Source: Microbacterium sp. Clip185 | Lineage (GTDB): Bacteria; Actinomycetota; Actinomycetes; Actinomycetales; Microbacteriaceae | DNA: 64,000 bases | NCBI RefSeq assembly: GCF_028743715.1 | Contig: NZ_CP117996.1 | Coordinates: forward strand, 3,224,001-3,288,000 | Reading direction: 5' to 3' | Shown: one piece after another, positions 1 through 64,000 of the stretch | How positions within the stretch are numbered: position 1 is the first letter of the stretch | How the letters are laid out: each line of letters opens with the position of its first letter | The notes under the pieces: generated by a model | Seen by the model: only the letters and a program-made list of their open reading frames with translations | Told to the model about the DNA's origin: nothing | Databases searched by the model: none | Program-made: the position numbers and the translations under genes

Positions 1-1
1 C

Positions 2-160
2 GTCGCATCCGTCACGGTGCTCGGCGCGCTCACCCCGGACGAGCGCGCACGCATGCGGGATGCAGGCCTCGAGCTTGCGCCCGTGTCCCTGCAGCAGCTC
101 GTCGTGCGCCTCACGCAGCGCGTCGAATCCCCCGCTCTCGAGAATGGAGTCGTGCGATGA
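2..160 (+). CDS. ABC transporter ATP-binding protein, C-terminal end (partial)
   Basis: Only the last 52 codons are in the window; the reading frame is open from the left edge and ends with a TGA that overlaps the ATG of the next gene (ATGA). The visible stretch ends in SLQQLVVRLT, which looks like the post-nucleotide-binding tail of a drug-exporter type ABC ATPase. No Walker or signature motifs are in view. The translational overlap with a membrane protein makes an ATPase-permease exporter pair the most likely reading. The substrate cannot be inferred. Confidence 0.6.
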   Translation, partial: VASVTVLGALTPDERARMRDAGLELAPVSLQQLVVRLTQRVESPALENGVVR

Positions 161-852
161 ACCGCATCCTCAAGGTCGTCCGCATGCAACTGACCAACAA
201 GCAGACCTTTGTCTGGGTTCCGCTGATCGTCCTCGGCGGCGCATTCGCCATCAGCCTCGCGATCTACGGCATCCTCTTCAGCGCGGGTGCCACCGGCACG
301 TTCTACGGCGGCGGTGCCCAGGCTCCCCTCTGGTACTTCGCCGTCATCGGCGCGCAGGCGTTGACCATGACGTTCCCGTTCTCGCAGGCGATGAGCGTGA
401 CGCGGCGCGAGTTCTTTCTCGGCACGATGCTGACGGCGGTGCTCACCGCCGCCATGCTCGCCGTGATCTTCGTCATCGGCGGGCTCATCGAGACCGCGAC
501 CGGGGGTTGGTGGTTCAACGGCTACTTCTTCACCGTCGGTGTCGGCTGGGAGCCGGGACCGGTGCTGGCGGGAGTCTTCTACTTCGCGATCGCCATGCTG
601 TTCTTCGTTTCGGGCTTCTGGGGCGCAACGATCTTCAAGCGCTTCGGCACGTTGTGGCTGGTCGTCACCCTCGTCGGGGTCGCCGCGATCATCGTGCTCG
701 CCCTGTTCGTCGTCACACGCTTGGACGCGTGGCCGTCGGTCATCGACTGGGTCGCATCGATCGGGCTCGGCGGGATCACCCTTCTGATCGCGGGGATCGC
801 CGCGGTGCTGGCCGCGATCGCCTTCCCGACGCTGCGGCGCGCCACACCCTGA
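157..852 (+). CDS. ABC exporter permease-like integral membrane protein
   Basis: The 231-residue protein is almost entirely hydrophobic, with about six predicted membrane spans from residue 20 to 225 and a short basic N-terminus. It shares the ATGA start/stop overlap with the preceding ATPase tail, so it is probably the membrane half of a two-component ABC exporter of the ABC-2 type. No substrate-specific motif is visible. Length is typical of small single-domain actinobacterial ABC-2 permeases. Confidence 0.6.
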   Translation: MNRILKVVRMQLTNKQTFVWVPLIVLGGAFAISLAIYGILFSAGATGTFYGGGAQAPLWYFAVIGAQALTMTFPFSQAMSVTRREFFLGTMLTAVLTAAMLAVIFVIGGLIETATGGWWFNGYFFTVGVGWEPGPVLAGVFYFAIAMLFFVSGFWGATIFKRFGTLWLVVTLVGVAAIIVLALFVVTRLDAWPSVIDWVASIGLGGITLLIAGIAAVLAAIAFPTLRRATP

Positions 853-924
853 GAACGACGGGATGATGGAGAGGGCGCGAGCTCGGCCCGCTACCCGGAT
901 CCCGCCGTCGACAAGGAGCACAGC

Positions 925-2103
925 ATGAGCGAGTTCGCACGACGCATCGATGCCATCACCATCGACCAGCTGCGATCAACCGGAGCCACCAAGTGGTCGG
1001 CGGAGGACGGCACATTGGGCGCGTTCGTCGCGGAGATGGACTTCGGCATCGATCGCAAGATCACCGAGGCGCTGCATCGAGCCGTCGACGCCGGGTCGTT
1101 CGGCTACATGCCGCGGGGGATCGCGGCGGATCTCTCCGAGGCGACCGCGGAGTTCGTCGGGCGCCGCTACGGCTGGCAGGTTCCGGCATCGGATGTGTGG
1201 GGCGTTCCGGATGTCATCGTCGGTCTCGAACTCGCGATGGAGCACTGCTCGGCTCCGGGCTCCAAGATCATCGTCCCGACGCCCTCGTACATGCCCTTCC
1301 TGTTCGTGCCGCCGATGCGGGGGCGTGAGGTCATCGAAGTCCCGCTCGCCGTCCGCGACGGACGCTACGAGTTCGACCTCGATGCCCTCCAGCGCGCGTT
1401 CGACGAGGGCGGGAACCTCCTGCTGCTGTGCAACCCGTACAACCCGGTCGGCCGCGTCTTCAGCCGCGAAGAGCTCGTCGCCATCTCCGAGGTCGTCGAA
1501 CGCAATGGCGGGCGCGTCTTCTCCGACGAGATCTGGGCCCCGCTCGTCTTCAGCGGGTCGACCCATGTCCCGTACGCGTCGGTCTCCGAGGCGGCCGCGC
1601 AGCACACGATCACGGCGATGAGCGCGTCCAAGGCCTGGAACCTGCCCGGGCTGAAGTGCGCGCAGCTCGTGATCACGAGCGACGTCGACCGGGAGAAGTG
1701 GGCGAAGATCGGCCCGTTCGGCGGCCACGGCACCAGCAACCTCGGCGCCATCGCCAACGCGGTGGCCTACCGCGACGGCGACGACTGGCTCGCCGAGCTC
1801 GTGCCGTACCTCGAACGCAATCGCGACACCCTCCAGCACCTCCTCGCAGAAGAGATCCCGGGCGCCTGGATGCCGACGCCCGAGGGAACCTACGTCGGAT
1901 GGATCGACTTCCGAGAGGCCGGCCTCGGTGACGCACCCGCCGAGTTCTTCCAGCGGGAGGCGTCCGTGCAGCTCACGGAGGGCACCATGTGCGGAACGGC
2001 CGGCACCGGCTTCGCGCGGCTCATCTTCGCGACCCCGAAGCCGGTGCTCGAGCACGTCGTGCGTCGGCTCGGCACGTCGCTACACGGGCGTTCGGCGGCG
2101 TGA
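925..2103 (+). CDS. MalY/PatB-type PLP-dependent C-S lyase (cystathionine beta-lyase) or aminotransferase
   Basis: This is a fold-type I PLP enzyme of 392 residues, the usual MalY/PatB length. The internal aldimine lysine is K236 in the motif SASKAWNLPG. CNPYNPVGR near residues 169-177 and SDEIW at 200-204 supply the cofactor contacts. The family cleaves cystathionine or cysteine to pyruvate, ammonia and a thiol, in the cytoplasm. Start ATG 925 is preceded by the ribosome-binding site AAGGAG. The gene stands alone between the exporter pair and a convergent chorismate mutase gene. The precise substrate (cystathionine or cysteine conjugates) cannot be fixed from sequence. Confidence 0.85.
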   Translation: MSEFARRIDAITIDQLRSTGATKWSAEDGTLGAFVAEMDFGIDRKITEALHRAVDAGSFGYMPRGIAADLSEATAEFVGRRYGWQVPASDVWGVPDVIVGLELAMEHCSAPGSKIIVPTPSYMPFLFVPPMRGREVIEVPLAVRDGRYEFDLDALQRAFDEGGNLLLLCNPYNPVGRVFSREELVAISEVVERNGGRVFSDEIWAPLVFSGSTHVPYASVSEAAAQHTITAMSASKAWNLPGLKCAQLVITSDVDREKWAKIGPFGGHGTSNLGAIANAVAYRDGDDWLAELVPYLERNRDTLQHLLAEEIPGAWMPTPEGTYVGWIDFREAGLGDAPAEFFQREASVQLTEGTMCGTAGTGFARLIFATPKPVLEHVVRRLGTSLHGRSAA

Positions 2104-2135
2104 AAGCCGGGGTCGACCGTCCGCGCTGACGAGGA

Positions 2136-2438
2136 TCAGTCGGTGGCGGACGCGGCCGCCTCGTGGTGGCGGATCACTTCGGCGACCACGAAGTTGAACC
2201 ACTTCTCGGCGAACGCCGGGTCGAGGTCCGCCTGGAGAGCGAGGCTCCGCAGGCGTGCCAGCTGCCGCTCCTCGCGGGCCGGGTCGGAGGGCGGAAGGCC
2301 ATGCTCCGCCTTCAGGGCTCCGACGGCCTTCGTGCAGCGGAAACGCTCCGCGAGCATGAACGTCAGCGCAGCATCGATGTTGTCGATGCTGGCGCGCAGC
2401 CCCTGGAGGGTGGAGATCGGGTCGACGGGCTCGGTCAT
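2136..2438 (-). CDS. Chorismate mutase, AroQ type
   Basis: The 100-residue all-helical protein matches the stand-alone AroQ class. It has the helix-1 pattern LRASIDNIDAAL, followed by LAERFRCTKAVGALKAEHG, and a C-terminal helix containing FAEKWFNFVVAEVIRHH. The family converts chorismate to prephenate for phenylalanine and tyrosine synthesis. The start is the ATG at 2438 that begins MTEPVDPIS; the longer open frame above it runs antisense through the AI-2E transporter gene and is not coding. It is divergent from that transporter gene, with 54 bases between the starts. Confidence 0.88.
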   Translation of the reverse strand: MTEPVDPISTLQGLRASIDNIDAALTFMLAERFRCTKAVGALKAEHGLPPSDPAREERQLARLRSLALQADLDPAFAEKWFNFVVAEVIRHHEAAASATD

Positions 2439-2480
2439 GGCGTCCTCCTCGCGCTCGACACTACCGCGCGGGCCGCACCC

Positions 2481-2486
2481 TAGAGT
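2481..2486 (+). promoter_or_regulatory. Probable -10 element of a leaderless promoter (AI-2E transporter gene)
   Basis: TAGAGT lies 6 bases before ATG 2493. That spacing would start the transcript at or next to the start codon, and it favours ATG 2493 over the GTG at 2487. Confidence 0.5.
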
Positions 2487-2492
2487 GTGGGC

Positions 2493-3617
2493 ATGACCGA
2501 TGAATCGGCTGGGTCCGTCGATCCCGCATCCGCCCCGCCCACCGCCACCGGCCTGCGCTGGCGCGCCGTGCACCACCCGTTCGCGCTCGGGTTCTTCGTC
2601 ACACTCGGGGGCCTGCTCGCGCTGGTGCTCGGACTCGCGGTCTCCAACCTGTCCACAGTGCTCATCTACGTGGCCTTCGCCCTGTTCGCCGCGCTCGGCC
2701 TCGATCCCCTCGTGCGCTTCTTCGAGAAGCGCGGCGTCGCACGCGTCTGGGGCATCGTGATCGTGTTCGTCGGCTTCGCGATCGTGCTGGTCGGGGTGCT
2801 GCTGCTCATCATCCCCACCGTGGTTCAGCAGATCGCCGAGTTCTTCAACAGCGTGCCCCAGCTGTTCGCAACGTTCCAGCGGAGTGACCTGTACCGCACC
2901 CTGCACGACACGTTCGGTACGGCGCTTCCCGACATCCTCACGCACGTGCAGGACTTCCTCACCAACCCGACCAACATCGCCTCGATCAGCGGCGGCGTGC
3001 TCAAGGTCGGTGTCTCGATCGTGACGGGGATCTCCGGCGGCATCATCGTCCTGGTGCTGAGCCTGTACTTCACGGCCTCCCTGCCGATGATGAAGAAGTC
3101 GCTCCTCTCGCTGGCTCCCGCCTACTCGCGCACCAAGGTCGCCTCCCTGACCGAGGAGATCGCTGAATCCATCGGCGGCTACCTGCGCGGCATGGTCGTG
3201 CTCGCCCTGTGCAACGCCATGTTCGTGCTCATCATGTTCCTCGTGCTCGGGCTGCCGTTCCCGCAGCTGTTCGCCGTCGTAGCGTTCTGCGTCACCCTCA
3301 TTCCGCTCGTCGGAACGGTGCTGTTCTGGGTGATCGGATCGGTGTTCGCCCTGTTCGCGAGCCCGACGGGCGCGCTCGTGTTCGCGATCGCCTATCTCGT
3401 GTACATGCAGCTCGAGGCATACCTGCTCACACCCCGCGTCATGAACCGCACGATCTCGATCCCTGGCTCGCTCGTGGTGATCGGAGCACTCGTGGGCGGC
3501 ACGCTGCTCGGACTGCTCGGAGCGCTGGTCGCGATCCCCGTGACCGCGTCGGTGCTGCTCATCGTGAAGCAGGTCATCATCCCGAAGCAGGATGCGAAGC
3601 TGCATCCCGATAGCTGA
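2493..3617 (+). CDS. AI-2E family transporter (YdiK/PerM-like membrane permease)
   Basis: This 374-residue polytopic protein has about seven to eight membrane spans in the AI-2E/PerM arrangement: two N-terminal helices (residues ~30-75), a pair at ~85-120, an extended amphipathic soluble segment (~125-190), then a C-terminal cluster with PFPQLFAVVAFCVTLIPLVG. The C-terminal GALVAIPVTASVLLIVKQV is characteristic of the family. The family includes putative exporters of autoinducer-2 or cations and is poorly defined, so no substrate is assigned. It is divergent from the chorismate mutase gene and convergent with the lactonase gene. Confidence 0.85.
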   Translation: MTDESAGSVDPASAPPTATGLRWRAVHHPFALGFFVTLGGLLALVLGLAVSNLSTVLIYVAFALFAALGLDPLVRFFEKRGVARVWGIVIVFVGFAIVLVGVLLLIIPTVVQQIAEFFNSVPQLFATFQRSDLYRTLHDTFGTALPDILTHVQDFLTNPTNIASISGGVLKVGVSIVTGISGGIIVLVLSLYFTASLPMMKKSLLSLAPAYSRTKVASLTEEIAESIGGYLRGMVVLALCNAMFVLIMFLVLGLPFPQLFAVVAFCVTLIPLVGTVLFWVIGSVFALFASPTGALVFAIAYLVYMQLEAYLLTPRVMNRTISIPGSLVVIGALVGGTLLGLLGALVAIPVTASVLLIVKQVIIPKQDAKLHPDS

Positions 3618-3639
3618 GCAGCTCTGCGTTTCGACTCTG

Positions 3640-3732
3640 CGTTTCGACTCGCCTTCGGCTCGCTCAACGACCGGCGGGGAGGCACTCGGTCGTTGAGCGC
3701 GTTTCGACTCGCTTCGCTCGCTCAACGACCGG
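3640..3732. repeat. REP-like palindromic repeat, two tandem copies
   Basis: Two copies of a unit reading GTTTCGACTCG(C)CTTCGG(C)TCGCTCAACGACCGG lie at 3640-3674 and 3700-3732; the bracketed bases differ between copies. A third fragment precedes them at 3626-3639. The second copy closes a perfect 13-bp inverted repeat, CGGTCGTTGAGCG at 3687-3699 against 3719-3731. The stretch sits between two convergent genes, so it may double as a bidirectional terminator. A degenerate copy occurs at 42463-42485. Confidence 0.75.
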
Positions 3733-3749
3733 CGGGGGCGGCGAACTGC

Positions 3750-4940
3750 TCAGCGGATAGGCATCAGGCAGGTCGGGGACGGCACCGCGACGCGAGAGCG
3801 CACCCGTCCCGCGATGCCGGTGCGAGGATCCAGCGAGATGGCGGCGACCTCGTCCGAGCGCTGGCCGGCGACCAGCACCGTGTCGCGCGAGACGATGTGG
3901 TGACGCGGCCAGTCCACGCCGCTGTCGGCGAGCGCGACGAACTGCAACCGCTCCCCCGCGCCGGTCACCCGCACCGTGGCCAGCGTGTTGCTGCCGCGCA
4001 CGCCGGCGACGAGGAACGAGCCGTCGGAGGATGCCGCGAGTTCCGCCGCGGTGTCGCCGTCGAGGGTCCCCGCGAGCTGTACGCCACCGACCAGGCGCCA
4101 GGCGCCCGACGCATCCGGCGCCAGCACGAAAACCTCGCGCGAGAGTTCCGCCACGACGTAGAGATGGCCGCTCGGATGCCATACGCCGTGGCGCGGGCCG
4201 CTGCCGCGGGGCAGCACGACCTCGCCCGCAGCGCGCAGACCATCACCGGACGGGCGCCAGAACCGCACGAGATCGAAACCCATGTCGGTGGTGGCCACGA
4301 CGCCGCCGGGAAGGAGGATGCTCTGGTGTGCGTGCGGCGTGCGCTCGAGCACCGGCGTCTCGAGCTCAGGTGCGAGCGGTTCCCCCGCCTGAGCCAGATG
4401 CGGGATGAGGTGTGCGTACTCCTCCCCCGCCGCGTCCCGCAGGGCGCGGGCGGCCGCTTCGAGGCTGACGTCGGCCGCCTCGGCGACGGCAGTGGACACC
4501 GACATTCCCGAACCTGCATACGGGTCGATGGGGGCCGGCGCGAGAGAGGGTGCCGAGGGGCGGCCCGTCGCGTCGAGCGTCATCCGCACGACACGCCCGT
4601 CTCCCCAGCAGGTCGCCATAAGCCAGGCGCCGTCAGGTGCGACCGCGATGTGGCAGACGGCCTCGCCCGCCGGGACCGCCGAGCCCAGACGCTCGTAGCG
4701 TGACTCTCCGGTGCGACGGAAGGCCTGCACCGCGCCCGCCGACTCGAGAGCCGCATAGATGACATCGAGGGTGGGGTGGCGCGCGACCCACGAGGGCGAG
4801 CCCTCGACGGGGGCGACCACGCCGACGAAGGCGAGAGCCGATCCCGCGAGCGACTGATCGGCGGCACCGGCATGCAGCTCGCCGATGCCCTCGCCGATTC
4901 CGTCCATCTCGGCGCCGTAGCCGCCGGTGAGCAGCCGCAC
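3750..4940 (-). CDS. Lactonase family beta-propeller protein (6-phosphogluconolactonase-like)
   Basis: The 396-residue protein has the repeated blade signature of the seven-bladed lactonase family: HPTLDVIYAA near the N-terminus, PDGAWLMATCWGDGRV, PRHGVWHPSGHLYVVAEL, and a late SDGSFLVAGVRGSNTLA. Homologs hydrolyse 6-phosphogluconolactone or other sugar lactones in the cytoplasm. The start is GTG 4940, giving VRLLTGGYGAEMDG, which aligns with the usual GGYT first strand; the longer frame beyond it runs into purA. The gene lies one base past the purA stop and is probably cotranscribed with it, an association without obvious metabolic logic. Confidence 0.8.
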   Translation of the reverse strand: MRLLTGGYGAEMDGIGEGIGELHAGAADQSLAGSALAFVGVVAPVEGSPSWVARHPTLDVIYAALESAGAVQAFRRTGESRYERLGSAVPAGEAVCHIAVAPDGAWLMATCWGDGRVVRMTLDATGRPSAPSLAPAPIDPYAGSGMSVSTAVAEAADVSLEAAARALRDAAGEEYAHLIPHLAQAGEPLAPELETPVLERTPHAHQSILLPGGVVATTDMGFDLVRFWRPSGDGLRAAGEVVLPRGSGPRHGVWHPSGHLYVVAELSREVFVLAPDASGAWRLVGGVQLAGTLDGDTAAELAASSDGSFLVAGVRGSNTLATVRVTGAGERLQFVALADSGVDWPRHHIVSRDTVLVAGQRSDEVAAISLDPRTGIAGRVRSRVAVPSPTCLMPIR

Positions 4941-4941
4941 G

Positions 4942-6228
4942 TCAGTCGACGAGGTCGTGGCGCACGATGACGGCGTCGCGGGCGGCGCCCACACCGATCA
5001 CCGAGATGCGGGTGCCGCTGAGCCGCTCGAGAGCGAGCACGTAATCCTGCGCCGTCTGGGGCAGCTCCTCGAACGTGCGCGCGGTCGAGATGTCCTCCGA
5101 CCAACCCGGCAGGTACTCGAGAATCGGCTTGGCGTGATGGAACTCGGTCTGGTTCACCGGGACCTCGTCGAACCGCACGCCGTCGACGTCGTAGGCGACG
5201 CACACGGGGATCTGCTCGAGACCGGTCAGGATGTCGAGCTTCGTGAGCACGAGGTCGGTGATGCCGTTGATGCGCGTGGCGTAGCGGGTGATGGGAGCGT
5301 CGTACCAACCGACCCGGCGCGGACGGCCCGTCGTGGTGCCGAACTCGAACCCGCGCGAACGCAGCCACTCGCCCTGCTCGTCGAACAGCTCCGTCGGGAA
5401 GGGCCCGGACCCGACGCGCGTCGTGTACGCCTTGACGATGCCGACGATCCGGTCGAGCCGGTTGGGGCCGACACCCGAACCGGTCGCGGCGCCGCCGGCG
5501 GTCGCCGACGAGGAGGTGACGAAGGGGTACGTGCCGTGGTCGACGTCGAGCATCGTGGCCTGGCCGCCCTCGAAGACGACGACGTCTCCCGCATCCAGCG
5601 CGTCGTTCAGCAGCAGTCCGGTGTCGCAGACCATGGGGCGCAGCCGCTCCGCATACGAGAGCAGGTCCTCCACGATCTCGTCGACCGTGATGGCACGGCG
5701 GTTGAAGACCTTCACGAGCAGGTGGTTCTTCTGGTCGAGGGCGCCCTCGACCTTCTGACGCAGGATGTTCTCGTCGAACAGATCCTGGATGCGGATGCCG
5801 ACGCGGTTGATCTTGTCGGCGTAGGCGGGACCGATCCCGCGCCCGGTGGTGCCGATCTGACGCTTGCCGAGGAAGCGCTCGGTGACCTTGTCGAGCGTGC
5901 GGTGGTACTGCGTGATCACGTGAGCGTTGGCACTGACCCGCAGACGCGACGTGTCGACGCCGCGCGCCTGGAGAGCCTCGAGCTCGTAGAAGAGCACCTC
6001 GAGGTCGACGACGACACCGTTGCCGATGACGGCGTTCACACCGGGCGAGAGGATGCCGGAGGGCAGCAGGTGCAGGGCGTACTTCTCGTCGCCGATCACC
6101 ACCGTGTGCCCGGCGTTGTTGCCGCCGTTGAACTTGACGACCCAGTCGGTGCGAGAGCCGAGCAGATCGGTGGCCTTGCCCTTGCCCTCGTCGCCCCACT
6201 GGACGCCGACGATCACGATGCCTGGCAT
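4942..6228 (-). CDS. purA: Adenylosuccinate synthetase
   Basis: At 428 residues it has normal PurA length. The GTP/IMP loop GDEGKGK is at residues 12-18 with catalytic D13, and GGNNAGHT carries catalytic H41. [11 protein letters not shown], the IMP-binding [14 protein letters not shown] segment and TKLDILTG are all present. The enzyme makes adenylosuccinate from IMP and aspartate in AMP synthesis. ATG 6228 is preceded on the minus strand by GGGAGCC. The reading frame is intact, and every catalytic segment of the family is recognisable. Confidence 0.98.
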
Positions 6229-6313
6229 GGGTGGCTCCCTCGAATCGGGTGGCTGATGGCGGCGCCTGACGGCACCGGAAGACGCGTACCCGTCGAACGG
6301 GAGGTCTTCGGGC

Positions 6314-6319
6314 AGTCTA
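6314..6319 (-). promoter_or_regulatory. Candidate -10 element for purA
   Basis: TAGACT on the minus strand, about 86 bases before the purA ATG, would give a 5' leader near 80 nucleotides. No convincing -35 element is visible. Confidence 0.3.
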
Positions 6320-6429
6320 TCGAGCCGGTCTCGCGCGAGTGCGCGGGGAATATCCCGATCGCCCGGCGCATTGCCTTCCGTGACGCCCGATTGGGCGCTA
6401 CGCCCCCGAGTTCCGAGAATGGACGCATC

Positions 6430-7128
6430 ATGTCCGCCCGTGAAGACCACGCCCGCTGGCACGCCGCGCGCGAGCGCGCCGTCGCCGGCCCCACCGGCAA
6501 CCTCGCCCTCGTCGAGACGCGCTGGACCGGCGCCCGCACCGATCTCGGCGCCGCACAGGCCTCGGCCGCGCCCACGGTGCAGGTGACCGAGATCGAGCGC
6601 ACCGACATCGACACCGGCGAGCCGCAGCACGGTCTGCGGTTCTGGGATGCGGCGTCTCCCGCCATCGGCGCGTTCGAGCGCATCGACACCTACGAGTACG
6701 ACCCGGCCTGGGTCATCGACGGCACGTTCCGCCCGGTGGAGGCCTCGCGCACCGTCCCCTTCGAGCACATCCGCGACAACGGCGGCACCCGCGATCTCAT
6801 CGTCCCCGGCGACATCACCGCGACGATCGGCGGAGTGGAGCGCACGCTCGCCGCCTTCGACGACGGTGGCAAGCTGCTGCTCGTGTTCGGCGACACCACG
6901 AACGGCGTCGAGACCTACGGGCCCGGACGCTTCCTTTTCGTGCAGCACGTCGAGGGTGACCCGCACGCCGTCGTGCTCGACTTCAACCGCGCCTTCGTGC
7001 CGCCGTGCGGCTTCTCAGCGCAGTACAACTGCCCGCTTCCTCCCGCATCCAACCGCTTCGAGGTTCCGGTGCGCGCGGGCGAGAAGTCCGTCGTCTTCCG
7101 CGACGGCTTCGACATCTACGCCGCCTGA
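6430..7128 (+). CDS. DUF1684 family protein
   Basis: The 232-residue protein carries the DUF1684 hallmarks: a late [13 protein letters not shown] segment followed by [12 protein letters not shown], and an upstream block of alternating beta strands with [21 protein letters not shown]. There is no signal peptide, so it is presumably cytoplasmic. Function is unknown in the family. ATG 6430 is chosen because the longer frame runs antisense through purA. It is divergent from purA and 54 bases upstream of the ABC importer, with which it may be cotranscribed. Confidence 0.8.
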
Positions 7129-7182
7129 CGCGGCGCCGCACAGCCTCCCGACCACATCCACAGCACCCTGGAGTATCCCCGC

Positions 7183-8676
7183 ATGAGAAGACCTCTGCTC
7201 GCCGTGACGGCGGCCGCTGCCGCAGTCCTGCTGCTGGCCGGCTGCGCCGCCGGTTCCAGCACGGCCGAGAACGCCGACGACGCCACGATCGTGATCGGCT
7301 CGCTGTACGAGCCGCAGAACCTCAGCAACACCCAGGGCGGCGGCCAGGGCGTAACCGAGGCCTTCAACGGCAACGTCTACGAGGGGCTCTACAAGCTGAC
7401 CGACGACGGCGAGGTCGAGCCGCTGCTCGCCGAGGGCGAAGAGGTCAGCGACGACGGCCTGACCTACACGATCACACTGCGCGACGGCGTCGAGTTCCAC
7501 TCCGGCAAGAAGCTCACCTCCGCCGATGTCAAGGCCAGCGTCGAGGCGGTCCTCGCCGACGACTCGAAGTCGGCCCGCAAGTCGAGCTTCGGCCCTATCG
7601 CGGAGATCGCCACCCCCGACGACAACACGGTCGTGTTCACCCTCTCGCAGCGTTCGATCTCGTTCCTCTACAACCTGAGCTACGTGTGGATCGTCAACAC
7701 CGAGGCGGGCGATCTGACCAAGACCGAGGACGGCACCGGCCCGTACACGCTCGACGAGTGGAAGCAGGGCAGCACGCTGACCCTGAAGCGCTTCGACGAC
7801 TACTGGGGCGACCCCGCGAAGAACGCAGAGGTCGTGTTCACGTACTTCACCGACGCGACGGCCGAGAACAACGCGCTGCTGACCGGCGAGATCGACCTCA
7901 TCACCAGCATCCAGGGCCCCGACCAGCTGGCACAGTTCGACGGCAACAGCGACTACGTCGTGAGCGAGGGCACCTCGACCACGAAGGAGCTGCTCGCCTT
8001 CAACGATCGCGTGGCGCCGTTCGACAACGTCGACGTGCGCAAGGCCGTCTACTCGGCCATCGACACGAAGAAGCTGCTGAGCTCGATCTGGGGCGACTAC
8101 GGCACCCTCATCGGCTCGATGGTTCCGCCCACCGACCCCTGGTACGAGGACCTCACGGGCGTGAAACCCTACGACCCGGCACTGTCGAAGAGCCTGCTGG
8201 CGCAGGCCGGCTACGCCGACGGGTTCACGTTCACCCTCGACACCCCGAGCTACGACCCGCACCCCGCCGTGGCGGAGTTCCTCCAGTCGCAGCTGGCCGA
8301 GGTCGGGATCACGGTGGAGATCAACACGATCAGCGCCGACGAGTGGTATACGAAGGTCTTCAAGGACCGCGACTTCACTGCCACCCTGCAGGAGCACGTG
8401 AACGACCGCGACGTGGTCTGGTACGGCAACCCCGACTTCTACTGGGGCTACAACAACCCGCAGGTGACCCAGTGGGTGTCCGAGGCCGAGCAGGCCACCA
8501 CGGTCGACGAGCAGACCTCGCTGCTCAAGCAGGTCAATGAGCAGATCGCGGCGGATGCGGCTAGCGTGTGGCTGTACCTCTACCCGCAGATCGTCGTCGC
8601 CTCCAGCGACGTCAGCGGGTACCCGGTCAACGGCTTGAACTCTCAGTTCTTCGCCTACGACATCGTCAAGTCCTGA
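7183..8676 (+). CDS. ABC importer substrate-binding lipoprotein, family 5 (peptide/nickel type)
   Basis: The 497-residue protein begins with a lipoprotein signal peptide: basic MRR, a hydrophobic core and the lipobox LLAGC with the lipidated Cys at residue 21. Family 5 features include TYTITLRDGVEFHSGKKLT followed by ADVKASVEAV, and GTGPYTLDEWKQGSTLTL. The family binds oligopeptides, opines, glutathione or nickel outside the membrane and delivers them to the permeases. It is the first gene of a five-gene importer operon. Specificity cannot be read from sequence. Confidence 0.92.
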   Translation: MRRPLLAVTAAAAAVLLLAGCAAGSSTAENADDATIVIGSLYEPQNLSNTQGGGQGVTEAFNGNVYEGLYKLTDDGEVEPLLAEGEEVSDDGLTYTITLRDGVEFHSGKKLTSADVKASVEAVLADDSKSARKSSFGPIAEIATPDDNTVVFTLSQRSISFLYNLSYVWIVNTEAGDLTKTEDGTGPYTLDEWKQGSTLTLKRFDDYWGDPAKNAEVVFTYFTDATAENNALLTGEIDLITSIQGPDQLAQFDGNSDYVVSEGTSTTKELLAFNDRVAPFDNVDVRKAVYSAIDTKKLLSSIWGDYGTLIGSMVPPTDPWYEDLTGVKPYDPALSKSLLAQAGYADGFTFTLDTPSYDPHPAVAEFLQSQLAEVGITVEINTISADEWYTKVFKDRDFTATLQEHVNDRDVVWYGNPDFYWGYNNPQVTQWVSEAEQATTVDEQTSLLKQVNEQIAADAASVWLYLYPQIVVASSDVSGYPVNGLNSQFFAYDIVKS

Positions 8677-8681
8677 TCCAC

Positions 8682-8720
8682 GGATGATGCCGCCGACCGA
8701 CCGGGTCGGCGGCATCATCC
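8682..8720 (+). terminator. Strong hairpin between the SBP and permease genes
   Basis: A perfect 17-bp stem (GGATGATGCCGCCGACC at 8682-8698 against 8704-8720) closes a 5-base loop. It begins 5 bases after the SBP stop and has no U-tract. Such intercistronic hairpins usually protect the upstream mRNA 3' end or attenuate readthrough, keeping the binding protein in excess over the permeases. Confidence 0.8.
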
Positions 8721-8736
8721 ATTCCCGGTGAACCCC

Positions 8737-9699
8737 ATGGTCGTCTATCTGCTGCGTCGGGCCGCGTTCCTCGCGGTCTCCCTCGTCGTCGCCATGGTCG
8801 TCATCTTCATCCTGCTGCGACTGCTGCCGGGCGACCCCGCGAACGCCCTGCTCTCGGTGGATGCGACCCCGGAGCAGATCGCGGCGGCGCGCGCGCAGGT
8901 CGGCTCCGATCAACCGCTCATCCAGCAGTTCGCGACCTGGGCCGCGCAGCTGCTGCGCTTCGACCTCGGCGAGTCGTACATCTCCTCGCGGTCCGTCGGC
9001 GACGAGGTCGCGGCGCGCCTCGCGATCACGCTCCCGCTCACCCTGCTCGCCTTCGGCCTCGCCCTCGTCGTCTCGCTCATCGTGGGCATCACCGCCGCGG
9101 TGAAGGCCGACCGGTGGTACGGCATCCTCCTGTCGGGCTTCGCACAGCTCGGTGTCGCGGTTCCCGTCTTCTGGGTCGGCGTCATCCTGGTGTGGATCTT
9201 CGCGCTCCAACTGGGTCTGCTCCCCTCGGGCGGGTTCCCCCGCCACGACTGGGAGGATCCGGCCGACGCGCTGCGCTCACTGACCCTGCCCGTCATCACG
9301 ATCGCGATCGTGATGAGCGCGTCACTCAGCCGCTATGTGCGCGCCGCGACCCTCGACGTGCTCGGCAGCGACTACCTGCGCACCGCCCGGGCGGGCGGCG
9401 CCTCGCGCGCCGAGGCGCTTGTGCGTCACGGGGTGCGAAACGGCGCCGTGCCGGTGGTCGCCGTGCTCGGTATCGAGCTGTCGACGACGCTGCTGGGCGC
9501 GGTGGTGGTCGAGAGCGTGTTCACGCTGCCCGGGCTCGGCAGCATGCTGCTCACCGGCATCGAGCAGCACGACTTCGCCAACATCCAGGGAGTCCTCGTG
9601 GTCAGCACACTGTTCGTGCTGCTCGTCGGCTTCGCCGCCGACGTGGTGCAGCGTCTGATCGACCCGCGCCTGCGCACGAGCGTCTCGGGAAACCGATGA
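8737..9699 (+). CDS. ABC importer permease (DppB/OppB type)
   Basis: This 320-residue inner-membrane protein has six membrane spans. Its LLPGDPANALL segment after the first helix is diagnostic of DppB-type permeases. The EAA loop EALVRHGVRNGAVPVVAVLG lies near residue 230 and couples to the ATPases. ATG 8737 gives the usual MVVYLLRR start; GTG 8728, three codons earlier, is an alternative. Its TGA overlaps the ATG of the second permease, so the two are translationally coupled. Confidence 0.9.
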   Translation: MVVYLLRRAAFLAVSLVVAMVVIFILLRLLPGDPANALLSVDATPEQIAAARAQVGSDQPLIQQFATWAAQLLRFDLGESYISSRSVGDEVAARLAITLPLTLLAFGLALVVSLIVGITAAVKADRWYGILLSGFAQLGVAVPVFWVGVILVWIFALQLGLLPSGGFPRHDWEDPADALRSLTLPVITIAIVMSASLSRYVRAATLDVLGSDYLRTARAGGASRAEALVRHGVRNGAVPVVAVLGIELSTTLLGAVVVESVFTLPGLGSMLLTGIEQHDFANIQGVLVVSTLFVLLVGFAADVVQRLIDPRLRTSVSGNR

Positions 9700-10568
9700 G
9701 CGGGGCGGCTCTGAAGGCGCAGACGGATGCGGTCGCCACCGCATCCGTCCGGCGGCGCCGCCCCCACGCGACGCTGATCATCGGGATCGTGCTGGTGGGA
9801 CTCGTCGTGCTCACCGCGGTCGTCTCCCTCGTCTGGCTGCCCTACCCGCTCAGCGACATCAGCGGCGACCGACTCGAACCGCCCAGTGCCGCGCATCTGC
9901 TCGGCACCGACCGCCTCGGGCGCGACCTGCTGAGCCAGCTCATGGTGGGCTCCCGCATCGCCCTGACGGTCGGGGCGGGCGCGGTGCTGATCGCCGCCGT
10001 CATCGGGATCTCGGTGGGGCTTGTGGCCGCGTTCGCCCGGCCATGGCTCGACGACACGCTCTCGGCCGCTCTCGACGTGGTGATCGCGTTCCCCGTGCTG
10101 CTGCTCGCGATGCTCGTGGTCGCCGTGCAGGGTCCGTCGCTGTTCTCGGCGATCCTCGCGATCGGGCTGGCGATGTCGGCCGTGGTCGCCCGATTGACCC
10201 GCATCCTGGCGCGACGCGTACTCGGCGAGCAGTACGTGATCGCCGCCCGCACGAGCGGCACGCGCCTGGGCGGCATCATCCGGCAGCACGTGCTGCCCAA
10301 CATCGCGCCCACGCTCGTGGTGAGCCTCGCGCTGCAGTTCGGCATCGCGGTGCTCGCGGAGGCGAGCCTGTCGTACCTCGGCCTCGGCGCCCCGCCGCCC
10401 AACGCCTCCTGGGGACGCATGCTGCAGGAGGCGCAGGGAACCGTGCTGACAGCGCCCGTCGGCGCCATCGCCCCCGGCATCGCCATCGTGGCACTGGTGC
10501 TGGGCATCAACTTCCTCGCCGACGGCCTGCGTGAGTGGACCGATCCGACCCGGAGGAGGTCGCGATGA
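9696..10568 (+). CDS. ABC importer permease (DppC/OppC type)
   Basis: The 290-residue protein has the OppC/DppC layout: a cytoplasmic N-terminus, one helix, a periplasmic segment with HLLGTDRLGRDLLSQLMVGS, then five helices. The EAA loop is RTSGTRLGGIIRQHVLPNIA. It forms the heterodimeric channel with the preceding permease. Both its start and its stop are ATGA overlaps with its neighbours. The hydrophobic profile and the GTDRLGRD motif leave little doubt about the subunit class. Confidence 0.92.
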   Translation: MSGAALKAQTDAVATASVRRRRPHATLIIGIVLVGLVVLTAVVSLVWLPYPLSDISGDRLEPPSAAHLLGTDRLGRDLLSQLMVGSRIALTVGAGAVLIAAVIGISVGLVAAFARPWLDDTLSAALDVVIAFPVLLLAMLVVAVQGPSLFSAILAIGLAMSAVVARLTRILARRVLGEQYVIAARTSGTRLGGIIRQHVLPNIAPTLVVSLALQFGIAVLAEASLSYLGLGAPPPNASWGRMLQEAQGTVLTAPVGAIAPGIAIVALVLGINFLADGLREWTDPTRRRSR

Positions 10569-11374
10569 GCCTTCTCTCGGTGAACGGACTCTCGGTGCGC
10601 GCCGGAGGCGCCATGCCCGTGCGAGACATCTCGTTCGAGGTCGCACCCGGCGAGCGCGTCGGCGTGATCGGCGAGTCCGGATCCGGCAAGTCGCTCACCG
10701 CGCTCGCGGTGCTGGGCCTGCTGCCGCCGGCACTGGCCGCATCCGGGTCGATCCGGCTCGACGACCGAGAGGTCATCGGCGCGCGGGATGCGGACCTGCG
10801 GCCGCTTCGGGGACCTGTCGCACAGATCGTGTTCCAGGAGCCGCTGACCGCCCTCGATCCGCTGATGCGGGTGGGCAATCAGATCGCCGAGCCTCTCCGG
10901 CGCTGGCAAGGGCTCCGCGGCGCACAGCTGCGCGACGCGGTCGCCGCGGCGCTGGCGGAGGTGGCCCTGCCCGACACCCGCATCTCCCGCGCCTATCCGC
11001 ACGAGCTGTCGGGCGGACAGCGCCAGCGCGTCGCGATCGCCATCGCGCTGGCGGCGCACCCGCGGCTGCTGATCGCGGACGAGCCGACCACGGCGCTGGA
11101 CGTCACCGTGCAGGACGGCGTGCTCGCGCTGCTCGAGCGGCTCGTCGACGAACGAGGCATGGCGCTGCTGTTCATCAGTCACGACCTCGCGGTGATCTCC
11201 CGTATGGCCGAGCGCGTGATCGTGCTGCGCCAGGGCGCGATGATCGAGCAGGGAACGGTCGCCTCGGTGCTCACGGAGCCCGCGCACCCGTACACCGCGC
11301 AGCTGATCGGCAGCGCACGCATCCTCGACGCTGCGCTCGATGCGGGTGCGCGGGACGACGGGAGTACGCGATGA
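10565..11374 (+). CDS. ABC importer ATPase (DppD/OppD type)
   Basis: The 269-residue ATPase has Walker A GESGSGKS at residues 36-43, a Q-loop in [12 protein letters not shown], signature LSGGQRQR, Walker B LLIADEP and the switch histidine in LFISHDL. It powers import by the two permeases. At 269 residues it lacks the roughly 60-residue C-terminal extension common in OppD/DppD, which in several family members binds an iron-sulfur cluster. It overlaps both neighbours by ATGA. Confidence 0.92.
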
Positions 11375-12126
11375 GTGTGCTGGAGCTTCGCGCGGCGGGG
11401 TTCGCCTACGGGTCGCAGACCGTGCTCGAAGATGTGTCGCTCGCGGTCGGCGCCGGCGAGTCCGTGGGCCTCGTCGGCGAGTCGGGTGCGGGCAAGTCCA
11501 CGATCCTCCGGCTGCTGCTGGGGCTCGCGCGGCCCCGCGACGGGGAGGTGCGATTCGACGGCGCGCCCCTGGCGCTGCGCGATCGGGCGCTCATGCGCCG
11601 GTTCCGCGCGAGCGTGCAGCCCGTCTTCCAGGATCCGTACTCGTCGCTCGATCCCCGCCAGCGCATCGATCGGATCGTCGGCGAGCCGCTGCGCTCTCTC
11701 GGCCTCGCCTCGGGAGCGGATGCGGCGGCCCGCGTCGCCGAGGCGGTCGCCGCCGTGGGGCTCTCCCCGGACACCCTCCAGCGCTACCCGCACGAGTTCT
11801 CCGGCGGTCAGCGTCAGCGCATCGCGATCGCCCGAGCGATCGTGTCGCGCCCGCGCGTGCTCCTCGCCGACGAGCCGGTGAGCGCGCTCGATGTGACGAC
11901 GCGCGTTCAGGTCATCGAGCTGCTCGCACGCCTGCGTGACGACACGGGCCTCGCGCTCGTCATGGTGTCGCACGATCTCGGCGCGGTCGCCGCCCTGTGC
12001 GAGCGGACCGTGGTGCTGCAGCACGGCCGCGTCGTGGAGGAGGCGCCGACCGCCCGCATCCTCACCGCCGCCGAAACCCCCTACGCCCGCGAGCTGGTCG
12101 CCGCCGTCCCCCGCCTCCCCCGCTGA
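11371..12126 (+). CDS. ABC importer ATPase (DppF/OppF type)
   Basis: The 251-residue ATPase carries Walker A GESGAGKS (residues 36-43), a Q-loop in QPVFQDPYSSLDPRQRI, signature FSGGQRQR, Walker B VLLADEPVSALDV and the histidine switch in VMVSHDLGAVA. It pairs with the previous ATPase as the second motor subunit and closes the five-gene importer operon. Like its partner it is short, ending soon after the H-loop. The start at ATG 11371 overlaps the previous stop. Confidence 0.92.
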   Translation: MSVLELRAAGFAYGSQTVLEDVSLAVGAGESVGLVGESGAGKSTILRLLLGLARPRDGEVRFDGAPLALRDRALMRRFRASVQPVFQDPYSSLDPRQRIDRIVGEPLRSLGLASGADAAARVAEAVAAVGLSPDTLQRYPHEFSGGQRQRIAIARAIVSRPRVLLADEPVSALDVTTRVQVIELLARLRDDTGLALVMVSHDLGAVAALCERTVVLQHGRVVEEAPTARILTAAETPYARELVAAVPRLPR

Positions 12127-12197
12127 CCCGTCCCGCCCCCGCTGGCCGCCGCGCTCCGGCCCGGGTGTGTGCCCGAGTTGCGTCGCAGTTGCGCAAC

Positions 12198-12258
12198 CGC
12201 CACACCTTTACGCAAGTGCGCCTGAAAACGACTGTCGCGGTTGCGTAGAAGTGTGGCG
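12198..12258. repeat. Imperfect 18-bp inverted repeat, intergenic
   Basis: CGCCACACCTTTACGCAA (12198-12215) pairs with 12241-12258 at 16 of 18 positions around a 25-base spacer. It lies 72 bases after the importer operon. It could be a Rho-independent-like terminator without a U-tract or a copy of a dispersed intergenic repeat; no other copy is present in this window. Confidence 0.6.
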
Positions 12259-12350
12259 GCAGCGTGCTCCAGCGCCCACCCCCACCCACGGGCACGCCCC
12301 GTAGCCGGCTCGGGATGCGGGCGGCACCGCACGCATCCCATGCGCACGGA

Positions 12351-12356
12351 TACGCT
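12351..12356 (+). promoter_or_regulatory. Probable -10 element of a leaderless promoter (cyclophilin gene)
   Basis: TACGCT ends 6 bases before ATG 12363. Confidence 0.4.
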
Positions 12357-12362
12357 GACTGC

Positions 12363-13043
12363 ATGCGTGCCCGACTCCTCGCTCTCCCCCTCGCCGTCGC
12401 CGCCCTCGCCCTGCTGGCGGGATGCGCGAGCACGGCCCCCGCCCCCGCCACCACCGCGCAGAGCACGGCCTCGAGCGCCGATGCCCAGGCGGCCGGCACC
12501 TGCACCTACTCCGCCGGGGGCGCAGCGGCCCGCGACGTGACCGCCCCGCCGAGCGAGCCCGCCGTCACCGGCACCGTCGCCGTGACCCTGCAGACCTCGG
12601 CCGGCGACATCCCGATCAGCATGGATGCGGACCGCACCCCCTGCACGGTGAACAGCTTCGTCTCCCTCGCCACGCAGGGCTACTACACCGACACGAACTG
12701 CCACCGGCTCACGACCTCCGGCATCTTCGTGCTGCAGTGCGGGGACCCCACCGCGACCGGCATGGGCGGCCCCGGCTACCGCTACGCCGATGAGCTCGAC
12801 GGATCCGAGACCTACCCGGCGGGGACCGTCGCCATGGCCAACGCCGGCCCTGGCACGAACGGCTCGCAGTTCTTCCTCGTCTACCAGGACACCCAGCTGA
12901 ACCCGGACTACACGGTGTTCGGACACATGGATGCGGCCGGCATCGCCGTCGTGCAGCAGATCGCCGCGGCCGGCACCGACAGCGGCGGCGCCGACGGCAA
13001 GCCCAAGACCCCCGTCACCATCACCGGCGTGACCGTCGGCTGA
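12363..13043 (+). CDS. Cyclophilin-type peptidyl-prolyl cis-trans isomerase, lipoprotein
   Basis: The 226-residue protein has a lipoprotein signal with lipobox LLAGC (Cys21), a short Ala/Thr-rich linker, and a cyclophilin domain from about residue 75. Recognisable family elements are TVNSFVSLATQGYYTDTNCH, GTVAMANAGPGTNGSQFF and a VFGHMD turn. The domain accelerates proline isomerisation during folding of exported proteins on the outer face of the membrane. The usual catalytic FHR arginine motif is not obvious (NCHRL is the nearest match), as is common in this bacterial subgroup. It appears to be monocistronic. Confidence 0.88.
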   Translation: MRARLLALPLAVAALALLAGCASTAPAPATTAQSTASSADAQAAGTCTYSAGGAAARDVTAPPSEPAVTGTVAVTLQTSAGDIPISMDADRTPCTVNSFVSLATQGYYTDTNCHRLTTSGIFVLQCGDPTATGMGGPGYRYADELDGSETYPAGTVAMANAGPGTNGSQFFLVYQDTQLNPDYTVFGHMDAAGIAVVQQIAAAGTDSGGADGKPKTPVTITGVTVG

Positions 13044-13175
13044 TCGCGACAGCATCCGCCGCCGGCGGCGTGCGGAGCCTGTGTCGAGCGAGCATCCTTT
13101 CATCGACCGAGCATCCGATCGAATGCGCACTCGACGAATGTGTGCTCATTCGGGGAGTAGTCTCCGGCGGCGCGA

Positions 13176-15522
<2,347 letters not shown>

Positions 15523-15527
15523 TCGGA

Positions 15528-15553
15528 GAAATTGCACATACCTGTGCAATTTC
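15528..15553. promoter_or_regulatory. Palindromic operator of the TetR/YhgE operon
   Basis: A perfect 11-bp inverted repeat, GAAATTGCACA and its complement, flanks a 4-base spacer (TACC). It lies immediately before the -10 TAGACT of the TetR gene, the expected place for autorepression by a dimeric TetR regulator. Confidence 0.8.
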
Positions 15554-15558
15554 GGGCG

Positions 15559-15564
15559 TAGACT
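15559..15564 (+). promoter_or_regulatory. Probable -10 element of a leaderless promoter (TetR operon)
   Basis: TAGACT ends 7 bases before ATG 15572 and directly follows the palindromic operator. Confidence 0.55.
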
Positions 15565-15571
15565 CCTCGTC

Positions 15572-16189
15572 ATGCCCACCGCTGTTTCGTCGCGCCCTGA
15601 CGCCCTGCGCAACCGCGCGGCGCTCGTCAAGGCCGCCACCTCTCTCATCGCGCGCGACCCGCACGCATCCATCGCCTCGATCGCCGAGGCGGCGGGTATC
15701 AGCCGCCGCGCCGTATACGGCCATTTCCCCGATCGGGGAGCGCTCGTCGCCGAGCTCGTCCGTTCCGGCGCCGAGCGCTTCAACGCCCTCGCCGCCGAAT
15801 CCGCCCCCGACGAGCCGGCGCCTCTCGCCCTCGCACGACTGACCGCGCGCCTGTGGGAGGAAGCCGCACAGGTGCAGGTCGCCGCATCCCTCGCGCTCGA
15901 TGACGCGCACATCGAGCAGACCGCCTACATCCTCGCTCCCGTGCGGCGCCGTCTGATGGCGATCGTTCGCGAGGGCCAGGATGCGGGAACCCTGCGCACC
16001 GACGTCACCGCGGCGACACTCGCCCGCCTCATCGAGGAAGCGGCGCGCATGGTGATCACCCGCATCGACGCGTCGAGCTCCCACGCCCGCGGCCTCGCGG
16101 TGCGTACCGTGCTCAGTATCGCCGGGCTCTCCTGGCGCGAGACGGATGCTCTGCTCGAGGCCCATCCCGAGCTGGCGGAGGAGGACTGA
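15572..16189 (+). CDS. TetR/AcrR family transcriptional regulator
   Basis: The 205-residue protein has an N-terminal TetR helix-turn-helix (residues ~15-60: ALVKAATSLIARDP, then SIASIAEAAGISRRAVYGHF) followed by an all-helical ligand-binding and dimerisation domain. It is the first gene of a three-gene operon with a degenerate ABC-like protein and a YhgE membrane protein, all overlapping by 1-4 bases. A perfect palindrome lies just upstream, so autoregulation of the whole operon is likely. The inducing ligand is unknown. Confidence 0.92.
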   Translation: MPTAVSSRPDALRNRAALVKAATSLIARDPHASIASIAEAAGISRRAVYGHFPDRGALVAELVRSGAERFNALAAESAPDEPAPLALARLTARLWEEAAQVQVAASLALDDAHIEQTAYILAPVRRRLMAIVREGQDAGTLRTDVTAATLARLIEEAARMVITRIDASSSHARGLAVRTVLSIAGLSWRETDALLEAHPELAEED

Positions 16190-16818
16190 TGCGCGTCGAG
16201 GCGATCACGGTCAGCAAGGGGCGCGGCGGCCAGGCGCTGTCGCCCGTGTCCCTCGCGTACGAGAGCGGGCAGGCACGGCTCGCCACCGCGGAGACCGAGC
16301 AGCGCCCCACGGTTCTGGGACTCATCGCGAGCGGACGGATGCGGCCCGACACCGGCGTGGTGCTGATCGGCGGCGCGGAAGACAACTCCGCGGTACGTCG
16401 CAAGGTCGCCCTCGTCGACGCGCCCGACGTGTCGGATCCCGCTCCCAACGTCACGGTGTTCACGGTCGTCTCCGAGGAGCTCATGTTCGCGGGGCGCCCG
16501 TCGAACCCGCTCGCGACGAAGGGATGGTTGACCGAGGCGGGGCTGCTGGACATCTCCCGCACCCCCATCGCCGACGTCGCTCCCGCGGATCGGCTGCGGA
16601 TCCTGCTGGAGCTCAGCGTGCTGCGCCCGGATGTGGAGGCCCTCGTGCTCGTCTCCCCCGACAGACACGGCGGCGATCCCCACGTGTGGTGGGAGCTGGC
16701 GGAGGAGTTCGCCGGCCGCGGGCTCGCGGTGCTGGTGATCGCAGGACAAGCGGCCGGTGCGGTTCTCGCGGGCCGTGCCGCACGGGCCGAGATGGATGAG
16801 ACGGAGGTGGCGCGATGA
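16189..16818 (+). CDS. Degenerate ABC ATPase-like protein lacking a P-loop
   Basis: The 209-residue protein follows the order of an ABC nucleotide-binding domain but has lost its catalytic residues. The strand before Walker A reads ARLATAETEQRPTVLGLIAS, with no GxxGxGKS. RMRPDTGVVLIGG matches the segment after Walker A. KVALVDAP stands where the Q-loop should be, and DVAPADRLRILLELSVLRPD replaces the signature. LVLVSPDRHGGDP replaces Walker B, so no DE pair remains. It overlaps TetR by TGATG and YhgE by ATGA. It is presumably a non-hydrolysing partner or sensor of the YhgE protein; this is inference. Confidence 0.6.
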   Translation: MRVEAITVSKGRGGQALSPVSLAYESGQARLATAETEQRPTVLGLIASGRMRPDTGVVLIGGAEDNSAVRRKVALVDAPDVSDPAPNVTVFTVVSEELMFAGRPSNPLATKGWLTEAGLLDISRTPIADVAPADRLRILLELSVLRPDVEALVLVSPDRHGGDPHVWWELAEEFAGRGLAVLVIAGQAAGAVLAGRAARAEMDETEVAR

Positions 16819-18668
16819 AGGTTCCCGCGATGATCACGGCGGAACTGCGCCGACTGACGTCCACGAAGATGTCGGTGATCGCCCTGATCGCCCTCATGTG
16901 CGTGCCCGTGCTCTACGGCGGCCTGTACCTGTGGGCCAACCAGGATCCGTACGGCCGCCTCGACCAGGTGCCGGTGGGCCTCGTGGTGCTCGATTCGGGC
17001 GTGACCGAGAACGGCGAGACCACGAACTACGGCGACCAGGTCGCCGACAACCTCGTGAAGGACGGCACGTTCGACTGGCAGCGGATGAGTGCCGACGGCG
17101 CCCAGGACGCGCTGAAGCACGGCGCGGTCGACTTCACCGTCACGATCCCCGCCGACTTCTCCGACGCGCTGCAGTCGGCCGCCGGAACCTCGCCGCGGCA
17201 GGCGGGGCTCGAGCTGGCGACCAACGACGCGAACAACTACCTCGCCTCCACCATCGGGTCCCAGGCGATCGAGAAGATCCGCGCTTCGGTGGCGAAGCTG
17301 GTGGGCACCCAGGCCGCGAACCGGCTTCTGACCGCGATCAGCGACATCCGCGGCAATCTCGTGACGGCGGCCGACGGCGCATCCCAGCTCGCCGACGGCG
17401 CGGCATCCGCTCTGGCAGGCTCCCAGAAGCTCGGCGACGGCGCCTCCCAGCTCGCCGACGGGACGGCCCAGCTCTCCTCCGGCGCCTCCCAGCTCGCCGG
17501 CGGCGCATCCCAGCTCGCCGACGGCGCGAGCCAGGTAGCGGCGGGCACGGCCACGCTCGACGGATACGCCGACCGCGCGGCCACGGCGTCGCAAGGCCTG
17601 GTGAACGATCTGCCCGCCATCCGTTCCGCGATCGCCGACGAGCTCGCCGCGCGCGGGCTCACGCCGGACGAGATCAACACCGTGCTCGCGCGACTCGACA
17701 CCCTCGGCGGCGACGTGTCGTCCGCGAACGACCGGGTCCAGTCCGCCGTGAGTCAGATCGACCGGCTCAACGCCGGCGCCGCGCAGGTGTCTCAGGGGGC
17801 GGCGAGTCTCGCGAGCGGTTCCGCACAGTTGGCCGACGGCGCAGCATCCGCGGCGAACGGTGCGGCCGCGCTCCGCGACGGCACCGGCACGCTCACCTCC
17901 GGTCTGTCCCAGCTGGACGACGGCGCCGACCAGCTCTCCAGCGGACTCGCCGACGGCGTCGCGAAGATCCCCGACTCCGACGCGACGCTGCGGGAGCAGC
18001 AGGCCGACACGATCGCCGACCCCGTGGATGTGGAATCGAGCAAGGTCGCGTCCGCCGCGGATTACGGCGCGGGTCTCGCCCCCTTCTTCGCCTCGCTCGC
18101 CGGCTGGATCGGCATCTACGCGCTCTTCCTGATCGTGAAGCCCATCTCGCGTCGTGCGATCACGGCGCTGCACTCCCCCGTCCGCATCACCCTTGCGGGA
18201 TGGCTGACGCCGGGTCTGCTCGGCGGCATCCAGATGATCGCTCTGTTCGGCGTCCTGTCGCTGGCGCTGGGCTTCACGTTCGCGAACCCGCTCGCAACTC
18301 TCGGCATCATGGTGCTCGCCTCGCTGACCTACGCCGCGATCATCCTCGCGCTGAACGTGTGGTTCGGATCGGTCGGCCAGTTCTTGGGGCTCGTGCTCAT
18401 GGTGCTGCAGCTCGTCACGGCGGGCGGCACGTTCCCGTGGCAGACCCTGCCGGCACCGCTGACGGGCCTGCATCACGTGCTGCCGATGGGCTTCGTCGTC
18501 GATGCCATGAGGCAACTCATGTACGGCGGTGACATCGCCAGGATCGGCAGCGACATCACCGTGCTCCTCACGTGGATGCTGGGCGCCCTGGTGCTCGCAG
18601 CACTGGGCGTCACGCGGATGACGCACAAGCGCACCCTCCGCGACCTCGCCCCCTCCCTCATCGGATAA
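16815..18668 (+). CDS. YhgE/Pip domain membrane protein
   Basis: The 617-residue protein has one N-terminal membrane span (residues ~18-37), a long extracytoplasmic region, and about five C-terminal spans from residue ~415 in an ABC-2 permease-like block. The extracellular part contains two runs of seven-residue repeats of the ASQLADG type (residues ~185-250 and ~325-380), typical of YhgE/Pip proteins and suggestive of a rod or coiled structure. Relatives include the phage infection protein Pip of lactic bacteria and the EsaA/type VII-linked family. It is the last gene of the TetR operon. The role is unknown; export or surface binding is possible. Confidence 0.88.
   Translation: MKVPAMITAELRRLTSTKMSVIALIALMCVPVLYGGLYLWANQDPYGRLDQVPVGLVVLDSGVTENGETTNYGDQVADNLVKDGTFDWQRMSADGAQDALKHGAVDFTVTIPADFSDALQSAAGTSPRQAGLELATNDANNYLASTIGSQAIEKIRASVAKLVGTQAANRLLTAISDIRGNLVTAADGASQLADGAASALAGSQKLGDGASQLADGTAQLSSGASQLAGGASQLADGASQVAAGTATLDGYADRAATASQGLVNDLPAIRSAIADELAARGLTPDEINTVLARLDTLGGDVSSANDRVQSAVSQIDRLNAGAAQVSQGAASLASGSAQLADGAASAANGAAALRDGTGTLTSGLSQLDDGADQLSSGLADGVAKIPDSDATLREQQADTIADPVDVESSKVASAADYGAGLAPFFASLAGWIGIYALFLIVKPISRRAITALHSPVRITLAGWLTPGLLGGIQMIALFGVLSLALGFTFANPLATLGIMVLASLTYAAIILALNVWFGSVGQFLGLVLMVLQLVTAGGTFPWQTLPAPLTGLHHVLPMGFVVDAMRQLMYGGDIARIGSDITVLLTWMLGALVLAALGVTRMTHKRTLRDLAPSLIG
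17371..17560 (+). repeat. In-frame 21-bp tandem repeats encoding ASQLADG heptads
   Basis: About nine imperfect 21-bp units encode variants of GASQLADGA. A second shorter block lies near 17780-17945. DNA identity between units is high (GGCGCATCCCAGCTCGCCGAC and close variants), so slippage or recombination could change copy number. Confidence 0.75.
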
Positions 18669-18702
18669 CTCGCCCGCATCCCTTCGCGCTCCCCTTCCAC
18701 CG

Positions 18703-18769
18703 CGAGACTGCATTTCGAGCACGAGATCACTGTTAATACCCGTGATCTCGTGACGGAGATGCAGTCTCG
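18703..18769. repeat. Imperfect 28-bp inverted repeat after the YhgE gene
   Basis: Positions 18703-18730 and 18742-18769 pair at 24 of 28 bases around an 11-base loop. The outer arm starts CGAGACTGCAT and the inner arm ends CACGAGATCAC. It starts 35 bases after the YhgE stop. It may act as terminator or be a member of a dispersed palindromic repeat family. Confidence 0.7.
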
Positions 18770-19016
18770 TGGGGTGGGGTCCACGCCGGGGACGGATGCG
18801 GGCGCATACACCGCACGCCCAGGGTCCTGCCACGGTTCGTCCAGAAAGGCCCCCTACGGTGTCCAGGTCGCCGGCGAGCCCGAACTCGCACGGCGGCTGC
18901 CCCGACGACGGGGCCTGTCCACCCTGCTGGCGCAGCGCGTGATCGTCCCGACGTCACTCGCGCCCGCGCGTTCTCCGTGCCCCCGCGTCAGGCAGGCCGC
19001 TTGACCCTGGAGCCCT
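18770..19016 (+). other. Long leader before the transglycosylase-like gene
   Basis: This 247-base stretch has no credible gene. It contains short GC-rich complementary segments such as GCCCCGAC/GACGGGGC around 18899-18916. Leaders of secreted cell-wall hydrolases in actinobacteria often carry a c-di-AMP (ydaO) riboswitch; I cannot match that consensus convincingly here. Confidence 0.25.
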
Positions 19017-19751
19017 ATGCCCCGCTTTCGTCGCGCCCTGTTGAGCGCCGCCGCCCTCGTGGTGGCCGTCCCCCTTCTCGTTCCCACTGCGGCGTTCGCA
19101 GCCTCCGACGACGCGGCGCCCACGCCGACACCGTCGGCCTCCACGCCCCCGGCCGACCCCGAGCCCCGCGCGATCGACCTCGATGCATCGCTGTACCTGA
19201 CGCTCGCGCGGTCGGTGTCGGCATCGGCGGCCGGTAAGGCGGACACCGCGACGCTCGACAAGGAGATCGCCCGGTTGAGCTCATCGACGGATCTCTCGGA
19301 TGCGGTGGCCGAAGCCTCCATCACGGTGTTGCGCGACGCGACCGCTCGCGTCACCGCGGAGCGCGACGCGTACGACGCCCAGGTGGCCGCCGAGCAGCAG
19401 GCCGCCGCCGCGGCGGCCGCAGCCGCGATCGCTCAGGCGAACACCCCGGACGGCGCCCGCGCGGCGGCGCGCAGCATGGCGGCTGAGACCTACGGCTGGG
19501 GCGACGATCAGTTCTCGTGCCTCGAGTCGCTCTGGCAGCGCGAGTCCAGCTGGAACTACCAGGCGTACAACGACGGCAGCGGCGCCACCGGCATCCCCCA
19601 GGCGCTGCCCGGATCGAAGATGGCCTCGGCCGGCGACGACTGGCAGACCAACGCGATCACGCAGATCCGCTGGGGCCTGGACTACATCGACCGCGCCTAC
19701 GGCACCCCGTGCGCGGCGTGGGGTCACTCGCAGGCGACCAGCTGGTACTGA
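19017..19751 (+). CDS. Secreted transglycosylase-like protein (aggregation-promoting factor C-terminal type)
   Basis: The 244-residue protein has a signal peptide (basic RFRR, hydrophobic core, cleavage near AAFAA), a Pro/Thr-rich linker, a helical Ala-rich coiled region (residues ~65-150), and a C-terminal lysozyme-like domain. That domain has DDQFSCLESLWQRESSWNYQ, with the catalytic Glu in the ExSW context, then GSGATGIPQALPGSKM and the terminal WGLDYIDRAYGTPCAAW. Homologs cleave or remodel peptidoglycan outside the cell. ATG 19017 follows CTGGAG. The stop lies 16 bases before a terminator hairpin. Confidence 0.88.
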   Translation: MPRFRRALLSAAALVVAVPLLVPTAAFAASDDAAPTPTPSASTPPADPEPRAIDLDASLYLTLARSVSASAAGKADTATLDKEIARLSSSTDLSDAVAEASITVLRDATARVTAERDAYDAQVAAEQQAAAAAAAAAIAQANTPDGARAAARSMAAETYGWGDDQFSCLESLWQRESSWNYQAYNDGSGATGIPQALPGSKMASAGDDWQTNAITQIRWGLDYIDRAYGTPCAAWGHSQATSWY

Positions 19752-19765
19752 GAGCCCTCACGACG

Positions 19766-19794
19766 AAGGGGCACCCGCATCGCGCGGGTGCCCC
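19766..19794. repeat. Left copy of a 29-bp direct repeat containing a terminator hairpin
   Basis: AA followed by an 11-bp perfect stem (GGGGCACCCGC, loop ATCGC) terminates the transglycosylase gene. An identical 29 bases, in the same orientation, lie at 23447-23475. The pair brackets an AT-richer insert and may be attachment-site-like. Confidence 0.75.
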
Positions 19795-20088
19795 CGCGTG
19801 AGGCGGGGACCCTTCATGTGGCGAACGGCGTAACGAACCGTTGTGCGGAGATCTCGGACGGCCCAGCGCTCTCGTTCGCGATCATTGCGAGCGGGCCGCT
19901 GTTCCAGCGGCTTCTCAACCAGGAAATCGAGGAGTGCGGGCGTCTCTGGCCGGATCGATACCCCGGCCGCTCGGTCGGACATCCTCCGCTCCCTTCTGAA
20001 TGTTGCAGCGCTGGCGGCGCTTAGGTGAGGCCGCAGGACTCACAAGGCCAGGCCTTCGTCGCCTGGACCGTCGCCGCCTTTCGGCTGG
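19795..20088. other. Intergenic stretch with possible gene remnant
   Basis: No intact gene is apparent. On the plus strand two frames read like a frameshifted helical C-terminus (ALSFAIIASGPLFQRLLNQE in one, SDILRSLLNVAALAALR in the next, stop at 20026-20028), resembling the end of a TetR-type regulator. There is no start or DNA-binding domain, so this is only a possible remnant. Confidence 0.25.
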
Positions 20089-20448
20089 TCAGAGGAGCCC
20101 TGCGCCGATAGCGAGCGCCAGATAGTCCAGCCCTGCAACCAGGATCGAGACAGCACCTCCTACGCCCAGCACGGGCCAGGGGTTTCTGCCCCACACGAGC
20201 GGTCGGAGAGTGGCGAGCACGGCAGTTACCAGCCATATACCTATCAGAGCGGGCTGTATCCCATTCAACGAGATGTAGATGAGGGTGTCATTGCAAGGGC
20301 GTGATGCGGAGCACCCCGCCACCATCAATCCATTGAGCTGAACGACAGTCCATGCCGCTGCCGAGAGGAGCAGATGAAGAACGACTCCCGGCAGCGCTCC
20401 GAGTGCGTACCCGAAGCGCTGACGAGAGTCGTACAGAGGCTTGATCAC
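20089..20448 (-). CDS. Small integral membrane protein of unknown function
   Basis: The 119-residue protein has about three to four hydrophobic spans (residues ~15-35, ~65-85, ~93-118). The start is GTG 20448, directly abutting the stop of the frameshifted gene upstream, which implies translational coupling. I recognise no family. Codon usage is less GC-biased than in the flanking core genes, in line with a foreign insert. Confidence 0.55.
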   Translation of the reverse strand: MIKPLYDSRQRFGYALGALPGVVLHLLLSAAAWTVVQLNGLMVAGCSASRPCNDTLIYISLNGIQPALIGIWLVTAVLATLRPLVWGRNPWPVLGVGGAVSILVAGLDYLALAIGAGLL

Positions 20449-20788
20449 CTAGTGCAGCTGTCCTTCAAGAAGTTCTGTCATCTGCTCGATCTCAGCGGCG
20501 TACTTGTCAGCGTTGCGGGGGGGTGATGAACGCGAGGCTGGGCAACTCTCCCGAGCCGGCGGCAGGAAGCGTGTACTCCGGAACTTGAGCCTCGGACCCG
20601 TCACCTGGCACAACTCGACTGTAGTCGACCACCCTCGAACCAAGCTTGTACCCACCGAGATAGGCCGCGTTGCCCGTGTACCAGTTCTGGGCAGCGTTAT
20701 CGAGCGGCTTCCCTGCTTGGCAGTAACCGTCTGGATGCTGGGGGAGAGAGGGTAACCCACCTCCCGGCCCTCTCTCGATCCCCGTCAA
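20449..20788 (-). pseudogene. Frameshifted hypothetical gene (C7 tract)
   Basis: Two overlapping minus-strand frames appear to be one gene. The first runs from TTG 20788 and ends in LAFITPPQR at a stop. The second continues as NADKYAAEIEQMTELLEGQL to a TAG at 20449. Removing one base from a run of seven C (minus strand, around 20517-20523) joins them into FITPRNADKYAAE. It is either a real mutation or a homopolymer sequencing error. The product is unrecognised and has no clear membrane span. The next gene starts right at its stop. Confidence 0.55.
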
Positions 20789-20934
20789 CTCATCGCACGG
20801 GAGCCGCCAGCTTCTTCAACGTCGTGCCAGGTTGTGCCGTCCCACAGCCAGCCGCGCCGCGATCCGTAGTGCCTCACCCACGGGTGTGTGATTGCCGTGT
20901 CCAGGTGGGCTCCGCTGATGGGAGGCCCATTGCT
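20785..20934 (-). pseudogene. Gene fragment with a GWLWDGTTW motif
   Basis: An open stretch of 49 codons ends in GWLWDGTTWHDVEEAGG and a TGA overlapping the TTG of the frameshifted gene. The Trp-rich turn resembles the short DUF2510-type GWYPDP...WDGTxW module found in actinobacterial membrane proteins. No good start codon or RBS is present. It may be the 5' part of the same decayed gene. Confidence 0.25.
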
Positions 20935-21001
20935 TCACTTGGAACGGGCGGGAGATCCGTCAGCATGAGCGCATCTAGGAACTCGCCGCGTTGTCGTCGG
21001 G

Positions 21002-21274
21002 CTAGACAGGGTCCCGCATCGTTAACGGCCGGGGCGGAACGCCGCCACTTCGGTCAAGACATCGCGTGAGGCGGAGCTCATCAAGGTCCAGAACGAGCAT
21101 GGCACGAAGAAGTGTGTCCAGTGAGGATCCACCATGTCCGGTTTCTAGTCGACGAAATGTGTGCACCGCGATCTCAGCTTCGTACGCAACGCGCTCCTGT
21201 GAGAACCCAAGCTGGCGCCTAGCCCCCAGTAGTTGCTGTGCGACTTCATTCGATACCTGACGAAGTCGTCTCAC
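21002..21274 (-). CDS. XRE family helix-turn-helix regulator
   Basis: The 90-residue protein is a single lambda-repressor-like domain: LLGARRQLGFSQERVAYEAE, then VHTFRRLETG and a short C-terminal helix with LLRAMLVLDLDEL. The start is GTG 21274. A perfect 12-bp inverted repeat lies 21 bases upstream, a plausible operator. It is divergent from the cutinase gene. Small solitary XRE proteins of this kind are typical of integrated elements, where they keep element genes repressed. Confidence 0.8.
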   Translation of the reverse strand: MRRLRQVSNEVAQQLLGARRQLGFSQERVAYEAEIAVHTFRRLETGHGGSSLDTLLRAMLVLDLDELRLTRCLDRSGGVPPRPLTMRDPV

Positions 21275-21294
21275 CTATCCCCACCCCCCCAGAC

Positions 21295-21325
21295 AGCTTC
21301 CGAGGCTGCCCCTGCCTCGGAAGCT
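21295..21325. promoter_or_regulatory. Perfect 12-bp inverted repeat between XRE and cutinase genes
   Basis: AGCTTCCGAGGC, a 7-base loop, then its exact complement. The position 21 bases before the XRE start, in a divergent promoter region, suits an operator for the XRE dimer; a terminator is unlikely between divergent genes. Confidence 0.55.
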
Positions 21326-21490
21326 AGCGGATCGACAACGCGACGCGCTACAACGTTTTCCTCCGTAGAAACTCGGTCGTATAGCGCTCCCGGCTGGCAA
21401 ACACAACCACAGATCTGTCCTGTTCACCACTTCCTCAAAGTTCTTTGATGTGGATCACCGACCTCGACACCGATCAGGAGATCCGAATCT

Positions 21491-22324
21491 ATGCCCAAGA
21501 AGAACACTCCCCCGAGGCGCGGCCTGCGCGCGCTGCTCGCAGCCCCTCTCATCGCGGCCCTCATCGTCGGAGGCACACTCGGGAGTGCGAGCGCTGCCAG
21601 CGCTGCGCAACCATCAGGCGTGTGCGCCGGCGCTAACGTCTTCATCGGAGTCCGCGGGACGAATGCTCCTGGCGGCTCAAACCCGAGTACGACTGGCAAC
21701 GCATGGCAGTCGGGCGGTATGGGCGACCAGGTGCAGGGTCTCGCGAACCACTTCAAGTACGATGCGCCTTACAGCAGCGCCTGGCCGACGTACGTGGAAT
21801 CGCTCAACTACCCAGCGTCGACCGACCTGATCGGCAGCATTGCGGCCGGCGTCCAGACGCTCCGCGCCGAGTTGAATTACATCGGATCGTTGTGTGGGGT
21901 GTTCACTCCGAACATCATCCTGGCGGGGCATTCGCAAGGCGCCGCGGTGATCTCTGGGGTCTTGAAGAACCCTGGTTTGCTCAACCAGCGAGCGAAACAA
22001 GCGATCAGAGCCGTTGCGCTCCTTGGCGACCCCTATCACTCGGCAAACATGCCGTACTCGATGCTCAACAACTCCAACTACGGAACCCTTGCGATGACAG
22101 CGGGGGAGTACAACACGATCTACGAGAACTTCCGCTTCTGGGGATGGGCGCAGTACAGCGAGAACATCGGCTGGGTCTCGAAAGTGCGTGACTACTGCTT
22201 CACGGGAGATGCCGCGTGCACTGGCAACCTGACAGACTCAGGCTGGCAGATTCACAACGCCTATACCGCTCTCACATCGCAGATCACATCGTGGATGGAC
22301 TACATGCTCACCAACACGGAATGA
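21491..22324 (+). CDS. Secreted cutinase family serine hydrolase
   Basis: The 277-residue protein has a signal peptide (MPKKN, then RRGLR and a hydrophobic core, cleavage near ASAAQ) and an alpha/beta-hydrolase domain of the cutinase family. The nucleophile is Ser148 in GHSQG. The likely acid is Asp240 in CFTGDAAC, bracketed by a predicted disulfide, and the base is His255 in WQIHNAY. Family members hydrolyse cutin, polyesters, triacylglycerols or envelope lipids outside the cell. ATG 21491 follows AGGAG. It sits inside the repeat-bounded insert, with a small membrane protein directly downstream. Confidence 0.88.
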   Translation: MPKKNTPPRRGLRALLAAPLIAALIVGGTLGSASAASAAQPSGVCAGANVFIGVRGTNAPGGSNPSTTGNAWQSGGMGDQVQGLANHFKYDAPYSSAWPTYVESLNYPASTDLIGSIAAGVQTLRAELNYIGSLCGVFTPNIILAGHSQGAAVISGVLKNPGLLNQRAKQAIRAVALLGDPYHSANMPYSMLNNSNYGTLAMTAGEYNTIYENFRFWGWAQYSENIGWVSKVRDYCFTGDAACTGNLTDSGWQIHNAYTALTSQITSWMDYMLTNTE

Positions 22325-22339
22325 GACAATCGCAGGACC

Positions 22340-22684
22340 ATGATTCCTGATGTGACTGACGGCCACCGTAACCGCGCCGGCCTCCCGGAGTTGCTACTCC
22401 TCGGGGTGCAAGCGCTGGTCGCGGTGGTCGTCGTGTTCTTCTCGTACTTCGTGGGGTTCGTTTCACCGGGCTGCAGCCCAACCTGCAACTACGATCTGTT
22501 CAACCGGATCAATGACGCTCTCCGGATCACCGTGGCCGTCGCCTTTCTGCTCTCAGCTGCGTTTGTTTTCGTTTCGTGGGTCATGGGAAAGCGCGGACGC
22601 TGGGGAGCAATCACTGGCATCATCGTCACGTTGCTCGCTGGAGTAATCGCCAGCATCGCCGGCTACGGCGCGTTCGCTCCATAG
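22340..22684 (+). CDS. Small membrane protein downstream of cutinase
   Basis: The 114-residue protein has three predicted spans (residues ~18-42, ~60-82, ~90-112). A short external loop contains SPGCSPTCNY with two Cys that could form a disulfide. It begins 15 bases after the cutinase stop and is probably cotranscribed. The family is unrecognised; partnership with the cutinase is suggested only by position. Confidence 0.6.
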   Translation: MIPDVTDGHRNRAGLPELLLLGVQALVAVVVVFFSYFVGFVSPGCSPTCNYDLFNRINDALRITVAVAFLLSAAFVFVSWVMGKRGRWGAITGIIVTLLAGVIASIAGYGAFAP

Positions 22685-22723
22685 GACGTTCAACCAGTCG
22701 CGCCAAGTCTTGGTCGGCGCTTG

Positions 22724-23410
22724 TCACTGTGGGGGAGTGGCCGGACTTCTGGGTGGCAGTGCGCGGCCGCTGATGAGCCCGCCGCTCTGGACGAGCCAAA
22801 ACGGCCCGACGGTCGCCTGGCGCACGTCCTGGGGCGGCACGACGTAGGTGTGCTGTGCTCGAGCAGAACGCAGCTCGTCTCCGGTGGCAGCGCCGGAGGA
22901 CTCGAGCCGCATCACCGTGCCCGCATAGCTGACGACAGACTCGGGCGCCTTCGACCGGCCGAAGATGAGCGCGGCGCCGCTGGACAGCGCGCGCTCGCGT
23001 CGTGTCTCGTCGTTGGAGATTCCCGCGACCGACTGGACGGCCAGCCACAGGCCGAGCCCCGCTGACCTGGCGGTTTCGAACATACTTCCCGCGGTGTCGC
23101 CGGGGTCGCTGTCGGCGGTGACCAGCTGAGCGAACTCGTCGACGAACACCACGCCGGGTGATTTGTCGCGGCCGCGCAGCCTCGTCGTCATCCACTGGCG
23201 AAGATCCAACAGCATGAGATCTCCGACGCGCGCTTCGGCTTCGTCGGCGGGGGAGAGGGGGACGATCGTCAGATCGGCGCCGCCGTCCCCGTAGGACCAG
23301 CCCGCGGCCGCTCGCTCCTCAGCTGCACGACTAACCGCGCGCGCAGCGTGCTGCGCCTCCTCCGCTCTCGACGGCGCCACCGTGCCCTCAGCAATCGTCG
23401 AGCTGAGCGT
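22724..23410 (-). pseudogene. C-terminal fragment of a VirD4/TraG-like conjugation coupling ATPase
   Basis: The frame is open from a TGA at 23411-23413 and encodes the C-terminal half of a TraG/VirD4-type motor. The Walker B strand is GVVFVDEFAQL, followed by FETARSAGLGLWLAVQSVAG, the sensor-like segment of coupling proteins. Then comes ALIFGRSKAPESV. The N-terminal membrane helices and the Walker A half are absent. The truncation lies 37 bases from the right-hand 29-bp repeat, so loss probably accompanied integration or deletion of a conjugative element. It is unlikely to be functional. Confidence 0.7.
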
Positions 23411-23446
23411 TCAAGTGAAATATCCGAGTGGGCTCCGTTTTGCAGA

Positions 23447-23475
23447 AAGGGGCACCCGCATCGCGCGGGTGCCCC
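23447..23475. repeat. Right copy of the 29-bp direct repeat/terminator hairpin
   Basis: Identical to 19766-19794, including the ATCGC loop in the same orientation although the gene it terminates (23492-24346) is on the opposite strand. That orientation argues for duplication of one site rather than two independent terminators. Confidence 0.75.
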
Positions 23476-23491
23476 TTGTCGATATGCGGCG

Positions 23492-24346
23492 TCAGAGCGC
23501 GGCGCGAAGCCCGTCGACCAGCGGCGTGGTCGGGCGACCGATGAGCTGCGAGAGCGTACGGTCCTCGGAGTCCAGGGCGCCGGCGGCGATGCCCGCGTCC
23601 AGCGCGGCGACGAAACCGGCCGTGCCCTCGTCGAGACCCACACCGCGGAGCGTCTCGAGCAGGTGCTCCTCGGACAGCGCCACATAGGTCACGTCGCGTC
23701 CGTGGATCTCGGCCGCGGCGGCGGCGAGATCGGCGTAGCCGAAAGCCACGTCGCCGGCGAGCTCGAGCACGCGGCCGAGGTACGCGTCGTCGGTTGCGAC
23801 GACGGCCGCGGCCTCGGCGTAGTCCGCGCGGGCGGCAGCGGCCACCTTCCCGTCGGCGACGGCGGCGGCGATCACGCCGGACTCGGCGGCGCGTGCCACA
23901 TCCTGTGCGTAGTTCTCGATGTACCAGTTGTTGCGAAGGATCGTGTGGCGAAGGCCGGATGCGGCGAGCGCCTCCTCGGTCGCGACGTGCTCGGCCGCCA
24001 GAGGCAGCGGGCTCGTGGTGGCGTGGTAGAGGCTCGTGTAGACCAGCCCCCCGACCTTCGCGGCCACGGCGGCGTCGATGACCGCCTGGTGCTGGGCGAG
24101 ACGCTTGCCGACCTCGGAGCCCGACACGAGCACGACGCGGTCGACCCCGGCGAACGCGGCGTCGAGCGTCTCGGGTGCGTCGTAGTCGACGACGGCCGTG
24201 CGCACGCCGCGGTCGGCGAGCTCCGCCACCTTGTCGAGGCTGCGGGAGCCTGCGACGACATCGGATGCGGCGACGCCGCGCTCGAGCAGGCTTTCGACGA
24301 TAAGACGGCCGAGGTGTCCGCTGGCGGCGGTGACGAGAATGGTCAT
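23492..24346 (-). CDS. NmrA-type NAD(P)H-binding oxidoreductase (QorB-like SDR)
   Basis: The 284-residue protein is an atypical short-chain dehydrogenase. The nucleotide-binding loop is VTAASGHLGRL at residues 5-15, and there is a second strand with AGSRSLDKV. TSLYHATTSPLPLAAEHVAT and LRNNWYIENYAQDV are hallmarks of the QorB/NmrA-like quinone reductase group. The full SDR Tyr-x-x-x-Lys pair is not evident. It is divergent from an HxlR regulator, a pairing common for redox-stress quinone reductases, so induction by quinones or electrophiles is likely. Confidence 0.85.
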   Translation of the reverse strand: MTILVTAASGHLGRLIVESLLERGVAASDVVAGSRSLDKVAELADRGVRTAVVDYDAPETLDAAFAGVDRVVLVSGSEVGKRLAQHQAVIDAAVAAKVGGLVYTSLYHATTSPLPLAAEHVATEEALAASGLRHTILRNNWYIENYAQDVARAAESGVIAAAVADGKVAAAARADYAEAAAVVATDDAYLGRVLELAGDVAFGYADLAAAAAEIHGRDVTYVALSEEHLLETLRGVGLDEGTAGFVAALDAGIAAGALDSEDRTLSQLIGRPTTPLVDGLRAAL

Positions 24347-24412
24347 GGGGGTGTCCTTTCGATCCGGTACGTGGGGGTAAGCCCACCTTCCGCCTGCGAC
24401 ATTCCCTTTGTC

Positions 24413-24441
24413 AGGTACCCACTTTGGAGTAAGGTACCCAC
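24413..24441. promoter_or_regulatory. Direct repeats AGGTACCCAC, probable HxlR operator
   Basis: AGGTACCCAC occurs at 24413-24422 and 24432-24441, centres 19 bases apart, in the divergent promoter. The second copy overlaps the TAAGGT -10-like element (24430-24435) of the HxlR gene, 9 bases before its ATG. GTGGG at 24371-24375 is an inverted half-site. Confidence 0.6.
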
Positions 24442-24444
24442 GTC

Positions 24445-24825
24445 ATGGTGAGTTATGCGAAATTACAGGCCCTCCCCGAGGGATTGTTCACCCACGCGTG
24501 CCCCACGAGGACGGTGCTGGATCACGTCATGAGCCGATGGGGCGTGCTCGTGCTCTCGGCTCTCGTGCGCGGCACCCTTCGGTGGGGCGAGCTGCGCCGG
24601 GCCGTCGACGGCATCAGCGAGAAGATGCTCGCCTCAACGCTGCGCCAGCTCACCGCGGACGGCTTCGTCGAGCGGGAGTCATTTCCCACGGTGCCGCCCC
24701 ACGTCGAATACCGGCTGACCGATCGGGGCCGGGACCTCATGGCACGCATGCTGCCGCTGCTGGAGTGGATCGCCACCAACGCCGACGAGATCGTGTCGGG
24801 GGAGCCAGAGCCGGCTACGGCATAG
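24445..24825 (+). CDS. HxlR family winged-helix regulator
   Basis: The 126-residue protein has the HxlR layout: the family Cys in HACPTRTVLDHV (Cys19 region), SRWGVLVLSALVRGTLRWGEL, then ISEKMLASTLRQLTADGFV as recognition helix, and a wing with PHVEYRLTDRGRDL. The conserved N-terminal Cys often senses electrophiles. It is divergent from the NmrA-type oxidoreductase, its probable target, and convergent with mnhG 11 bases away. Confidence 0.92.
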   Translation: MVSYAKLQALPEGLFTHACPTRTVLDHVMSRWGVLVLSALVRGTLRWGELRRAVDGISEKMLASTLRQLTADGFVERESFPTVPPHVEYRLTDRGRDLMARMLPLLEWIATNADEIVSGEPEPATA

Positions 24826-24836
24826 CCTGAAGCCGG

Positions 24837-25217
24837 TCAGCGCGGGTCGGTGTCCTTGTCGCGCAGCTCGTCGACGTACATCGCGTCCTCGTCCAGCGTG
24901 CGGTTGCGGTACGCCTGCCTGCCCACCATGTGCGCCGAGAGCGGCGCCGTCGCGAGCTGGATGAGGGCGATCGGGACGAGGAAGGCCACCGCGGCCCAGC
25001 TCCGCACCGACAGGGCGATCGCCAGGCAGATCAGCAGGAAGCCGAAAACCTGGGGCTTGGTCGCGGCGTGGAGGCGTGTGGGAACGTCGTGGAAGCGCAG
25101 CAGGCCGATCGCCGCCGTCAGACACAGGAGCGCGCCGATGAGGATCAGCACGAGAGCCGTGGTGTCGAGGGCGGCGTCGAGGGGGAATCCTGCATCCGCC
25201 TGGAAGTGCGCGATCAT
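24837..25217 (-). CDS. mnhG: Na+/H+ antiporter subunit G
   Basis: The 126-residue protein has three membrane spans with the MnhG/PhaG signature LTAAIGLLRFHDVPTRLHAATKPQ, and a charged C-terminal tail. It is the last subunit of the Mrp-type antiporter, which extrudes Na+ in exchange for H+ and supports pH homeostasis. ATG 25217 overlaps the mnhF stop. Confidence 0.95.
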   Translation of the reverse strand: MIAHFQADAGFPLDAALDTTALVLILIGALLCLTAAIGLLRFHDVPTRLHAATKPQVFGFLLICLAIALSVRSWAAVAFLVPIALIQLATAPLSAHMVGRQAYRNRTLDEDAMYVDELRDKDTDPR

Positions 25218-25483
25218 CGCTGGTTCGCATCCTTCCTCGCGACGAACCGCGCGATCGAGATGGATCCGAACACGCCGATCGCGGCGATCACGAGCAGCAC
25301 CGGCAGCGTGCGGGTGTGGTGGTTGATCGCCATCTCCGCGCCCAGCACGCACATGACTTCGGTCAGCAGCACGTCACTGGCAACCGCCCGGTCGAGGATC
25401 GACGGGCCTTTGATCACGCGCCAGAGGGTGAGCAGGGCGGCCACGGCGAAGACGATGTAGATCGCCACGAGCAGCGGGTTCAT
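25214..25483 (-). CDS. mnhF: Na+/H+ antiporter subunit F
   Basis: The 89-residue protein has three spans and the MnhF core RVIKGPSILDRAVASDVL. The length is standard. It overlaps mnhE and mnhG by four bases each, so the operon is translationally coupled here. Confidence 0.95.
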   Translation of the reverse strand: MNPLLVAIYIVFAVAALLTLWRVIKGPSILDRAVASDVLLTEVMCVLGAEMAINHHTRTLPVLLVIAAIGVFGSISIARFVARKDANQR

Positions 25484-26073
25484 CGACCGGCCTCCCTCAC
25501 CTGTGGGTTTCGCCCGCGCGCGGCGCCGACCTGCGCAAGCTGCGCTCTCGAGCCGACGGCCTGCACGATGCGTCGCTCCCACCGCTGCACCTGACGGCGC
25601 TGCGCCTCGACGTCCGCATCCGAGTTCACGCCGATGACGTGCAGGTACAGGATGCTCTCGTCGCGGTCGATGTCGATCACGAGGGATCCCGGGATGAGGG
25701 ATGCGGTGACGGCGGTGTGCGCGAGGATCAGCTCGTCGTTCGTCGCCATCGGTACGGCGATGACCGCCACGCCGGGGTAGCGCCGGGGGTTCACGACCTG
25801 CCACGCGACGAGCAGCGAGCCCTTGATGAGCGCGCCGAGGAAGGCCAAGACGAAGACGAGGCCGTACCAGAGGTTGACACGCCCGGACAGCTCCACCGGT
25901 GGCAGCCGGAAGACGCGGGTGACCAGGATCGCCGCGACGAGCCCGGTGAGGAACGCGATGACCGTGAACTGCCCCCACAGCAGCATCCAGAGTGCGACGA
26001 GCCACAGGAAGAACGGCAGCTGCCGCCACGTCTGGGCGATGAGTCCTTTCGGGCCGCGGAGGTGTCGGATCAC
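25480..26073 (-). CDS. mnhE: Na+/H+ antiporter subunit E
   Basis: The 197-residue protein has two N-terminal spans and a C-terminal cytoplasmic domain with VTASLIPGSLVIDIDRDESI, the MnhE signature. The tail (residues ~160-197) is Arg/Gln-rich and somewhat longer than usual. The start is GTG 26073, overlapping the mnhD stop. Confidence 0.93.
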   Translation of the reverse strand: MIRHLRGPKGLIAQTWRQLPFFLWLVALWMLLWGQFTVIAFLTGLVAAILVTRVFRLPPVELSGRVNLWYGLVFVLAFLGALIKGSLLVAWQVVNPRRYPGVAVIAVPMATNDELILAHTAVTASLIPGSLVIDIDRDESILYLHVIGVNSDADVEAQRRQVQRWERRIVQAVGSRAQLAQVGAARGRNPQVREAGR

Positions 26074-27635
26074 CGATCGACCTCCCCGGACTGCGTCTCC
26101 AGCTGCACGAGCTGAACGGGCTGCAGCAGCGCGTCCCCGATGCGGGTGCACATGTCGTACAGGGGCCCGGCGAACACGGTCAGGGCCACCGTGACGGCCA
26201 CCATACCGGCGGTCGCCGCCGTCATGACCCGGGGGATCACACGGCGCTCGGTCTGGATGCCGGCGGCCGGAGCGTTGCCGAGGTATTCGACGCGGGCCTC
26301 GACCTCGGGCTCCTCCGTGTCGTCCTCGCGCCAGAAGCCGAGGTTCCACGCGCGCATGAGCGCGTAGAGCGTGAGCAACGAGGTGACGATACCCGCCACG
26401 ATGAGGACGATCATGAGCGGGGTGCCGACCTGGGCTGCCGCGTCGAAGAGTCCGTACTTGCCGATGAAGCCCGAGAACGGGGGCAGGCCGCCGAGGTTCA
26501 CCGCGGGGATGAAGTAGAGCACCGCGATCACGGGAGCCGCACGCATGAGCCCCTTGAGCTTGAGGATCGAGGTGCTGCCCGCCCGGCGCTCGATGAGCCC
26601 GACGGCGAGGAACAGGGTCGTCTGCACCACGATGTGGTGGACCATGTAGTAGATCGTCGCGCCGATCGCCGCGGGGGTGGCGATCGCGAGCCCGAACACC
26701 ATGTAACCCACGTGGCTCACGAGGGTGAACGACAGGATTCGTTTGAGCTCGGCCTGCGCGACCGCGCCGAGCACGCCGACGATCATCGTGGCGAGGGCGA
26801 CGATCAGCAGCAGGACGTTCACGTTGCTGTCGGGGAACAGCTGCGTCTCCGTGCGGATGAGCGCGTAGACGCCGACCTTGGTCAGCAGGCCCGCGAAGAC
26901 GGCCGTGACCGGTGCGGGAGCGGTCGGGTAGGAGTCGGGCAGCCAGAACGACAGCGGGAACACGGCCGCCTTGATGCTGAAAGCCAGCAGCAGCATGAGG
27001 TGCAGAGTGAGCTGGACGTGCGACGGCAGCTCCCCCATCCGCTCGGCGATCTGTGCCATGTTCACGGTGCCGAGGGCGCCGTAGATCATGGCGATCGAAG
27101 CGAGGAAGAGGATCGAGGAGACGAGCGAGACGACGATGTAGACGATGCCGGCGCGGATGCGGGACTCGGTGCCGCCGAGGGTGATCAGCACGTAGGACGC
27201 GACGAGCAGGATCTCGAAGCCCACGTAGAGGTTGAAGAGGTCGCCCGCGATGAACGCGTTGAAGATGCCCGCCGCGAGGATGAGGTACGACGGGTGGAAG
27301 ATCGAGACCGGCGTCTCCTCGTCGCCGTCGGCCGCACCCTGGCCGACCGAGAAGAGGAGGACCGCCAGCAGCACGACGCTCGAGACCACCACCAGCAGCG
27401 CCGCCAGCCGGTCGACGTACAGCACGATGCCGAAGGGGATCGGCCATCCGCCGACGGCGACCGCGATCGGCTGGCCCGAGTCGACGACCACGAGCAGCAC
27501 CGCCGCGATGGCGAGCACCGCGGTGAGGGTCGTGATCGAGACGGCGACCTGCACGCGCCGACGTCGGCCGAACACGAGCGCGATAGCCGCGCCGATGAGC
27601 GGCAGGGTGACGAGAAGGGGAACCAGTGCGTTCAT
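26070..27635 (-). CDS. mnhD: Na+/H+ antiporter subunit D
   Basis: The 521-residue protein is a NuoN/NuoM-like proton channel subunit with about 14 spans. The conserved core includes FNLYVGFEILLVASYVLITL, the lysine-bearing FSIKAAVFPLSFWLPDSYP and FTLVSHVGYMVFGLAIA. An unusual acidic cytoplasmic loop (EDDTEEPEVEARVEYL) lies near residues 435-450. Its ATG overlaps the mnhC stop. Confidence 0.95.
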   Translation of the reverse strand: MNALVPLLVTLPLIGAAIALVFGRRRRVQVAVSITTLTAVLAIAAVLLVVVDSGQPIAVAVGGWPIPFGIVLYVDRLAALLVVVSSVVLLAVLLFSVGQGAADGDEETPVSIFHPSYLILAAGIFNAFIAGDLFNLYVGFEILLVASYVLITLGGTESRIRAGIVYIVVSLVSSILFLASIAMIYGALGTVNMAQIAERMGELPSHVQLTLHLMLLLAFSIKAAVFPLSFWLPDSYPTAPAPVTAVFAGLLTKVGVYALIRTETQLFPDSNVNVLLLIVALATMIVGVLGAVAQAELKRILSFTLVSHVGYMVFGLAIATPAAIGATIYYMVHHIVVQTTLFLAVGLIERRAGSTSILKLKGLMRAAPVIAVLYFIPAVNLGGLPPFSGFIGKYGLFDAAAQVGTPLMIVLIVAGIVTSLLTLYALMRAWNLGFWREDDTEEPEVEARVEYLGNAPAAGIQTERRVIPRVMTAATAGMVAVTVALTVFAGPLYDMCTRIGDALLQPVQLVQLETQSGEVDR

Positions 27636-28171
27636 CGCTCGCCCTCCTCGTCATCGGTGCGCCTCGCGGTGGGTCGATCGGTCGGCGCGTCGTCGCGGAT
27701 GCCGGGCACGTCGAGGCTGCCGAGCACCGTGATGGGAACGCTCGCCGCATCCACGAAGTCCGTCGTCGCGTCGTCGGCGGTGATCTCGTCCTCCATGGCC
27801 TCTTCGTCTTCCACCGCACGTCCGCGCAGCGCGATGTCCTCGACGTCGTCCTCGACGGTGTCGGCCTGGCCCAGCTGCCAGGAACGGTAGATGAGCGCGA
27901 GCAGGAACGCCGAGACCGCGAAGGTGATCACGATCGCCGTGAGCGTCAGCGCCTGGGGGAGGGGGTCGGAGAACTCCGCCGAGTCGGCGCCCTTCGCGAA
28001 GAAGGGGGCGGTTCCGGGGAAGCCCATCACGATGAGAAGCAGCAGGTTCGCGGCGTTGCCGAGCAGCAGGAAGCCGATAAGCACCCGCGTGAGGCTCCGC
28101 TCGAGCATCGCGTACACGCCGCACGCGAAGAGCACGGCCATGACGGCGATCAGGACGACGGAGACGCTCAT
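27632..28171 (-). CDS. mnhC: Na+/H+ antiporter subunit C with acidic C-terminal extension
   Basis: The first ~105 residues are a NuoK-like three-span MnhC subunit, with LIGFLLLGNAANLLLL and PLPQALTLTAIVITFAVSAF. The protein is 179 residues long, against about 115 in well-known MnhC proteins. The extra C-terminal ~70 residues are strongly acidic (DDVEDIALRG, EDEEAMEDEI) and then Arg/Asp-rich, and should project into the cytoplasm. Both ends overlap neighbours by ATGA. Confidence 0.93.
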   Translation of the reverse strand: MSVSVVLIAVMAVLFACGVYAMLERSLTRVLIGFLLLGNAANLLLLIVMGFPGTAPFFAKGADSAEFSDPLPQALTLTAIVITFAVSAFLLALIYRSWQLGQADTVEDDVEDIALRGRAVEDEEAMEDEITADDATTDFVDAASVPITVLGSLDVPGIRDDAPTDRPTARRTDDEEGER

Positions 28172-31071
28172 CGGGCACCCGCCCCCTGCTGCTCCAGCTG
28201 GAGCTTCTGGCGGTCGACCTCGGCGCCGAGGCTGCGGAGCACGTCGAGCACGAGTCCGATGACGACGAGGTACACGCCGATGTCGAAGATCGTCGAGGTC
28301 ACGAACTCCACATGGCCGAGCACGGGGATCGTGGCGTCGAACCAGGTGCTGGTCAGGGGGTCCACGCCGAAGAACAGCGGCACGACGGCGGTTCCGACGG
28401 CGAGCAGCATGCCCACCCCGAGCAGACGCCCCGCATCCGTCGGCGCCGCGGCGCCGAGCTCGTAGCGGCCGCCGGCGACGTAGCGCATGACGAGCGCCAT
28501 TCCTGCGATCAGGCCACCCGCGAACCCGCCGCCGGGAAGGTTGTGGCCGGCGAAGAGCACGTACAGCGAGACGATGATGATCGAGTGGAACAGGATCCGC
28601 ACCACGACCTCGAGCAGGATCGAGCGGTTCTCCGGCTTGACCTTCGCGCCTCCCACGAGCCACGCACGGCGACCGCTCTCGCCGGCGCCCTGGGGGCGCA
28701 GCCCCTCCGACGTCTCGAGCAGCGGACGGCGGCGGGGGAGGCGGGGAAGCGGCTTCGTGAAGTCGGAGAGCGTGTCGGAGCGGTGGGTGACGAACACGAG
28801 TGAGGCGACGCCGGTGGCCGCGAGGATGAGCACCGACAGCTCGCCCATCGTGTCCCAGCCGCGCAGGTCCACGAGGGCGACGTTCACGACGTTGCGCCCG
28901 TGGCCCTTGTCGTAGGCGAGTTCCGGGAAGGCGAGCGAGATCGGCGCCTCGACGCGCGCGGAGGTCGCGACGACCGCGACGAAGGCCATCGTGAGACCGA
29001 CGGCGCCGGCGAGCACCGCGCGGGCGACCGGCGCGACCGAGGCGTTGTGATCGCCCATCCGCGCCGGGATGCGGCGCAGCACGAGGGCGAATGCGATCAG
29101 CGTGACGGTCTCGATGAGGATCTGCGTCAGCGCGAGATCCGGGGCGCCGCTCGTGGCGAACAGCACGACCATGCCGAGACCCGTCACCGAGACCAGCACG
29201 ACGCCCGTGTAGCGCTTGCGTGCTCGCACCGCGATGATGCCCGCGACGATCATGATCGGGGCGACGAATACCTGGGTGGGCGACTGCCACGCATCCAGCT
29301 GCGCGCGCCACTCGGGAGCGGCGAACAGGGTGACGCCCTGCGAGACGACGAACACGACGAAGATCGTGCCCACGTAGACCGGCAGCGAACCGCGCTGCGT
29401 GAGAGTCGTCGTCCACACCGAGATGCGGGCGATGACACGCAGGACCGCGTTGTAGGCATCGGCGGCGGTGAACGGGAGCACCCGGCGACGCTCGGCCCAG
29501 CGCACCTTCAGAGCGAACCAGAACAGGAAGGCGCCCACCGCCAGCGTGCCGAGCGAGAGGAACAGTGCGGGCTCGAACCCGTGCCACAGCGCCAGGTGCG
29601 TGGCCTTCTCGCCGGCGGCCGGGGCGAGCTCGGCGTATCGCGCGAACGCGGTGTCGACCCAGGGCGCGGCGAGCCCCGACACGAGGGTGAGGCCCGAGAG
29701 GATGACCGGCGCTGCGAGGAAGCCGACGGGCGGATCGGGCCAGTCGGTGCGCTCGCGCGCCGCGCCGGACGCATCCTTCTTGGTCCAGAACGCACCCCAG
29801 ACGAAACGGATGCCGTACGCCGCCGTCAAGGCAGATCCGATCAGGATGCCGATGAGGGCGACCGTCGCCCACACCGATCCGTCGTCGAGGAACGCCGCCA
29901 GGGCGGACTCCTTCGCGACGAAGCCGATCGTGGGGATGAACCCGGCCATGGAGGCGACGGCGATGATCGAGAAGGTCGCGAGCGTCGGTGCTTGCCGGCC
30001 CACTCCGGAGAGCTCGTTGATGTCGCGCGTGGACAGCTGGCGGTCGATGACGCCGACGACGAGGAACAGCGATGACTTGAAGAGGGCGTGGCTCAGCAGG
30101 AGCGCGAGCCCGGCGAGCGCCGCCTCGCGCGTCCCGAAGCCGAGCACGACCGTCAGGAAGCCGAGCTGGCTCACCGTGCCGAAGGCCAGGATGCGCTTGA
30201 GGTCCGACTCGCGCAGGGCCTGCACGCCGCCGAGCAGCATCGTGAACACACCGAGGCACACGATGATCGGACGCCACGGATCGGCGTCCGCGTAGACGGG
30301 GGCGAAGCGGGCGATCAGGTAGATGCCGGCCTTGACCATCGCCGCCGCGTGCAGGTAGGCGCTGACGGGCGTGGGCGCAGCCATGGCTCCGGGGAGCCAG
30401 AAGTGGAAGGGGAAGATCGCGGACTTGCTCAGCGCTCCGACGAGCAGCAGCACGAGAGCGGCGTTGACGACGGGACCGGTGGGAGCCTCGGCGAGGATCG
30501 TCGAGATGCTGGTCGTGCCAGCCTCGACGACGATCAGCACGACGCCGATCAGCATGACGAGTCCGCCGAGGGTCGTGACCAGCAGAGCCTGCAGTGCCGC
30601 ACGGCGACTGACACCACGTGCGTGGTAGTACCCGATGAGCAGATACGACAGCACGCTCGTGATCTCCCACAGCATGACCAGCACGACGATGTCGTCGGTG
30701 AGCACGAGACCGTACATGGCTCCCGCGAAGGCGAGGAGCACGGCGGAGAACTGGCCGAGGCCCTCGCGCTTTCCCGCGAAGTACCAGCGGCAGTAGAGCA
30801 TGACGAGCGCTCCGACGCCGGTGACGATGAGCGTCAGCACCCAGCTGAGCATGTCCATCCGCATCGAGAGCTCGATGCCGAGCGAGGGCATCCACTCGTA
30901 TGTCTCGAAGGGAATGCCTCCCGACAGCACCTGCGGCGCAAGCCACAATGTGTGGCCGAAGGCGATGATCGGCAGCAGCGCCGCCACGGCGAACGCGCGA
31001 GCCCCGAGGCGGGAGACGAGCCACGGGAGCAACAGCGGAACGAGGGCGAACGCAGCGAGGAGTACCAGCAA
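28168..31071 (-). CDS. mnhA: Na+/H+ antiporter subunits A and B fused
   Basis: The 967-residue protein combines a NuoL-like MnhA domain (residues ~1-780) with an MnhB domain (from ~820). The NuoL-like part shows FPFHFWLPGAMAAPTPVSAYLHAAAM, where the lysine of MVKAG follows. The MnhB part includes FAGHNLPGGGFAGGLIAGMALV. Fusion of A and B is known in several actinobacteria. The start is TTG 31071, preceded at good spacing by GAGGAGG; no better ATG or GTG is available. It is the first gene of the six-gene operon. Confidence 0.93.
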   Translation of the reverse strand: MLVLLAAFALVPLLLPWLVSRLGARAFAVAALLPIIAFGHTLWLAPQVLSGGIPFETYEWMPSLGIELSMRMDMLSWVLTLIVTGVGALVMLYCRWYFAGKREGLGQFSAVLLAFAGAMYGLVLTDDIVVLVMLWEITSVLSYLLIGYYHARGVSRRAALQALLVTTLGGLVMLIGVVLIVVEAGTTSISTILAEAPTGPVVNAALVLLLVGALSKSAIFPFHFWLPGAMAAPTPVSAYLHAAAMVKAGIYLIARFAPVYADADPWRPIIVCLGVFTMLLGGVQALRESDLKRILAFGTVSQLGFLTVVLGFGTREAALAGLALLLSHALFKSSLFLVVGVIDRQLSTRDINELSGVGRQAPTLATFSIIAVASMAGFIPTIGFVAKESALAAFLDDGSVWATVALIGILIGSALTAAYGIRFVWGAFWTKKDASGAARERTDWPDPPVGFLAAPVILSGLTLVSGLAAPWVDTAFARYAELAPAAGEKATHLALWHGFEPALFLSLGTLAVGAFLFWFALKVRWAERRRVLPFTAADAYNAVLRVIARISVWTTTLTQRGSLPVYVGTIFVVFVVSQGVTLFAAPEWRAQLDAWQSPTQVFVAPIMIVAGIIAVRARKRYTGVVLVSVTGLGMVVLFATSGAPDLALTQILIETVTLIAFALVLRRIPARMGDHNASVAPVARAVLAGAVGLTMAFVAVVATSARVEAPISLAFPELAYDKGHGRNVVNVALVDLRGWDTMGELSVLILAATGVASLVFVTHRSDTLSDFTKPLPRLPRRRPLLETSEGLRPQGAGESGRRAWLVGGAKVKPENRSILLEVVVRILFHSIIIVSLYVLFAGHNLPGGGFAGGLIAGMALVMRYVAGGRYELGAAAPTDAGRLLGVGMLLAVGTAVVPLFFGVDPLTSTWFDATIPVLGHVEFVTSTIFDIGVYLVVIGLVLDVLRSLGAEVDRQKLQLEQQGAGAR

Positions 31072-31143
31072 ACGCGGCCTCCTCGTGGTCGTCGGGGCTC
31101 CGTGGCAGACGGAACCACCCAGGCGATCGGGGTGTCGCTCTCT

Positions 31144-31149
31144 ATTCTA
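31144..31149 (-). promoter_or_regulatory. Candidate -10 element of the mnh operon
   Basis: TAGAAT on the minus strand, 72 bases before the TTG start of mnhA, would give a leader of about 65 nucleotides. No clear -35 is seen. Confidence 0.4.
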
Positions 31150-31158
31150 AGGGGCGGA

Positions 31159-32223
31159 TTACGCGCCCGGCGCCACGGCCGAAGAAACCGGCCCTGTCGT
31201 ATTACCCGGGCGGAACACAGAGGTCAGCAGGATGTCGGGGGGCACGACGCCCTCGAGCATCGCCGACACGGCGATGCCTGCCGCTCGTCCCTTCTCCGCC
31301 GCCGGCTGCACCATCGTGGTCAGTGTGAGGGGAGCGACGCCGTCGATCGAGACCCCGTCGAACCCGGTCACGCTGACGTCTTCGGGCACGCGGAGCCCGG
31401 CATCGTGCACGGCGCGGATGATGCCGGCGGCCAGCACATCGCTCTGGGCGAGGATCGCCGTCGGTCGCTCGCCCGGCGCCATGAGGATGGCGCGGCCCGC
31501 CGAGTAGCCCTCGTCGATCAGGCTCGCCCCCGCGGCGTACACGCGGGCGGCGTCGAACACGTCGAGGGCGCCCTCCAGACGTTCGCGCGTCACGTCGACG
31601 GTGATCTGCGAGACGGCCTGCGGGTCGAACCACCCCGTGCCGTGTCCGCCTCCGACGGGAAGGGCGACCACGACGACGCGTCGGTGGCCGAGCTCTCGCA
31701 CGTGGCGGGCGATGACCGCCTGCGCGTCGTGGTTGTCCAGACGGATGCGGGGGATCCCCTCGCCGGCATCCCCCTCCACGACGACGACCGGAACACCGCG
31801 CCGCTGCAGTACCTCGAGGTCGGAGCGTAGGCGCGTGCTGCAGCCGATCAGCACGAACGCGTCGGCGGGCGCGGCAGGGAGGGCGGCGCCGCCCGACTCG
31901 TCGTCGCGCAGGAGGAGGAGGCCGCTGCCGCGCTCCGCGACGCCCTCGGCGAGCCCGTCGAGCATGATCGTCGTGACCGGATCGCGGAAGGCGGCGCGCA
32001 AGCGATCGCCGATGACGACGCCGACGACGCCCGAACGTCCGAGACGCAGCGACGCCGCCCTCGGGTCCGGTCCGGCGTAGCCCAGTTCGGCGGCCGCCGC
32101 GAGCACACGCGAGCGGGTCGCCTCGGAGACCGCTGTCTTGCCGCTGAACACCACCGACGCGGTCGAGGCGGCGACTCCCGCCTGACGGGCGACGTCGGCG
32201 ATGGTGGCACGGCGTGCGTTCAT
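31159..32223 (-). CDS. LacI family transcriptional regulator
   Basis: The 354-residue repressor has the LacI helix-turn-helix and hinge at residues 6-60 (TIADVARQAGVAASTASVVF, then TRSRVLAAAAELGYAGPDPR). A periplasmic-binding-protein-like effector domain follows, with GVVIGDRL and PEDVSVTGFDGVSIDGVAP. It is divergent from an MFS transporter gene, and a 12-bp palindrome with central CG lies between them, so it probably controls that transporter. The effector is unknown, likely a sugar or nucleoside. Confidence 0.93.
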   Translation of the reverse strand: MNARRATIADVARQAGVAASTASVVFSGKTAVSEATRSRVLAAAAELGYAGPDPRAASLRLGRSGVVGVVIGDRLRAAFRDPVTTIMLDGLAEGVAERGSGLLLLRDDESGGAALPAAPADAFVLIGCSTRLRSDLEVLQRRGVPVVVVEGDAGEGIPRIRLDNHDAQAVIARHVRELGHRRVVVVALPVGGGHGTGWFDPQAVSQITVDVTRERLEGALDVFDAARVYAAGASLIDEGYSAGRAILMAPGERPTAILAQSDVLAAGIIRAVHDAGLRVPEDVSVTGFDGVSIDGVAPLTLTTMVQPAAEKGRAAGIAVSAMLEGVVPPDILLTSVFRPGNTTGPVSSAVAPGA

Positions 32224-32261
32224 GGTCCCTCGATGCTAACCCCCCACGTCGCGACACGGAT

Positions 32262-32273
32262 CGAATCGATTCG
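32262..32273. promoter_or_regulatory. Probable LacI-family operator
   Basis: CGAATCGATTCG is a perfect palindrome with the central CG typical of LacI-family operators. It lies one base before the -10 TAGGGT of the MFS gene and 39 bases from the LacI start. Confidence 0.6.
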
Positions 32274-32274
32274 G

Positions 32275-32280
32275 TAGGGT
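32275..32280 (+). promoter_or_regulatory. Probable -10 element of a leaderless promoter (MFS gene)
   Basis: TAGGGT ends 6 bases before ATG 32287, supporting that start over the GTG at 32281. Confidence 0.5.
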
Positions 32281-32286
32281 GTGCTC

Positions 32287-33522
32287 ATGGAAACAGTGCT
32301 GTCCCGTTCCCAGGTCGCTCGGTGGCGCACCGCCGTCTTCGCCATCTTCCTCGCGAGCGGTCTGAGCATCGCCACGTGGGCGTCTCGCGTGCCCGCGATC
32401 AAGGCCGCGCTGGGCATCGACAACATCCAGGTCGGCATGTTGCTGCTGGGAATGGGCGTCGCCTCCATCCTCGGCCTGACAGCGAGCTCCGCGATCCTGG
32501 CGCGCTTCGGTGCGCGCAAGGGAATGCTCGGGGCGCTGTTCTTCGTCGTGCTCGGACTCGTCCTGATCGGCGTCGGCACCGACTATCTGCACACGTACGG
32601 GGTCGTCCTCGCGGGACTCGCGCTCTTCGGCTTCGGCAACGGCTCGCTCGACGTGATGATGAACGTCGAGGGTGCCGCCATCGAGAAGCAGACGGGCAAG
32701 ACGATCCTGCCGCTCTTCCACGCGTTCTTCAGCTTCGGCACGGTCATCGGGGCGGGGCTCGGAACGGCCGCCGCCGCCATCGCGTTCAGCGTCGTGGCGC
32801 ACACGGCGATCGTCGCCGTCGTCATCGCCGTCCTGGCCGTCGTGACGGCCTCCAACGTCCCTGTGCGAGACGTCGCGATGGACGTCGACGCGGAGGATGC
32901 GCCGAGGGGATGGGGCGAGCGCATCCGACTCGCGCTGAGTGCGTGGAAGGAGCCGCGCACGTACACGCTGGGCGTCATCATCCTCGGCATGGCCTTCGCC
33001 GAGGGCGGTGCGAACGACTGGCTTTCCCTCGCCGTCGTCGACGATCACGGAGCCGACCCGGCGCTCGGACCTGCGGCGCTGACGGTCTTCTCCGTCGCCA
33101 TGACCGTCGTGCGCGTCTTCGGCGGACCGCTGGTCGATCGCTTCGGCCGCGTCGCGGTGCTGCGCTCGCTCGCGGTGACGGCGGCCGTGGGACTCGTGCT
33201 CTTCATCTTCGCTCCCAACATGCCGCTCGTGTTCATCGGTGCGGCGCTGTGGGGAATGGGCGCATCCCTCGGCTTCCCGCTGGGCATGTCGGCCGCCGCC
33301 GACGACCCGCAGCACGCGGCGGCGCGAGTGAGTGCGGCGGCGACGATCGGTTACGTCGCATTCCTGTGCGGGCCGCCGATCCTCGGCTTCATCAGCGAGC
33401 ACATCGGCCTGCTGAACACGCTGCTCATCATCGTCGGACTGATCGTCGCGTCGGGATTCTTCTCGGGCGCCGCGCGTCCGCTGGCCGCCGCGGAGGATCA
33501 GAAGGCGCCGCGCGGTCACTGA
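32287..33522 (+). CDS. MFS transporter (YbjJ/fucose-permease-like)
   Basis: This 411-residue permease has twelve spans. The N-terminal GLSIATWASRVPAIKAALGI segment and LFGFGNGSLDVMMNVEGAAI in helix 4 are typical of the YbjJ-like subgroup of the major facilitator superfamily. The substrate is unknown. It is divergent from a LacI regulator that likely represses it, and convergent with the response-regulator gene 18 bases downstream. Confidence 0.88.
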   Translation: METVLSRSQVARWRTAVFAIFLASGLSIATWASRVPAIKAALGIDNIQVGMLLLGMGVASILGLTASSAILARFGARKGMLGALFFVVLGLVLIGVGTDYLHTYGVVLAGLALFGFGNGSLDVMMNVEGAAIEKQTGKTILPLFHAFFSFGTVIGAGLGTAAAAIAFSVVAHTAIVAVVIAVLAVVTASNVPVRDVAMDVDAEDAPRGWGERIRLALSAWKEPRTYTLGVIILGMAFAEGGANDWLSLAVVDDHGADPALGPAALTVFSVAMTVVRVFGGPLVDRFGRVAVLRSLAVTAAVGLVLFIFAPNMPLVFIGAALWGMGASLGFPLGMSAAADDPQHAAARVSAAATIGYVAFLCGPPILGFISEHIGLLNTLLIIVGLIVASGFFSGAARPLAAAEDQKAPRGH

Positions 33523-33540
33523 CCCGCCGGGGATGCGCGG

Positions 33541-34182
33541 TCACCGTCCGGCGCGGTCCCGTGCGATCGCGACGGCATGGGAGCGGCTGCGCGCCGCCAG
33601 TTTGGTGAGCACGCTCGAGACGTGCGTCTTGACCGTCGGCACGGAGATCTTCAGCAGCGCCGCGATCTCACCGTTGGAGCGCCCTTCGGAGAGTGCAGCC
33701 AGCACCTCGCGCTCGCGCGGCGTGAGCGCGTCGAGCGCCGCGGCAGCGGGGGAGACCTCCGCGTGCCGAGTCCGTTGCGCGAGCACCCGCCGGGTGACCC
33801 GCGCATCGAGCACCCCGTCGCCGCGGGCGACGCTGTGGACCGCATCCACGAGAGCCGGCGCCGAGACCGTCTTCAGGAGGAAACCGACGGCGCCGGCGTC
33901 GAGCGCCGCATCCACCAGTTCGTCCTCGTCGAAGCTCGTCAGCACGAGCACCTCGCTTGAGTCGTCCTCCCGGATGCGGCGAGTCGCCTCCACGCCGTCC
34001 ATCCCCGGCATCCGCAGATCCATCAGCACGACATCCGGTCGGAGGGCTCGAGCGTTGCGCACCGCCACCGCGCCGTCGGCAGCCTCCCCGACCACCTCGA
34101 CGCCGTGGGCGACCAGCAGGATCCGCAGCCCCTCGCGGATGGCGGCGTGATCATCCGCGAGGAGAACCCGTGGCGCGCTCAT
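33541..34182 (-). CDS. NarL/LuxR-type response regulator
   Basis: The 213-residue protein has a receiver domain with acidic D10/D11, phospho-acceptor D55 in VVLMDLRMPGMDG, and a switch Lys in FLLKTVSAP. The C-terminal LuxR helix-turn-helix has LTPREREVLAALSEGRSNGE and VKTHVSSVLTKL. The start is ATG 34182, overlapping the stop of the sensor-kinase gene. The pair is a NarL-type two-component system of unknown stimulus. Confidence 0.95.
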   Translation of the reverse strand: MSAPRVLLADDHAAIREGLRILLVAHGVEVVGEAADGAVAVRNARALRPDVVLMDLRMPGMDGVEATRRIREDDSSEVLVLTSFDEDELVDAALDAGAVGFLLKTVSAPALVDAVHSVARGDGVLDARVTRRVLAQRTRHAEVSPAAAALDALTPREREVLAALSEGRSNGEIAALLKISVPTVKTHVSSVLTKLAARSRSHAVAIARDRAGR

Positions 34183-35366
34183 CCCTGCACCACCGCGGGG
34201 ATGCGGGCTTCGACGCGCCATCCATCATCGGCGCGGGGGCCGGCATCCAGCGTGCCGCCCAAGGCCCTCGCGCGTTCGCGCAGCAGCTCGAGGCCCCAGC
34301 CGTTGCCCGCGAGCCGCGCGGGCGGCGCGGATGCTCCGCGCGAGTCCACCCGCACCGTCACCTCCCCGGACTCCTTGACGAGACGGATGCGTACCTCGGC
34401 CCCGGGGGCGTGACGAACGCAGTTCGCCAACGACTCCTGCACGATGCGCGCGACGGCCTGGTCCGCGGGAGTGCTGAGAGCTGTGTCGAGTTCGTTCTCC
34501 AGCGACACCTCCAGCCCCGCGCGGCGCGCCGCCTCGGCGAGCTCGTCGATCGAGGCGACTCCTGCCGGCGCCGCGATCTGCGCGCCGCCGTCGCGGAGCA
34601 CGGCGATCATCGTGCGCAGCGTGTCGTGCGCCTCCCGCGACGAATCGCGCACGGCTCGCAGCGCCGCGCGGTCGGCATCCGGCTCCGGCGGCATCGACAG
34701 CGCCGCCTCGGAACGAATCGCCATCGCCGCGACATGCCCGGCGACGACGTCGTGGAGCTCGCGGGCCATGGCATCGCGCTCGCCCTGCACCGCCGCATCC
34801 CGGTCGCGCTCTCCCTCGCGACGCGCATCCTCCGCCTGTTGCCGATGCAGAGCGACGAGTTCTCGCGACTGCGCGACAGCGGTGCCGTACCAGTACCCCA
34901 GTCCGCCCAGGGCGCCCAGCTGCAGAGCCACCAGGAAGCTCGCTCGCGCGTCCGCGGTGATCCACCCCGCTGCGACCGCCATGACCGCGACGACGGCGAT
35001 CATCCCGACCAGGATGCGGCGGCGGCGCTCCGTCTCGCGTGTCGCGACATAGAGGACGTCCACGGCGACGATCAGCGGCACGAGTCCGCCGAACACGAAG
35101 ACGTCGACGGCCATGATCACGACCGCGGCGATCAGTGCGGGGATCGGCCACCGGTCGCGCGCGAGCACGACGACCACGGCGGCGAGAGCGGGGATCAACG
35201 TCCACCACGGGGATGCGGCGGCGAACGCACTCGGCACGATGGCGCCCGACACCGTGAGTCCCAGTGCGCCGGCGGCGAGCGCGATCAGCAGGTAGATGAG
35301 CGCGTCGGCCGATGCCCGGTGCCGGCGTACCCAGTCCCGCAGTCGGGAGCCCTCTGCTTCGCCCAT
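34179..35366 (-). CDS. NarL-type sensor histidine kinase
   Basis: The 395-residue kinase has an N-terminal membrane domain of about five spans (residues ~22-155) with no large external sensor loop. It is followed by a short coiled segment, a HisKA_3 domain with phospho-acceptor His205 in ARELHDVVAGH, and an ATPase domain with IVQESLANCVRHA and GNGWGLELLRERARALGG. ATG 35366 is preferred over the TTG four codons upstream. Such intramembrane sensors usually detect envelope stress, for example from antibiotics. Confidence 0.93.
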   Translation of the reverse strand: MGEAEGSRLRDWVRRHRASADALIYLLIALAAGALGLTVSGAIVPSAFAAASPWWTLIPALAAVVVVLARDRWPIPALIAAVVIMAVDVFVFGGLVPLIVAVDVLYVATRETERRRRILVGMIAVVAVMAVAAGWITADARASFLVALQLGALGGLGYWYGTAVAQSRELVALHRQQAEDARREGERDRDAAVQGERDAMARELHDVVAGHVAAMAIRSEAALSMPPEPDADRAALRAVRDSSREAHDTLRTMIAVLRDGGAQIAAPAGVASIDELAEAARRAGLEVSLENELDTALSTPADQAVARIVQESLANCVRHAPGAEVRIRLVKESGEVTVRVDSRGASAPPARLAGNGWGLELLRERARALGGTLDAGPRADDGWRVEARIPAVVQG

Positions 35367-35482
35367 GCGTTCATGCAAGCACAGGCATGCGCCGGCGGCA
35401 TCCGTCGGAAGACGGAGGAGCGGGGGAGGGGGTGCGCCCTTCGCCCGATGTGCGAAAGCGGCCCTCGCCGAAGACTCGGAGA

Positions 35483-36217
35483 GTGGATCTCATACCCGGC
35501 GCCCCCTTACCGCTCACCCTGTTCGTGCTCGCACTCGTCGACGGGTTGAGCGTCGGCACCCTCGTCATCCCCCTGCTGCTCATGATCGTCCCGGGCAGGG
35601 TACGCATCGGGCGGCACCTGCTCTACCTCCTGACGATCTCGCTCTTCTATCTCGCGGTCGGCGTGCTGTTCCTGCTCGGACTCATGAACGTCATCGACGT
35701 CGTCGGCGACTTCTTCTCCTCGACCGCCGGAGCGATCGTGCGCCTGGTCGTCGGCGCCGCGCTGTTGATCGCCGCGTTCGCGATCCCCGCCCACGAGAAG
35801 CGGATGCAGGAGCGTCCCGACGCCGGTCCCGGGCGCATCGTCCGATGGCGTGATCGCCTGGTGTCGGACGGCGTTCCCGCACGCACGGTCGTCGCCGTGG
35901 CGATCGCTGCGGGTGTCGTGGAGCTGGCGACCATGCTCCCGTACCTGATCGGCATGACGCTGCTCGCCGAGTCACAGCTGGCGCTGCCCGTTCAGGTGGG
36001 GGCCCTCGCCGCATACTGCCTCGTGATGGTCCTGCCGGCGCTCGTGCTGCTTGGTCTGCGGGTGGTCGCTGCGCGCCTGATCGAGCGCCCCCTCGAGCGA
36101 CTCGCGGCGTGGCTCTCGCGCACCGCCGGCGAGACCACATCGTGGATCCTCGGCATCATCGGCTTCCTGCTGGCGCGCGCGGCGGCGACCCAACTCGGCC
36201 TGTTCGATCTGCTGTGA
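35483..36217 (+). CDS. GAP family (Sap/sulfolipid-addressing type) membrane protein
   Basis: The 244-residue protein has six spans in the GAP/SfLAP arrangement: an initial ALVDGLSVGTLVIPLLLMI helix, a mid-protein cytoplasmic loop with basic residues, and a late LATMLPYLIGMTLLAES repeat of the first motif. Mycobacterial relatives take part in exporting glycolipids or glycopeptidolipids. The start is GTG 35483, preceded by CGGAGA; the longer upstream frame lacks hydrophobic character and overlaps the kinase gene. Confidence 0.75.
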   Translation: MDLIPGAPLPLTLFVLALVDGLSVGTLVIPLLLMIVPGRVRIGRHLLYLLTISLFYLAVGVLFLLGLMNVIDVVGDFFSSTAGAIVRLVVGAALLIAAFAIPAHEKRMQERPDAGPGRIVRWRDRLVSDGVPARTVVAVAIAAGVVELATMLPYLIGMTLLAESQLALPVQVGALAAYCLVMVLPALVLLGLRVVAARLIERPLERLAAWLSRTAGETTSWILGIIGFLLARAAATQLGLFDLL

Positions 36218-36243
36218 ACGTCGGAGAGGAGCCCGTCGGCAAC

Positions 36244-36249
36244 TAGGCT
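36244..36249 (+). promoter_or_regulatory. Probable -10 element of a leaderless promoter (nucS)
   Basis: TAGGCT ends 6 bases before GTG 36256. Confidence 0.45.
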
Positions 36250-36255
36250 CTTCGG

Positions 36256-36990
36256 GTGCGCCTCGTCATCGCCCGCTGCTCCGTGGACTACACCGGCCGC
36301 CTCAATGCCCACCTGCCCCTCGCGACTCGCCTCCTCGTCCACAAAGGCGACGGCAGCCTGCTCGTGCACTCTGACGGCGGCTCGTACAAGCCGCTGAACT
36401 GGATGAGCCCGCCGTGCTCACTGGCCGTCGAAGAGCCCGACGAGGATGCGGCGAGCGCCGGGGTGATCGAGCAGTGGCGCGTCACGCACGCCAAGACCGG
36501 CGACGCGCTGCTCGTGCGTCTCTACGAGGTGATCCACGACTCCAGCCACGAGCTCGGCGTCGATCCGGGCCTGCAGAAGGACGGTGTAGAGGCCGACCTG
36601 CAGCGGCTGCTCGCCGAGCAGGTCGGGGTCATCGGCGAGAACCTCACGCTCGTGCGCCGGGAGTTCCCCACCGCCATCGGCCCGGTCGATCTCATGCTGC
36701 GCGATCCGGATGCGGCCACCGTCGTCGCCCTGGAGGACGAGACCCCGCGCGCGCTGCACGTGGCCGTCGAGGTCAAGCGGCGAGCGGGCATCGACGCGGT
36801 CGAGCAGCTCACGCGCTATCTCGACCTGCTCAACCGCGACTCGCACCTGCGCCCGGTGCGCGGCGTGCTGGCCGCCCAGGCGTTCGCACCGCAGGCGCGC
36901 ACCCTCGCGACCGACCGCGGCATCGACTGCGTCGTGCTCGACTACGAGGCCATGAAGGGCATCGACAGCGGCCTGCCCACCCTCTTCTGA
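36256..36990 (+). CDS. nucS: Mismatch-specific endonuclease NucS/EndoMS
   Basis: The 244-residue protein has an N-terminal DNA-binding half ([16 protein letters not shown]) and a C-terminal PD-(D/E)xK nuclease. Catalytic residues are Asp145 in GPVDLML and Glu172/Lys174 in VEVKRR, with QLTRYLD nearby. NucS replaces MutS/MutL mismatch repair in most actinobacteria and cuts mismatched duplexes, acting with the sliding clamp. The C-terminus ends IDSGLPTLF, close to the clamp-binding tail known in mycobacterial NucS. GTG start. Confidence 0.95.
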
Positions 36991-37035
36991 GCGATGGGCT
37001 CACCTCGCCCGCGCTGACCCCTCACCGGCGCACGA

Positions 37036-37041
37036 TAGCGT
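37036..37041 (+). promoter_or_regulatory. Probable -10 element of a leaderless promoter (HAD gene)
   Basis: TAGCGT ends 7 bases before ATG 37049. Confidence 0.4.
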
Positions 37042-37048
37042 GGGAGTC

Positions 37049-37729
37049 ATGTCCGTCGGATCCCCGTTCTCCTGCGTCCTCTGGGACGTCGACGGCACGC
37101 TCGTCGACGCATCCGACGGGATTCTGCGTCGCCTGACGATCACGCTCGAGCACTTCGGACTTCCGGCGCCGACGCGCGCCGAGCTGGTGCACTGGATCGG
37201 ACCTCCGCTCTACGAGTCCTTCCAGCACCACGCCGGGATGACGCCGGAGGGTGCCACGGATGCGGTCACCTTCTACCGCGCGCTGGGCAAGGCCGACGGC
37301 TACACGACCGACGTCAAGCTGTACCCCGGCGTCAAGCAGATCGTCGACGATCTCGCCGCCGCGGGCGTTCCCCAGGGCACGGCCAGCTCCAAGCCCGAGA
37401 ACCAGGTGCAGGCGCTCATGCTGCACTTCGACCTCGCGGAGCACATGACGGCCATCACGGGTGCGACCCCCGACGAGAAGACGCTTGCCACGAAGGCCGA
37501 CATCGTCGCCGAGGCCCTCCGACGGATGCGGGCCGCCGGGGTCGACACCTCGCGCCCCGTGCTGATCGGCGATCGACACCATGACGTGGACGGCGCGACG
37601 GCCAACGGCGTACCGGTGATCTTCGTGCGGTGGGGCTTCAGCTGGCCGCACGAGGCCGAGGGCGCCCAGGCCGTCGTCGACAACGCCGACGAGCTCCACG
37701 CACTGCTGCTCGTCGATTCCGACGCCTGA
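37049..37729 (+). CDS. HAD family hydrolase (phosphoglycolate phosphatase-like)
   Basis: The 226-residue enzyme has motif I WDVDGTLVD with nucleophile Asp13 and Asp15, a helical cap, motif II in TASSKPENQ, and motif IV in LIGDRHHDVDGATANGV. This pattern matches the Gph/pyrophosphatase PpaX subgroup. It dephosphorylates small phosphorylated metabolites in the cytoplasm; the substrate is not predictable. It lies between nucS and a large membrane protein and has its own promoter. Confidence 0.9.
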   Translation: MSVGSPFSCVLWDVDGTLVDASDGILRRLTITLEHFGLPAPTRAELVHWIGPPLYESFQHHAGMTPEGATDAVTFYRALGKADGYTTDVKLYPGVKQIVDDLAAAGVPQGTASSKPENQVQALMLHFDLAEHMTAITGATPDEKTLATKADIVAEALRRMRAAGVDTSRPVLIGDRHHDVDGATANGVPVIFVRWGFSWPHEAEGAQAVVDNADELHALLLVDSDA

Positions 37730-37743
37730 GCCCTGCGCGTCGC

Positions 37744-37749
37744 TATCGT
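37744..37749 (+). promoter_or_regulatory. Probable -10 element of a leaderless promoter (DUF2156 gene)
   Basis: TATCGT ends 6 bases before ATG 37756. Confidence 0.4.
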
Positions 37750-37755
37750 GAGCGC

Positions 37756-39837
37756 ATGACGACGGACGACGCCGCCAGCCCACCCAGACCCCGCGCGGCG
37801 ATGCGCGTCGCGCGTCGTCTTCCCGCCACCCTCGTCCTCGTCGCCGCGTTGCTGGTGATCGGGGTCGTCACCGGCGCCCTCTGGCATCCGTTCCACCGCA
37901 ATCCCGGCATGGAAATGTGGGCCTACGGTTGGCCCGCCCTCGAGGCAGGCCGCTGGTGGACGCCGCTCACCGGCACCTTCATCGTCGGCTACCCCGGCCT
38001 CTACCTGTTCACGGTCGCGAGCTTCGCGGGGATGGCCCACCTCGAGTTCCGCCGCGGCACCCGCGTGGCGCTCGCCTACTTCACGATCGGCCAGCTGTTC
38101 TCCGTTCTCACGGCGGCCCTTCTCGTCTGGGCGCTCTCGCTCACCGGCTGGCCCTGGGCGCTCACGCAGGCGGGCGCACTGGATGTCGGTCCTTCCGGTG
38201 GTGCCTTCGCCGCCCTCGCTGCCGCCGTGGGGCTGCTTCGTGCGCCGTGGCGGATGCGGGTCTGGCTGCTCCTGCTCGGCTTCGTCTTCGTCACGATGCT
38301 GTTCTGGGGCAATCTCGACGACATCGAGCACCTGCTGGCGGTGGTGCTGGTGCTCTTCGTGGACCGCTCGCTGCGCCCGCAGCGTACGACCGTGCGCGAG
38401 CAGCGGCTCGTCGCCTTTCTCGCGCTGGCCATCCTCGCGGTCCTTGAAATCATCGTCTTCGTGGTCCCGACCGACGGGCCCTTCGGATCCACGACGCCCG
38501 GATCGGGGTCGATCTGGGACGTGGCGATCGACGTCGCCGTCGTCGCTCTCATCGCCAACGGGCTGCGCCGCGGCCGCCACTGGGCCTGGATTCTCGGCCT
38601 GATCATCACGGCGATCAACCTGCTGCAGTTCGTCGCCCTCGTCGCGCTGATCGCTCTGGCGGGGTGGGCAGAGGCGGAGAGCGCGATCTCGGGGGACCCG
38701 TCGCTGTCACTGGCCAACGGCGTGCTCTGGGCACTGGTGCTCATCTACCTCGTCTGGGTGCGCGGCGCCTTCCGCGCGCGCCGGCGCACCCGCATCGGCC
38801 AGCCGCCCGCTCCGGATCGGACGGCGCTGCGCGAGCAGTTGCACCGCTTCGGTGGTGGGACGCTGTCGTGGATGACGACCTGGGAGGGCAACCACTACGC
38901 GCGGGTGTCGGAGAGCATCGTCGCGTTCCAGAGCCGCGCTTCCGTCGCGCTCGTGCTGGCGGACCCCATCGGTCCGGAGGCCGATGCCGATTCCGCCGTG
39001 TCGGCGTTCATCGACTCGGCGGAGCGTGCCGGCCTCATCCCCTGCTTCTTCAGCGCAGGAGAACGAACCCGTGCCGCGGTACCCGACGGCTGGCGCAACC
39101 TCGTCGTGGCGGACGACACGATCGTCGACCTTCCGGGTTTGGAGTTCACCGGCAAGGCGTGGAACGCGGTCCGCACCTCGTTCAACCGTGCCGGGCGCGA
39201 GGAGATGACGTTCCGACTCACGCGGCTCGCCGACGAACCCTGGGGGATCCGCGCTCAACTGCGGGCGATCTCCGAGAGCTGGGTGGGCGACAAGGGCCTG
39301 CCGGAGATGAGCTTCACCCTCGGCACCCTGGCCGAGGCCGCCGACCCGGAGGTACGCCTTGCGCTGGCGATCTCGCCCGCAGGGGATGTGGACGGGTTCC
39401 TGTCGTGGCTGCCGGTCTACGCACCGGGTGGCGGCATCCACGGGTGGACGCTGGATCTCATGCGCCGGCGCGAGGGCGGCTTCGGGCCCGTGATGGAGTT
39501 CCTCATCGGGTCGTCCGCCAAGGCCTTCTCCGAGGAGGGGGCGCAGATCATGTCGCTGTCGGGAGCGCCGCTCGCGCACGACTACCCACCGGATGCCGGG
39601 CTCATGGCCGAGTTGAGCGGCAAACTCGCCGATGCGCTGGAGCCCGTCTACGGCTTCCAGTCGCTGCACCGCTTCAAGGAGAAGTTCCACCCGCGATACG
39701 AGACCATGTACCTGCTCTACCGCGACGAGAGCGACCTCACCCGCATCTCTCTCGCGCTCACGCGAGCGTTCCTGCCCACCGCGACGCTGCGACAGTTCGC
39801 GGGTGCGGGACTGGAGCTCGTCCGCGGCACCTCCTGA
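37756..39837 (+). CDS. Rhomboid-like membrane domain fused to DUF2156 (MprF-type) acyltransferase domain
   Basis: The 693-residue protein has an N-terminal rhomboid-like bundle (residues ~20-205) with GPSGGAF (Ser147) and a later DIEHLL (His192) in the positions of a rhomboid Ser-His dyad. Further spans follow to ~365. The C-terminal DUF2156 domain (from ~380) is the GNAT-type fold of phosphatidylglycerol lysyltransferases: GTLSWMTTWEGNHY, GKAWNAVRTSFNRA and FKEKFHPRYETMYLLY. MprF and LysX relatives attach amino acids to phosphatidylglycerol and lower envelope charge. Whether the rhomboid part is proteolytic is unknown. Confidence 0.85.
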   Translation: MTTDDAASPPRPRAAMRVARRLPATLVLVAALLVIGVVTGALWHPFHRNPGMEMWAYGWPALEAGRWWTPLTGTFIVGYPGLYLFTVASFAGMAHLEFRRGTRVALAYFTIGQLFSVLTAALLVWALSLTGWPWALTQAGALDVGPSGGAFAALAAAVGLLRAPWRMRVWLLLLGFVFVTMLFWGNLDDIEHLLAVVLVLFVDRSLRPQRTTVREQRLVAFLALAILAVLEIIVFVVPTDGPFGSTTPGSGSIWDVAIDVAVVALIANGLRRGRHWAWILGLIITAINLLQFVALVALIALAGWAEAESAISGDPSLSLANGVLWALVLIYLVWVRGAFRARRRTRIGQPPAPDRTALREQLHRFGGGTLSWMTTWEGNHYARVSESIVAFQSRASVALVLADPIGPEADADSAVSAFIDSAERAGLIPCFFSAGERTRAAVPDGWRNLVVADDTIVDLPGLEFTGKAWNAVRTSFNRAGREEMTFRLTRLADEPWGIRAQLRAISESWVGDKGLPEMSFTLGTLAEAADPEVRLALAISPAGDVDGFLSWLPVYAPGGGIHGWTLDLMRRREGGFGPVMEFLIGSSAKAFSEEGAQIMSLSGAPLAHDYPPDAGLMAELSGKLADALEPVYGFQSLHRFKEKFHPRYETMYLLYRDESDLTRISLALTRAFLPTATLRQFAGAGLELVRGTS

Positions 39838-39846
39838 CGCGAACGC

Positions 39847-39881
39847 AAGAGGGACGGGATGCGGTGCATCCCGTCCCTCTT
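39847..39881. terminator. Bidirectional terminator between DUF2156 and cold-shock genes
   Basis: A perfect 16-bp stem (AAGAGGGACGGGATGC and its complement) closes a 3-base loop between convergent genes. It has A and T runs at the two bases, fitting termination from both sides. Confidence 0.85.
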
Positions 39882-39894
39882 GTCGATTCGCGCC

Positions 39895-40101
39895 TCAGAG
39901 AGCGCGGATCTTCGCTGCCTGCAGACCCTTGGGGCCCTGCTCGACCTCGAACTCGACCCGCTGGTTCTCCTCGAGCGAGCGGTAGCCGTTGCCGTCGATC
40001 GCGCTGAAGTGGGCGAAGACGTCTGCGCCCCCCTCATCGGGAGCGATGAACCCGAAGCCCTTCTCGGAGTTGAACCACTTGACCGTACCCGTCGTGCTCA
40101 T
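39895..40101 (-). CDS. Cold-shock protein (CspA family)
   Basis: The 68-residue protein is a single cold-shock domain with RNP1 KGFGFIAP and RNP2 VFAHFSAI. It binds single-stranded RNA or DNA and melts RNA structure. The start is ATG 40101, with AAGGCAAGG just upstream; the longer frame beyond it is not part of the family. A large hairpin at 40233-40274 lies in its upstream region. Confidence 0.95.
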
Positions 40102-40232
40102 GCCTTGCCTTCTTGTGCGTCCGGCACCCTCTGCGCCAGTGACCTCCCACCGTAGCGGCGCGAGGTGGTCAGTGGGGAAGAGTTGCAGATGGTGACGAAA
40201 TCGTTGCACGAGCGACGCGGGCCGTTAACCAT

Positions 40233-40274
40233 TCGACGCCCGGGCCGAGCGAAGCTCATAGGCCCGGGCGTCGA
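40233..40274. promoter_or_regulatory. Perfect 14-bp hairpin upstream of the cold-shock gene
   Basis: TCGACGCCCGGGCC pairs exactly with 40261-40274 across a 14-base loop that itself contains GAGC/GCTC. It lies 132 bases before the cold-shock start. It could be part of the csp leader or an insulator between the divergent genes. Confidence 0.55.
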
Positions 40275-40397
40275 CGGATCCCCCCGGATACGTCGCGCGG
40301 AGCGCGACAGCGATCACTCTACTGCGTCACCGCGGGATCGCCACAGGGATTCCCCGGCGACAGGGCAAAACTCCGCGGTCGCTGGGGGACCGCGTCG

Positions 40398-40403
40398 TAC
40401 ACT
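40398..40403 (+). promoter_or_regulatory. Probable -10 element of a near-leaderless promoter (GntR gene)
   Basis: TACACT ends 9 bases before ATG 40413. Confidence 0.45.
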
Positions 40404-40412
40404 GGTCACTCC

Positions 40413-41054
40413 ATGGCCGACCACCCGACATCGCGGCCGCCCCGCCGTCGCCGGATGCTCGGAGACGAGGTCTTCGAGCTGCTCGGTCGCGCCATCCGCG
40501 ACGGCAAGCTCGCCCCCGGCCAGTCGTTGCGCGACGTGGAGCTGGCCGAGCGCTTCGGCATCTCGCGCACACCGGTGCGTGAGGCGCTGCAACGGCTGGA
40601 GCGCATCGGCCTGGTGGAGATCTCGGCGAACAGGTTCACCCGCGTCACCGTTCCCACCGAGCGTCTCGTCGCGGACACCCGCGCCTTCATCGTCGGCTTC
40701 ACGGCGGAGGCGCTGCGCGCCGCACTGCCGGCCTGCTCGGACGAGACGCTGACCCTTCTCGTCGCCGCCTACGACCGCATGCTCGCAACGCCCGTGGGTA
40801 CCGGCACGCACACGGAGGCGTCGACCGCCTTCTTCCGGACGCTCTCGATCGCGACCGGCAACATCGTGCTCGGCCGCTTCATCCGGGAGACATCGCTCAC
40901 GCTGGAGCGGAACCTGCAGGGCTGGGCGTTCATCGATGTCGCATCCGACACGGGGCACCGAGCAGGACAAGCCCTGCGCCGGGCCCTTCTCACCCGCAAT
41001 GCCGCGCGGGCCGACGCTGTCCTGCGCGCCTACCAGCGCGAACGCCAGGAATGA
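40413..41054 (+). CDS. GntR family regulator (FadR subgroup)
   Basis: The 213-residue protein has an N-terminal GntR winged helix: LGDEVFELLGRAIRDGKLAPG, then LAERFGISRTPVREALQRLE with the recognition helix. A C-terminal all-helical FCD domain shows the partial metal-binding pattern TLERNLQG...DTGHRAGQALRRAL. FadR-type members respond to carboxylic acids. No target gene is adjacent in a divergent position except the cold-shock gene, so the regulon is unclear. Confidence 0.9.
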   Translation: MADHPTSRPPRRRRMLGDEVFELLGRAIRDGKLAPGQSLRDVELAERFGISRTPVREALQRLERIGLVEISANRFTRVTVPTERLVADTRAFIVGFTAEALRAALPACSDETLTLLVAAYDRMLATPVGTGTHTEASTAFFRTLSIATGNIVLGRFIRETSLTLERNLQGWAFIDVASDTGHRAGQALRRALLTRNAARADAVLRAYQRERQE

Positions 41055-41058
41055 GAAA

Positions 41059-41091
41059 GGCCCCCTCCTGCTGGGGGGAGCGGAGGGGGCC
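41059..41091 (+). terminator. Terminator after the GntR gene
   Basis: A 10-bp GC-rich stem (GGCCCCCTCC) begins 5 bases after the stop, with a 13-base loop. It has no U-tract. Confidence 0.7.
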
Positions 41092-41144
41092 GTGGAGCCC
41101 CTCGATTGGGGGAGGTGAAGGGCTCGTGGAACTAGAGTACCCCT

Positions 41145-41162
41145 GTCCCCCATATGGGGGAC
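41145..41162. promoter_or_regulatory. Perfect 18-bp palindrome GTCCCCCAT/ATGGGGGAC
   Basis: It lies between the convergent GntR and aldo/keto reductase genes, just after TAGAGTACCCC. G-C tracts around an AT centre resemble copper-responsive CsoR-type operators, but no metal gene is adjacent. It may simply be a terminator. Confidence 0.4.
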
Positions 41163-41211
41163 AAATCGCCCTCATCGCATAAGCAACACTCAGGTTTCCA
41201 TGCGAGTGCAT

Positions 41212-42153
41212 TCACGCCCAGTCGAGCGACGAACGCCTCTTCCAGTAGCTCTGCGGGTCGACGGCGAACGACGGCATCGGTAGGGCGTCGCCGGACGCAC
41301 TGCGCTCGGCGCCGCGACGCAGCTGATCGTCGGTGGCCGCGCCGCTCAACACGATGTCCGCCCACTCCTGGCGACGCGCGACGGCGAACGCGTACTCGTC
41401 CACCGTGAGGGATGCGGCGCGCGCCTCATCCCGGACCACCGTCGGCGCATGGGCGTCGCTGAGCCAGCCGTTGGCCAGCACCTCCTTCAGCACGACGGTC
41501 CAGCCCGCATCGTGCGCCCGCGCAAGAGCGGGGCCCGCCGATGGCTCGAAGACGTTCCAGGTGGACTGCACGACGGAGAAGAGGTCGCCGTGCTCGCTCG
41601 TCGCCCGGTCGATGACCTCCGCCTGCAGGGGGCCGCTGGTCGAGATCCCCACCCGCACCCCCGTCTCGCGGATCTCCCCGATCCGCTCGAGCAGCGCACC
41701 GTCGGCGAGCGCGGGAGAGTCGGGTGTGACCGAGTGGATGAGATAGAAGTCCGGCGGCCCGCCCAGCGCTGCCAGCGTCTGGCGCCACTGCCGGTCGAGC
41801 ATCGCGAGCGAGTGCTCCTTGCGCTCGTGGAGTTCGGCGGCGGGGTTCCAGTCGCCGACGTACTCATAGCCCCACTTCGAGCCGATCGTGAGCGACGCGC
41901 GACGATCGGGGTGTGCGGACAGCCACGAGCCGAGGAACTCCTCGGCTCTTCCATAGGACCGCGCCGCATCCAGATAGCGGATGCCGAGCGCCCACGCCGT
42001 GTCGAGAAGCGCGTGGACCCGGGTCTCCATCGCGGCGACGGAGCGGGCGGCGGGGGATCCCAGGTCGTGCTCGCGATCGCTCGTGATGTAGGCGGGGCGC
42101 CCCACGGCCGCGAGACCGAAGCCGAGTTCCGCCGTGTGCGCTGACTCCTGCAT
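41212..42153 (-). CDS. Aldo/keto reductase family oxidoreductase
   Basis: The 313-residue protein has the AKR order of motifs. RYLDAARSYGRAEEFLG carries the catalytic Asp and Tyr, IGSKWGYE the Lys, and DFYLIHSV the His. A late phosphate-binding segment IVLSGAATDDQLRRG is also present. It should reduce an aldehyde or ketone with NADPH as a TIM barrel in the cytoplasm. ATG 42153 has GGAGG seven bases upstream. The long frame beyond it is unsupported. Confidence 0.88.
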   Translation of the reverse strand: MQESAHTAELGFGLAAVGRPAYITSDREHDLGSPAARSVAAMETRVHALLDTAWALGIRYLDAARSYGRAEEFLGSWLSAHPDRRASLTIGSKWGYEYVGDWNPAAELHERKEHSLAMLDRQWRQTLAALGGPPDFYLIHSVTPDSPALADGALLERIGEIRETGVRVGISTSGPLQAEVIDRATSEHGDLFSVVQSTWNVFEPSAGPALARAHDAGWTVVLKEVLANGWLSDAHAPTVVRDEARAASLTVDEYAFAVARRQEWADIVLSGAATDDQLRRGAERSASGDALPMPSFAVDPQSYWKRRSSLDWA

Positions 42154-42589
42154 GTGCCCATCCTCCGTGTCGCTGTCTCCAGTATCGGACGCGGTACGCG
42201 AGGTGTGGTGGGCGCCGCCACCCAAAAGCGGCGCCCACCGAGGCTGCGACGCGACGGTGCCGACGATCCCGTCGAGGCCGCCCGACGCGGCATGATGACG
42301 AGTTCTCCCCCCAGAGGGACACCGCCGCATCCGCGGCAACTCCTCCAGACAACCCGATCCGATGCTCACCGTCATCATCCGTAGGGATGAAATGGCCTCG
42401 TCCCGCAGTCGGATCCGGGCCGCCCCTCCGGGCGCCACGCGAGCCGACCCCTGTGTCGCCCCGCGAGCGAAGCGAGACGAAACGCATCGCCGGAAACCCA
42501 GCGCACTGCCAGGTACCGTCGCTGCCGCGCGAAACACGGGCAGTGTAGGAAGGAAGGGCAACGCACTCTCACGACATCAGGGGGACATC
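42154..42589. other. Intergenic region without a supported gene
   Basis: It contains an 11-bp perfect hairpin (GGTGGGCGCCG at 42207-42217 with 42229-42239) and a degenerate REP copy at 42463-42485. Open frames across it have no start signals or recognisable products. Confidence 0.5.
42463..42485 (-). repeat. Degenerate copy of the REP-like element of 3640-3732
   Basis: On the minus strand it matches GCGTTTCG(A)CTCGCTTCGC with a single base change over 23 positions, where the bracketed base is T. It lacks the CAACGACCGG end. Confidence 0.55.
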
Positions 42590-42871
42590 GTGGAGGACAC
42601 CGGCTACATCCGTGCGCGCCTGAGCGCACCATCTCGCGCGGGTGCCGCGTGGCAGGCCACGCTCCGCTTCGTCAACGGCGACGGCGATGCCGTCGCCCGA
42701 CGCGAGGTCGAGCTTGGAGCTTCCCGCGCAGAGGACGTGCCCGCCGCACTCCACGCCGCGATCGCCGCACTGGTCGGCGATGAGATCGAGATGGCGGGGG
42801 ATCTGCCGCCGCTGACCGGCGACGTCGTCGAGCTCGAGGTTCCGCTCCGCTGCCGTCAGGGCGCGTCCTGA
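42590..42871 (+). CDS. Small hypothetical protein
   Basis: The 93-residue acidic, Ala-rich protein has an alpha/beta pattern with no signal or span. The start is GTG 42590, preceded by CAGGGGGA. Codon usage follows the host third-position bias, supporting a real gene. I recognise no family. A terminator hairpin follows at 42954. Confidence 0.55.
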   Translation: MEDTGYIRARLSAPSRAGAAWQATLRFVNGDGDAVARREVELGASRAEDVPAALHAAIAALVGDEIEMAGDLPPLTGDVVELEVPLRCRQGAS

Positions 42872-42953
42872 GCATCGCCCAGAAGGAGTGCGAACCTCGG
42901 CCGTCTGCGTGATCGAGCGGCGAGCCTCGCATCCGAACGCGCCGATGAACGCA

Positions 42954-42985
42954 AGAACCGGCCGGGATGGATCCCGACCGGTTCT
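42954..42985. terminator. Hairpin terminator after the small hypothetical gene
   Basis: A 15-bp stem with one mismatch (AGAACCGGCCGGGAT against 42971-42985) closes a 2-base loop. It is flanked by AA on the left and a short T-rich run on the right. Confidence 0.75.
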
Positions 42986-43296
42986 ATCTGTGGGCCTGTA
43001 TGGAAATCCGCGACCCCTTGCCCCGTAAGGGCTCGCCAGACCCCATTCCAGACCGATTCCGCGCTAGGCGGGAATACTTTCCGTGACTATCCGTCCTGCC
43101 CTGGTCAGAAGCCCTTTCCTGCGAGCGCCGTTTGGTCTCTCCACAACCGCGGCTCGAACTCTCTTCACCGGCGGGTTGATGGGTCGGACTGTCGATGAAG
43201 CGTTGCATGTGGGCGTCTATGCGCGCTTGCGCAGTGGGCGCCGCGTCGCTTCTGCATGACCTGCTCGCCTGCAACGCGATGGAGCATCGGCGCCGA

Positions 43297-43302
43297 TAGC
43301 CT
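43297..43302 (+). promoter_or_regulatory. Probable -10 element of a leaderless promoter
   Basis: TAGCCT ends 6 bases before ATG 43309. Confidence 0.4.
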
Positions 43303-43308
43303 TCAGCC

Positions 43309-43656
43309 ATGCACCTCGCCGCCAGCTCGCTATGGCCTCCGGACTGGAGTCAGTTCCTGCCCGACGCGATCCTCGCCCTAGCAACCGGTCTCATGGTGTC
43401 CTTGCTGTTGTGGTGGTGGCAGCGGAACTTCGAGCGTCGCGCCGCTAGGGAGGCTGCCGAATCCGGTTGGCAGCTCGCGCGAGAGCATTTCGTAAGCTCG
43501 GTACGGCCACTCGCGGAGAATGACGACTACTATCTCGTCCTCGTCGTAGCGGACTTCGACACCCTCATCGCCAAAGGCCAGTTGTATCCGGTGGGGAGTT
43601 GGGCGACGAGGACGACTTCGGGGAGGAAGGTCGGGCCCTCGACGCGTAGCCGCTGA
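43309..43656 (+). CDS. Small single-span membrane protein of unknown function
   Basis: The 115-residue protein has one strong membrane span (residues ~18-38, ending WWWQRNFERR) and a cytoplasmic, mostly helical tail with DDYYLVLVVADF. It is 17 bases upstream of the XRE-peptidase regulator and presumably in the same operon. No family is recognised. The composition is less GC-biased than that of core genes. Confidence 0.55.
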   Translation: MHLAASSLWPPDWSQFLPDAILALATGLMVSLLLWWWQRNFERRAAREAAESGWQLAREHFVSSVRPLAENDDYYLVLVVADFDTLIAKGQLYPVGSWATRTTSGRKVGPSTRSR

Positions 43657-43673
43657 TCGGAAAGGATCCGCAC

Positions 43674-44876
43674 ATGAGTGAGGACACTCGGGTCGGCGAC
43701 CGTCTACTCCGCCTGCGGCTTGGGAACGGTCTCGGCCAGCAAGAGCTTGCCGAACGCGCGGGTATCGCGGCCGGCTCGATTTCCATGGCTGAGCGCAACC
43801 TCAGCTGGTTGGACCCGCGCGCTCTCGACGCCGTCGCCGCCGTCTTGGACGTCACCCCGGCGTACTTCCACCGCCCCGGTGCGGAGCCCACCTTCACCAC
43901 ACCGCAGCTGCGCGCCTACGCAGACGCATCCCAGCGCACCGTCGACCGCGTCCTCCACGACAGCCGTACCGCCCTCGACGCCTTCGCCACACTCGACCTG
44001 CGGCGGGTGGCGGATACGTTGCCCATCTTCGACGGTGACCCCAACGACGCGGACGAGATCGAACGCGCAGCGGCCGACGTCCGAACCCTCGCAGGCATCA
44101 AGGAGGGCGACCGCGTGGGCAACGCTGTGCGCGCAGCCGAACGCCTCGGAGTCGTCGTCCTTCCCATGGACAGCGAACTCGGCCGCCATCTCGGGATGTC
44201 GCTTCGCATCAACGACGTCCCCGTCATACGGGTCAGCCGATCTTCCACCTCACCCGAACATGCTGTCCCCGGCGACCGCCAGCGGTTCACCGTCGCGCAC
44301 GAGCTCGGGCACCTCGTCCTGCACGCCGGGCGGTCTCAACCTGTGTCTGCGGCCGACGCAACAAGACGCGAGAACGAGGCGCACCGTTTCGCCTCCGCTC
44401 TCCTTGCACCCGGGGATGCCGTCATCAACGACCTTGGAGGGGCACGCGTTTCCCTCACCGCGTTGACGAGGTTGAAGGAGAAGTGGGGGTTCTCCATCAA
44501 GGCATTCGTTACCCGCTTCCGTCAGCTCGGCGTCATCGACGACGATCATGCTCGCAGCTTGTTCAAGCAGATCTCCGCGCGGCGATGGAACAAGCAGGAG
44601 CCTATCGAGGTGGGCAACGAGTCTGCCGTCTGGCTGCAGAAGACCCTGACGCAAGGAACGCAGCCGACGTTCGAGCGGAACGTATCGGCCGTCAGTACCT
44701 CCATCGGACTCAGCGCAGCGTACTTTCATCGCTGGCTCGATTGGTCGCCGGCCGCGGCTTCGACGACCGAAGCCACGGTGAGCGTCCTCACCCCACGACC
44801 GTCGAGCCGTCAGCAGCCGACACGCCCCATCGCACCCGTTCACCGCCTGCCCGTGCGCCACGTCGCCAACGACTGA
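43674..44876 (+). CDS. XRE regulator fused to ImmA/IrrE-type zinc peptidase domain
   Basis: The 400-residue protein starts with an XRE helix-turn-helix (residues ~8-62, LRLGNGLGQQELAERAGIAA). A middle helical linker is followed by an ImmA/IrrE metallopeptidase domain with HELGH at 209-213 and the third ligand region ENEAHRFASALL. A C-terminal winged region (LTALTRLKEKWGFSIKAFV) follows. ImmA-type proteases cleave phage or ICE repressors; IrrE triggers the DNA-damage response. Start ATG has GGAAAGGA upstream. Downstream is a terminator hairpin. The substrate repressor is unknown. Confidence 0.88.
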   Translation: MSEDTRVGDRLLRLRLGNGLGQQELAERAGIAAGSISMAERNLSWLDPRALDAVAAVLDVTPAYFHRPGAEPTFTTPQLRAYADASQRTVDRVLHDSRTALDAFATLDLRRVADTLPIFDGDPNDADEIERAAADVRTLAGIKEGDRVGNAVRAAERLGVVVLPMDSELGRHLGMSLRINDVPVIRVSRSSTSPEHAVPGDRQRFTVAHELGHLVLHAGRSQPVSAADATRRENEAHRFASALLAPGDAVINDLGGARVSLTALTRLKEKWGFSIKAFVTRFRQLGVIDDDHARSLFKQISARRWNKQEPIEVGNESAVWLQKTLTQGTQPTFERNVSAVSTSIGLSAAYFHRWLDWSPAAASTTEATVSVLTPRPSSRQQPTRPIAPVHRLPVRHVAND

Positions 44877-44899
44877 TCCGCGCGTCCTGCGCGCGAGCC

Positions 44900-44936
44900 A
44901 CGATGCGGCGGCCACTGATTGTGGACGCCGCATCGT
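44900..44936. terminator. Hairpin between convergent regulator-peptidase and permease genes
   Basis: A perfect 11-bp stem, ACGATGCGGCG and its complement, closes a 15-base loop between the stops of two convergent genes. Confidence 0.65.
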
Positions 44937-44976
44937 CAGACTCAGGCGTGCCCGCCCTGCATAGCGAGGACAGCTT

Positions 44977-46464
44977 TTATCTGATGTCGCTCGGCGGCAC
45001 AGAGCGCGCCGGTGATCGCTCATCGTCCAGGGGGTGGACGGTCACCGGGATGCTTCGGGTGATCGGGCGTCCTTCCCGTGCGAGGCGGCGCTTCCTCGCA
45101 ACCCACGCGACGGCAAGAAGGCCAAACCATACCGGCGCCGCAATGACTGCTGCGCGGGTGTCCTCACCATAGAGCAGCGCGCCGATGATGAAGGCGAAGA
45201 ACGCCAGCACGACCCACGGTGCGACGCGTCCCAAGGGGAGCTTGAAGCCGGACTGGGCATGACGCTCCGGATAGCGACGTCGGTAACGGATGTAGCTGAC
45301 GACGATGGTGCCCCATGTGAACAAGATCAGGGTGGCGCACACGGAGGAAACGAAGGTGAAGGCCGTGACGACCCCGTCCCCCGCGTACAGAAGAGGTATA
45401 GCGGTGAACAGGAAGACGCAGGTGAGAAACACCGACTTGCGGGGGACGCCCTGGGGAGTGAGGAACGTGAGTTTCCTGTGAGCGTGACCGTCCAGCGCGA
45501 GGTTGTAGAGCATCCGGGATCCTGAGTAGATCCCGGAGTTCGCACTGGAAGCCGCGGAGGTCAGTACGACCAGGTTGATGGCGGCGGCGGCAATTCCGAA
45601 ACCGGCGTAGGCGAGCGTGGTGACAAACGGGCTCTTGTCAGGTGCGAGCTGGTCCCAAGGGGTGATGGACATGATGATGACGAGGGAGCCGACGTAGAAC
45701 ACCAGGATGCGGGCAACGATGGAGTTGATGGCCTTCGGCAGGGTCTTTCGTGGATTCTCCGTCTCGGCGGCGACTGTGCCCACGAGTTCGACACCGATGA
45801 AAGCGAAAATGCCCATCTGGAATCCGAGGATGAAGCCGCTGGCGCCGAACGGGAACATGCCACCGTGGTCCCACAGATTGGCGAAAGTCGCCCGAGTCCC
45901 ACTGTCGGGGTTGGTGAAACCTGTTGCGATCAGAACCACCCGGGCGCCGATCAGGGCGAGGATGGCGACGACCTTGATGAGGGCGAACCAGAACTCCGTT
46001 TCTCCGAAGAACTTCACCGGTTGCAGATTTAGTAGGGTCAGGGCCACCGCGGCGATGAGCGCAGGGATCCACGGAGGGATTGAGGCGTTGAAGAAGGACA
46101 CGTAGCTGGTGATGGCGATGATGTCCGCGACGCACGCCACCACCCACCCGAGCCAGTAGGTCCAGGAGACGAAGAAACCGGCCCACGGGCCGATGAGGTC
46201 TTTCGCGATGTCCCCGAAGGTCTTGTAGTGCAGGTTGGAAAGTAGGAGTTCGCCCAACGCTCGCATGATGAGGAACACCATCAAGCCGATCACCATGTAC
46301 ACGAAGATGACGGCTGGGCCAGTGACGCTGATCATCTTCCCGGATCCCATGAAAAGTCCCGTTCCGATAGCTCCGCCGATGGCGATGAGCTGGAGATGGC
46401 GGTTCTTGAGCCCTCTCGTGAGCTCGGGACTTTGAGTCGTTACAGAACGTTCTTCAGTCGACAC
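44977..46464 (-). CDS. APC superfamily amino acid permease (AAT family)
   Basis: The 495-residue permease has twelve spans. The N-terminus LKNRHLQLIAIGGAIGTGLF is the signature of the AAT family (CycA, AnsP, GabP-like), followed by MRALGELLLSNL and, later, SSANSGIYSGSRMLY. It takes up or exchanges an amino acid. It lies 37 bases downstream of the decarboxylase gene on the same strand, so uptake of the decarboxylase substrate or exchange with the amine product is likely. The start is GTG 46464. Confidence 0.9.
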   Translation of the reverse strand: MSTEERSVTTQSPELTRGLKNRHLQLIAIGGAIGTGLFMGSGKMISVTGPAVIFVYMVIGLMVFLIMRALGELLLSNLHYKTFGDIAKDLIGPWAGFFVSWTYWLGWVVACVADIIAITSYVSFFNASIPPWIPALIAAVALTLLNLQPVKFFGETEFWFALIKVVAILALIGARVVLIATGFTNPDSGTRATFANLWDHGGMFPFGASGFILGFQMGIFAFIGVELVGTVAAETENPRKTLPKAINSIVARILVFYVGSLVIIMSITPWDQLAPDKSPFVTTLAYAGFGIAAAAINLVVLTSAASSANSGIYSGSRMLYNLALDGHAHRKLTFLTPQGVPRKSVFLTCVFLFTAIPLLYAGDGVVTAFTFVSSVCATLILFTWGTIVVSYIRYRRRYPERHAQSGFKLPLGRVAPWVVLAFFAFIIGALLYGEDTRAAVIAAPVWFGLLAVAWVARKRRLAREGRPITRSIPVTVHPLDDERSPARSVPPSDIR

Positions 46465-46501
46465 AATCTGTGCTCCTTTGCGGATGTGTGCGATGGCGTC
46501 G

Positions 46502-47995
46502 TCAGGCGACGACGCGGAAGGTGTCGAGGCGGGGGTCGACGGCGCCGCGGACGAAACCGCTGGGCGCTGCAGCCATCGCTCGCAGGTACTCGACTACGTC
46601 CTTCGTGAGGATTTCGCCGGGTAGGGAGTTCGGTACGCCAGGTGGGTAAGCCGCAAGAGAGTCGGCGGAGACGCGACCAATGGCATCGTCGGCTGAGACA
46701 ATCTCGGTACGACTGAGGAACGCTTCCTGGACGCCGAGTGCGCGGGGAGCGGGGGCGGGTAGTCGCAATCCGCGCACGGCTTTCGAGTGCAGGGTGGGCA
46801 GTGCTTCGAGCGCCGTGAGGAGGCGCTCCGGGTCGGCCGGCGAGGTCGCTCCGATAAGAAGTAACAAGGAGGTCGGTGTGGCGAGCTCCGCATAGATCCG
46901 GTGGTCGCGAATGAGGACGTGCTGGGCCTCGTTGCCGGTGATTCCGGCCGCGCGCATGTCGATGACCACTTTCAACGGATCGGTCGCGGCGCTGGCATCG
47001 TGCTTCGAAAGCTGCGGGGTGGCGTCGGTGTATCGACCGGACTCGCCGATTCCCGCACGTATCGTGTTGGCCGAGGCGATGGCCGCCGAGATCGAGCTCT
47101 GACCGGCGGTCATGAGGTGTCGCCGAGTCTCATCCAGGGACGCCAGCAGTAGCGCGCTCGAGCTAGTCGATTGGAACGACCGCACCACGCGGTCGACAAG
47201 ATCTTCGAGGCTGCGGGACTGTTCGCCGTGTCCGAGGTGCAGCATGGCCGCTTGCGTGAGTGCTCCAGCTCCCTTGTGCGTGCTGGAGACAACGAGGTCT
47301 GCACCCAGCCGAGCAGCATTGACAGGGAGGTCCACGTGCACCCCGAAGTGCGCTCCCCATGCTTCATCCACGATCAGGGGCACGCCGTGACGGTGCGCGA
47401 CATCCGCAATCCCGCGGATGTCAGCCGCCGTACCGAAGTAGCTCGGGCTCACGATGAACACGGACGCGGCGTCCGGGTGCTCGGCAAGCGCCTGTGCGAC
47501 CTGGGCGGGCGTGACGCCGAGGGCCGCGTTGAGACCGTCGTCAACCGCGGGTTGTAGGAAGTGGGGCGTCAGACCGACGTGAGCGATGCCGTCGATCACA
47601 CTCGAGTGAACGCTTCGTTGCACGATGGCCTGTCGACCGAGGGCACGGGCAACCATCGTGGCGACATGATTGCCGCCCGACGCGCCGTTGGTGAGGAACC
47701 ACGTTCGCGTCGCCCCCCAGGCATCTGCGGCAAGCACCTGAGCGGCGCTTAGAGGGGTGGGGCTGCCCGTAGCGGCCGAGCGCCACGTCCGTTGGTCTAT
47801 CCCGACGATACTCATGGGAAAGTCCAGAGTCAGCGCCTGCGCACCGACAAGCGCGGCGACACCGGGAGCGTTTGGCTCGTGACCCTGGTGCGCGGGGACA
47901 TGGAACCGCTGCCAGTCGTTTGCCACGAGTGTCCGGAGCGCATCCACGTATGGCGCCCGAGCGTGATCGAAAGCGTCTTCAAGCGGCTGGGGCAT
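46502..47995 (-). CDS. Orn/Lys/Arg decarboxylase family PLP enzyme
   Basis: The 497-residue protein matches the short Gram-positive branch of basic amino acid decarboxylases (fold-type I). RFHVPAHQGH opens the domain, LTNGASGGN (101-109) binds the cofactor phosphate, and VDEAWGAHFG holds Asp210. The PLP lysine is Lys241 in SSTHKGAGALTQ. The tail includes YPPGVPNSLPGE, a family hallmark. The product would be putrescine, cadaverine or agmatine. It is first in an operon with an amino acid permease and divergent from a LysR gene. Confidence 0.9.
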   Translation of the reverse strand: MPQPLEDAFDHARAPYVDALRTLVANDWQRFHVPAHQGHEPNAPGVAALVGAQALTLDFPMSIVGIDQRTWRSAATGSPTPLSAAQVLAADAWGATRTWFLTNGASGGNHVATMVARALGRQAIVQRSVHSSVIDGIAHVGLTPHFLQPAVDDGLNAALGVTPAQVAQALAEHPDAASVFIVSPSYFGTAADIRGIADVAHRHGVPLIVDEAWGAHFGVHVDLPVNAARLGADLVVSSTHKGAGALTQAAMLHLGHGEQSRSLEDLVDRVVRSFQSTSSSALLLASLDETRRHLMTAGQSSISAAIASANTIRAGIGESGRYTDATPQLSKHDASAATDPLKVVIDMRAAGITGNEAQHVLIRDHRIYAELATPTSLLLLIGATSPADPERLLTALEALPTLHSKAVRGLRLPAPAPRALGVQEAFLSRTEIVSADDAIGRVSADSLAAYPPGVPNSLPGEILTKDVVEYLRAMAAAPSGFVRGAVDPRLDTFRVVA

Positions 47996-48051
47996 GGGTT
48001 GAAGGTATTGAGCTTGAGATGACGATGGAATACCACATCCACTGCATCAGC

Positions 48052-48068
48052 GTCATACCCTGTATGAC
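48052..48068. promoter_or_regulatory. Palindromic LysR operator overlapping a leaderless promoter
   Basis: GTCATAC-CCT-GTATGAC is a perfect 7-bp inverted repeat ending directly at the GTG start of the LysR gene. Within it, TACCCT (48056-48061) is a -10-like hexamer 7 bases before that GTG. Binding here would block LysR's own transcription while possibly activating the divergent decarboxylase. Confidence 0.65.
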
Positions 48069-48998
48069 GTGCTCTACCCACAGCAGCTCCGGGTTTTGGT
48101 CGCCATCAGAGACGGGGGTTCTCTCAGTGCGGCAGCTCAGTCGATGGGCTATGGAGTGCCGACCATCGCTCACCATCTCTCGGCACTCGAAAACCAGGTA
48201 CGTGCACCCCTGGTGGAGAGAAACCGGCGTGGGGCTCGACTGACACCCCTGGGGCTTTCGCTTGTGTCCGAAGCGGAGCAGATTCTCCGGAGGATTGAAC
48301 AGGCGGAGCGGATGATCGTCGCCGAGCGAGATGCCGGGCTGGCGACGCTGAGGATTGGCGCTTTCGCGTCCATCGGATCGCGTCTGCTTCCTTCCGCCAT
48401 CCGCGAGCTTCGCGATAGTGCTGCAGTGCGAGTCGAAGTCGTCGAGGCTGAGCCCACGGACGTAGTCGGGATGCTGAGCGCGGGCGAACTGCACGCGGGG
48501 ATCATCTATGACGTCGCCGAAGACCCGGCTTTCGTCTCCAGCGACATCACGGCGACGCTCCTCTTCGAGGAGCCCTACCAGGTGCTTGTCGGAGGAGGCA
48601 GCTCCTTCGCTGACGCTGCGCCGCTTGAGGTGGGGGAACTGGCGGACGCGGATTGGATCTGCGCGCGAAACGATGGCGAGGCATCGAATCGAATCCTTAG
48701 GCGCGTGTGTCACGCGGCCGGTTTCGATCCGCGCCTGCTGATGCGCACCGACGATCTGAACATGATCCATGGGCTCGTTGCCGAAGGTCTCGGGGTGACG
48801 CTCACGACGGCAACAGCGTTTGACTCGCGCTTTGACGTGCGCCTCCGTCCGACGGTGGCAGACTTCGGTCGGAGGCGCACGTCATTCATTCACGGTACGG
48901 AGACACCACCGCCGGCGGTCGATCTCCTCCACCGCATCCTCCTCGACCGCGTGGCGATGTTCCGCCCGGCCACCCCATCAGAGTCGAGGCGTGCGTGA
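48069..48998 (+). CDS. LysR family transcriptional regulator
   Basis: The 309-residue protein has an N-terminal LysR helix-turn-helix (residues ~3-60: LRVLVAIRDGGSLSAAAQSM, then VPTIAHHLSALE) and a type 2 periplasmic-binding-like effector domain from ~90. It is divergent from the decarboxylase-permease operon, the usual arrangement for a LysR activator and its target. The GTG start overlaps the promoter palindrome. Its last 21 bases overlap the end of the convergent amidase gene. Confidence 0.92.
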   Translation: MLYPQQLRVLVAIRDGGSLSAAAQSMGYGVPTIAHHLSALENQVRAPLVERNRRGARLTPLGLSLVSEAEQILRRIEQAERMIVAERDAGLATLRIGAFASIGSRLLPSAIRELRDSAAVRVEVVEAEPTDVVGMLSAGELHAGIIYDVAEDPAFVSSDITATLLFEEPYQVLVGGGSSFADAAPLEVGELADADWICARNDGEASNRILRRVCHAAGFDPRLLMRTDDLNMIHGLVAEGLGVTLTTATAFDSRFDVRLRPTVADFGRRRTSFIHGTETPPPAVDLLHRILLDRVAMFRPATPSESRRA

Positions 48999-50690
48999 GG
49001 GTTCGATGCGGCGCGGGCCGAGCGCCTCAAACGCTGATCCGAAGGTGAGGAGGGCGACGTCGTCATAGGCCCTCCCCGCGATGGTCAGCCCCACGGGCAT
49101 TCCGATGTCCTCCGCGATGCCCATCGGAACGGTCACCGTCGGGATGCCAAGGTGGCGAATGGCGAGGTTGCCGTTGGCTACCCACACCCCATTGCGCCAC
49201 CCCGCGTCGGCCGATTGCGGGTTCACATCCATGTCAGCGGGGGCTACGTCTGCAACGGTCGGCATGACGACGGCGTCCAGGTCATGGTGAGCCATCCATT
49301 CGTCGAGATCGAGACGACGGGTCTCGTCCAAACCGTTCAGTCCCGCAGGCATGGCGGTGAGGTTCTCCAAGCGCGCATTCGGATTGTCTCGGACCCAGGC
49401 GGGGTATTCAGCGATGTCGTCATCGAAGCCCGTGTAGCGGTCTGGGAGAGCGCCTTCCGGCTGGGGGAAGATGGTGGCCCCGTCGATGGCTGCCAGCGAG
49501 TCCAACCACGGGTCTGCGTTGTCGCGGAGAAACTGCTCCCACGCCCATGCGCAAAGGTCGAGGATCTCCTGGCGCAGGTACTCCGGTGATACGAGGCCAC
49601 GGATGGCGATGGTTGACGCCCCGACGCGATCCCCTTCGTAGTTCGACACAGCCGGGAAGTCGACTTCGACGACAGTTGCTCCGGCCTCCTCGAGAGCGCG
49701 GCGCGTCTGTTCCCACAGAGCGATGATCGACGGGCGTGTCCGGATCGGTTGTCCGGTGGGTCCACCGATGCCGGGGGTGGGGCCGGTGCCCGCGGCGGGG
49801 TCTGCGTTGATGAACATGCGGGGGATGCCGAACCGGCGACCGGCGAGGACCTCGCGCGGGTTCGCGGCAGCGGACAACGCCGGGTAGGACGTGGGGCGGA
49901 TGGCGGATGTCCGAGGAAGCTCCACCCAAGGCTGCGCCCGCCAGAAGTCGGCGTCCACAACCTCGTCGTCTGCGACGATCACGTCGAGGACTTCGAGAAG
50001 GTCCTCCATCGTGCGAGTGTGCGGCACGGGAACGTCCTGGGTTGGCACCAACGGCCACAAACCTCGGCAGGAGATCAGTCCGCGGGTGGGGGTGTACGCA
50101 CAGAGGCCGTTGTTGGAAGCGGGACCGCGCCCGCTCGACCAGGTTTCCGAGCCCAGCCCGAACGCGGCGAAGCTGGCTGCTGTTGAGGTCCCGGAGCCAT
50201 TCGACGACCCTGATGCGAACGGTGCGGTGAGGAAGTCTGCGTTGTAGGGGCTTTCGGCGCGCCCGTAAAGGCCGCGCTGCATGCCACCGTTCGCCATAGG
50301 GGGCATGTTGGTCAGCCCGATGCAGATGGCGCCCGCACCGCGCAGCCGCTCGATGATGAAGGCGTCGTGCTGCGCGACGAGTTTGGCGAAGGCTGGGCTA
50401 CCGGCCGCGGCTGTCAGTCCCCGGACGAGGTAGCTGTCCTTCGCGGTGTAGGGGATGCCGTCGAGGGGGCCGCGGGACTCCCCGCGTGCCCGCCGGTCGT
50501 CGGATTCCTGCGCCTCATCACGAGCGGCGGGGTTGCGGACCACGACGGAGGCCAGCGCGGTCTCAGTTCCTGCCGCGTCGTATGCGTCCAGGCGCGCAAG
50601 GTACGCGTCGACGAGGCCAACCGCGGTGGCTTGCCCAGAGCTGAGTCCGGCACGAAGATCGGCAATGGACGCTTCCACAACATCGAACAC
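48978..50690 (-). CDS. Amidase signature family hydrolase
   Basis: The 570-residue protein has the amidase-signature Ser-cisSer-Lys triad. Lys84 lies in DGIPYTAKDSYLV, the cis-Ser in GSSNGSG (161-167), and the nucleophile is probably Ser186 in GSETWSSGRGPAS. The glycine-rich stretch is atypical (GGSSGG is usual). The family hydrolyses amides or acts in allophanate or aryl-acylamide breakdown. The start is GTG 50690. It is divergent from a TetR gene, with a perfect 24-bp palindrome between them. Confidence 0.9.
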   Translation of the reverse strand: MFDVVEASIADLRAGLSSGQATAVGLVDAYLARLDAYDAAGTETALASVVVRNPAARDEAQESDDRRARGESRGPLDGIPYTAKDSYLVRGLTAAAGSPAFAKLVAQHDAFIIERLRGAGAICIGLTNMPPMANGGMQRGLYGRAESPYNADFLTAPFASGSSNGSGTSTAASFAAFGLGSETWSSGRGPASNNGLCAYTPTRGLISCRGLWPLVPTQDVPVPHTRTMEDLLEVLDVIVADDEVVDADFWRAQPWVELPRTSAIRPTSYPALSAAANPREVLAGRRFGIPRMFINADPAAGTGPTPGIGGPTGQPIRTRPSIIALWEQTRRALEEAGATVVEVDFPAVSNYEGDRVGASTIAIRGLVSPEYLRQEILDLCAWAWEQFLRDNADPWLDSLAAIDGATIFPQPEGALPDRYTGFDDDIAEYPAWVRDNPNARLENLTAMPAGLNGLDETRRLDLDEWMAHHDLDAVVMPTVADVAPADMDVNPQSADAGWRNGVWVANGNLAIRHLGIPTVTVPMGIAEDIGMPVGLTIAGRAYDDVALLTFGSAFEALGPRRIEPSRTPRL

Positions 50691-50706
50691 AAGAGCCCCT
50701 TAGAGT

Positions 50707-50730
50707 CGTTTTGAACAGCTGTTCAAAACG
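50707..50730. promoter_or_regulatory. Perfect 24-bp palindromic TetR operator
   Basis: Each half is CGTTTTGAACAG or its exact complement, with no spacer. It occupies the 52-base gap between the divergent amidase and TetR starts, so one site could repress both. Confidence 0.85.
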
Positions 50731-50742
50731 AGAAGGTACTGA

Positions 50743-51366
50743 ATGCCCAATTCCTCGTCAACCCGAGTTCACCGCTCGTCTGCGGACCGCATGTTGGAGA
50801 TCCAGGACGCCGCTCAACGAATCGCCCTGACGGACGGCCTCCTCGCGGTGACCGCTCGCTCAGTCGCGGCCGAGATGGGCGTCACAGCGAGTCTCGTGGT
50901 GCACTACGAACGCAACATGGAGGAGCTGGTGGCTCGGACGTTCGACATGATCGTCACGCGCGAGCTGGACGAGGTGCGGGCCCTTGTCGCAAAGGAGGCG
51001 TGCCCCACCGACCGGGTTCGCGTCCTCTTGTCCACGCTCCTGGCCGGTGGGCGGGACGCCATGGCCTTGGTGTGGGTGCAGTCGTGGGGGATAGGGGGAC
51101 GGAACGAGGCCCTCGCAGGTTCGGTCCGCACGCAGATGGATGCGTGGGAGGGTTTCGTCGCCGAACTGATCGAGGACGGCGTTAAGGCGGGAGAGTTCAC
51201 GTCGGACAACACCCGCGCCGTGGCGGCGCAGATGGTCGGGATGATCGACGGCTTGAACGCGCACTCGCTCATCAGGTGGCACACTCCGCGTGACCGTCGA
51301 GCGCTGATGGCGCGATCCGTCGAGCCGCTGCTACAGCTGACACCGGGTGCGTTGGGCGAGCGCTAG
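50743..51366 (+). CDS. TetR family transcriptional regulator (BetI-like)
   Basis: The 207-residue protein has a TetR helix-turn-helix (residues ~17-60: IQDAAQRIALTDGLLAVTAR, then VAAEMGVTASLVVHYE) and a helical ligand domain with DAWEGFVAELIEDGVKAGEF and an end similar to BetI. It very likely represses itself and the amidase through the shared palindrome. A terminator hairpin follows 45 bases after the stop. Confidence 0.9.
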   Translation: MPNSSSTRVHRSSADRMLEIQDAAQRIALTDGLLAVTARSVAAEMGVTASLVVHYERNMEELVARTFDMIVTRELDEVRALVAKEACPTDRVRVLLSTLLAGGRDAMALVWVQSWGIGGRNEALAGSVRTQMDAWEGFVAELIEDGVKAGEFTSDNTRAVAAQMVGMIDGLNAHSLIRWHTPRDRRALMARSVEPLLQLTPGALGER

Positions 51367-51410
51367 CGCGGCACAGACGCGCACTGCGCGGGCGAAGGAC
51401 CCGAGGGCCC

Positions 51411-51453
51411 CCCGCGGTGAACGGTGAACTTGTGGTGCACCGTCCACCGCGGG
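51411..51453. terminator. Bidirectional terminator between TetR and M20 genes
   Basis: A 16-bp stem with one mismatch (CCCGCGGTGAACGGTG against 51438-51453) closes an 11-base loop between convergent genes. Confidence 0.75.
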
Positions 51454-51462
51454 TGATGGCGG

Positions 51463-52785
51463 TCAGTGCTTCGCGGCCGACCCGTTTTCGATCACGCCAC
51501 ACCACTCAGCTATGAACAGCGCAATCGAACCGGTGATCCTGCGGACCGATTCGATGCTGACTCGTTCGTCGTAGCCGTGGATCGCGTCTGAGATAGGCCC
51601 GTACACGAGGGACGGCGTCCCGGCGTACTGGGTGAACACACGTCCGTCCAGGTATCCCGGGGTCGTGAATGTGCGGAGCTCTTCGCCGAAGACGCGCTGA
51701 TGCGCGTCTCGGAGCACCTGCTCAGCCTCCGTGCCTTCGGGGAGGACGTACCCCTGAGCGAAGAACCCGTTGCGGGTGGCCGTGGCTTCGATGGAATGGC
51801 CGTGCTCGTCGTTGGTCACAGTGGCGAGGTGTTCGGTGATCTCCGCCCAGGCATCCTCGGCTGTGATCCTGGGGTACAAGGCGATGCGGAGGTCGACCTC
51901 GCACCAGGCGGGGACGCTGGATGCCCAGTCGCCACCGGAGATCATGCCGAGGTTCAAGTTGATCGGATGTTCGAGGTCCTCGAAGTAGCGGTGGGATGCC
52001 TTGTCTGCGTTCCACCGCTCCTCGAGTTCGCGCAGGCGGGTGACGACGTGGTGTGCGGCGTCGATGGCGTTGAACCCGGCGGACATCTCCCGCGGGTGGG
52101 TGGGGTTGCCGGAGACGCGCACCTTGAACCAGATGACCCCGACGTTCGCTCGGACCAGCATGTCCTCTTCCGGCTCGGGGATGACCACGGCGTCCGCGGT
52201 GTAGCCCCGCTGCAGCGCAGCGAGAGAGCCGTTCCCCGTACATTCCTCCTCGACGACGGATTGGAAGTGGATCCGGCCGGCGGGGCTGAGTCCGGCTCGA
52301 CGGAGCGCGTCGAAGGCGAAGAGGTTGGCGACGAGCCCGGCCTTCATGTCGCCGCTGCCGCGGCCGTAGAGCCAGTCACCCTCGATTCGCGAGTCCCACG
52401 GCGAGGTGGCCCATTCGCTGTCGGGGCCGGTCGGGACCACGTCGATGTGTCCGTTGAGGATCAGCGAGCGTCCGGTCTCGGTGGTCGGTCGGTAGGTGCC
52501 CACGACGTTGTCGACGTCGTCGTAGGACACGTCGATGATTCCGGCGCCCGGGTGCGAGGCGATCTCCTCCGGGCTGAGCTCCCATCGGTCCATCTCCAGG
52601 CCGCGATCCTGCATCGCGGAGTACATGAGGTCTTGAGCGCTTGCTTCCTGAGTGCGGAGGGAGGGATGACGCACGAGCTCCTGAGTGAAGGCGAGCTGGG
52701 CGTCGAAACCTGCATTCACGGCTCCCAGGATGCGGTCCCGGGTGGCTGCGTCGAGAGTGCTTCGAGGGGTGGTGTCGAGTGTCAT
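51463..52785 (-). CDS. M20 family metallohydrolase (ArgE/DapE/CPG2 type)
   Basis: The 440-residue enzyme has the M20 zinc pattern: His113 and Asp115 in NGHIDVVP, bridging Asp146 in GRGSGDMKAG, and the catalytic Glu pair in SVVEEECTGNG (179-181). A dimerisation domain follows with HPREMSAGFNAIDAAHHV. The family removes acyl or carbamoyl groups from amino acids or cleaves dipeptides. Its ATG overlaps the stop of the truncated MHS transporter gene, so the original operon coupled uptake with hydrolysis. The upstream promoter is probably lost. Confidence 0.9.
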   Translation of the reverse strand: MTLDTTPRSTLDAATRDRILGAVNAGFDAQLAFTQELVRHPSLRTQEASAQDLMYSAMQDRGLEMDRWELSPEEIASHPGAGIIDVSYDDVDNVVGTYRPTTETGRSLILNGHIDVVPTGPDSEWATSPWDSRIEGDWLYGRGSGDMKAGLVANLFAFDALRRAGLSPAGRIHFQSVVEEECTGNGSLAALQRGYTADAVVIPEPEEDMLVRANVGVIWFKVRVSGNPTHPREMSAGFNAIDAAHHVVTRLRELEERWNADKASHRYFEDLEHPINLNLGMISGGDWASSVPAWCEVDLRIALYPRITAEDAWAEITEHLATVTNDEHGHSIEATATRNGFFAQGYVLPEGTEAEQVLRDAHQRVFGEELRTFTTPGYLDGRVFTQYAGTPSLVYGPISDAIHGYDERVSIESVRRITGSIALFIAEWCGVIENGSAAKH

Positions 52786-53771
52786 GCAACTGACCTTTCG
52801 GGGGTGGTGGGGTCGGAGGTGACGACGGCGTCACGGATGCGCAGTCGCTCTCCGATAAGGCCGCCGAGGGCGGTGATCAGCGCGACGGCGATGAGCAGCA
52901 ATGCTGCAGACCATGACTGGTTGCCGCTGGCCGCGAGGAAGGCGGTAGCGATGAGCGGGAGGAATCCGCTGATCGCGCCGGCGAGGTTGTAGCCGAGAGC
53001 GACACCGCTGTACCGCAGGTGCGGGGGGAACAGGTCGGTCAGGAGTGCGCCGGTGACGGCGTAGGCGAGGGTGATCAGGAGGATGCCGAGCGTGACGGCC
53101 GCGATGACGCCGATGGGGTTGTGGGTGTCGATGAGCCAGAACAGCGGGAATGCTGCGATGGCGGTGAGGAGGGAGCCGACGAGGGTCATGCGTCCCGGTC
53201 CGAAGCGTTCGGCGAGGCGGCCGGCGTAGATCGTCATCGGGATCTGCGCGACGGCGGCGATGAGGGTCGCGTTGACCATGAGCCCGCGGTCCAGTCCCAA
53301 GGTGTTGGAGCCGTAGCTGACGACGAAGGTCGTCATCATGTAGAACCCTCCGACACCGAGCAGTGCGGCGGCGATGGCCACGAGCAGTCGCCCCCATGCC
53401 TTGGTGAACACCTGCAGCGCCGGGACTTTGACTCGCTCGTCCTGCTGAACCAGCTGGGTGAAGACCGGAGACTCCTCGACCTTCATACGGATGTAGAGCG
53501 CCACGGCGAGCAGCGGGAACGCGGCGAGGAACGGGATACGCCAGCCCCACGCGTCGAACGTCTCGGGAGGGAGCATCAGCACCAGCGCGAACGCGCTCGA
53601 GGACAGCAGCGTCCCCACCGGTGAGCCGATCTGGACGAGGGCGGCGTACCGGCCCCGCTTTTCGATGGGGGCGTGTTCCACGGCGATGGTGACCGCGCCA
53701 CCCCACTCCCCGCCGACGGCGAGTCCTTGCACGAGGCGAAGAACCGCGAGCATGATCGGGGCTGCCACCCC
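52782..53771 (-). pseudogene. MHS/MFS transporter, 5'-truncated
   Basis: The remaining ~330 codons correspond to helices 4-12 of a metabolite:H+ symporter: MLAVLRLVQGLAVGGEWGGA, then EHAPIEKRGRYAALVQIGSP, characteristic of MHS permeases. The first ~110 residues, including the start and the first helices, are missing. Homology stops near VGVAAPIM at about 53771, where the frame runs into an unrelated transposase coding on the opposite strand. The gene is therefore inactive unless the junction is an assembly artefact. It precedes the M20 hydrolase in the same operon. Confidence 0.85.
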
Positions 53772-55160
53772 GACAGCCGCTACAAGGCCATCGCCCGGAC
53801 CCTCTACGCCCAGCTCACCCCCGAGACCCGCGAGTACCTCGGCATCGCCGGCCTCACCGGCAATTCCCGTACCTGGTACGGACGGTACTGGCGGGCAGTC
53901 AACCGCATCTTTGAGCTCACCTATCCGTGGGAAGTCAACCGCAAGTCGCACGCCACCGCCGAGGCGTACCAGGTGGCGCTCGACAGCTACTCACAGAAGA
54001 AACGCGACCGCAGCGACTACCTGATGAACCTGCTCGTCCAGGCACCCCTCGGACGGCTCCCACAGGAGATCCGCGACACGTACGCCGGCAACGTCGCTCT
54101 CGACGCCACCCTCATCGAAATCGCCGGGCGCACCAACCCCAACGCCTCCAGCGTGGACCTACCCCGCCGCAATCTCGACGCCATGGCCGGCGCCTACCGC
54201 CGCGGCGGGAACCACGACGGCCAAGGGGCGAAGACCGACAAGGCCGGCTGGGAGATGGAGACCGTGGTCACCGTCCCCAACTCCCCCAAGCAGCCGCAGA
54301 GCTTCCCCATCCTCACCACGGCGCTCGCGCTCCACCACCCCGGACGAACCAAGCACGGGCCGCGCATCGCGATGGAGTTCCACGCCAACAAGTTCGACGA
54401 GCGGGGCCTCATACTCGTCGACCGCCTCTACAACGGCTCCAAGGCACACCGCTTCCAGAAGCCGACCCGCCAGATGGGCTTCCGCCACGTGTACGACTAC
54501 AAACTGAAGCAGACCGGTCGCCAGGGCGGCGTCGACGACGTCATCCTCGTCGACGGCCGCCTGTACGTAAAGTGGATGCCCGAGCACCTGCAGACCGTCC
54601 GCGCCGACTTCAAGGCCGGACTGATCACTCGGGAGGTGCACGACAAGCGTCTCGCCAGCCGAGCCCAATACGAACTGAAAGACAAGGGACGCCCAGACGC
54701 CGACGGCCGACAGTACTTCTTCTACCCCGACCTGCGGAAGGTGATGTGCTTCGACCCCGCCACCGGCAACCGTCTCACCCGCACCCCGAAGACACCGACC
54801 ACCTTCCTACTGTCCCCGGACGACGCTGTGTCGATGCGCATCATCCGCCACCTCAACCGTTTCGCGTACAAGACCCCCGAGTGGCGCGAGTGGTACGGCA
54901 TGCGGAGTCACGTCGAGTCCAACAACCAGTACGTCAAGGCCGACGCAGAGACCGACCTCGGCAACCCGGACAAGCACCGTCCCCGCGGGTACGCCTTCCA
55001 GGCCTTCAACGCCGCCATCGCCTTCGCCGTCGCGAACATGCGCCGCATCGTCAGCTTCATCCAGGCACAGGCGATGAAGGTCCTGGACGCCAGGACCCTT
55101 CAGCGCGCCCGCCGCCGAACCGACGAACTCGGTAACCGGCTCCCACACCGCGACCTGTAG
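53769..55160 (+). pseudogene. DDE transposase-like protein, 5'-truncated
   Basis: About 463 codons of a transposase remain, starting at DSRYKAIARTLYAQLTP. The likely DDE triad lies in VALDATLIEIAG, LILVDRLYNGSKAH and MRSHVESNNQYVK. The region between the second and third residues contains a long basic insertion. No ATG is available at the 5' end, because the frame enters antisense MHS transporter sequence. The N-terminal DNA-binding part is presumably lost. No terminal inverted repeats are identifiable around 53760 or 55160-55300. The IS family is not identified with confidence. Confidence 0.65.
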
Positions 55161-55191
55161 GCGCCGACCTCCCCAGAACTGAACACACGCA

Positions 55192-55223
55192 CACGAGTAG
55201 CCCGAGCAATCGGGCTACTCGTG
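55192..55223 (+). terminator. Terminator after the transposase
   Basis: A perfect 13-bp stem (CACGAGTAGCCCG) with a 6-base loop, followed by GTTGCCGTTTG, lies 32 bases after the stop. Confidence 0.8.
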
Positions 55224-55293
55224 TTGCCGTTTGAGGGGACAACGCGCCACCACGAGCATCGCCGACGACGTCACCGCCGGTTTCAGGGCACAG

Positions 55294-55339
55294 ACGACGG
55301 AGCCGGTTGGTGCTTCTCAGCACCAACCGGCTCCGTCGT
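55294..55339. terminator. Strong hairpin downstream of tRNA-Leu
   Basis: A perfect 21-bp stem beginning ACGACGGAGCCGG closes a 4-base loop, 48 bases beyond the tRNA 3' end. It is probably the tRNA transcript terminator and may also act on plus-strand readthrough. Confidence 0.8.
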
Positions 55340-55387
55340 TGTATTTCCGAACACTTTGGGCATGTTTTTCCAAACAGGCCCTATCTG

Positions 55388-55471
55388 TGCGCGAGGGGGG
55401 AGTTGAACCCCCACGCCCTTTCGGGCACTGGCACCTGAAGCCAGCGCGTCTGCCTATTCCGCCACTCGCGC
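55388..55471 (-). tRNA. tRNA-Leu (anticodon CAG)
   Basis: The 84-nucleotide class II tRNA has acceptor GCGCGAG paired with CTCGCGC, anticodon loop TTCAGGT, a long variable arm (TGCCCGAAAGGGCG) and T-arm GGGGGTTCAACTCCCCC. The CCA end is not encoded. The 3' end faces the accessory region, a usual target for integrating elements. Confidence 0.95.
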
Positions 55472-55632
55472 GAGTCGCCCATCACAGATGCGCGAACTCA
55501 ACCTGCCGATCGTATCACGCCCGATGACCACCCAAGAAGTCGGCGACGCAGCCCTCCTGCGGAAGTCCTGCATGGCCTGTTCAGCCCGTACAACTACGAT
55601 GGTGCCACCCGTCCAGCCGCCTGAGGAGTCGC

Positions 55633-56379
55633 GTGGGACTACTTGACAGCTTCGAGAGAGGTCTCGAGCGCGCCGTGAACGGCGCGTTCGCCAAGACCTT
55701 CCGCAGCGGCGTCCAGCCGGTCGACATCGCCTCCGCCCTGCGCAGCGAGCTCGACACGAAGGCCGCCGTCGTCTCGCGCGAGCGCATCCTGGCGCCCAAC
55801 ACCCTCACGGTGCAGCTGGCTCCGGCGGACTACGAGCGGATGCGGGCGCTCGGCGCCTCGCTGACCGACGAGCTCGACGCGCTCGTGAACAAGCACGCCC
55901 GCGCACAGGGCTACACGTTCGCCGGACCCCTCTCGATCTCGCTGTCGAGCAGCGCGAATCTGTCGACCGGTCAGGTGCGCGTCGAGTCCTCGACCGCCGC
56001 GGGCCGGGTCGCCTGGAGCGCCGTGCTCGACATCGCGGGCAAGCGGCATCCTCTCACCGCATCCCGCACCGTGATCGGCCGCGGCAGCGACGCCGACATC
56101 ACGATCGCCGACTCGGGCACGAGCCGCAAGCACGTCGAGATCCTCTGGGACGGCGAGCGGGCGATGGTGCGCGACCTCGGCTCGACCAACGGCACGAAGC
56201 TCAACGGTCGGAAGATCGACGAGGCTCCGTTGCCTCCCGACGCGACCGTGTCCATCGGACGCACCGACATCGTCTTCCGCATCGTCGCCCAGGCGACCGG
56301 GGGTCGTGCGGCGCCCGTCGACGACGACGCGACACGCGCCTTCTCGCTCGACGACATCGACCGCTGGGGGAAGGCCTGA
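55633..56379 (+). CDS. fhaA: FhaA-type protein: DUF3662 plus FHA domain
   Basis: The 248-residue protein has an N-terminal DUF3662 domain (residues 1-110, MGLLDSFERGLERAVNGAF) and a C-terminal FHA domain with GRGSDADI, SRKHVEI and GSTNGTKLNG. FHA domains bind phosphothreonine. In mycobacteria FhaA binds the PknB-phosphorylated pseudokinase MviN/MurJ and regulates peptidoglycan synthesis. The linker between domains is much shorter than in M. tuberculosis. The start is GTG 55633 after GAGGAG. It heads the cell-wall signalling operon. Confidence 0.93.
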   Translation: MGLLDSFERGLERAVNGAFAKTFRSGVQPVDIASALRSELDTKAAVVSRERILAPNTLTVQLAPADYERMRALGASLTDELDALVNKHARAQGYTFAGPLSISLSSSANLSTGQVRVESSTAAGRVAWSAVLDIAGKRHPLTASRTVIGRGSDADITIADSGTSRKHVEILWDGERAMVRDLGSTNGTKLNGRKIDEAPLPPDATVSIGRTDIVFRIVAQATGGRAAPVDDDATRAFSLDDIDRWGKA

Positions 56380-56900
56380 TGAACGAGCTTCCGCTTCTAC
56401 TGCTGCAGATCGGCTTCCTGCTGCTGCTGTGGTTCTTCGTCTTCGCCGTCGTGTACTCGCTGCGCGCCGACCTCTTCGGCGTACGCGTGCGCAAGATGCC
56501 CGAACAGGCTGCTGCTGCGGCTCCGGCACCCGCCGCGGCAGCCACCGCGCCGGTCGCCCCGAAGGCGTCGCCGCGCAAGTCGTCCAAGGGACAGAAGGCG
56601 ACGACGGATGCGGTCTCGCGCATCGTCATCACGAGCGGGCCGAAGGCGGGCCTCGAGCTTCCGCTGGGCACGGAGCCGCTCACGATCGGTCGCTCGAGCG
56701 AATCAGGTCTCGTCATCCGCGACGACTACACCTCCAGCCACCACGCGCGTCTCATGCTCTGGGGCGACCAGTGGATGATCCAGGATCTCGACTCCACAAA
56801 CGGCACCTGGCATGACGGCGAGCGCGTCGCGAGCCCCGTCCCGGTGCTGGTCGGCGCCCCGATCAAGGTCGGCGCGACGACCTTCGAGCTCCAGGGCTGA
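56379..56900 (+). CDS. fhaB: FhaB/FipA-type FHA domain membrane protein
   Basis: The 173-residue protein has one N-terminal membrane span (residues ~5-27), an Ala/Lys-rich linker and a C-terminal FHA domain with IGRSSESGL, SSHHARL and DSTNGTWHDG. The mycobacterial counterpart is recruited by phospho-signals at the division site. The ATG overlaps the fhaA stop by one base. Confidence 0.93.
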   Translation: MNELPLLLLQIGFLLLLWFFVFAVVYSLRADLFGVRVRKMPEQAAAAAPAPAAAATAPVAPKASPRKSSKGQKATTDAVSRIVITSGPKAGLELPLGTEPLTIGRSSESGLVIRDDYTSSHHARLMLWGDQWMIQDLDSTNGTWHDGERVASPVPVLVGAPIKVGATTFELQG

Positions 56901-56909
56901 TCCGTCGAG

Positions 56910-58142
56910 ATGGTCTTCCAGGGCTCCAGCGCCGCACTCTCGCACACCGGAAAGGTGCGCTCGAACAATCAGGACTCCGGGTACGCCGGTTCCAACCTGT
57001 TCGTGGTGGCGGACGGCATGGGCGGTCACGCCGGCGGTGACGTGGCCTCGAGCCTCGCGATCGCCCGCATCGCCCAACTCGATCGCCCGTTCGCATCGAC
57101 GGTGGATGCCGAGCGCGCCCTGCAGCAGGCAGTGACCGACACCGCCGGCGACATCATCGACACGGTCCGCGTGCGTCCGGCCCTCGCTGGTATGGGAACC
57201 ACCGTCAGTGCGCTGCTGATGGTCGACGACTACGCGGTCATCGCCCACATCGGCGACTCCCGCATCTACCTGTTCCGCGACGGCGCGATGACGCAGATCA
57301 CGACGGACCACACGTTCGTCCAGCGCCTCGTCGACTCCGGCCGCATCACGCCGGAAGAGGCGCGGTACCACCCCCGGCGCTCGGTGCTCATGCGCGTGCT
57401 CGGCGACATGGATCCCGATCCCGAGATCGACACGTTCATCATGCCGACGCGTCCGGGTGACCGGTGGCTGCTGTGCTCGGACGGCCTGTCGGGCGTCGTC
57501 GACGACACCCACACGCAGAAGGCCCTCGCTGCGGGCCAGGCTCCCGCCCGCACCGCGGATCTGCTGCTGAAGCAGGCGCTGGATGCGGGCGCTCCCGACA
57601 ACGTCACGGTCGTCATCGTCGACATCGGGGGCCACCATCCGGTCTTCTCGGGAACACCCACCATCGTCGGCTCGGCCTCGAACCCCACCGGCGTCGTGGT
57701 GCCCGCCGCCCGCCCGGGCCGCTCCTCGTGGCTGCATCCGGGACGACAGGCGGCGAACGAACCCACCCACTTCGAGCCGGCTCCGGAGTTCCTCGAGGAG
57801 CTCATCGAGGAGGACCGCCGCCGCGCCCGTCGCCGGCGCATCGGCTGGCTCGTCGGGCTGCTGCTCGTTCTCGCCGCCCTCGCCGGTGCCGCCTTCGCGG
57901 GCTACAGCTGGACGCAGACGCGCTACTACGTCGGGGCGGACGACGACTCCGTCGTGATCTACCAGGGCGTGCAACAGGGCATCGGACCGATCTCCCTGTC
58001 CAGCGTCTACGAAGACACCGACATCGCTCTGGCCGATCTCAGTCCGTTCGACCGGCAGAGCGTGGAGTCCACCATCTCGGCCCGCTCCCTCGCGGACGCC
58101 CAATTGATCGTCGACCGACTCCGACAGGCAGAGGGGCAGTGA
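56910..58142 (+). CDS. pstP: PP2C-type Ser/Thr phosphatase (PstP)
   Basis: The 410-residue protein has an N-terminal PP2C domain (residues ~8-235) with RSNNQDSGY, VADGMGGHAGG, VIAHIGDSRIYLFR, LCSDGLSGVV and GAPDNVTVVIVD, the metal-binding motifs of the family. A juxtamembrane linker, one membrane span (~312-332) and a short external domain follow. It reverses PknA/PknB phosphorylation. Its stop overlaps the rodA start. Confidence 0.95.
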   Translation: MVFQGSSAALSHTGKVRSNNQDSGYAGSNLFVVADGMGGHAGGDVASSLAIARIAQLDRPFASTVDAERALQQAVTDTAGDIIDTVRVRPALAGMGTTVSALLMVDDYAVIAHIGDSRIYLFRDGAMTQITTDHTFVQRLVDSGRITPEEARYHPRRSVLMRVLGDMDPDPEIDTFIMPTRPGDRWLLCSDGLSGVVDDTHTQKALAAGQAPARTADLLLKQALDAGAPDNVTVVIVDIGGHHPVFSGTPTIVGSASNPTGVVVPAARPGRSSWLHPGRQAANEPTHFEPAPEFLEELIEEDRRRARRRRIGWLVGLLLVLAALAGAAFAGYSWTQTRYYVGADDDSVVIYQGVQQGIGPISLSSVYEDTDIALADLSPFDRQSVESTISARSLADAQLIVDRLRQAEGQ

Positions 58143-59524
58143 TGACCGCCGAAGCCCCCACGACCGACACCTCCGTACTGCGGGCACTGCGCCGCATCCG
58201 GATGCCGCAGAAGCAGCGCAACCGCGAGCTCGGGCTGCTCCTGTTCGCCCTGGCGATCAACGGCGCCGCCGTCGCGCTGGTGCAGCTGGGCGCGAAGGGG
58301 GCGATCGACCCGAGCTTCCTCTACTACTCGGGCGGGCTCGGCGTGCTCGCTCTCGCCCTGCACATCGTGCTGCGCTTCGTCGCGCACGACGCCGATCCGT
58401 TCGTGGTCCCGATCGCGACCGTGCTGACCGGACTCGGCCTCGCGATGATCTATCGCATCGACATCGAGATCGACAGCCAGGGCTGGTCGGCCGCCTCCAC
58501 GCGGCAGATCGTGTGGGCGGCGATCGCGATCGCCGCGGCCATCGCGGTCGTGCTCTTCCTGCGCAACTACCGCGTGCTCTTCCGCTACACGTACGTCTCC
58601 GGCTTCATCGGCGTCGCGCTGCTGCTCCTGCCGTTCGTTCCGGGCCTCGGCACCAACCAGAACGCCGATGTCTGGGTCAGCCTCGGATTCTTCTCGTTCC
58701 AGCCGGGAGAGCTCGCGAAGCTCGCCCTGGCGGTGTTCTTCGCCGGCTACCTCGTGCGCACGCGAGAGAGCCTGACGTCCGTGGGCAAGAAGTTCCTCGG
58801 CATCACCTGGCCGCGTGCGCGCGACCTCGGCCCCATCCTCGTCGTGTGGCTCGTCTCGCTGGGCATCATCGTGCTGCAGCGCGACCTCGGCACGGGCCTG
58901 CTGATCTTCGGCATGTTCGTCGCGATGCTCTACGTCGCGACCGGCAAGACGGGGTGGGTGCTGCTGGGTGTGGGGCTCGCCGTCGCCGGCGCCGTCGCGG
59001 CATCCCAGGTCCTGACCTACGTCGGATGGCGCTTCGCCAACTGGCTCGACGCGTTCAACCCCGACATCATCGACCGCACCGGCGGCAGCTACCAGCTCGT
59101 GCAGGGGATCTTCGGCCTCGCTCACGGCGGTCTGCTGGGCACGGGCCTCGGCCAGGGCCGACCCTCGATCACCCCGCTGGCGCAGAGCGACTACATCTTC
59201 CCGAGTCTCGGCGAAGAGATCGGTCTGATCGGCGTCTTCGCGATCCTCTGCCTGTACATGGTGTTCACCAGCCGTGGACTGCGCGTCGGTGTCGCGGGCC
59301 AAGACGACTTCGGCAAGCTGCTCGCGACGGGACTCTCGTTCACCATCGCCCTGCAGGTGTTCATCATGGTCGGCGGCGTGACCCGGGTCATCCCGCTCAC
59401 GGGTCTGACGACGCCGTTCCTCGCCGCGGGCGGCTCCTCCCTCGTGGCGAACTGGATCATCGTCGCGCTCATCCTGCGGATCTCGGATGCGGTGCGCAAT
59501 CAGCCCCGGGTGGTGATCGGATGA
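58142..59524 (+). CDS. rodA: SEDS glycosyltransferase RodA/FtsW
   Basis: The 460-residue protein has ten to twelve spans and the SEDS signature. LGFFSFQPGELAKLALAVFF comes mid-protein. The catalytic-region Asp is in QRDLGTGLLIFGMF, and the late loop is GLAHGGLLGTGLGQG then DYIFPSLGEEIGLIG. It polymerises lipid II into glycan strands, working with the class B PBP encoded next. The order FHA-PstP-RodA-PbpA-PknA-PknB is conserved in actinobacteria. Confidence 0.95.
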   Translation: MTAEAPTTDTSVLRALRRIRMPQKQRNRELGLLLFALAINGAAVALVQLGAKGAIDPSFLYYSGGLGVLALALHIVLRFVAHDADPFVVPIATVLTGLGLAMIYRIDIEIDSQGWSAASTRQIVWAAIAIAAAIAVVLFLRNYRVLFRYTYVSGFIGVALLLLPFVPGLGTNQNADVWVSLGFFSFQPGELAKLALAVFFAGYLVRTRESLTSVGKKFLGITWPRARDLGPILVVWLVSLGIIVLQRDLGTGLLIFGMFVAMLYVATGKTGWVLLGVGLAVAGAVAASQVLTYVGWRFANWLDAFNPDIIDRTGGSYQLVQGIFGLAHGGLLGTGLGQGRPSITPLAQSDYIFPSLGEEIGLIGVFAILCLYMVFTSRGLRVGVAGQDDFGKLLATGLSFTIALQVFIMVGGVTRVIPLTGLTTPFLAAGGSSLVANWIIVALILRISDAVRNQPRVVIG

Positions 59525-60981
59525 CCCGCGAAGTCCGCCGGCTCAGCTTCGTGATGCTGGCCATGTTCCTCGTGCTGTTCGGTTCGACCAGCGTCATCCA
59601 GGTGTTCCAGGCGTCGACTCTGGCCGAAAACGGCGAGAACCGGCGCGCGCTGTACGACTCGTACGAGATCCAGCGCGGCTCGATCATCGCCAGCGGCGCG
59701 GCCATCGCGTCCTCCAGCCCGAGCAACGACGTCTACAGCTGGCAGCGCAGCTACACGGACGCCGACATGTGGTCCCCGGTGACCGGATACATCAATGCGG
59801 CGCTGGGATCGGCGACGGGCATCGAACAGGCCATGAACCGGGAGCTCTCGGGCACCGGCGGCGGCCAGTTCTTCTCCCGCGTCGAGCAGATCTTCACCGG
59901 GCAGCCCCCGCAGGGATCCAACGTCGTCCTCTCGGTCGACGCGAACGTGCAGAAGGCGGCGTACGACGCGCTGGGCGACCTGCAGGGCGCCGTCGTGGCG
60001 ATCGAGCCGAAGACCGGCCGCATCCTCGCGATGGTCTCCAAGCCCGGCTACGACACCAACCTGCTCGCCTCGCACGATCTGGGTGCGGTGCAGGCCTCGT
60101 ACAACGATCTCGTCAACAACGCGCTGCAGCCGATGTCCAACCGCGCCATCGGGGGCAGGATGAACCCGCCGGGATCGACCTTCAAGCTCGTCGTCGCCTC
60201 CGCCGCTCTGGCCTCGGGCAACTGGACCCTCCAGTCCACGCTGCCGAACGTCGCCAGCTACACGCTTCCCGGAACCTCCACCGCCATCAGCAACGCCGGC
60301 GGCGGAGCGTGCGGGCCGGGCGAGACCGTGACCCTCGCCGACGCCCTGCGCCTGAGCTGCAACATCCCGATGGCGGAGCTCGCCGTCCAGCTCGGCGACG
60401 ACGCGATCCGCGCCGAGGCGGAGAAGTACGGCTTCAACAAGTCGTTCGCCACGCCCGTGGACTCCACGCCCTCGGTGTATCCCACCGCCGCGCTCAGTGA
60501 CGACAAGACCGCGCTCACCGGGTTCGGTCAGGGCGACGTCCGCGCGACGCCGCTGCAGATGGCCATGGTCTCGGCCGGCATCGCGAACGGCGGGATGGTC
60601 ATGAATCCCCAGATGGTGGACCAGGTCATCGGTCCGGATCTCTCGGTGCAGCAGCAGTTCGAGCCGACCGAGTTCGGGCGGGCGCTGAACGAGGATCTCG
60701 CGAACCAGCTGGCGAGCGCGATGGTCGCCAATGTCAGTGACGGCGTGGCGTCGAATGCAAGAATAGACGGAGTCGAAGTGGGCGGTAAGACGGGTACGGC
60801 GGAGAACGGCGGGTCCAACCCGTACACGCTCTGGTTCACCGGTTTCGCGCCCGCTGAAGACCCCGAGGTCGCGGTCGCAGTGGTCGTCGAGAACGGCGGC
60901 GGGCAAGGTCAGTCGGGCAGCGGTAACTCCATCGCAGCGCCCATTGCAAAGAAGGTCATGGAGGCGGTGCTGGGACGATGA
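59521..60981 (+). CDS. pbpA: Class B penicillin-binding protein PbpA
   Basis: The 486-residue transpeptidase has an N-terminal membrane anchor (residues ~8-28) and a dimerisation domain. The transpeptidase domain has the nucleophile Ser219 in GSTFK, a second motif SCN (~LRLSCNIPMAE), and KTGTAE near residue 423. It crosslinks peptidoglycan with RodA. ATG 59521 overlaps the rodA stop, and its own stop overlaps the kinase start. Confidence 0.96.
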   Translation: MTREVRRLSFVMLAMFLVLFGSTSVIQVFQASTLAENGENRRALYDSYEIQRGSIIASGAAIASSSPSNDVYSWQRSYTDADMWSPVTGYINAALGSATGIEQAMNRELSGTGGGQFFSRVEQIFTGQPPQGSNVVLSVDANVQKAAYDALGDLQGAVVAIEPKTGRILAMVSKPGYDTNLLASHDLGAVQASYNDLVNNALQPMSNRAIGGRMNPPGSTFKLVVASAALASGNWTLQSTLPNVASYTLPGTSTAISNAGGGACGPGETVTLADALRLSCNIPMAELAVQLGDDAIRAEAEKYGFNKSFATPVDSTPSVYPTAALSDDKTALTGFGQGDVRATPLQMAMVSAGIANGGMVMNPQMVDQVIGPDLSVQQQFEPTEFGRALNEDLANQLASAMVANVSDGVASNARIDGVEVGGKTGTAENGGSNPYTLWFTGFAPAEDPEVAVAVVVENGGGQGQSGSGNSIAAPIAKKVMEAVLGR

Positions 60982-62720
60982 GGCCGACACAGGGAGCGAC
61001 GTTCGGTGGGCGTTACGAGCTGGATTCGCGCATCGCCATCGGCGGTATGGGCGAGGTCTGGGAAGCCACTGACCACGTCATCGGGCGCACGGTGGCGATC
61101 AAGATCCTCAAGGACGAGTACATGGGGGACCCCGGGTTCCTCGAGCGGTTCCGCGCGGAGGCGCGCCATGCCGCACTCGTGAACCACGAGGGGATCGCCA
61201 GCGTCTTCGATTACGGCGAGGAGAACGGATCCGCGTTCCTGGTCATGGAGCTCGTTCCCGGCGAGGCGCTGTCGACCATCCTCGAGCGCGAGGGCTCACT
61301 GTCCACGGACAAGACGCTCGACATCGTCGCGCAGACCGCATCCGCGCTGCAGGCCGCACACGCCGCCGGCCTCGTGCACCGCGACATCAAGCCGGGAAAC
61401 CTGCTCATCACGCCCGACGGGCGCGTGAAGATCACCGACTTCGGAATCGCGCGCATCGCCGACCAGGTGCCGTTGACGGCGACCGGTCAGGTCATGGGCA
61501 CGGTGCAGTACCTCTCGCCCGAGCAGGCGTCGGGTCATCCCGCATCCCCCGCGACCGACATCTACTCGCTCGGCATCGTCGCGTACGAGTGCCTCGCGGG
61601 CAAGCGTCCCTTCACGGGCGAGTCGCAGGTCGCGATCGCGATGGCGCAGATCAACGAGCAGCCGCCGGCGCTGCCGCCCACGGTGGCGGTTCCCGTGCAG
61701 AACCTCGTCATGGCGATGATCGCCAAGAAGCCCGAGGAGCGTCCCGCATCCGCCGCCGCCGTCGCCCGCGCTGCCAGCGCGCTGCGCCGCGGCGACGTGA
61801 CGGCCGCCACGGTCGCGGTGCCCGCCATCGGCGGCGCCGTGGGCGCGGACGATGCCACCCAGCTGCTCGGGGTCGGCGAGACGCAGGCGGCGACGCAGCT
61901 TCTGAGCGCCTCCACCGCGGCGTCCCCGGTGGACGAGCCCGCCAAGCGCAAGCGCAGCCCCTGGACCTGGCCGCTCGTCGCCCTCATCGTGCTGCTCCTG
62001 ATCGTGCTGGGCGGAACCCTGTGGGCGATCTTCGGCAACCAGAGCGCGGATCCCGGACCGACCGGAACCAGCACGCGCACGACGGCGACCACTCCGTCGT
62101 CGACGCCCACCCCGAGCAAGACGACCGTGGATGTCGCCGCGCTCGACCTGGTGGGCAAGAGCTGTGAAGAGGCAACGGGACTCGCGCAGGGAGCAGGGCT
62201 GCTGGCCTCCTGCACGCCCGGCAATTCCGCGCCGAGCCCCGACCAGGTCGGCCTGGTCTACAGCGTGAGCCCGACCGGGAACGCGCCCGAGGGCTCGCAG
62301 CTCACCCTGACGGTTTACGCCGACCAGACGCCGATCGGAGCTCCCGCGATGCCGCGCATCGAGGTCAACGGCGCGAAGGCGGAGACGGTGACGGCGGGCT
62401 CCACCGTGCAGATCAACTGGGAAGGCTTCACGTGCCCGTCCGGTACCGGGTCGGTCGTGAGCTACAACTTCACCGCGGTCAACGGCATCTTCACCTCAAC
62501 GGGTCAGTCCACGGCCGCCGCCGGACCCAACCAGCGTCCGATCCCGCTCGAGGTCGGGACGAACACCGGACAGGCGCTCATCGTCAGCTACACCGTGACC
62601 TGCTCCGGCTCGGGCGACGGCACGACGCGCAACTCGGAGACGTCGCCGCAGGCCCAGGCCAACGTGCAGTCCTCGTCGCCGTCACCGACACCCACCAGCC
62701 CCCTCCTGGGCGGGAACTGA
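60978..62720 (+). CDS. pknA: Ser/Thr protein kinase with one PASTA domain (PknA-like)
   Basis: The 580-residue kinase has a Gly-rich loop GGMGEVWEA, Lys42, catalytic Asp136 in HRDIKPGN, DFG at 154-156, and APE replaced by SPE in YLSPEQ. A membrane span lies at ~327-350. The external part has one PASTA-like unit (GKSCEEATGLAQGAGLLASC) and then a Ser/Thr-rich Ig-like tail. Mycobacterial PknA lacks PASTA, so this is the PknA position with a different sensor. Confidence 0.92.
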   Translation: MRPTQGATFGGRYELDSRIAIGGMGEVWEATDHVIGRTVAIKILKDEYMGDPGFLERFRAEARHAALVNHEGIASVFDYGEENGSAFLVMELVPGEALSTILEREGSLSTDKTLDIVAQTASALQAAHAAGLVHRDIKPGNLLITPDGRVKITDFGIARIADQVPLTATGQVMGTVQYLSPEQASGHPASPATDIYSLGIVAYECLAGKRPFTGESQVAIAMAQINEQPPALPPTVAVPVQNLVMAMIAKKPEERPASAAAVARAASALRRGDVTAATVAVPAIGGAVGADDATQLLGVGETQAATQLLSASTAASPVDEPAKRKRSPWTWPLVALIVLLLIVLGGTLWAIFGNQSADPGPTGTSTRTTATTPSSTPTPSKTTVDVAALDLVGKSCEEATGLAQGAGLLASCTPGNSAPSPDQVGLVYSVSPTGNAPEGSQLTLTVYADQTPIGAPAMPRIEVNGAKAETVTAGSTVQINWEGFTCPSGTGSVVSYNFTAVNGIFTSTGQSTAAAGPNQRPIPLEVGTNTGQALIVSYTVTCSGSGDGTTRNSETSPQAQANVQSSSPSPTPTSPLLGGN

Positions 62721-62730
62721 GCGCAAGCCG

Positions 62731-62764
62731 CCGACTCGCCCCGGATTCTGCCAGGGCGGGTCGG
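62731..62764 (+). terminator. Hairpin between pknA and pknB
   Basis: An 11-bp stem with one G-T pair (CCGACTCGCCC with 62754-62764) closes a 12-base loop. It overlaps the region just before a TAGGCT element (62766-62771), so it may separate pknA termination from a pknB promoter. Confidence 0.55.
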
Positions 62765-62798
62765 TTAGGCTTTCATCTGTTGCACCCAGGGAGTCGCC

Positions 62799-64000
62799 GT
62801 GTCAGATGATCCACGCGTACTCGCCGGTCGCTACCGCATCGATGAGCTCATCGGTCGCGGCGGCATGGCGAGTGTGTTCCGAGGCTACGACCTGACCCTC
62901 GACCGCGAGGTTGCACTCAAGATCCTGCGCCGGGAGCTCGCGGACGACGCCGCCTTCCGTACTCGTTTCCGACTGGAGGCACAGGCCGCCTCCCGCATGT
63001 CCCACCCGACAATCGTGCGGGTGTTCGATGCCGGCGAAGACAGCGAGACGACCGCCGACGGCGTGGCGCACCCCGTGCCGTTCATCGTCATGGAGCTCGT
63101 CAACGGCGACCTGCTGAAGGACATCATCTCCGGCGGAGACGTGCCCGTAACGGACGCGGTGCGCTATGTCGACGGCATCCTCGAGGCACTCGAGTACTCC
63201 CACCGCGCCGGCGTCGTGCACCGCGACATCAAGCCGGGCAACGTGATGGTCACGGCCGCGGGCCAGGTGAAGGTCATGGACTTCGGCATCGCGCGAGCCG
63301 TGTCCGACTCCTCCTCCACTGTGGCCGAGACGACGGCCATCATCGGCACAGCCGCCTATTTCTCTCCCGAGCAGGCCAAGGGCGAACCGGTCGACGCGCG
63401 CGCCGACCTCTATTCGACGGGCGTCGTCCTCTACGAGCTGCTCACCGGACGCCCGCCGTTCCGGGGCGAGACTCCCGTCGCCGTCGCGTACCAGCACGTC
63501 AGCGAGACACCGGTCCCCCCGAGCGAGCACACCGAGAGCATCCCCCGCGGGCTCGATGCTCTCGTGATGCGCGCCCTGGCGAAGGACCCCTTCCAGCGGT
63601 TCCAGGATGCGGCCTCGTTCCGCGCCGCCCTCTCCGACGCGGTGGGCGGCAAGGCCCCCACCAAGCGCCAGCTCGGCGCACTCACGAGCGAGCTGTACGG
63701 CGCGAATCCCCGTCAGGCCGCAGAGACAGCGCGATCGCTGCGACAGCTGTCGACCGATACGACCATGCGGCGCACGCAAGCCGGACCGCCGGTCGCCTGG
63801 ATCTGGTCCGGTGTCGCGGTGCTCGCCGTGCTGCTGGTCTCGGTGCTCTTCTGGGTCGTCACCATCCGTCCCGGCGACGCCGTGCCGGACAGTGCGCGCA
63901 TCGTGCCGGATCTGACGACCATGACCTACGACCAGGCGGTGGATGTGCTCGAGGAGCACGACCTGCTCTCGGACCGGGTGCCCGTGGCCGATGATCGGAT
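62799..64000 (+). CDS. pknB: Ser/Thr protein kinase PknB (partial, right end)
   Basis: Coding runs to the window edge for 400 codons. The kinase domain has LIGRGGMASVFRG, Lys41, HRDIKPGN, MDFGIAR and YFSPEQAKG. A membrane span lies near residues 330-352 (WIWSGVAVLAVLLVSVLFWV), then the first PASTA unit begins with VPDLTTMTYDQAVDVLEE. PknB senses muropeptides or lipid II and phosphorylates cell-division proteins. The GTG start has AGGGAG eight bases upstream. Confidence 0.95.
   Translation, partial: MSDDPRVLAGRYRIDELIGRGGMASVFRGYDLTLDREVALKILRRELADDAAFRTRFRLEAQAASRMSHPTIVRVFDAGEDSETTADGVAHPVPFIVMELVNGDLLKDIISGGDVPVTDAVRYVDGILEALEYSHRAGVVHRDIKPGNVMVTAAGQVKVMDFGIARAVSDSSSTVAETTAIIGTAAYFSPEQAKGEPVDARADLYSTGVVLYELLTGRPPFRGETPVAVAYQHVSETPVPPSEHTESIPRGLDALVMRALAKDPFQRFQDAASFRAALSDAVGGKAPTKRQLGALTSELYGANPRQAAETARSLRQLSTDTTMRRTQAGPPVAWIWSGVAVLAVLLVSVLFWVVTIRPGDAVPDSARIVPDLTTMTYDQAVDVLEEHDLLSDRVPVADDR

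What the first reader, a model, noticed from the sequence alone, without database searches (positions are those of the whole stretch)
19766..23475. A 3.7-kb foreign insert appears to split one bidirectional terminator, leaving 29-bp direct repeats
Seen: the same 29 bases (hairpin GGGGCACCCGC with loop ATCGC) occur in the same orientation at 19766-19794 and 23447-23475. The gene ending at the left copy is on the plus strand and the one ending at the right copy is on the minus strand, yet the loop reads the same way on one strand. Two independent terminators would be mirror images. Removing the intervening DNA plus one copy leaves convergent genes sharing one terminator. The interior is AT-richer, with XRE, cutinase, decayed genes and a VirD4-like fragment truncated 37 bases from the repeat. 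Inference: site-specific or recombinational capture of part of a conjugative element, using a terminator hairpin as target. No integrase is present, so it is probably a remnant or is mobilised in trans.
Basis: partly seen in the sequence, partly recalled or inferred. Interest (0 to 1): 0.78.

Follow-up and report, generated by a model that had tools for sequence, protein, structure and literature searches.

The report
Foreign gene cassette between duplicated terminators
A 3.7-kb piece of foreign DNA, carrying a secreted lipase-like enzyme and its small membrane partner, sits between two copies of what was one gene terminator; the same gene pair lies between other, unrelated duplicated sequences in related bacteria, which suggests it moves between genomes without an enzyme of its own.

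Summary
The 29-mer is exact at both places, same orientation, and its hairpin is found nowhere else in the genome. Four related species carry one copy between the same two genes, loop in the same orientation. So a 3,652-bp insert split one bidirectional terminator and left a 29-bp duplication.

The wider result: the intact core of the insert is a cutinase-family exported hydrolase plus a small three-helix membrane protein. Of 21 Microbacterium loci examined with this cutinase (24 found), 10 lie between direct repeats of 29-247 bp, at eight sites with unrelated repeats. Empty sites with one repeat copy were found for the window, two other cutinase loci and one Abi-like insert; another tested locus did not fit. 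Ten inserts share no ends and contain no integrase or resolvase match, though resolvase-type genes lie 1-5 kb outside two of them. This resembles 'insertion with long target duplication', described for restriction-modification systems.

The window insert is best read as one such event: a decayed mosaic with a plasmid coupling-protein fragment, at a terminator. The hairpin is not the required target. Mechanism and function are inferred.

The parts
19017..19751 (+). Host gene left of the insert: secreted 244-aa protein with aggregation-promoting-factor C-terminal-like domain (transglycosylase-like)
   Evidence: NCBIfam NF052397, E 2e-34; conserved in the four empty-site species
19766..19794 (.). 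Left copy of the 29-bp duplication (terminator hairpin, loop ATCGC); keeps the left outer arm of the ancestral terminator
19795..23446 (.). Foreign insert, 3,652 bp, 62.8% G+C
   Evidence: absent in L003, L126, L127, L129, L130; G+C
20089..20448 (-). Small membrane protein (119 aa) of a second, broken cutinase pair
   Evidence: 63-66% identity to two ORFs in G190, 62% to one in G282
20452..20731 (-). Pseudogene: C-terminal part of a second cutinase-like gene, frame-shifted
   Evidence: matches residues 223-312 of the G190 protein in two frames, 65-66% identity; tblastx
21002..21274 (-). XRE/HTH regulator, divergent from the cutinase gene
   Evidence: PF13560, E 3e-4, below cut-off; similar ORFs beside cutinases in six other loci
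21491..22324 (+). Exported cutinase-family hydrolase, 277 aa; Ser148 (GHSQG), Asp240, His255 invariant
   Evidence: PF01083 E 1e-16; alignment of 23 sequences; AlphaFold2 mean pLDDT 88.5; best PDB matches acetylxylan esterases and cutinases; triad assignment from recall
22340..22684 (+). Small membrane protein, 114 aa, three hydrophobic segments and a C(x)3C loop; partner of the cutinase
   Evidence: no Pfam, NCBIfam or PADLOC family above cut-off
22724..23311 (-). C-terminal fragment of a plasmid coupling-protein-like (VirD4/TraD-like) gene
   Evidence: 91% DNA identity to G270 over 22731-23311, 79% to plasmid pNx66
23312..23446 (.). 135 bp of unknown origin between the coupling-protein fragment and the right repeat
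   Evidence: no match in G270 or plasmids; one weak 42-64-bp match in G106
23447..23475 (.). Right copy of the 29-bp duplication; keeps the right outer arm of the ancestral terminator
23492..24346 (-). Host gene right of the insert: NmrA-type oxidoreductase
   Evidence: PF05368; conserved in the empty-site species

Best explanation
The 3.65-kb segment is one case of 'insertion with long target duplication': foreign DNA was captured at a site whose sequence ended up duplicated on both sides, here 29 bp covering a bidirectional terminator hairpin. Its core cargo is a two-gene unit, an exported cutinase-family hydrolase plus a small three-helix membrane protein, sometimes with an XRE regulator. 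Related units in other Microbacterium species lie between direct repeats of different sequence and length (29-247 bp). Shown: the insertion, the single terminator in relatives, the recurrence, single-copy empty sites at four places (three cutinase sites, one Abi-like gene), no shared insert ends, no integrase or resolvase match inside the ten inserts. Inferred mechanism: a staggered or two-nick break in the host is filled in while a broken foreign fragment is joined in, so the stretch between the nicks is doubled; events at gene ends or terminators are retained because nothing is disrupted. Recombination between the repeats could later remove the unit cleanly. Speculative: the pair is a secreted toxin-like enzyme with a membrane immunity partner.
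For: Empty sites for the window in four species: G226 (same sequence as PS02066, L003), G227, G357, G135. Repeats flank 10 of 21 cutinase loci examined, 29-247 bp, E down to 1e-132; the repeats of the eight sites show no similarity to each other. Background: 3 of 80 control loci (1.27 Mb) have any repeat pair of >=28 bp and >=89% identity 0.9-6 kb apart; in 1.2 Mb of G159 the 11 pairs of >=92% identity enclose about 2%. Against 2%, 8 of 19 sites has P 1.6e-9; under the 92% limit L190 drops out, 7 of 19, P 5e-8. Empty sites with one repeat copy: G002 for L186, 1 of 7 relatives compared; G010, G053, G012, G017 for L188, 4 of 24 loci compared; G322 and G268 for the Abi-like insert in L184. No common insert ends. 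No PF00589 or PF00239 match between the repeats of any of the ten. The window insert ends inside a plasmid gene. [quoted passage not shown] similar in PMC3031569).
Against: The window's 29 bp is the shortest of the set and nearly coincides with the hairpin, as an att core might. 11 of 21 cutinase loci show no such repeat pair. Resolvase-type genes lie outside but near two repeat pairs: about 1.0 kb from L190's, 3.3 and 4.8 kb from L187's. For L183 none of 24 relatives' loci compared shows the repeat beside the flank, and in G023 and G001 both flanks adjoin without repeat or cassette; the repeat there also contains the end of the membrane-protein gene. L180's left flank was not found in the relatives, and L184 has about 1.5 kb extra. 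In L188's case 20 of 24 relatives' loci have the flanks arranged otherwise or lack one. None of 7 loci from other genera has a comparable repeat pair (L240 has IS-type repeats; L241 a 79% pair not enclosing the cutinase). No break-repair enzyme was looked for.
Confidence: 0.6

Rival explanations
1. Remnant of an integrative mobilizable element whose integrase used the terminator hairpin as attB: 11-bp arms around a 5-bp spacer resemble a tyrosine-recombinase core (recalled). The integrase was later deleted, or acted in trans.
For: Relatives of the broken pair lie in two G190 islands with tyrosine integrases and tRNA-like repeats of 51 and 24 bp. The insert carries a plasmid coupling-protein fragment. 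The duplication nearly equals the hairpin. Resolvase-type genes lie near L190 and L187.
Against: No integrase in the insert; other cutinase units are flanked by unrelated repeats with no common core; the hairpin is in 5 of 366 genus genomes and no second element using it was seen.
Confidence: 0.24
2. Homologous single crossover: a circle carrying the cassette and a stretch homologous to the target integrated, so the repeats are homology arms, not duplicated target.
For: Three species carry related cassettes at the same ABC-transporter end (L180, L184, L186); L183 fits target duplication poorly.
Against: Repeat copies are 97.9-99.3% identical within each genome against 89.6-96.5% between the filled genomes, and pair by genome in the tree, unlike donor and recipient arms unless gene conversion followed. 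29 bp is very short for this.
Confidence: 0.1
3. Old insertion at each site with concerted evolution of the repeats and frequent clean loss, so that 'empty sites' are excisions, not ancestral states.
For: Pairs by genome in the tree; an empty genome (L203) nests among filled ones, with weak support (0.53).
Against: For the window all four species with the hairpin are empty; cassettes in L180/L184/L186 are 70-79% identical while the host gene is 93%, more like separate acquisitions.
Confidence: 0.05
4. Two independent terminators that happen to be identical.
For: Terminators of this general shape are common in actinobacteria (recalled).
Against: 29 identical bases, same loop orientation, hairpin nowhere else in the genome, one copy in four relatives.
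Confidence: 0.01

Closest known systems
Insertion with long target duplication of restriction-modification systems (Nobusato 2000; Furuta 2010; known to me through passages of PMC3874152, PMC3031569 and PMC4978471)
   Same: Small conflict-type gene unit, no recombinase of its own, between long variable direct repeats; empty sites with one copy in relatives
   Different: Cargo is an exported hydrolase and membrane protein, in an actinobacterium; the window's duplication is shorter (29 bp) and is a terminator
Tyrosine-integrase genomic islands (IME/ICE), e.g. the two G190 islands
   Same: Direct repeats at both ends; related cargo; conjugation-type gene fragment
   Different: No integrase in the insert; repeats elsewhere are unrelated sequences, not one att site
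Cutinase-like proteins of mycobacteria, e.g. Rv3802c, MSMEG_6394
   Same: Cutinase fold; export signal and catalytic residues as read from the sequence
   Different: 12-15% identity in the structural alignment; here paired with a small membrane protein in a mobile unit
Toxin-immunity or toxin-antitoxin pairs
   Same: Tight two-gene unit, patchy, mobile, divergent between species
   Different: No toxicity or immunity shown

Membership tests
Insertion with long target duplication | Unit lies between direct repeats of the target | tested here: met
   29 bp in the window; 29-247 bp in 10 of 21 loci
Insertion with long target duplication | Relatives carry one copy of the repeat and no unit | tested here: met
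   Window, L186, L188, Abi-like insert of L184; not met for L183, unclear for L180 and L184's cutinase
Insertion with long target duplication | Duplication long and variable (order of 100 bp) | tested here: inconclusive
   Met for the set; the window's own 29 bp is at the short end
Restriction-modification system with long target duplication | Cargo is a restriction-modification system | tested here: not met
   Cargo is cutinase plus membrane protein, so it is not of that class; it works like it
Integrative element (IME/ICE) with tyrosine or serine integrase | Integrase gene in the element | tested here: not met
   None among 7 insert ORFs; this genome's PF00589 and PF00239 matches lie elsewhere
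Integrative element (IME/ICE) with tyrosine or serine integrase | Same att core used by related elements | tested here: not met
   Hairpin at one locus only among 366 genus genomes; repeats of related units are unrelated
Transposon/IS | Terminal inverted repeats shared by copies | tested here: not met
   No terminal similarity seen among ten inserts except the three at one site
Cutinase family (PF01083) | Profile score, fold and conserved catalytic residues | tested here: met
Toxin-immunity pair | Toxic effector neutralised by partner | not testable with these tools
   Only gene pairing seen

The most novel reading that the evidence does not exclude
Cutinase-membrane pairs are a class of recombinase-free mobile cassettes: a secreted lipolytic toxin with a membrane immunity partner that spreads through Microbacterium by insertion with long target duplication, as restriction-modification systems do, together with other conflict or exported-protein genes that lie between duplicated terminators.
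Probability: 0.24. Interest if true: 0.82.

Novelty: new variant of a known kind. Interest (0 to 1): 0.6.

Why it matters
How small gene units without a recombinase get into new genomic places is unsolved; the cases I saw in print are restriction-modification systems. A recurrent cargo with several fresh cases, some with empty sites in sequenced relatives, makes the junctions and the repair pathway testable. If the cutinase pair is a toxin with its immunity, it would link this form of mobility to conflict genes in general. It also shows how a decayed insert can be told apart from a native intergenic region.

Tried and rejected
Phage origin: no DNA match to the insert and no protein match to the cutinase in 50,697 phage records. 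Plasmid origin of the cutinase: two distant plasmid hits only. Terminal inverted repeats or common ends: none seen. Hairpin as necessary target: a strong hairpin (0-9 of 150 random windows as low) lies in the repeats of the window, the shared L180/L184/L186 site, G159 357k and 1163k; G159 827k is weaker (17 of 150); the other eight repeats are like random windows (51-92 of 150). An earlier script that counted only perfect stems missed imperfect hairpins and was replaced. L240: its repeats surround an IS256-like fragment; not counted. G159 1163k: the related genome G322 holds similar cargo there with one repeat only, so not an empty site. The coupling-protein relative: no PDB hit by sequence. 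Membrane-protein search: only itself among 31 candidates, a search limited to shared 5-residue words. A search of 58 relatives with the left host gene found matches in 56 but gave no closer empty site. Papers: cutinase with Microbacterium and direct repeats, 0 papers; cutinase family protein with genomic island and Microbacterium, 0 papers; terminator as integration site gave 2 listings that I did not open; a search for flanking long repeats gave 7 listings, not opened except PMC4978471. Cutinase as interbacterial toxin: 40 papers held 4 of 5 terms; in the 8 listed 'cutinase' occurred 0 times. Nobusato 2000 and Furuta 2010 themselves were not seen (Furuta not held); I read passages citing them. 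Not tested: empty sites for L175, L176, L187, L190 and three of the four G159 candidates; presence of Ku/LigD.
Full report
OBSERVATION. The 29-mer AAGGGGCACCCGCATCGCGCGGGTGCCCC is exact at 19766-19794 and 23447-23475, same strand. In the 3,305,635-base genome (one contig) the hairpin with any 5-base loop and up to two mismatches occurs only there. The 3,652 bp between are poorer in G+C (62.8%) than each of 531 equal-sized windows elsewhere in the 64 kb.

EMPTY SITE. A genus search (366 genomes) with exact 10-base arms and a free loop found the hairpin in 5 genomes: the window's genome (twice) and G226, G227, G135, G357 (once each). In all four the single hairpin lies between the same two genes and the loop has the same orientation (G135 has one loop change); L003 (Microbacteriaceae bacterium PS02066) shows the same sequence as G226. 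In three of the four (G227, G135, G357) the inverted repeat runs on well beyond 11 bp per arm; in G226 the left arm is imperfect. In the window the left copy keeps an outer left arm (ACGACG) and the right copy keeps an outer right arm (TTGTCG). So one bidirectional terminator was split and 29 bp were doubled. This is shown, not inferred.

WHAT THE INSERT IS. From left to right: about 290 bp with one short similarity to G072; a 119-aa membrane protein and a frame-shifted C-terminal piece of a cutinase-like gene, both like a gene pair in G190; an 81-bp similarity to G053; an XRE-type regulator; a 277-aa exported cutinase; a 114-aa membrane protein; a C-terminal fragment of a plasmid coupling-protein-like gene, 91% identical in DNA to G270 and 79% to plasmid pNx66 up to base 23311; and 135 bp with only one weak match, in G106. 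The name 'coupling protein' rests on a weak NCBIfam hit of the G270 relative (20 bits, cut-off 366) and on plasmid context. The insert is a mosaic with broken parts. The cutinase has PF01083, invariant Ser148, Asp240 and His255 in 23 sequences, a confident model (mean pLDDT 88.5) and PDB matches to acetylxylan esterases and cutinases.

THE RECURRENT PATTERN. The cutinase is patchy: 20 of 361 genus genomes at E 1e-8, and 7 genomes besides the window's among 329 of the family at E 1e-12. The 26 hits make 24 loci; I examined 21 and left out G191, G144 and G096, the weakest or partial hits. In 20 of the 21 a small membrane protein with three hydrophobic segments and a C(x)3-5C loop follows the cutinase; for L183 it was seen but missed by the hydropathy filter, and L185 has no convincing one. 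Of the 7 loci in other genera, L240, L242 and L243 have such a partner. Ten of the 21 loci lie between direct repeats: window 29 bp; L175 113; L176 about 100 with a gap; L180 194; L183 159; L184 190; L186 161; L187 247; L188 135; L190 65. The repeats are unrelated except that L180, L184 and L186 share one site, the end of an ABC-transporter gene. Eleven loci, among them L143 inside an island with tRNA-like repeats, have none. Controls: 3 of 80 unrelated loci (1,272,007 bases) have any repeat pair of >=28 bp, >=89% identity, 0.9-6 kb apart; by eye they are a palindromic repeat, repeats inside one gene and coding similarity. In 1.2 Mb of G159 eleven pairs (>=28 bp, >=92%, 0.9-9 kb) enclose 23.4 kb, about 2%. 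Eight of 19 distinct sites against 2% has P 1.6e-9; with the 92% limit L190 drops out and 7 of 19 has P 5e-8. The background is one genome, so this is a guide.

RECOMBINASES. None of the tyrosine-integrase (PF00589) or resolvase (PF00239) matches in these genomes lies between the repeats of any of the ten loci. But resolvase-type genes lie about 1.0 kb outside the repeats of L190 and 3.3 and 4.8 kb outside those of L187. A recombinase in trans is therefore not excluded.

EMPTY SITES ELSEWHERE. L186: G002 has flank, one repeat and ABC gene in a row (1 of 7 relatives compared). L188: G010, G053, G012 and G017 have both flanks and one repeat within about 200 bp (4 of 24 loci; in 3 more the repeat lies 0.8-1.2 kb off, in 10 the flanks are rearranged, in 7 one flank is missing). 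In L184 a second repeat pair (150 bp, 98%) encloses an Abi-like gene (PF07751, 26.6 bits, cut-off 25.6; PADLOC AbiD E 3e-4); L180 and L186 show one copy (about 95 bp aligned) and no gene there. Against: for L183 none of 24 relatives' loci has the repeat beside the flank, G023 and G001 have both flanks adjoining without it, and the repeat contains the end of the membrane-protein gene. L180's left flank is not in the relatives and L184 has 1.5 kb extra. L175, L176, L187 and L190 were not tested.

AGE. At the shared ABC site, repeat copies are 97.9-99.3% identical within a genome and 89.6-96.5% between filled genomes; they pair by genome (support 0.90-0.94). The host gene is 93% identical between the three species, the cassettes 70-79%. 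Either separate acquisitions at one favoured site, or an old insertion with repeats kept alike by gene conversion.

TERMINATORS. Strong hairpins lie in the repeats of the window, the ABC site and two G159 candidates (357k, 1163k), a weaker one in 827k; the other repeats fold like random windows. In the G159 survey four non-tRNA pairs looked to me like inserts (357065, 697023, 827419, 1162992; lower G+C and non-coding repeats; the other pairs I set aside by eye); three of the cargoes begin, by eye, like exported proteins. I take the terminator as a frequent but not necessary place, since an insert there harms no gene.

MECHANISM. The inserts share no ends. Fill-in of a staggered break with capture of a foreign fragment would double the stretch between the nicks and would explain variable lengths and broken cargo. 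This step is inference. For the window alone, cleavage of an extruded hairpin at its base could double just the palindrome; that is a thought, not a test. An integrase using the hairpin remains the main rival.

KNOWN KIND. [quoted passage not shown] PMC4978471 (passage) mentions one H. pylori RM cluster flanked by a direct repeat that may have come in this way. The present case works like that; its cargo is not RM. I found no paper on cutinase units of this kind with the searches.

Noticed in passing
L184:14910-17282: A 150-bp repeat pair (98%) encloses an Abi-like gene; two related genomes have the empty site with one repeat.
   Followed up: yes
L313:17065-18589, L337:7419-8998, L354:2992-4093 (G159): Three small inserts (1.0-1.5 kb) with ORFs that begin like exported proteins lie between duplicated terminator-like hairpins in one genome.
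   Followed up: partly
L143 with L194/L196, L144 with L195/L197 (G190): Two islands with tyrosine integrase, resolvase and tRNA-like repeats (51 and 24 bp) carry relatives of the broken cutinase pair or of its membrane protein.
   Followed up: partly
L190 (G324:C11:43228-43617) and L187 (G282:C1:198784-200724): Resolvase-type genes lie 1.0 kb and 3.3-4.8 kb outside the repeats that flank these cutinase units.
   Followed up: partly
L176, L181, L182, L183, L189: HTH/XRE ORFs similar to the window's lie next to the cutinase, divergent in four of the five, suggesting a regulated three-gene unit.
   Followed up: partly
18700-18775: A long imperfect palindrome between genes; part of it aligns in the opposite orientation in relatives L003 and L126.
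   Followed up: no
L240:1680-8411: Cutinase pair of another genus beside repeats with an IS256-like transposase fragment.
   Followed up: partly
L356:2481-7339 (G322): Cargo 68% like the G159 1163k insert at the same place, but only one repeat copy was found.
   Followed up: partly
L330:17023-18337 (G159): A 1.2-kb low-G+C insert between 55-bp repeats at a gene end, content unclear.
   Followed up: no
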